This document shows positions 1 through 21,154 of a stretch of 21,154 bases of DNA, piece by piece. This DNA is from an uncultured Erysipelotrichaceae bacterium. GTDB lineage: Bacteria > Bacillota_I > Bacilli_A > RF39 > UBA660. The stretch lies in the NCBI GenBank assembly GCA_902768065.1, contig CACXJP010000056.1:1-21154 (forward strand). Reading direction: 5' to 3'. A program made the translations under genes and the position numbers. The notes beneath the pieces are model-generated. The model was given only the letters and a program-made list of their open reading frames with translations, had not been told where the DNA came from and did no database searches. Every line of letters starts with the position of its first letter. Position 1 is the first letter of the stretch.

Positions 1-404
1 CTAGATATTGCAGCTCCCATACCATAAGGAATTACATAATAAATAACATTTTCAAATGTTAAAAAACCAATACTTGCAAATATTGCATATGTTACAATGT
101 CATAGCTATCTTCTATTTTAGAAAAAAAAGAAACTAATAAAGTTATAAACCATTTAAATCCTTCTTCAAATATAGCAACACCAAATACCGCATAAAACAA
201 AACTTCCAAATAAGTTGAATCCTTTACTTTCTTAAAATAGCCTCCATAATGCATCTCAAATCTATAGCAAACATAAGATCCAATAGCACCTAAAATAACC
301 AATATAATAACATTAAATATTTTCTCTTTGGATAGTTTTCTATCATTAATTAAAAACAAAATACTCAGTACTATTCCTGGTATAATACCAACTAAAATCT
401 CCAT
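1..404 (-). CDS. PrsW-like intramembrane metalloprotease (M82), 3' end outside window
   Basis: The first 134 codons of a polytopic membrane protein are visible; the rest lies beyond base 1. Hydrophobic stretches at about residues 2-19, 30-46, 68-92 and 103-126 are membrane segments. Two conserved PrsW motifs are present: EEGFK (E80, E81, K84) and the FENVIYY box (F117, E118, N119). In PrsW proteases these glutamates, with later histidines, form the metal site that cuts membrane proteins such as anti-sigma factors. The start ATG at 404 follows a GAGGG SD eight bases upstream. It is the last gene of the NUDIX-MscS-GNAT run, 34 bases after the acetyltransferase. The histidine motifs lie outside the window, so activity cannot be judged. 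PrsW or a broader CPBP/M82-type protein is the likely identity. Confidence 0.75.
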   Translation of the reverse strand, partial: MEILVGIIPGIVLSILFLINDRKLSKEKIFNVIILVILGAIGSYVCYRFEMHYGGYFKKVKDSTYLEVLFYAVFGVAIFEEGFKWFITLLVSFFSKIEDSYDIVTYAIFASIGFLTFENVIYYVIPYGMGAAIS

Positions 405-438
405 GTAAAAATCCCTCTATTCTATTTGTTTATTATAA

Positions 439-999
439 TTATAAAATTTTACCAATATCATTTTTTAATAAAGACTCATATACATTAACCCAATATATTC
501 TAAATATATCATCTTCTTCTGGTATATAAACCTCATCATGTAATTTACCACCATTTGCTTCAATCACTTTTGCTGATGCTATATTATCTTTTTTACAAGT
601 AATCATAACATCACTTAATCCTAATTCCTCACACTTAAACAAAGCAAGATAAAGCATTTCAGTCCCATAACCTTTTTCTCTTTCACTTGGTCTTATATTA
701 TAACCAATATGCCCACCAAATTTTCTCAAAGATTCTGTATTTAGATTATGCCTAATAGATATACATCCAATTATTTTATCTTCATCCATCATAAAATAAA
801 ATGATGCTGGAACTCTACCTTCTTCTACTATTCCTTTTCTTTCATCATCTCTTATTTTTAACCAATCTTTATAACTATCACCATTTTTAAATCCAGAAAC
901 AACACAACTACTATTTTTATCAAAATATTCACTTGTATATTCTATCCATTCCTCTTCATCATCAAGACTAGGATATTTTAAATATAATTCTTTTTCCAT
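439..999 (-). CDS. GNAT family N-acetyltransferase
   Basis: This is a 186-residue protein of the GNAT fold, which transfers an acetyl group from acetyl-CoA to an amine. The acetyl-CoA pyrophosphate loop is seen as REKGYGTEM (residues about 108-116), after the beta strand GHIGYNIRPSE. The motif B region NIASAKVIEANGG follows. This arrangement is typical of the RimJ/RimL-like and putative streptothricin-type acetyltransferases, but the substrate cannot be read from the sequence. The start ATG at 999 follows the SD GAGAGGTG at four-base spacing. The gene begins 11 bases after the MscS stop codon, so it is almost certainly cotranscribed with it. The length is normal for the family and no motif is missing. 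Confidence 0.85.
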   Translation of the reverse strand: MEKELYLKYPSLDDEEEWIEYTSEYFDKNSSCVVSGFKNGDSYKDWLKIRDDERKGIVEEGRVPASFYFMMDEDKIIGCISIRHNLNTESLRKFGGHIGYNIRPSEREKGYGTEMLYLALFKCEELGLSDVMITCKKDNIASAKVIEANGGKLHDEVYIPEEDDIFRIYWVNVYESLLKNDIGKIL

Positions 1000-1010
1000 A
1001 AAACACCTCT

Positions 1011-1808
1011 CTATTTTTGATGAACATCAATTTGATTATAAGGAACAGATAAATGATGTTTATCTAAACCAACTAAAATATATCTAAGTGAATCTCTTCT
1101 AATTTGAACTTTATTAATAGGATTACAATAAACCTTAATTTGATATTTAATTGAAGAATCAGCTAAATCATTAACTCCTCTATATTCACATTTATTAACA
1201 CCTTCATGTTTCTTTATAGATTCAACTATATCATTAATAACTTTCTCGGCTTTATCTAAACTAACTTCATATGAAATTGGAACATCTATATTAATTAAAT
1301 TAGAAACAACTTCAACCTTTTCAATATTACGATTAGAAATAGAAACAATATTAAATGTATTAACATCTTCTAATTTAGTTGTCTTTAATCCAATGGAAAT
1401 AACTTTTCCAGTAATATCTTCATATTTAATAACATCCCCAACTTGATAATAATTATCAGCAATAATATCAATACCTTTAATAATATCCTTTAATGCATCC
1501 TGAACTGCAAAACCAAGAATTATACCAATTATCCCAACACCAGCTAACATAGAAGTAATATTTATTCCAAAAATTTTAAGTATTACTAATACATTTATTA
1601 CAATTAATACATATCTTATAATACTCTTTAACATTTTTAAATAAGTAGCTTTCTTCTTAGTAGATAATTTACCTAAACCATCCCTATTAATACTTGAACC
1701 AATAATCATTACAAATACATTATAAATAATTATACTTATTAAGATTGAAAAAAGAGATTTAACAATCATTATTAATAAATCATTATTTAAATATTTACTA
1801 ATATCCAT
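1011..1808 (-). CDS. Small-conductance mechanosensitive channel, MscS family
   Basis: This is a 265-residue membrane channel expected to open under membrane tension and release solutes during hypo-osmotic shock. It has hydrophobic segments at about residues 10-37, 60-83 and 85-102. The last leads into the pore helix and the conserved GIIGIILGFAVQDALKDIIKGI stretch, followed by the beta-domain signature QVGDVIKYEDITGKVISIGLKTTKL. These match the MscS pore and cytoplasmic beta domain. It is a short, minimal MscS with three membrane helices and no extra N-terminal domain. The ATG at 1808 overlaps the end of the NUDIX gene by 11 bases, and its SD (GGAGG) lies inside that gene, so translation of the two is coupled. 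Confidence 0.9.
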   Translation of the reverse strand: MDISKYLNNDLLIMIVKSLFSILISIIIYNVFVMIIGSSINRDGLGKLSTKKKATYLKMLKSIIRYVLIVINVLVILKIFGINITSMLAGVGIIGIILGFAVQDALKDIIKGIDIIADNYYQVGDVIKYEDITGKVISIGLKTTKLEDVNTFNIVSISNRNIEKVEVVSNLINIDVPISYEVSLDKAEKVINDIVESIKKHEGVNKCEYRGVNDLADSSIKYQIKVYCNPINKVQIRRDSLRYILVGLDKHHLSVPYNQIDVHQK

Positions 1809-2262
1809 TTAATATATCCTCCAATTTATAAATAAAATATAATTGATTAGCTATTATCATTTCTTTGGCTTTAGAAATATCCATCCATTCATATTTATCC
1901 ATTTCAGGAAAATCACAGTACTTCCCAGAACCACTTGGATATTCCAATTTAAAAGTATTACTCTTACATTTACTCAAATCAAAATCTTTTAAAGCATAAA
2001 AAATAATAGCTAATTTCCTATGACTAACCTTTTTACTTCCAAGATAATTAAGTTGCACATCAAGATCTAAATTTGTTTCTTCTTTAAATTCTCTTTTTGC
2101 AGCATCTAAAATGTTTTCATCTTTAGCTAACTCACCTTTTGGTATAGACCAACCGCCTTTATCAATACCTTCCCAAAATGGTCCACCAAAATGACTAAGT
2201 AAAACCTTTGGTTCATTATTTTCAATTTTATATACTAATATTCCTGCACTCTTTTTAAGCAT
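1798..2262 (-). CDS. NUDIX hydrolase
   Basis: This is a 154-residue NUDIX domain enzyme that hydrolyses a nucleoside diphosphate linked to another moiety. The box runs G-x5-E-x7-REFKEETNL starting at the G of PKGELAKDE. The usual glycine of the EExGU end is replaced by asparagine (EETNL), while the metal-binding REFKEE core is intact. The N-terminus (SAGILVYKIENNEPKVLL) and the GGPFW..GGWSIPKGE stretch resemble the branch that includes Ap4A-type and related hydrolases; the substrate is unknown. I chose the ATG at 2262 because a perfect GGAGG lies five bases before it. An upstream in-frame ATG at 2292 sits inside the promoter -10 box and has no SD. It is the first gene of its operon. Confidence 0.85.
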   Translation of the reverse strand: MLKKSAGILVYKIENNEPKVLLSHFGGPFWEGIDKGGWSIPKGELAKDENILDAAKREFKEETNLDLDVQLNYLGSKKVSHRKLAIIFYALKDFDLSKCKSNTFKLEYPSGSGKYCDFPEMDKYEWMDISKAKEMIIANQLYFIYKLEDILNGY

Positions 2263-2290
2263 ATTAACCTCCATATTGTCATATAAGAAC

Positions 2291-2299
2291 ATTATATCA
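2291..2299 (-). promoter_or_regulatory. Extended -10 promoter of the NUDIX-MscS-GNAT-PrsW operon
   Basis: On the minus strand TATAAT (2296-2291) is preceded by TGA, giving the extended -10 TGnTATAAT. No good -35 box lies 16-18 bases upstream, which fits an extended -10 promoter. The 5' leader would be about 20 bases and would contain the GGAGG used by the NUDIX gene. An inverted repeat TTTACA-N8-TGTAAA lies just upstream (2316-2335). Confidence 0.55.
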
Positions 2300-2350
2300 T
2301 ACTAATCAATTTTATTTTACAAAACAACGTGTAAACAAGAAAATAAAATA

Positions 2351-2379
2351 TTTATTTATAAAACGAATAATATTATAAT
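2351..2379 (+). promoter_or_regulatory. Probable promoter of the LTA-synthase-like gene
   Basis: TATAAT at 2374-2379 has a weak -35 (TTTATT, 2351-2356) with a 17-base spacer. It would give a leader of about 25 bases with the SD AAGGTG before the ATG at 2411. The -10 is perfect but the surroundings are almost pure AT, so the call is moderate. Confidence 0.4.
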
Positions 2380-2410
2380 TATTATAGAGAATAAAATAGA
2401 AGGTGTCTAT

Positions 2411-4339
2411 ATGCAAAAAACGTTTTTCAGATATATAGCTTTTTTATTGGTTATAGAAGTGATTTTTCATATAGCATGCTTCAAAAATATATCTTTATCA
2501 GGATTATTATTTACATTTTTTGTAACAATAATATTTTCTGGATTATTTACAATACTCTCATCATTAACTAAAAAAGAAAAAATAAATACCAATATAATGA
2601 GAGTAATATTTATACTTACAGTAATAATCTATTCTGCAGAATTAGTATATTTCAGTATATATGAATCATTTTTCAGTTTCAATGGAATACAATTCGCAGG
2701 AGCCTTAAAAGATGGATATGATAAAGTATTATTAACTATTTTCCAAAATATAATTTATATTTTATTAATGCTTGTACCAACAATAATTATCATTGTAAAA
2801 ATGCCAAAAGTAAATAGAATAAGTAAATTAGAAGCATCAGTAATTACAACAGTAATGATTCTATGTTTTGGATATTCAATGGTATCAGTAAATTTCGTTA
2901 ATAAAGATGGTCAGAACAGTTTATATAATTTAGTATACAAAAAGAATTTACCAATAATGAATGTTAAAAAAATGGGATTACTTGCATCAGCATCCCTAAG
3001 TTTAGAAAGAAAGCTCTTTGGATTCAATCCAAAGCTATCATTTGAAGAAGATATTTTAACAAACAATTTAACAGCATTGTCTAATCAAAAAGCATCAAAT
3101 TATAATATAGATCAAGATATAGATTTTGATTCTTTGATTAAGAATGAATCAAATGAATCAATTAAATATTTACATAATTATTTCAGTAATCAACAACCAA
3201 CAGAGCAAAATGAATATACAGGAATTTTTAAAGGTAAAAATGTAATATTTATTATGGCAGAGTCACTAGATGAAATAGCAATCAATAAAGATGTTACTCC
3301 TACTCTATATAAATTAAAAAATGAAGGTATAGTTTTTAATAATTATTTCTCACCAAAGTACCCAGCATCAACAGCAGATGGACAATATATGTTAGAATGG
3401 GCTACGCTTCCAATTATTGGTGAAAACTATAGTTTAATAGATATGGTATATAATACAAATCCATATCTATTACCAAAACAATTAAAACAACAAGGTTATA
3501 AAACATACGTATATCATGACTACACTGGTTACTACAATAGAAGAAGTTCATACTTTGAAACACTAAACTTCGATGGTCATAGATATTGTGGAGATGGATT
3601 TGATATGAGATGTGAATATTTCCATGGAAGTGATATGGAAATGATGGATCAATCAATTGGAGACTTTATAAACCAGGATAAATTCTATGCTTATTATATT
3701 ACATTAAGTGGACATGGTTCATATGATTCAAGTAATTTTATATCAACAAAACATCTTGATAAAGTAAATAATTTACCCTATTCATCATCAATAAAATACT
3801 ATCTAGCAGCAAATATAGATTTTGATTTGGCAATGAATAAATTAGTTACAAGCCTAGAAGAAGCAAATAAACTAGATGATACATTAATTATTATTTCAAG
3901 TGATCATACACCATATTATATTTCAGATAGTGAAATGAGTTCATTATCATCAGTAGATAGAAATAATAAATTTGATAGAAATAGAGGATCATTAATTATA
4001 TATAATAGCACTTTAAAAGAGCATAAACAAATTAATAAATATGCAATGAATATTGATGTTCTACCTACCGTATTAAATATGTTAGATATTAAATATGACT
4101 CAAGACTATTAATTGGAAAAGACATAATGGCCGAAAACAGCGAAGGAATAGCAATTCTTCCAGATAGAAGCTGGGTAACAGAAATGGGCAGTTATAATAC
4201 TGAAAATGGAACATTTAATAATTACACAAATAAAATTGATGAAAAATATATTACAAAAATAACTAATGATGTTAATGAGAGATATGATATATCAGTTAGT
4301 ATGCAATATAACGATTATTATAAATATATCTTTAAGTAG
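2411..4339 (+). CDS. LTA synthase-like phosphoglycerol transferase (membrane sulfatase fold)
   Basis: This is a 642-residue protein, the usual length of LtaS enzymes, which polymerise or add glycerol-phosphate outside the membrane. Hydrophobic helices fill residues 1-160 (about five segments), followed by an extracellular alkaline-phosphatase-type domain. The catalytic site is recognisable: E284 in IMAESLDE, nucleophile T321 in ASTADGQY, R377 in YYNRR, H435 in LSGHGSY, and D498-H499 in SSDHTPY. Two deviations stand out. The usual GxTSD nucleophile loop is ASTAD, and the FWNR tryptophan that contacts glycerol-phosphate is tyrosine (YYNR). The enzyme may therefore use another acceptor or be a glycolipid primase; this is inference. 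It forms a two-gene operon with the next gene, eight bases downstream. Confidence 0.85.
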   Translation: MQKTFFRYIAFLLVIEVIFHIACFKNISLSGLLFTFFVTIIFSGLFTILSSLTKKEKINTNIMRVIFILTVIIYSAELVYFSIYESFFSFNGIQFAGALKDGYDKVLLTIFQNIIYILLMLVPTIIIIVKMPKVNRISKLEASVITTVMILCFGYSMVSVNFVNKDGQNSLYNLVYKKNLPIMNVKKMGLLASASLSLERKLFGFNPKLSFEEDILTNNLTALSNQKASNYNIDQDIDFDSLIKNESNESIKYLHNYFSNQQPTEQNEYTGIFKGKNVIFIMAESLDEIAINKDVTPTLYKLKNEGIVFNNYFSPKYPASTADGQYMLEWATLPIIGENYSLIDMVYNTNPYLLPKQLKQQGYKTYVYHDYTGYYNRRSSYFETLNFDGHRYCGDGFDMRCEYFHGSDMEMMDQSIGDFINQDKFYAYYITLSGHGSYDSSNFISTKHLDKVNNLPYSSSIKYYLAANIDFDLAMNKLVTSLEEANKLDDTLIIISSDHTPYYISDSEMSSLSSVDRNNKFDRNRGSLIIYNSTLKEHKQINKYAMNIDVLPTVLNMLDIKYDSRLLIGKDIMAENSEGIAILPDRSWVTEMGSYNTENGTFNNYTNKIDEKYITKITNDVNERYDISVSMQYNDYYKYIFK

Positions 4340-4347
4340 GTGAAAAA

Positions 4348-5130
4348 ATGAAAAAAATAAAATATTACACTCTGATAGCACTAATACTATTATTCATATC
4401 ATTTAATCTACTATCACTAGCAACTATCTTCTATGCCTTTGAAACAGATATCGAAGACTATAAATATAGTGATACAGAAGAATATGATAATATTAATGAT
4501 GGATTAAAAATAATTAATTCATTACCTATTCAGTTTAATATTTCAAATAAATATTTTAGTAATTTTGATAATTTACCAGAAGAAACAAGACAAAGTATAA
4601 TACTTGCATACACAATAAAAAATAATATAGCAACATATTCATGTGGAACAAATCAAACAAGCATATGTATAGATAAAGATCAAATAGCAAAGTCCGGTGT
4701 ATTAGATGTATTTAATTCAGAAACAAAGCTAGTTGCAAACAACATAAAATTATATATTGATAATTATGGCAATTATAATGTAAATACAAGTAATACATCA
4801 ACATATTACAAAGTAAATTTAAATAATTATAATGATTCAGAAAACTATAGAAAATATTCAAAGTTCTACAAATACAAAGAAGAAAAAGATCTATATATTT
4901 TCTACGTATATGAAGGATACTACAACGGAAATTGTCTTACAGGAGAAGCAATTACACTATACGACTTTTTAACAGGAAAAGAAGTCTTTAATGGTATATG
5001 TAATAATAAAGTATTTTTAGAAGAACCAACTGAAGAATTAAATAAACTACAATTATACAAATATGAATTTAAAAAAGATAAAGACGGTAATCTTTATCTA
5101 TATGGATATAATCCTGTTAATAAAAAATAA
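4348..5130 (+). CDS. Membrane-anchored extracytoplasmic protein of unknown function
   Basis: This is a 260-residue protein that I do not recognise. One hydrophobic segment (about residues 7-31) acts as a signal anchor, and the remaining 225 residues are hydrophilic, rich in Asn, Tyr and Lys, and should lie outside the cell. Four cysteines (in YSCGTNQTSIC, GNCLTG and NGICNN) are spaced as if for two disulfides. The SD AGGTGA overlaps the stop codon of the LTA-synthase-like gene, so the pair is cotranscribed and probably translationally coupled. It could be a partner or substrate-binding companion of that enzyme, but only the neighbourhood says so. A strong terminator follows at once. Confidence 0.65.
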   Translation: MKKIKYYTLIALILLFISFNLLSLATIFYAFETDIEDYKYSDTEEYDNINDGLKIINSLPIQFNISNKYFSNFDNLPEETRQSIILAYTIKNNIATYSCGTNQTSICIDKDQIAKSGVLDVFNSETKLVANNIKLYIDNYGNYNVNTSNTSTYYKVNLNNYNDSENYRKYSKFYKYKEEKDLYIFYVYEGYYNGNCLTGEAITLYDFLTGKEVFNGICNNKVFLEEPTEELNKLQLYKYEFKKDKDGNLYLYGYNPVNKK

Positions 5131-5154
5131 AACAAGCAATACATTGCTTGTTTT
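5129..5154. terminator. Bidirectional intrinsic terminator
   Basis: A perfect 12 bp stem (arm AAAACAAGCAAT, loop AC) is followed by T6 on the plus strand and by A/T-rich sequence giving a U tract on the minus strand. It sits between the convergent 260-residue gene and the 97-residue gene and can serve both. Confidence 0.85.
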
Positions 5155-5448
5155 TTATTTACTTAATTTTGTATCTTTAATATTCTTAGCAGCACGTCCA
5201 AGCGCACTAATAATAGCTTCTTTCTTTCTAACTGTAAAATTACAGTATCCTCTATTGTTCTTTGTATTAGCTTTAAAAGAATTATAAATAGTATTGTTAT
5301 TACCATTCAAAGTACCAGTATAACTAGAACTATAAGCTGAACTTAAAGAACTCTTGACTCTTAATAGACTCTGTGAGATATTTTCATTTCTACCAACATA
5401 ATAATTTATTGAATTTAATAATCTATCCACAGCATATCTATCATGCAT
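5155..5448 (-). CDS. Small helical protein at the end of the type VII locus
   Basis: This is a 97-residue protein with no family that I recognise. The first 40 residues look like one amphipathic helix (AVDRLLNSINYYVGRN..ISQSLLRVKSSLSS). A Ser/Thr/Asn/Gly-rich linker (residues 40-55) and a second basic helix (VRKKEAIISALGRAAKNIKDTK) follow. The size, charge pattern and position behind a WXG-like gene resemble the small proteins that accompany type VII substrates in Bacilli (YwqI/DUF5344-like genes). The start ATG at 5448 follows AGGTGAAGG; the frame upstream is closed by TGA. An earlier GGAGGTG with its own ATG reads only five codons and may be a decoy. It is the last gene of a three-gene operon. 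Confidence 0.6.
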   Translation of the reverse strand: MHDRYAVDRLLNSINYYVGRNENISQSLLRVKSSLSSAYSSSYTGTLNGNNNTIYNSFKANTKNNRGYCNFTVRKKEAIISALGRAAKNIKDTKLSK

Positions 5449-5491
5449 TCCTTCACCTGCGATAGGGCATCACCTCCATAATTTAAATACT

Positions 5492-6070
5492 TTATCTATT
5501 ATATAAATCAAAATTATCAGCTGTTATATTTTCAACTTTTATATTATTAACCTTACCAGCCATATTTTCTTCTATCTTGCAAATCTGACCCATTTTGTCT
5601 TGAATAGTTTCTTTTACATCATCAAATTTATAATATGCTCTACAAAAATCAGAACGCATATCCATCAAAGTAGAAATTTTAGGGAACCAACTAGATCTTC
5701 CTTGTTCAATTCCAAACCATCCAAATTGTTCTAAAACATACTCAAACTGATCAATAATATTATTTAAATTTCTATTAATATAATCAATATTATAATTATT
5801 AAATTTAATCTTATTACCAATTTTACTATAATTTTCACAAGCATAGCTATATGCAGCAATTTGAGACTTTATATCACTCTCAAGATACTTAACTCGTCTT
5901 AAATTAGGATTAACACTATTAAACATCTTAAGTGCATTAGGATCATTCCAAATACTTGCTAATTCATTAAATTTACTCTCAATCATAGCATCATTAGTAG
6001 ATAAATTACTTAAAATATTGTTATAATCTCTAATACCTTCTCTTAATTTTGAAACATCTACATTAATCAT
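5492..6070 (-). CDS. WXG100-like protein with a C-terminal helical extension
   Basis: This is a 192-residue, largely helical protein. Its first 75 residues have the WXG100/ESAT-6 shape: helix, then FNELASIWNDPNALKMF with a W-x-D turn in place of WxG, then a second helix with coiled-coil spacing. The remaining residues continue as helices with FGWFG and a Trp-Phe-Pro turn in the middle. WXG100 proteins are exported by, or act as chaperones for, the EssC motor, so a substrate or substrate-partner role is likely (inference). I start at the ATG at 6070, with a weak CAGGG upstream. A TTG at 6115 with a better AAAGGA would add 15 hydrophobic residues unlike this family; it remains an alternative. 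The gene starts 71 bases after the 77-residue gene ends. Confidence 0.65.
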   Translation of the reverse strand: MINVDVSKLREGIRDYNNILSNLSTNDAMIESKFNELASIWNDPNALKMFNSVNPNLRRVKYLESDIKSQIAAYSYACENYSKIGNKIKFNNYNIDYINRNLNNIIDQFEYVLEQFGWFGIEQGRSSWFPKISTLMDMRSDFCRAYYKFDDVKETIQDKMGQICKIEENMAGKVNNIKVENITADNFDLYNR

Positions 6071-6141
6071 AAAACAAACCCTGATGAAAAATACATAATT
6101 GTATAATCCTATCAATAAATCCTTTCTCTCAAATTTCTAAT

Positions 6142-6375
6142 CTATAAATAATACTCTATATACTCTAATAACTGTCTATTTAAATTATCTCTTACAGATA
6201 ATAACTTTGATTGCGCATTTACAATAGCATCTCTTTCAACACATCTATCATTTACTGTAAAATTGCTATCTAAACAATCAATCAAATTATTCATATTGTT
6301 GCTTATTACTCCCATATTATTATAAATAGATATCAATTGATTATAAAAATTTACTAATCTAGTTTTATCGTCCAT
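6142..6375 (-). CDS. Small helical hairpin protein, probable type VII secretion partner
   Basis: This is a 77-residue protein predicted to form two helices (LVNFYNQLISIYNNMGVISNNMNNLIDCL and AIVNAQSKLLSVRDNLNRQLLEYIEYYL) joined by an Asn/Asp turn with two cysteines. It has no WxG. The size and hairpin shape match the small YwqH/DUF5082-like proteins placed before WXG or LXG genes in Bacilli. The family cannot be assigned from sequence alone. The ATG at 6375 has an ideal AGGAGGT SD six bases upstream. It is the first gene of the operon driven by the promoter at 6409-6437. Confidence 0.6.
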   Translation of the reverse strand: MDDKTRLVNFYNQLISIYNNMGVISNNMNNLIDCLDSNFTVNDRCVERDAIVNAQSKLLSVRDNLNRQLLEYIEYYL

Positions 6376-6408
6376 AATGAACCTCCTAGCCTATACTCAT
6401 ATAATACA

Positions 6409-6437
6409 ATTATATTACAAAAACAAAAAATAAGCAA
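6409..6437 (-). promoter_or_regulatory. Sigma-A promoter of the three-gene small-protein operon
   Basis: Minus strand: TTGCTT (6437-6432), a 17-base spacer and TATAAT (6414-6409). The transcript would start near 6402 and reach the AGGAGGT of the 77-residue gene after about 15 bases. The spacing is ideal and the -10 perfect. The rest of the interval up to 6586 shows no further feature. Confidence 0.65.
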
Positions 6438-6586
6438 TAAAATAAATTATAGTTTTGTTGATTATTATTAAAAGTGCACAATTAAAGTAAACCAAAAATT
6501 AAAATCTACATAATCTCCCTATCATAAATAAAATATTGAAAATAGTTTATTAATATTTTTTATAATTTATCCTTTTCTAAATAAAC

Positions 6587-6624
6587 AAAAAAATGTGTAT
6601 TTCCGAAGAAAACACACATTTTTG
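6587..6624 (-). terminator. UUCG-loop intrinsic terminator of the 238-residue gene
   Basis: On the minus strand an AAAATGTGTG arm and a CACACATTTT-like arm pair around a C(UUCG)G tetraloop, with a small 2x1 internal loop. A run of T follows. The UUCG tetraloop is unusually stable and rare among the other terminators here. It lies about 22 bases after the stop at 6647. Confidence 0.85.
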
Positions 6625-6646
6625 ATTACTAATAATACTAGTAAAA

Positions 6647-7363
6647 TTATTCACTTGTATTTGCAGAGCTTCTAACTTCATCAATTTTCTTAGCAGCTGC
6701 ATTTGTAGCAGAAGTTAATAATTGAACGTGTCCACCAATGTGACTTGAAGCACATTGAGCAATTGAATTCATTCCCTTTTCAGTAATTTTAATAATTTGA
6801 CTTCCAAGTAATTGAGCTGCATTTTGAAGAGTTTCCTCTTTAAAAGCGTTAGCTAAAATAGATTGAATATCGCTCTTTAATGTTTGTGCATGTCCAGATA
6901 ATTTAGTTGCTAAATCATTGATAGCTTTTTTAGTATTATCTTGAGCAGTAGTTTTATCAGGTACACCAACACCACCTTGTACTAAACTAGCATAGAATGC
7001 TTCTGGTTCTTTGAATGATAAAGTTCCTTTCTTAGTTCCTGTTGGGGATTCAGAAAATCCGTGAGCAGTTAACATAGTTCTCATTGTACCAGTTAAAACA
7101 TCTACCATTGATCCATAATTCTTATCAAGAGTTTGTCCTAATTCTTTAACAACTTCTCTTAATACATAAGTGAAACCTTTCTCTTGTGTTTGAGAATTAG
7201 TTTCAGTACTTGCCATATATGGGTCAGCACAGATACCATGCATTGTCTCCTTGAATTTACCTATCTCTAAGTCAACTGTATCACACATGTTCTTCATACT
7301 ATCATAAATCTTATCACATAATGGTTGAAGTTGGCTTCGATCTTGTACTAACTTTTGATCCAT
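6647..7363 (-). CDS. Probable abundant type VII secretion substrate, helical, unknown family
   Basis: This is a 238-residue soluble protein of mainly helical pattern that I do not recognise. There is no signal peptide, no membrane segment and no WxG motif. Helices cover residues 1-45, 60-100 and 140-238, with a Gly/Thr/Pro-rich middle (SPTGTKKGTLSF, QGGVGVPDKT). It is monocistronic, with a strong promoter (7420-7449) and a UUCG terminator. Its codons (GCT, GTT, ACT, CCT) are visibly less AT-rich than those of its neighbours, the pattern of a highly expressed gene. The position between esaB and the small WXG-like operon suggests a major substrate or structural partner of the secretion system (inference). 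The start ATG at 7363 has TAGGAG at a rather long spacing of about 11 bases. Confidence 0.6.
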   Translation of the reverse strand: MDQKLVQDRSQLQPLCDKIYDSMKNMCDTVDLEIGKFKETMHGICADPYMASTETNSQTQEKGFTYVLREVVKELGQTLDKNYGSMVDVLTGTMRTMLTAHGFSESPTGTKKGTLSFKEPEAFYASLVQGGVGVPDKTTAQDNTKKAINDLATKLSGHAQTLKSDIQSILANAFKEETLQNAAQLLGSQIIKITEKGMNSIAQCASSHIGGHVQLLTSATNAAAKKIDEVRSSANTSE

Positions 7364-7419
7364 CTTTAATCACACTCCTATAATTTTTTTTAAGACAGAG
7401 ATTACCTATCTTTAATAAA

Positions 7420-7449
7420 ATTATACAACATGAAAAATATAAAAGTCAA
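7420..7449 (-). promoter_or_regulatory. Strong sigma-A promoter of the 238-residue gene
   Basis: Minus strand: TTGACT (7449-7444), an 18-base spacer and TATAAT (7425-7420). The leader of about 50 bases carries the SD TAGGAG. This is among the best-matching promoters in the window and fits the optimised codon use of the gene. Confidence 0.75.
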
Positions 7450-7501
7450 ACACTAATTTATTATATAATTGTATATTAATGTAAATTTGTAAAATCAACA
7501 A

Positions 7502-7528
7502 AAAAAAGATGAATATATCATCTTTTTT
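7502..7528 (-). terminator. Intrinsic terminator after esaB
   Basis: An 11 bp stem (arm AAAAAAGATGA, loop ATATA) overlaps the esaB stop codon by two bases and ends in a U tract on the minus strand. It separates the essC-esaB transcript from the 238-residue gene. Confidence 0.75.
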
Positions 7529-7796
7529 ATCCTACTTTAAAGAATACGATTTCTGTACCATTTCTAATATCAGAATCAATTACTGTTGTATTTAAATCAT
7601 ATATAGTACCAGATGTTTTATTCATTAGAACAAAGGAACTATTCATAATATCAATATTAATTCCATTAATGTCATAGACTGCTTTAGCTAAAAGTTTAGA
7701 TACTTTCCACATAATTTCATTAACCGGAATTTTAATATCATAACATTTATCCAACGAAGGGAAAATTGCTTTAATTATAACCTTACTCTTCATCAT
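7527..7796 (-). CDS. esaB: EsaB/YukD-like ubiquitin-fold protein of type VII secretion
   Basis: This is an 89-residue protein with the ubiquitin-like pattern of YukD/EsaB: strand KSKVIIKAIFP, strand CYDIKIPVN, helix EIMWKVSKLLAKAVYDI, then strands ending in DIRNGTEIVFFKVG, where DGTEI..L is the family's closing motif. EsaB is a small cytoplasmic component or regulator of the type VIIb system in Firmicutes. The start is the ATG at 7796 (a second ATG follows at once), preceded by GAGGT. It overlaps the end of essC by 14 bases, so the two are translationally coupled. This tight link to essC is usual for type VIIb loci and supports the call. Confidence 0.75.
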   Translation of the reverse strand: MMKSKVIIKAIFPSLDKCYDIKIPVNEIMWKVSKLLAKAVYDINGINIDIMNSSFVLMNKTSGTIYDLNTTVIDSDIRNGTEIVFFKVG

Positions 7797-9126
7797 CTTG
7801 ATCAACCTCGATTTTCTCAAATTCAATTAATTTAACAACATAATGCATTCCTTCACAAATATAATATCCATAATTAGGAGGCATTGGATCGGACATTTCC
7901 CTTGTAATAGTAGAAATTCTTAATATACTCTGATCTGATACACCATTTCCAACAAATACTCCTTCTGAAACATCAAACTTACCATACCAATTATCAAACA
8001 TATAATTCTTTATCTTTGATGATTCATCAACACCTAATATATAAGAATTTCCAGATTTAGCACACTCATCAACAAAATCAGAAAAAGCCATACTCTCATC
8101 ATTTAAACTAGATATTAGTTTATTAACTGATATAATAACAATAATATTATTAACATCCTTAGATTTTTGATTTTGGATGAATTTCTTAATTTTCTCCAAA
8201 ACATTATCAAAATCAGAATCATAATAATTTGTTACGCTACCTTTCAAATCTCCAAGTACCTGAGTTGGATCTAAAATAACCAGATTTTCTTTTGCATACT
8301 GAATTTCCTTAACAATATTCTTCATAAAGGTTGCAGCATATTTTATTTTTGAACAAATAACTAATTTTCCTGTTTCTACAGTAAGATCCAATGATCTAAT
8401 CTTCAATGTTCCACGTTCAATTCCAACAGGAAGTCTCTTAGCACCCTTAATTTTGCCCTTAACATCATCAAGCATAACTTGATCAGGTAATGCAGGTATT
8501 TTTAATGCAGGCTCAACATTAGAGTTTTTAACTTTTTCAAAAGCCTGTAACAATATATTGTTTCTTTCTACCTTATCTTCAGCTATAAATGCAAGCTGGA
8601 ATTCATGCAAAGTATCTTCATTTATACAAATACCTCTACCAAAATTGCTTTTAGGTTCTTTTCTTTCTCTAACACCAAAGCATGATCCATAATCAGCAAT
8701 TTCCTTAAGTTTAAATGCAAAATGCGAGTTCATAGTTTGTTCTACCTTTGAAGAAAGTAAAGCACTACTAGATATTAAGAATACTATACCAAATCTCTCG
8801 GAATCACGAGACATTCCAGGAAGTGTTTCAATTATATCAAACATTGCTTCCAAAATAGACTCCCAGTTATTAATTACAATAAGCATAATTGGCATCTTAC
8901 CAGGATTCTCTTTTACATAATCAAGATAATCCCCACCATATTCAGATAGAATTCTCTTTCTTTCTTTTTGTTCATTAGTGATTATCTTTAATAAGTTATT
9001 ATAACTTTCAGTATCTCCAGGAGTAACAATACCACCACAATGCAATGATTTACTATGTCTTTGGAAATTTTGTGATCCATAATCAATATGATACCTCAGA
9101 TGGAGTATAATTTGAAACAATACCAT
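7783..9126 (-). CDS. essC: EssC C-terminal fragment (end of ATPase 2 and ATPase 3)
   Basis: This is the third frame of the broken EssC motor. Homology should begin at about residue 15 (DYGSQNFQRHSKSLHCGGIV, the yxxDFGxxxLxxxxxxPHVGGVV element of FtsK/SpoIIIE domain 2). The 14 residues before it are frame noise, and the ATG at 9126 has no SD. The second ATPase continues with KMPIMLIVINNWESILE. The third starts at KRLPVGIERGTLKIRSLDL and ends in SKIKYAATFMKNIV, where a Walker A would be; it lacks GKS. Degenerate second and third ATPases are normal in EssC, where the tail binds substrates. The real upstream sequence is in the frame of 9083-11026, so translation of this part needs a +1 shift or the piece is dead. 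Confidence 0.75.
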   Translation of the reverse strand: MVLFQIILHLRYHIDYGSQNFQRHSKSLHCGGIVTPGDTESYNNLLKIITNEQKERKRILSEYGGDYLDYVKENPGKMPIMLIVINNWESILEAMFDIIETLPGMSRDSERFGIVFLISSSALLSSKVEQTMNSHFAFKLKEIADYGSCFGVRERKEPKSNFGRGICINEDTLHEFQLAFIAEDKVERNNILLQAFEKVKNSNVEPALKIPALPDQVMLDDVKGKIKGAKRLPVGIERGTLKIRSLDLTVETGKLVICSKIKYAATFMKNIVKEIQYAKENLVILDPTQVLGDLKGSVTNYYDSDFDNVLEKIKKFIQNQKSKDVNNIIVIISVNKLISSLNDESMAFSDFVDECAKSGNSYILGVDESSKIKNYMFDNWYGKFDVSEGVFVGNGVSDQSILRISTITREMSDPMPPNYGYYICEGMHYVVKLIEFEKIEVDQDDEE

Positions 9127-11026
9127 ACAATAAAGTACTTATGAATTCTTCTGTTTCTTGTGAATCTGTACTTACAATTGAAAGATTACCATCGGACAAT
9201 AAATTATATAATAAAGGATGTTGTTGTTGAAGTTCAGGAGCATCATACTCTCCAATTAACAAACTGAAGTCCTTTTTACTAGAATCAATATTATATTTCT
9301 TAATAGTATTATCAATTGTAATAACCTCAGGAATATTATCCAACCATAGTCTTCTTACAACCTTATTTGATTGTTTTGAAACATTTATAATTTCGTTCAA
9401 TACTGCAGCTAGTTGTTCACCCTGTGCTTCACCTTGAGCAGTTTTAGAACCAGATTGAATACTCTTAATAGCAATTCCGACATCATCCAAAATATTAATA
9501 CTCTTATCAACAGACTTTTGAATAACATCAGATGGATAATATTTCGCACCACACCATCCGGATTGACCTAATGCAAAATACTCATCATAACCAACCTGTA
9601 AATAGAAACGACCAGTCTGCTTTAATGAAGCAGCATCCTCTCTCTTTAACATTTCGTTTGAATCGCTAGCATCTTGAACTTTTAAACAAACCCTAAATTT
9701 AGAGTTTGACCAAATTTGTTCATCTACAACACCACTAGGCTTTTGTGTTGCAAGTATCAAGTGAACTCCAAGGGAACGTCCGATACGAGCTACACTTATC
9801 AAATTCTGCATGAAATCAGGTTGTTGAGATTTAAGTTCGGCGAACTCATCGCAGACTATAAACAAGTGTGGTAAAGGTTCATCAAGTTTTCCGTCATGAT
9901 AAAAACCTTGGTACTTATAAATATCTATTGTACTTTCTCCAAGCTTATCTCTTGCCTCATTGAATATACTTTGTCTTCTTTTTACCTCACTATCAATACT
10001 TACCAAAGTACGATTAATTTCAGACTTATCCAAGTTAGTAATTGTTCCAGCTAAGTGTGGAAGTCTAACACCAGTCACTTGATTCTCAAAGGCATAAGCT
10101 AATCCACCACCTTTGTAGTCAATTAATATAAAAGCAACATCATCAGGAGAAAAATTCATACATACAGATAAAATCCATGTAATAATAAACTCTGACTTAC
10201 CTGAACCAGTCATACCAGCAATAAGTCCATGTGGTCCATGCGCTTTTTCATGTAAATCCAAATATAAATATTTACCACCTGGATCTACACCAACTTCTGC
10301 TTTAAGATTAGTTGTAGAATCATTTGTATTCCATCTATTCATGATATTTAATTGTTCAACTTTACCAACTTTAAGCAATTCTAAGAAAGTGATAGCCTCG
10401 GGTAATTCACCAGCATCTTCATCATCTGATGTAATTTCAATTGGAATATTTGCAAGTATTTTTGCAACTTCCATCATATTAATGTTAGGATTTATTTCAT
10501 CTTTAAACATCTGTTGTTCTTGATCTTCATAAGAATTCTTCAAGATACCAGATAATCCATCATCAAGATTTATAAAATTGTTACACAAACTAGGCAACTT
10601 ACTCAATTTTCTCTCTAATATTATAGAACTAAATCCAACATTATCTTTTATCTCAGAAATCTTTTCAACAATATTATTTTTCTTAATAATATCTAAGTTA
10701 TCTACAATAATTAAGAAATATGGCTTTGGTGGTGAATCTGGCTTATCAGATTGAGACTTTCTAAATTCAACTAACTGCGATAAATAATCAATAATTTTAC
10801 TAGCATTATCTTCATCAGTTGCAAAGAAACGGAAACTATTATCATTAACCATATTGTGATTTAGATATTTTAAATAATCCCAATATTTTTCATCTTGTTC
10901 ACTAGTAAATACAACAACTTTTAAATCATCATATCCATAGAATGTTAAGAACTGAAATAAAACATTATTTATAAAATTATGACTCTTTTCAGGGTACATC
11001 TTTAATATATTTATATTTTTCAACAA
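9083..11026 (-). CDS. essC: EssC central fragment (ATPase 1 and start of ATPase 2)
   Basis: This is the middle frame of EssC, the FtsK/SpoIIIE-type ATPase that drives type VII secretion. Recognisable parts are the element before ATPase 1 (NNVLFQFLTFYGYDDLKVVVF), a complete Walker A GMTGSGKS (residues 271-278), the DYKGGGLA motif, Walker B with LFIVCDE (393-394), and the ATQKPSGVVDEQIWSN region. ATPase 1 therefore looks fully competent. ATPase 2 begins near residue 565 and has lost its Walker A (GNLSIVSTDSQETEEF). The frame opens at 11026 only with TTG. An ATG at 10999 overlaps the stop of the N-terminal fragment (ATGTACCCTGA) without an SD. Homology starts around residue 12. The frame ends at a TGA (9083) in the middle of a conserved strand. 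Confidence 0.8.
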   Translation of the reverse strand: MLKNINILKMYPEKSHNFINNVLFQFLTFYGYDDLKVVVFTSEQDEKYWDYLKYLNHNMVNDNSFRFFATDEDNASKIIDYLSQLVEFRKSQSDKPDSPPKPYFLIIVDNLDIIKKNNIVEKISEIKDNVGFSSIILERKLSKLPSLCNNFINLDDGLSGILKNSYEDQEQQMFKDEINPNINMMEVAKILANIPIEITSDDEDAGELPEAITFLELLKVGKVEQLNIMNRWNTNDSTTNLKAEVGVDPGGKYLYLDLHEKAHGPHGLIAGMTGSGKSEFIITWILSVCMNFSPDDVAFILIDYKGGGLAYAFENQVTGVRLPHLAGTITNLDKSEINRTLVSIDSEVKRRQSIFNEARDKLGESTIDIYKYQGFYHDGKLDEPLPHLFIVCDEFAELKSQQPDFMQNLISVARIGRSLGVHLILATQKPSGVVDEQIWSNSKFRVCLKVQDASDSNEMLKREDAASLKQTGRFYLQVGYDEYFALGQSGWCGAKYYPSDVIQKSVDKSINILDDVGIAIKSIQSGSKTAQGEAQGEQLAAVLNEIINVSKQSNKVVRRLWLDNIPEVITIDNTIKKYNIDSSKKDFSLLIGEYDAPELQQQHPLLYNLLSDGNLSIVSTDSQETEEFISTLLYGIVSNYTPSEVSY

Positions 11027-12287
11027 GTTCCTTAACTTTTTTCTTTAATTCATCTTCATCTGCACTAAATCCATCTTTAGGATCCTTAACCTTTACCTTT
11101 AGTAACTCATCACCAACACCTACTCTTGCTACTAAAAAGTCACTTTGATCAATTCTTTTATCCCAAAAACCAATTTTTCTTCTTTTTAAATTTTCTAAAC
11201 ATGCATCTAATGAAATAACATTCTCTATAATAATATCATTTTGTAATTTAGTTTCTTCTATTAATTCATCTTCTTTATCTTTTAAATATTTATTATATTT
11301 TTCAGTAGTTGTTTTATCCTTTTTAGCTTTATTTCTCTTATTATATATACTTATTACAGCGGGCCATAAAAGAGAAGAAACCAACATCAAAGCACCAGGT
11401 ATTATTTGCCCAATTACTGATGAAAGCTTTGCTTGACCAGAAATAACACTAACAATTGGTGTAATCATTGTAAAAGCAGAAGCTCCAGCCATTGTAACCA
11501 TAGGCCCAGCTGTCAAAATAAAAGGTAAATCTTCAGCTTGAGAAACAGATGGAGGATCTGATAATTCAATTTCTTTTTCCTTAATTACTCTCCTTAAACG
11601 AGGTGACTTAAAATAGTAATCATCATCAGTAAATAAATCTCTATCTTTTACTTCATAATCATTATAATCATTTTTAACAATTAAATTATAGGGGCTTAAA
11701 TGAGCTGAACTTGCATTTATAGAAAATACATTATCATCTGAATAAACAATAACTATTTTATTCAGAATTAGAATTCTCGCACCATACAATGATATCTCAT
11801 CACCTATTTTTAATAATATCTCATTACCAACAGGATTCTTTTTATTCAAATATGTTCCAGCATTAGATTTTTGTAATACTAGTTTATTATCTTTATAAAG
11901 AATTTTGAAAGATAATTGTTTGATATATGGACAACTATATACACTAGTTGCATTATCTACGCCAACGCTTATTTCAAACTCATTACCATAAGCATAAGAT
12001 TTAAAATTCTTTTCATCATAGTCAGTTACATATATCAAAAAATTAACTTTTTCTCTTGTAATAACATAGAATTTATAAGGTAATAATTCATCTTCAGCAA
12101 CATATTGACTACCACTTAAAACCTTACAAACATCAGTAGAAGATAAAATCCATTTTCCATCTTTAGAATTAACATTGATTAGTTTATCTACTTCATTTTC
12201 ATCCATGTCAAAAGAATAACTACCAGAAACAATCTCTGGTAAGTAAAATATTTTAACTTGATTACTTAAATATAAATATATTTTCAC
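10989..12287 (-). CDS. essC: EssC N-terminal fragment (FHA-like domains and membrane hairpin)
   Basis: This is the first frame of EssC, 432 residues. Two beta-rich, FHA-like parts occupy about residues 1-95 and 97-190 (GNEFEISVGVD..SFKILYKDNKLVLQKSN..TYLNKK). They are followed by a basic linker and two membrane helices (about 254-283 and 291-316). A coiled coil (317-360) and the family element FWDKRIDQSDFLVARVGVGD come next. It ends in KKKVKELVEKYKYIKDVP and then TGA, just where intact EssC proteins continue with a short strand (VPxxxxLxxxxxIGIxG) into the ATPases. The start is the GTG at 12287 with AAGGTGATT upstream. With the next two frames the total is about 1,500 residues, the normal size of EssC. 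It is the first gene of the type VII run. Confidence 0.8.
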   Translation of the reverse strand: MKIYLYLSNQVKIFYLPEIVSGSYSFDMDENEVDKLINVNSKDGKWILSSTDVCKVLSGSQYVAEDELLPYKFYVITREKVNFLIYVTDYDEKNFKSYAYGNEFEISVGVDNATSVYSCPYIKQLSFKILYKDNKLVLQKSNAGTYLNKKNPVGNEILLKIGDEISLYGARILILNKIVIVYSDDNVFSINASSAHLSPYNLIVKNDYNDYEVKDRDLFTDDDYYFKSPRLRRVIKEKEIELSDPPSVSQAEDLPFILTAGPMVTMAGASAFTMITPIVSVISGQAKLSSVIGQIIPGALMLVSSLLWPAVISIYNKRNKAKKDKTTTEKYNKYLKDKEDELIEETKLQNDIIIENVISLDACLENLKRRKIGFWDKRIDQSDFLVARVGVGDELLKVKVKDPKDGFSADEDELKKKVKELVEKYKYIKDVP

Positions 12288-12314
12288 ACCAAATCACCTT
12301 CGCACTTCCCTACT

Positions 12315-12341
12315 ATGATAATAGTATCATAAAAATGTCAA
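12315..12341 (-). promoter_or_regulatory. Probable essC promoter with an overlapping palindrome
   Basis: On the minus strand a perfect TTGACA (12341-12336) is followed after 15 bases by TATCAT (12320-12315). The short spacer makes the exact -10 uncertain. A 7 bp inverted repeat (arms TATGATA at 12314-12320 and TATCATA at 12325-12331, four bases between) covers the spacer and the -10. This is a natural place for a repressor operator. Downstream is the AAGGTG used by essC. Confidence 0.45.
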
Positions 12342-12360
12342 AATATAAATAAATTTTTAC

Positions 12361-12397
12361 AAAAAAAAAGAATATAAAACAACGACATTATATTCTT
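12361..12397 (-). terminator. Intrinsic terminator upstream of essC, closing a minus-strand RNA
   Basis: On the minus strand a 10 bp stem (arms at 12397-12388 and 12377-12368, 10-base loop) runs into nine U (from 12369). It stands just upstream of the essC promoter, so it must end a transcript that starts further upstream in the region without genes. It would not work on the plus strand, which has A in place of U. Confidence 0.7.
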
Positions 12398-12525
12398 AAA
12401 AATAACAAATATTTTATGGTTGATCAAATTCTGATAAAATTATCACAACTGGTTTTTACAAAACGGCGTTTATAACTCGTTGATTATATAGCCACTATCA
12501 ACATGGGTTTTCCTTCCCATACACT
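12361..12525 (-). ncRNA. Candidate small structured RNA upstream of essC
   Basis: Reading the minus strand, four hairpins follow one another with almost no gaps before the terminator at 12361-12397. They are 12520-12503 (ATGGG/CCCAT), 12502-12479 (GTTGAT/ATCAAC), 12474-12457 (TATAAAC/GTTTTGTA) and 12449-12419 (GTTG/CAAC enclosing TGATAA/TTATCA). No open frame of note runs through it. The second and fourth hairpins share the GTTG...CAAC outer stem. I cannot match it to a known RNA family, and no clear promoter is visible upstream. It could be a free small RNA or the 3' end of a longer transcript through the repeat array. Confidence 0.4.
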
Positions 12526-12699
12526 TTCTTAAAAATAAATATAAGGACCATTGATCTCAATTTCTCCAATCAATACATATATCGTTTATCTCTAATACAT
12601 TTAAATTATCAGTAAAAATGTACTTCAAGAACGTTTTTAATGAAAATGTATATAAGTTACTTAGATAATTATTTTGTTTTGTAAACATAGTATATATCA
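12526..12699. other. AT-rich spacer without a recognisable feature
   Basis: No gene, terminator or clear promoter is visible on either strand. It presumably contains the start of the minus-strand RNA that ends at 12361. Confidence 0.4.
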
Positions 12700-13370
12700 A
12701 TGCATCAAACAAGAATTAATTATAATATCTATAAAATAAATAAGACAACTAACATAAATAAGACAACATATTGAAATATCTATACAATTCAAATAGACCA
12801 ACTAATTAATATCAAACGAGATAACTAATTAATATATCTACATAATAAATATAGTAACAAAGTATTGTATCTATTAAATAATTAAAACATCTTAAAATAA
12901 AACAACTAATTGAATAATTGAAATATCTTAAAATAAGACAACTAATTGAATAATTGAAACATCTACATAAATAAAACAACTGATTAAACAATTGAATCAT
13001 CTAAGAAATAAGACAACTAAAAAATAGATATAATAAATTATTAAAATATCTATGTTCTATATAAATAGATCAGCTAATTAGAACGTCTGTAAACAAACTA
13101 ACTAATTAGAATATCTAAATAAGAATAAATATTACAACAGATTAGAACATCTATATATACAAATAAAACAACTAATAAAATATTTACACGCTATAAATAT
13201 AATCATCAATTATAATATCTAACATATATAAATATAATAACAAATTATAACATCTACATAAATAGAACAACAAATTGTAATATCTACACTCTTAATAGAA
13301 AATAAAGAATTATAATATCTACCTAAGTAAATAAAACAACTAAATATTTATCTATCTAGTTATAGAAACT
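12700..13370. repeat. Degenerate tandem array of 28-38 bp units, about 17 copies
   Basis: Read on the plus strand, the stretch breaks into units that each end in ATCT (or GTCT/GCT), most preceded by AATAT or AACAT, and that carry ACAACTAATT near the middle and ATAAATA near the start. The best preserved neighbours are the 36 bp units 12894-12929 and 12930-12965, which differ at only two positions. The units before 12890 and after 13000 are more divergent and vary in length. Because lengths are not multiples of three, no frame is kept. There is no spacer/repeat division, so it is not CRISPR. A DNA-binding array or a decaying satellite-like element are possible readings. Confidence 0.65.
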
Positions 13371-13486
13371 AAGTTTAATAAATTGACAACAACTATCATA
13401 ACTTATGATACTATTATTATCTAAATTTTTTCTTTTGTCAATATCATTCATTTATTTTTTTTGACTTTACATTTTTATATGTAAAA

Positions 13487-13515
13487 AAACAAATAAGCTA
13501 TTTGCTTATTTGTTT
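13487..13515 (-). terminator. Intrinsic terminator of the surface-protein gene
   Basis: A perfect 12 bp stem (arm AAACAAATAAGC, five-base loop) overlaps the stop codon at 13506-13508 and runs into a U tract on the minus strand. Confidence 0.85.
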
Positions 13516-15056
13516 AATCTTTTTTTCTTATTTTTTTCAATACTTTTTCCATTTATATATAGTAATGTAATTACAAATATAAATATTATAATGACCTTTA
13601 ATACATTAAGTCCTGTTTCTGGATTAATTATTTCATCATCATTTCTAAATAACGTATAAAGAGTATCATTACCTACAACTTTATAGTCTTTTGAAAGTCT
13701 TTCCCTATTCTTATCAACAAGACCTACAAATGTATAACCATCTTTATGTGGATTTAACATTGCAACAATCTGATCATAAGTTGTTCCATGAGTAAATATA
13801 TAATCTACATCATCTACACTAACTGTATAACTCTTTAAAGTAAAGAATAATTCAACCTCTTGATCTGCTCCTATATCTTCAATATTTAATGTATTATTTC
13901 TAACAGAAGCTGAAGTACCATTAACCATAGCTGACTTTAATACATATCCTTCATTTGCAACTATTTTAGCTAGTAAATTACCACTATGTTCTATACTTAC
14001 AAGACCATATAAATCAATTTCTTGCCCATCTTTTATATATATAACTTTTCCATTTTTATCAATTTTAAATTTAATCTTATAAGTTTTCTTTATAAAATCA
14101 GCATTAACATATACTCCTTTTATATTACTTGCAAATTCCTCATCAAACTCAGCATAATAATGTCCATCACTAGAAGTAACTGGTATTTCATTACCCAAAA
14201 CCGGTTCCGTACCATTATATCCTGTAATTGCATGAGCAGTAACTTCAGAAACATCATAACCAGTTATTGGTTCAGCATTAATACTTATAATATAATTTGA
14301 TTGTTCAGCTTCATCAGTATAACTAGCACTCAATTCACCTGTAATCAAATCATCATTAACTACAATTGGAATTCTATCTTTTAATCCTTCAACAGCATTA
14401 GTTAGACCATTATAAGCATCAACATATCTACTGGTATAAACTACCCCTTCAGATGAGTCATTCTTATGAATAACAAGAGGAGTATCTGTAGAACCATAAG
14501 GATTATCATAGTTAATTATTTCATTTGAATTATCATATTCTGTTTTTAATGTATTATATGTTCTTTTAGTATATTTTAGACGTTTTTCAACCTTATTTGT
14601 TGTTGAATTAACTAAAGTAGTTAAACCTGAAGTATCATAAACATACCATTCACCAATATACTTACCATCATATGGCGTATTAAATATATATAAGTAATCA
14701 TTAATCAAATCAGAATCATCCATGATAGTAGACAAATTAATTGTTTGAGCATCATAATCATTATTAAACAAAACCATATTGAATGTTTTACCATTTTGAA
14801 CAGTATAACAATAAAAATTATCATCATTCTTAGTCATTGCTTCGCCAGGCCATACTGAAATAGGTTGGTCAGAATTATAATCCCATCCATACAAATGTGC
14901 ATTACCAAAAACATTTGAAGAAGCACATATCTTCTTTCCTGGAGTAACAGCTCTTACACCAACAGAAATATTACTAGTAGCATACACATTATCAACAAAA
15001 AATAATGCTAAAGCAAATACAAAAATATATTTAAATAAATTCTTTATCCTATTCAT
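13506..15056 (-). CDS. Secreted surface protein with CBM26-like starch-binding module and NPETG sorting tail
   Basis: This is a 516-residue exported protein. Residues 1-26 are a signal peptide with probable cleavage after VYA. Residues about 48-110 match the starch-binding module CBM26 (YGWDYNSDQPISVWPGEAM, YCYTV, NMVLFNNDYDAQTINL). A FIVAR-like helical stretch (about 150-230), beta-rich regions and an InlB-type repeat (YTVSVDDVDYIFTHGTTYDQIV..GYTFVGLVD) follow. The C-terminus is NPETG (478-482), a hydrophobic helix and a basic tail, the layout of a sortase substrate. NPxTG in place of LPxTG is a variant; a plain membrane anchor is the alternative. No catalytic domain is visible, so it probably binds alpha-glucan at the cell surface. 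The start at 15056 follows TAGGTGATT. It is monocistronic, with a promoter at 15078-15106. Confidence 0.7.
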   Translation of the reverse strand: MNRIKNLFKYIFVFALALFFVDNVYATSNISVGVRAVTPGKKICASSNVFGNAHLYGWDYNSDQPISVWPGEAMTKNDDNFYCYTVQNGKTFNMVLFNNDYDAQTINLSTIMDDSDLINDYLYIFNTPYDGKYIGEWYVYDTSGLTTLVNSTTNKVEKRLKYTKRTYNTLKTEYDNSNEIINYDNPYGSTDTPLVIHKNDSSEGVVYTSRYVDAYNGLTNAVEGLKDRIPIVVNDDLITGELSASYTDEAEQSNYIISINAEPITGYDVSEVTAHAITGYNGTEPVLGNEIPVTSSDGHYYAEFDEEFASNIKGVYVNADFIKKTYKIKFKIDKNGKVIYIKDGQEIDLYGLVSIEHSGNLLAKIVANEGYVLKSAMVNGTSASVRNNTLNIEDIGADQEVELFFTLKSYTVSVDDVDYIFTHGTTYDQIVAMLNPHKDGYTFVGLVDKNRERLSKDYKVVGNDTLYTLFRNDDEIINPETGLNVLKVIIIFIFVITLLYINGKSIEKNKKKRLNK

Positions 15057-15077
15057 ACAATCACCTACTATAACTAA

Positions 15078-15106
15078 TATATATCATACAAAATTATTGA
15101 ATTCAA
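15078..15106 (-). promoter_or_regulatory. Promoter of the CBM26 surface-protein gene
   Basis: Minus strand: TTGAAT (15106-15101), a 17-base spacer ending in TGA, then TATATA (15083-15078). It combines a fair -35 with an extended -10. It starts directly after the terminator of the upstream operon. Confidence 0.6.
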
Positions 15107-15116
15107 TGAATAAAAA

Positions 15117-15144
15117 AAATAAAAAGTAAAAATACTTTTTATTT
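15117..15144 (-). terminator. Intrinsic terminator at the end of the HD-to-membrane-protein operon
   Basis: A 12 bp A/T-rich stem (arm AAATAAAAAGTA, loop AAAA) is followed on the minus strand by a run of T. It lies 10 bases after the stop at 15155. Confidence 0.7.
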
Positions 15145-15154
15145 AACAATCACT

Positions 15155-15646
15155 TTACACATTTGTGTTATTTGGATCTTGAGGTTGTTGATTTGTAGCA
15201 TTTTGTTGACCATTAATTGGTTGCCCTGTATTTGGATCAAAGTTTGCTCCATTGTTAATTGGTTGCCCTGTATTTGGATCAAAATTTGCTTGTGGCGCAC
15301 CACCAACAAATTCAGGTGCTGCTGCTATTTGTTTTGAAAATAAAGATTCTGCAATATCCCCAATAACTGGTAACTTAGGATCTTTATCACCAACAACATT
15401 AACAATTGAAATAATAATAATCACTAAATACAATCCATAAATACCTAAAGATACAAAAGGTATATATTGAGAAAGTACTGCAGCAATACTACTTAAAATG
15501 ATATTTCCAACACTTATTACAATTCCTTGTCCTGCATTTAAAACATCTCTCTTAGTGTTATTTTTCATTGCTAATAAAACTATTAAAGCACCAATCCATC
15601 CTAATAAATATGATAATAATCCTTTACCAACATCACTCTTTTTCAT
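15155..15646 (-). CDS. Small membrane protein with a repeated FDPNTGQP tail
   Basis: This is a 163-residue protein of unknown function. It has three or four hydrophobic segments (GLLSYLLGWIGALIVLLAM, GIVISVGNIILSSIAAVL, YIPFVSLGIYGLYLVIIIISIV) in the layout of DUF4870/Tic20-like four-helix membrane proteins. A hydrophilic tail of about 60 residues follows, with two copies of ANFDPNTGQPIN and a Gln/Asn/Pro-rich end. I start at the ATG at 15646, which has GGGAG eight bases upstream; an earlier ATG at 15664 has no SD. It begins 60 bases after the cation transporter gene ends and may belong to the same transcript, although A/T-rich promoter-like sequence lies in the gap. Confidence 0.6.
   Translation of the reverse strand: MKKSDVGKGLLSYLLGWIGALIVLLAMKNNTKRDVLNAGQGIVISVGNIILSSIAAVLSQYIPFVSLGIYGLYLVIIIISIVNVVGDKDPKLPVIGDIAESLFSKQIAAAPEFVGGAPQANFDPNTGQPINNGANFDPNTGQPINGQQNATNQQPQDPNNTNV
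15206..15289 (-). repeat. Two 42 bp tandem repeats inside the membrane-protein gene
   Basis: Copies at 15289-15248 and 15247-15206 encode ANFDPNTGQPINNG and ANFDPNTGQPINGQ. They keep the frame and differ at only a few bases. Confidence 0.85.
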
Positions 15647-15706
15647 TTTATCTACTCCCTTCATATCATCAATTATCTCATTAATTAAATATAATTACAA
15701 TATTAA

Positions 15707-16870
15707 TTATATAGAAACACTAAAATCACTATCAATAGAAATAATAACATTAAAATCAGGATATAATTCTAAAACATCATCATAAATATTATTATATAAA
15801 CTAGACTGTTCCCTTTCATCAAAGCTTATAACAATATCAAATTGAATTATCTTCTTAACTTCATTATAATAAAAGCCATGCATTTGCAAAATATTGTCAT
15901 ATTTATCTATTAACTTACTTATTTGCTTTCTGGCTTTTATTGCTTTAGGATTTTTCTCATCTACTGAATAAATACCAATTGCTGATAAAATAACACCATT
16001 TATCTCATATACTTTTTTAGTAATATTTCTAAGTAATTCATCTACTTGATCGATAGTATATGTATTCGCAATTTCTATATGTACGGAACCATAATAAGAA
16101 TTGGGACCATAATTATTAAAAATAATATCATATACACCTAATACCTCTTGAAAAGATAAAATCGTATGCTTTACTGTCCTTATTAATTCTACATCTACTC
16201 TTTCACCTAAAATTGATGAAACTGACTCTTTTATCATACCAATACCACTTTTAATAATAACAAGAGATATTATAACACCAAGATAAGCTTCTACTGAAAA
16301 ACCACTAACCAAAAAGATTAATGCAGCAAGTAAAGTTGAAAAAGAAATGACAGCATCAAGTAAAGCATCATTACCAGAATTAACTAATGAACTAGAATTA
16401 AGATCTTCACCATTTTTTTTAACATACAAACCTAATATTATTTTAGCAAATATTGCCACAACAACTACAATTATTGAAAAGACCGTATAATTAAGCTCAT
16501 TAGGATTAATAATCTTCTTAATTGACTCAATCAAAGAAGATATACCAGCATAAATAATGATAACAGAAATAACCATTGATGATAAATACTCAATTCTTCC
16601 ATGTCCAAACGGATGATTTTTATCAGGTTTTTTTTGAGCTAACTTAGTACCTATAATAGTTATTATAGAAGATGCAACATCACTTACATTATTAATAGCA
16701 TCCAAAACAATAGCAATTGATCCACTTAATAAACCAACTATCGCTTTAAATAATGCAAGAAGAAAGTTGGTAACAATACCAATAACACTTGTTCTAACTA
16801 TCTTTTTATTTCTAGAAACATTAATATCACTTTTAATTACCCCATTATATTTATTCTTAAGATTATCCAT
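15707..16870 (-). CDS. Cation diffusion facilitator (CDF) metal efflux transporter
   Basis: This is a 387-residue CDF transporter that exchanges divalent metal ions for protons across the membrane. Six membrane helices lie in residues about 25-215, and a cytoplasmic ferredoxin-like domain follows (VHIEIANTYTIDQVDELLRNI). The signature is clear: LDAINNVSDVASS in helix 2 and HPFGHGRIEYLSS in the following loop. In the metal site the usual second acidic or histidine residue four positions after the first Asp is Asn (DAINN). This N/D type is common in Firmicutes and has been linked to manganese rather than zinc, so the ion is uncertain. A second C-terminal domain (about 310-387) makes it longer than the 300-residue norm. 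I use the ATG at 16870 with GGGG eight bases upstream rather than the GTG at 16876. Confidence 0.85.
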   Translation of the reverse strand: MDNLKNKYNGVIKSDINVSRNKKIVRTSVIGIVTNFLLALFKAIVGLLSGSIAIVLDAINNVSDVASSIITIIGTKLAQKKPDKNHPFGHGRIEYLSSMVISVIIIYAGISSLIESIKKIINPNELNYTVFSIIVVVVAIFAKIILGLYVKKNGEDLNSSSLVNSGNDALLDAVISFSTLLAALIFLVSGFSVEAYLGVIISLVIIKSGIGMIKESVSSILGERVDVELIRTVKHTILSFQEVLGVYDIIFNNYGPNSYYGSVHIEIANTYTIDQVDELLRNITKKVYEINGVILSAIGIYSVDEKNPKAIKARKQISKLIDKYDNILQMHGFYYNEVKKIIQFDIVISFDEREQSSLYNNIYDDVLELYPDFNVIISIDSDFSVSI

Positions 16871-16875
16871 AAACA

Positions 16876-17868
16876 CTACCCCAAACTATAAGATGAATTG
16901 GCAATATATTCTAAAGCATTTTTCCTATCTAATTTTTTTACTTTATTTTTTTGTTCTTCAGTAATATTAACCGCTGCACTTCCAACGTGTCCACCACCAC
17001 CATGAAGCATAGCAATCTTATTACAATCTATTTCTTCCGAAATTCTTCTATAAGATTTTTGTCCAAATTCTCCTTTATCCATCGCAACAATAATAACATA
17101 TTTAATATTCCAAGGATTTCCCTTATCAATAATAAACTCAGGTATTTCATTACGATATTGATATTCTGAAAATAAAACTCCATACTTATTACCAAAAGAA
17201 TCAATAAAACATTCCATTTCATCAGTTAATTTATCTAATAATTTATTATATTCCATTATTTTGTCATTGATTACTAACATTTCATCATCAGTATAATAAA
17301 ATTCATCATTATTAATTAATTTATTATACATTAAATCAGCATACTTTTCTCTCCCGTAAATATTGAACAAAGTACTAAGCATATGAGCCTTTTTACCTTC
17401 TTCTCCATTATCTTTCCAATCCCAAGTATCTTCTTCTCTAGTATATTCAACAAATGTCTCAATAGATTTCTTGTAAGGCATCAAACCCTCTCTAATTAAA
17501 TATCTATAAAACAACTCAGTTCCACATCTTTTTCCACTTTCATCCTCTTCAATTATAGTAGTAAAAGGGTATTTTCTAAGACCTAATTCTATACCTCTTT
17601 GATGATGGTCAAAGACTAATAACTTATCTCTTAAATTAGAATCATTAACCATAGAAATAGAAGGTTCTAATAATGATAAATCAGTAATATAAATCCTATC
17701 ATAATCTTCAAGAACACCACTTTTAATTAGTTCTCTAAACTTTATTTCTAAATCATTAGGATCTTGAAATAGCTTATAATCCAAATTATCAAAAGCTATT
17801 TTAGCAAGCACAACTGCCCCTATTCCATCTGCATCAGACTCATGAGAACATATCAATACCTTTTTCAT
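16876..17868 (-). CDS. DHH-DHHA1 family phosphoesterase (NrnB-like)
   Basis: This is a 330-residue protein of the DHH phosphoesterase family, whose members cut short oligonucleotides, pAp or cyclic dinucleotide products. All metal-site motifs are present: SHESDADGIGA (His9, Asp12, Asp14), ITDLS, the name-giving FDHHQ and the later DTWDW. The DHHA1 substrate-binding loop GGGGHVGSAA is near the C-terminus. The size and lack of membrane or CBS domains point to the NrnB/oligoribonuclease-like branch rather than GdpP. I chose the ATG at 17868 with GGTGATT upstream over the TTG at 17880. It ends five bases before the CDF start, so the two are cotranscribed. Confidence 0.85.
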   Translation of the reverse strand: MKKVLICSHESDADGIGAVVLAKIAFDNLDYKLFQDPNDLEIKFRELIKSGVLEDYDRIYITDLSLLEPSISMVNDSNLRDKLLVFDHHQRGIELGLRKYPFTTIIEEDESGKRCGTELFYRYLIREGLMPYKKSIETFVEYTREEDTWDWKDNGEEGKKAHMLSTLFNIYGREKYADLMYNKLINNDEFYYTDDEMLVINDKIMEYNKLLDKLTDEMECFIDSFGNKYGVLFSEYQYRNEIPEFIIDKGNPWNIKYVIIVAMDKGEFGQKSYRRISEEIDCNKIAMLHGGGGHVGSAAVNITEEQKNKVKKLDRKNALEYIANSSYSLG

Positions 17869-17910
17869 AATAATCACCAACCTAATTATATCTAATTATA
17901 ATAATAAAAT

Positions 17911-18588
17911 CTACATAGTTCCTTTAAATCTATATAATTTCTTTACTATAGGACTATAATCAACTAAAGCCAAATCTTTCCTAGCTTCACTAGCTAAATA
18001 CTTAGAAAGATACATAACCTCTACTAAAGCTTTATATTCTCCTCTTAAACCCCCTTCTACATCAATTTTTATAACATTCTTGTAATACTTAGGAAGTTCC
18101 TCCAACATAATCTTATCAAGATCAGTATTCTTATTAAAATAAATTGCAATATTATCTCTATTTACACTCAGAGTACTTCTTCCATGACAATAAGAATATT
18201 TATCATGAACAACAGGAATTCCAATTCCTGCCTCAGTAATTGTAGAATCTAAATAATTACTAAGTACAGATGTATCATAACCACTAAATATTTCAAAGCA
18301 ATCACATTTAGTATCAAAATTATATTTATATTCATGAATATCATCAAAAAAAGATTTATCCCCATCTAAGTAATAATTCAACAAAATACTACAAGGTACT
18401 AAAGTGGCTCCTAAAGAAATAAAACTATCTTCTTTTTCCATATTGTATTTAATAGTATTAACATCACTATAATCATTATCTTTCGCAGTAAGTAAATAAT
18501 GTTTAAGATTATTAAGAAAAGATATGATTATTAAGAAAAGATATTTCAACACCATAATTAGAACCCGAATAACTACAAGATAAAACAT
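17911..18588 (-). pseudogene. SIS-like protein, C-terminal part in shifted frame
   Basis: This is the second half of a gene broken by the tandem duplication at 18507-18544. Genuine sequence starts at about residue 22 (ISFLNNLKHYLLTAKDNDYSD); the residues before it are noise, including a false hydrophobic segment. It contains the second half of a SIS (sugar isomerase) fold: strands and helices leading to DKYSYCHGRSTLSVNRDNIAIYF. The HG there sits where SIS proteins carry the HG of the phosphosugar end site. Removing one 19 bp copy joins it in frame to the upstream part and gives 406 residues. There is no SD for the ATG at 18588, so it is probably not made on its own. Confidence 0.65.
18507..18544 (-). 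repeat. Perfect 19 bp tandem duplication that frameshifts the SIS-like gene
   Basis: The unit GATTATTAAGAAAAGATAT (plus strand) occurs twice back to back, at 18507-18525 and 18526-18544, with no mismatch. The length 19 leaves a remainder of 1 on division by 3, so it shifts the frame. With a single copy the protein reads GVEISFLNNLKHYLL without a stop. Confidence 0.95.
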
Positions 18589-19150
18589 TATAAAATCCTG
18601 TCAAATCCATATCAAGCAAATCCCTTATTTCAGAATTTCTAGTTATTATTTTATTTTTCTTATTCAACACTTTACTAGCAAAATCACTTACTATAAAAGA
18701 CCCACCTACTCCAGTAACAAGAGTTGGTTTATTAATACTCTTTAATTTCTTATTAACATCACCAATATCTGTCTTATCTAAACTATCACATACTGTATCT
18801 TTTAATTCACCAAATATATCATTCATATTCTTTTTAAAACTATTTTTAAAATTTCTATAATGAATAACATCTTTAACATCACCACATCTACGACAGCTAT
18901 AACACTCTCCATCAAAACTAAGAACATAATTATTACCATTATATTCTAAAGCATAATCAACAACACCCTTCTTACCAAATTTTAGTACTTCACTATAAAA
19001 ATCCCTAAGTCTATAAATATTGTCCTTATCTAAATCACTTAAATCATTCTTATTATTCCTAACAAAAAATAAATCATCTATTGAACCATACTTATTTATA
19101 ATCCCTTCTATCCAATTAATATAACTATTATTTAAAATTAATTCTTCCAT
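18512..19150 (-). pseudogene. SIS-like phosphosugar-binding protein, N-terminal part
   Basis: This is a 212-residue first half of a predicted 406-residue protein; it ends four residues into the shifted frame (HIFS, then TAA). Residues 1-100 form an unrecognised N-terminal domain with a cysteine cluster (CYSCRRC) that could bind a metal. From about residue 150, TLVTGVGGSFIVSDFASKVL has the look of the first SIS strand and glycine loop, and VLSCSYSGSNYGV that of the Ser-rich phosphate loop. SIS domains bind or isomerise phosphosugars. The start at 19150 has AAGGAGG seven bases upstream, fully paired in the hairpin at 19158-19189. Family assignment is moderate. Confidence 0.65.
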
Positions 19151-19157
19151 AAAAAAT

Positions 19158-19189
19158 CCTCCTTAAGTAATATTTATCACTTAAAGAGG
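19158..19189 (-). promoter_or_regulatory. Hairpin that buries the SD of the SIS-like gene (or an attenuator)
   Basis: On the minus strand CCTCTTTAAGT (19189-19179) pairs with ACTTAAGGAGG (19168-19158): 11 pairs, one of them G-U, with a 10-base loop. The 3' arm holds the whole GGAGG used by the ATG at 19150. An A and six U follow, so the same structure could also work as a terminator. It begins 11 bases after the WYL stop, so a ribosome finishing WYL could open it. Confidence 0.65.
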
Positions 19190-19200
19190 AAATATTTCGT

Positions 19201-19788
19201 CTACTTAAACTTTTCTTCTAATAATTCTATCTTACTAATCCTTTTCAATTCAAAATGTCTTAAATCATTTTTTAATTCACAATAAGCAGCACAACCCCAA
19301 CCAGTATTATATAGAAATAAGTCTAGTGGATGTACAACTCTTTCTTGAACCCCATGTACATAAGAATAATAATCTATCTTTACTTTTCTTTTTTCCTTAA
19401 TTGCTTTAGTAAAGATATTATAATAATTTCTTGTATCATCTTTAAGTTCAATACTCTCATCTTTAGAATCAAAATATACCCCATGTACTTTATCTGCAAT
19501 AACCATTAACTGATCCTTATATTCTGGAGCAACATCTAAATCTTTAAGAAATTTATAGTCACTTAACTTAAATTTTCTCTTAGGAATCTTTATACTTTGA
19601 TTAAGTACATATCCTCCATAGGGTCCCATTATAGTATCTATATAAATACCAGCCTTCTCAAGTTCATCTTTATACATTCTAACCATTCTAGGAGTAACTT
19701 CTAGTTTTTCGGATAATTCTTTTACACTGTATTTTCTACCATTACTAAGATATTGAAGCATCAAAATAACATTAGATATCTTTGACAT
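19201..19788 (-). CDS. HTH-WYL domain transcriptional regulator
   Basis: This is a 195-residue DNA-binding protein. Residues 1-60 form an HTH_11-type winged helix (KISNVILMLQYLSNGRKYSVKELSEKLEVTPRMVRMYKDEL, then the wing GPYGGYVL). The C-terminal half is a WYL domain (AIKEKRKVKIDYYS..ERVVHPLDLFLYNTGWGCAAYC..LRHFELKRISKIELLEEKF). The Trp-Tyr-Leu triplet itself is replaced by WGCAAYC, while the Arg-rich RHFELKRI ligand strand is kept. WYL proteins sense nucleic-acid or other ligands and often control neighbouring genes, which suggests it regulates this operon (inference). The protein is shorter than usual (300 residues) and lacks the WCX tail. The start at 19788 has AGGTGG upstream, inside the end of the HD gene (overlap 17 bases). 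Confidence 0.8.
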   Translation of the reverse strand: MSKISNVILMLQYLSNGRKYSVKELSEKLEVTPRMVRMYKDELEKAGIYIDTIMGPYGGYVLNQSIKIPKRKFKLSDYKFLKDLDVAPEYKDQLMVIADKVHGVYFDSKDESIELKDDTRNYYNIFTKAIKEKRKVKIDYYSYVHGVQERVVHPLDLFLYNTGWGCAAYCELKNDLRHFELKRISKIELLEEKFK

Positions 19789-20695
19789 CACTCCACCTAC
19801 TTCCTCTATATATAGGATTAATCTTTCTAATCTTAATTTTAGGCATCTCTCTATCAGGAATATCTTCTTTTTTAATATTATAAAATAAAGATAGTAATTC
19901 TTTTATTTCACTTATATTACAATTATCTAATATAAAAAACAATTCAACTTCTGTTAATCTATATAAGTCATCATAAGTAAATAAGTTATTTTTAATACCA
20001 AGTCTAGTAATATCAGCAAGTAAATTCATCATATAATTATCTTCCATAGATTGACAATATACATTGATTAAATCATTTATTTCCACAACTCTTTTTAAAA
20101 CATCCAAGTCATTTAAACCAATCTCATCTAAATTATTCTCATTCTTATAAATACACATAGAATTAACTATTCTATCTATATCATCAAGACTTATATTTTT
20201 AGTCCATCCCATCCCAGTAAGTATTATTCCATCTAATCTATCAGAACATAAAGACGGTCTATCTAAATCAACAAGACTATATTTTTTAAAATTAACAACA
20301 TCACTAACATCAATATTATCCAATTCTAAACAACCAAGTAATTCCTTATCATTAAGAATAATCTTCTCAGTATACTCCTCAGTACTTTCTTGAGTAATAT
20401 AATCTCCATTCATATAATCAATAACATGAGAAAAACAAGGAGTTGCAATATCATGAAGAAGACCAGCAATAGTAACTTTTTTATCCCCAGTAAGTTTATA
20501 AATCATTAAAGCAACAGTTAAAGAATGATCATATCTACTAATATATTCAGAAAAATTATAAATATTTTTAGATGCAAAGTCCATTCCGCAAAAATATCCA
20601 ACTCTCTTCAATCTGCATAAAGAAGGTACATTCAAATACTTTTTTAAAAAAGAAGGTATATCATCTAATCTATTCTTATAATGTTCTAAATACAT
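19772..20695 (-). CDS. HD-domain phosphohydrolase
   Basis: This is a 307-residue cytoplasmic protein with an HD metal-dependent phosphohydrolase domain. The sequence shows YDHSLTVALMIYKL (His57), GLLHDIATPCFSHVID (His81-Asp82, His90) and, further on, SDRLDGIIL with the last metal-binding Asp. The HDIATPCFSHVID form and the overall helical layout recall the SAMHD1/dGTPase-like branch, so a nucleotide substrate is plausible but unproven. The C-terminal third is helical with a basic end (KIKIRKINPIYRGSRW). The start ATG at 20695 has GGGTGG five bases upstream and was preferred to the GTG at 20704. It is the first gene of a probable six-gene operon and overlaps the WYL gene. Confidence 0.8.
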   Translation of the reverse strand: MYLEHYKNRLDDIPSFLKKYLNVPSLCRLKRVGYFCGMDFASKNIYNFSEYISRYDHSLTVALMIYKLTGDKKVTIAGLLHDIATPCFSHVIDYMNGDYITQESTEEYTEKIILNDKELLGCLELDNIDVSDVVNFKKYSLVDLDRPSLCSDRLDGIILTGMGWTKNISLDDIDRIVNSMCIYKNENNLDEIGLNDLDVLKRVVEINDLINVYCQSMEDNYMMNLLADITRLGIKNNLFTYDDLYRLTEVELFFILDNCNISEIKELLSLFYNIKKEDIPDREMPKIKIRKINPIYRGSRWSDVKDI

Positions 20696-20714
20696 ACAAA
20701 CCACCCATAGAAGT

Positions 20715-20744
20715 ATTATAACAAAAAAGAGACAATATTGTCTC
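20715..20744 (-). promoter_or_regulatory. Probable promoter of the HD-WYL-SIS-DHH-CDF operon
   Basis: Minus strand: GAGACA (20744-20739), an 18-base spacer and TATAAT (20720-20715). The leader would be only about 13 bases. The -35 lies inside the terminator palindrome of the upstream gene. Confidence 0.45.
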
Positions 20745-20746
20745 TT
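20727..20746 (-). terminator. Perfect palindrome and terminator behind the DUF6273 gene
   Basis: Two 10-base arms (AAGAGACAAT and ATTGTCTCTT) abut without a spacer and are followed on the minus strand by T4GT. It starts 12 bases after the stop at 20759. If the gene end is a DGR variable region, this is where a downstream cruciform would be expected. Confidence 0.7.
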
Positions 20747-20758
20747 ATAATTTTATAT

Positions 20759-21154
20759 TTACCCGATTCGGAAAGCTGGAGCGACACCATAAGTCTTACT
20801 AGCATCATTGTTGTTCAAGTCACCATAGTCAACATCACGGAAACTGCTACTGCCATTAGAATTGGCCGAACGCAACCACCACCATGTATTTGATGAATTA
20901 TATTGTTTAACTGTTTTATCTAGATTTCTTCCACTCCAACTATTTGTTGAGTATGTAACTCCATTATTACTATAATATTCTAATTGATGTGACGTTCCAT
21001 ATGCTGTATCATAGAAATGATATTGTCCATCATCTATTCCATATACTTCTTCTGATGATAGTAAATATAATTTATCTGTTGTTGTAAAGTTTGTTGAATC
21101 ATTTGATCCATGTCCTGATATTACTCTTGTTGGTTTTATTACTGCTTGTAAATC
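20759..21154 (-). CDS. DUF6273-type surface protein, 5' end outside window; possible DGR variable protein
   Basis: The last 131 codons of a protein are visible. The sequence LYLLSSEEVYGIDDGQYHFYD, then SWSGRNLDKTVKQYN, WWWLRSAN and the ending TYGVAPAFRIG is the DUF6273/C-lectin-like domain found in surface proteins of gut Firmicutes (WWLRS...GVxPAFRI). The part from 21154 to 20885 uses A-ending codons (28% GC by hand count). The last 41 codons switch to TTG, CGT, TCG, GCC, TTC and GTC (48% GC). Between RSA and TYGVAP, residues 98-119 are almost only Asn, Ser, Gly, Asp and Tyr with C/T third bases. That pattern suggests adenine-targeted diversification. Signal peptide and anchor, if present, lie outside the window. 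Confidence 0.75.
   Translation of the reverse strand, partial: DLQAVIKPTRVISGHGSNDSTNFTTTDKLYLLSSEEVYGIDDGQYHFYDTAYGTSHQLEYYSNNGVTYSTNSWSGRNLDKTVKQYNSSNTWWWLRSANSNGSSSFRDVDYGDLNNNDASKTYGVAPAFRIG
20762..20884 (-). other. Candidate diversity-generating retroelement variable repeat (VR)
   Basis: These 41 codons at the 3' end of the DUF6273 gene have 48% GC against 28% upstream. Sixteen codons (residues 98, 100-104, 107, 109-112, 114-117 and 119) are AAT, AAC, AGT, AGC, GGC, GGT, GAT, GAC or TAT, all reachable from AAY by substitutions at A alone. Conserved positions between them (Phe, Arg, Val, Leu, Ala) have A-poor codons. No template repeat or reverse transcriptase is in the window, so this is inference. 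Confidence 0.45.

Follow-up and report, generated by a model that had tools for sequence, protein, structure and literature searches.

Targets that lie away from their diversity-generating retroelement (DGR), and targets that persist without a reverse transcriptase (RT), are already known elsewhere (PMC4891356, PMC7517822). In cyanobacteria, the remote targets are C-lectin paralogs; that study (PMC7517822) describes one or a few cassettes, dispersed paralogs with a C-terminal lectin domain, graded homology between variable repeat (VR) and template, and one variable domain joined to differing N-terminal domains. Treponema denticola DGRs also have remote targets, and there are isolates with targets but without RT and template (PMC4891356). 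In tentaclins (PMC10743442) and in Faecalibacterium prophages (PMC11792537), a VR ends a DUF6273 domain with a C-lectin fold, and the targets are phage proteins. A large metagenome survey of DGRs places remote targets beyond its detection (PMC8144416).

We analyzed a window (the whole stretch of 21,154 nucleotides) from an uncultured Erysipelotrichaceae-like lineage, which ends in a DUF6273 gene of a family that shares the features named above with each of these systems. Cyanobacterial targets are mostly cytosolic kinase or peptidase fusions (PMC7517822), whereas the proteins studied here combine an N-terminal hydrophobic helix with DUF6273 and belong to small gut genomes of a Bacilli-like lineage. 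The Treponema denticola targets (PMC4891356) are of another family and another lineage, and the gut-phage targets are phage proteins, whereas no relative of the window protein was found in the viral contigs scanned. A literature search of partial coverage, judged by title and the start of the abstract, found no paper on DGRs of Erysipelotrichaceae. On balance, we regard the window gene as a remote target, dispersed or orphaned, that belongs to a chromosomal DGR family of this lineage, a reading that we hold with moderate confidence.

The window gene, its flank and its relatives

The DUF6273 gene is open at the window edge, with its 5' end beyond the window, and its VR forms the 3' end of a gene with a C-type-lectin-like domain (Table 1). 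Its stop codon occupies 20759-20761. The difference in GC content first noted for its end, 48% in the last 123 bp and 28% in the preceding 270 bp, was borne out (0.480 versus 0.278). Only 2 of 21,031 segments of 123 bp reached 0.480, both of them the tail itself (starts 20761 and 20762), and GC at third codon positions rose from 0.06 to 0.46 on entering the tail. The constant tail probably corresponds in place to the initiation-of-mutagenic-homing sequence of known DGRs; at the counterpart of this stretch, the template of the related genome G014 diverges from the VRs.

Table 1. Features at the 3' end of the window gene and downstream of it
Feature	Position	Strand	Evidence
DUF6273 gene, 3' part (131 codons and stop)	20759..21154	-	Pfam DUF6273, E 1.6e-13, residues 3-130
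GC-rich tail containing the VR (interval of the original prediction)	20762..20884	-	GC 0.480; homology to the template and VRs found in relatives
Variable block, residues 98-122, corresponding to the AAY-rich stretch in the template	20789..20863	-	Column entropy
Constant tail GVAPAFRIG	20762..20788	-	Mean entropy 0.17 bits
Perfect 20-bp palindrome AAGAGACAATATTGTCTCTT, then T run (intrinsic terminator)	20727..20746		Terminator-like, both strands
Next gene downstream, HD-domain protein	19772..20704	-	Pfam HD, E 1.6e-6

The perfect 20-bp palindrome noted 12 bases after the stop codon is present, but the role proposed for it, a DGR hairpin behind the VR, was rejected: it scores as an intrinsic terminator (terminator-like on both strands; 2 found versus 0.1 in shuffles), and cassette-side VRs carry a different element. 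A hairpin behind the VR is not universal among DGRs. In related genomes, inverted repeats with T runs, of sequences other than that of the window, also terminate many VR genes. The VR gene of G022:C11 (L051 1114-1180) and window positions 20715-20758 have a nearly identical 3' flank and terminator, followed by different genes.

No avd gene, template or RT was found 3' of the window VR, and within the window we found no second template-like copy, no RT-2 RNA (Rfam family search) and no RT or DGR cassette. The window copy is therefore remote or orphaned. Elsewhere in the window, positions 7783-12287 hold an FtsK/SpoIIIE-type ATPase (9083-11026), adjoining ORFs and small helical proteins downstream, of which the ATPase alone was matched; the cluster presumably resembles a type VII secretion cluster. 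Positions 13506-15056 encode a secreted-looking protein with a starch-binding module (CBM26).

A genome-collection scan gave two loci, both in the MAG RUG14412 ("uncultured Erysipelotrichaceae bacterium", G001), and the VR was matched in 13 of the 39 genomes of the G001 genus at E 0.001. A family-wide VR search at E 1e-9 matched 2 of 386 genomes, a weak negative with at most two candidates per genome scored. With two neighboring genes as query (1,504 bp), the best match was G014 (73% over 1,496 bp), and partial matches were found in G001 (72% and 75%) and G006 (77%); these identities place the window in another species of the G001/G014 group. Eight related genomes carry 3 to 16 DUF6273 matches each.

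Variability of the protein family

A search with the window domain yielded 1,169 homologues, the best 120 of which were listed; 76 of these fit one VR frame and gave 58 distinct VRs, and the other 44 were excluded from the residue count. Among the best 80 homologues, mean column entropy was 0.50 bits for residues 1-92, 2.31 bits for the VR block and 0.17 bits for the last nine residues. The residues K, Q, E, M and W, which are unreachable from AAY by adenine changes, took 10 of 984 template-Asn positions in the 58 distinct VRs, versus 3,944 of 26,556 positions (14.9%) outside the VR. The Lys of the window is among the 10 exceptions. It is encoded by codon 120 (AAG), which fails the claim that sixteen codons of the window gene are derivable from AAC or AAT via adenine changes; that claim is thus weaker than made, and because such derivability holds for any codon ending in C or T, it is no test by itself and the count needs a template.

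VR identities of 3,160 pairs were split: 33 pairs were identical, 9 lay at 0.8-1, none at 0.7-0.8 and 3,118 below 0.7. Upstream identity reached 97% or more in 41 pairs; of these, 29 had a VR identity below 0.6 and 10 shared one VR. Judged by these identities, VR alleles jump and hardly drift.

A sequence search of solved structures with the target profile gave no match. With the model of protein P0001, Foldseek named no lectin domain among the 50 matches listed (the IgA peptidase stood at rank 43); the clear structural match came from a second aligner.

DGR cassettes in related genomes

On contig C13 of G014, an Avd-like ORF (187 aa) is followed by a template repeat, an Rfam RT-2 RNA and an RT ORF (359 aa; RVT_1, 42.2 bits) that adjoins the template. 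This template is adenine-rich and has the same scaffold as the window VR; a template for the window VR would be expected to read TTGCGTTCGGCC AAT TCT AAT ... G098 and G413 hold complete cassettes, each headed by a DUF6273 target. Their order of target, avd, template and RT is that of the BPP-1 type DGR, as is adenine mutagenesis. Unlike that type, the Avd-position ORFs of G014 and G098 (187-192 aa) have no Pfam or NCBIfam match, the Avd-like ORF matching solely a PHROG of unknown function, and the RT motif is LGxxxAQ instead of the usual xGxxxSQ.

Relatives of the G014 RT are present in 17 of 386 family genomes (E 1e-25); 8 of the 17 are at least 56% identical, and one of the 8 (G041) has in-frame stops. 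Within the genus, RVT_1 was matched in 10 of 39 genomes but the G014-type RT in G014 alone; G008 and G013 gave weak matches to it (27-30% identity). At 5 of the 12 cassette loci scanned, a template/VR pair differed at template adenines alone, with 19, 14, 20, 23 and 17 mismatches and no non-adenine mismatch in 90 bases. The pairs with 19/19, 14/14 and 20/20 adenine mismatches accompany RTs 64-71% identical to the G014 RT, and those with 23/23 and 17/17 accompany two RTs of 34-35% identity. The other 7 loci gave no adenine-only pair under the limits used, although one of them, L002, does have a template and a VR, with 5 non-adenine mismatches. Matches to the template in L007 and L074 were discarded, as their richness in adenine explains them by chance. 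Two template-like repeats that are rich in adenine and nearly identical, at L067 2952-3037 and L071 638-723, lie near RVT_1 matches in G013 and G008 and point to another DGR, perhaps phage-borne.

A search of 6 loci for the RT-2 RNA succeeded at 4: it lies in the template-RT interval of G014, G098 and G413 and just before the RT in G219, where no template was located. In G014 it overlaps the RT ORF at the first codons listed. RT-2 (RF03077) positions on minus strands in the template-RT interval were L045 9698-9907, L079 1259-1452 and L094 2200-2390. Because it sits between template and RT, the RT-2 RNA may be the 3' part of the DGR template RNA. A literature search of partial coverage found no paper linking RT-2 RNA with DGRs.

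The template, RT, Avd-like ORF and adenine-only differences are thus present in relatives, and they support the original prediction that the window gene is, or was, a DGR target, perhaps with a distant DGR. That prediction was right in substance: the protein family of the window gene is a DGR target family. For the window copy, "was" fits better than "is".

Origin and present state of the window copy

VRs were compared in trans with templates over 84 bases. Against the G014 template, which is that of another species, the window VR is changed at 10 of 32 adenine sites and at 4 of 52 others (Fisher p = 0.0065), and one of the four non-adenine differences gives the Lys codon. Every one of the 10 adenine changes is an A-to-G transition. 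In eight reference pairs, A to G made up 83 of 150 adenine changes, and 10 of 10 would arise with a chance of about 0.003 if changes were independent. We can explain this pattern no further than by chance, by a G-biased event or by a template differing from that of G014. These changes and the four non-adenine differences, one of them leading to Lys, count against our explanation.

Against the G014 template, the VR of G001:C40 showed 19 adenine changes and 0 of 52 others; against the G001 template, that of G001:C9 showed 16 and 0. The VRs of G014:C37 and G001:C15 showed 22 adenine and 4 other, and 23 adenine and 5 other changes, respectively, against their own templates, and the remaining G014 VRs fit the G014 template worse, with 13 to 17 non-adenine changes. 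The cassette VR of G098 has 0 of 51 non-adenine changes and seven VRs on non-cassette contigs have 2, 3, 6, 8, 8, 8 and 12 of 51; six further rows did not align. Two of these seven come from a single gene (G098:C62; L159, L160), whose tandem DUF6273 domains have identical VRs and are 96% identical over 515 bp. The G098 gradient is consistent with copies at which overwriting has ceased.

Behind the cassette-side VRs of G098, G187 and G413 lies a conserved element, CTCCGAACGgAAGTGAGGAC (short form CTCCGAACG), found at seven places in all. It also lies behind the VR of G022:C128 and before the lone template of G001:C15, with a weak form in G031:C18, and occurs in G219 without a recognized VR end. 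We did not find it in the window or within 260 bp of the seven G098 VRs off the cassette contig. The element may serve homing or the avd gene. G001:C15 (L002 330-818) holds a VR gene and a template with no avd or RT ORF between them or right behind in the stretch listed, and has the appearance of a cassette whose enzymes were lost; neither PF00078, the G014 RT as query nor RT-2 RNA revealed an RT in G001.

The exact window VR occurs in seven database proteins (P0001-P0006 and P0068) and is invariant among them at the protein level. Among the 13 proteins listed of 48 candidates, the next match is 71% identical, with nothing between 71% and 100%. Identity among the N-terminal halves of P0001-P0006 is 51-93%; P0068 is too short to measure. 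Similarly, 11 VR alleles are common to at least two of 80 proteins, of which 8 span N-terminal halves below 80% identity, 1 does not and 2 are unmeasurable. Conversely, all 17 pairs with N-terminal halves at least 95% identical differ in VR, a figure inflated by the clustering of the database at 90% identity, which may merge pairs alike in both parts. VRs and N-termini thus seem to have been reassorted among paralogs, unless chimeras explain part of the pattern; the proteins sharing a VR come partly from short metagenome contigs, in which chimeras could mimic a shared VR on different N-termini. With the same proviso, target genes seem to move between species, since the upstream DNA of the window gene is 92% identical over 208 bp to two G001 genes, versus 72-75% in the neighboring genes. 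The VRs of those two genes are 66-68% identical to that of the window.

In the proposed mechanism, the RT and its Avd-like partner would copy the adenine-rich template RNA with random bases opposite adenines, and the cDNA would replace the last ~90 bp of a DUF6273 gene. Such rewriting would alter the ligand-facing part of a C-type-lectin-like domain carried on an N-terminal hydrophobic helix, and the window VR would have been made by the same route as those of its relatives. Because its exact VR stands in seven proteins with the next match at 71%, the window copy is probably dormant; the likelier of two readings is that it is settled and carried on by duplication and recombination, not by rewriting. 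The terminator behind its VR, the missing cassette-side element and the non-adenine gradient of G098 point the same way.

In the other reading, which is possible but the less likely, a DGR of its own genome still rewrites the window VR in trans. G001:C9 and C40 favor it: they lie away from any RT and have no cassette-side element, yet all 51 or 52 non-adenine bases match the template, which shows that distance from a cassette does not keep a copy from being fresh. The precedents in Treponema denticola and cyanobacteria (PMC4891356 and PMC7517822) are in line with this reading. The invariant VR of the seven proteins, the gap between 71% and 100%, the A-to-G-only changes and the differences from the G014 template, albeit that of another species, argue against it.

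That the tail of the lectin domain evolved fast by ordinary means, with no DGR history and with a GC shift due to transfer of a C-terminal segment, is very improbable: the solely A-to-G transitions, the four non-adenine changes and the movement of the family between species would suit it, but the VR identities are split with no gradual drift, K, Q, E, M and W are depleted and the tail is homologous to a template. Equally hard to credit is a phage gene targeted by a prophage DGR, for although DUF6273 is a known DGR target in gut phages (PMC10743442 and PMC11792537), the viral proteins that match best in structure are DUF6273 proteins of phages and one relative has a domain matched by a Hoc-like PHROG, two DNA-pattern and two protein-guided scans found no relative of the window protein or the G014 RT in viral contigs, just 2 phage records matched at 31-33% identity, and the window neighbors tested are not phage-like.

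The preferred reading, a settled remote target, can tentatively be extended to a system that works in two steps. In the first, mutagenic reverse transcription would make new VRs at a site on the cassette side that bears the conserved element. In the second, homologous recombination would distribute the finished VRs among the many dispersed surface genes, which differ in their N-termini, and across species as well; the VRs would form a stored repertoire, with the window copy as one variant. VRs of this family are recognizable without a cassette through their scaffold and codon content. What merits testing is the possibility that finished VRs are stored and reshuffled: if so, the repertoire that cellular DGRs build would be a lasting one, and our understanding of how they are used would change.
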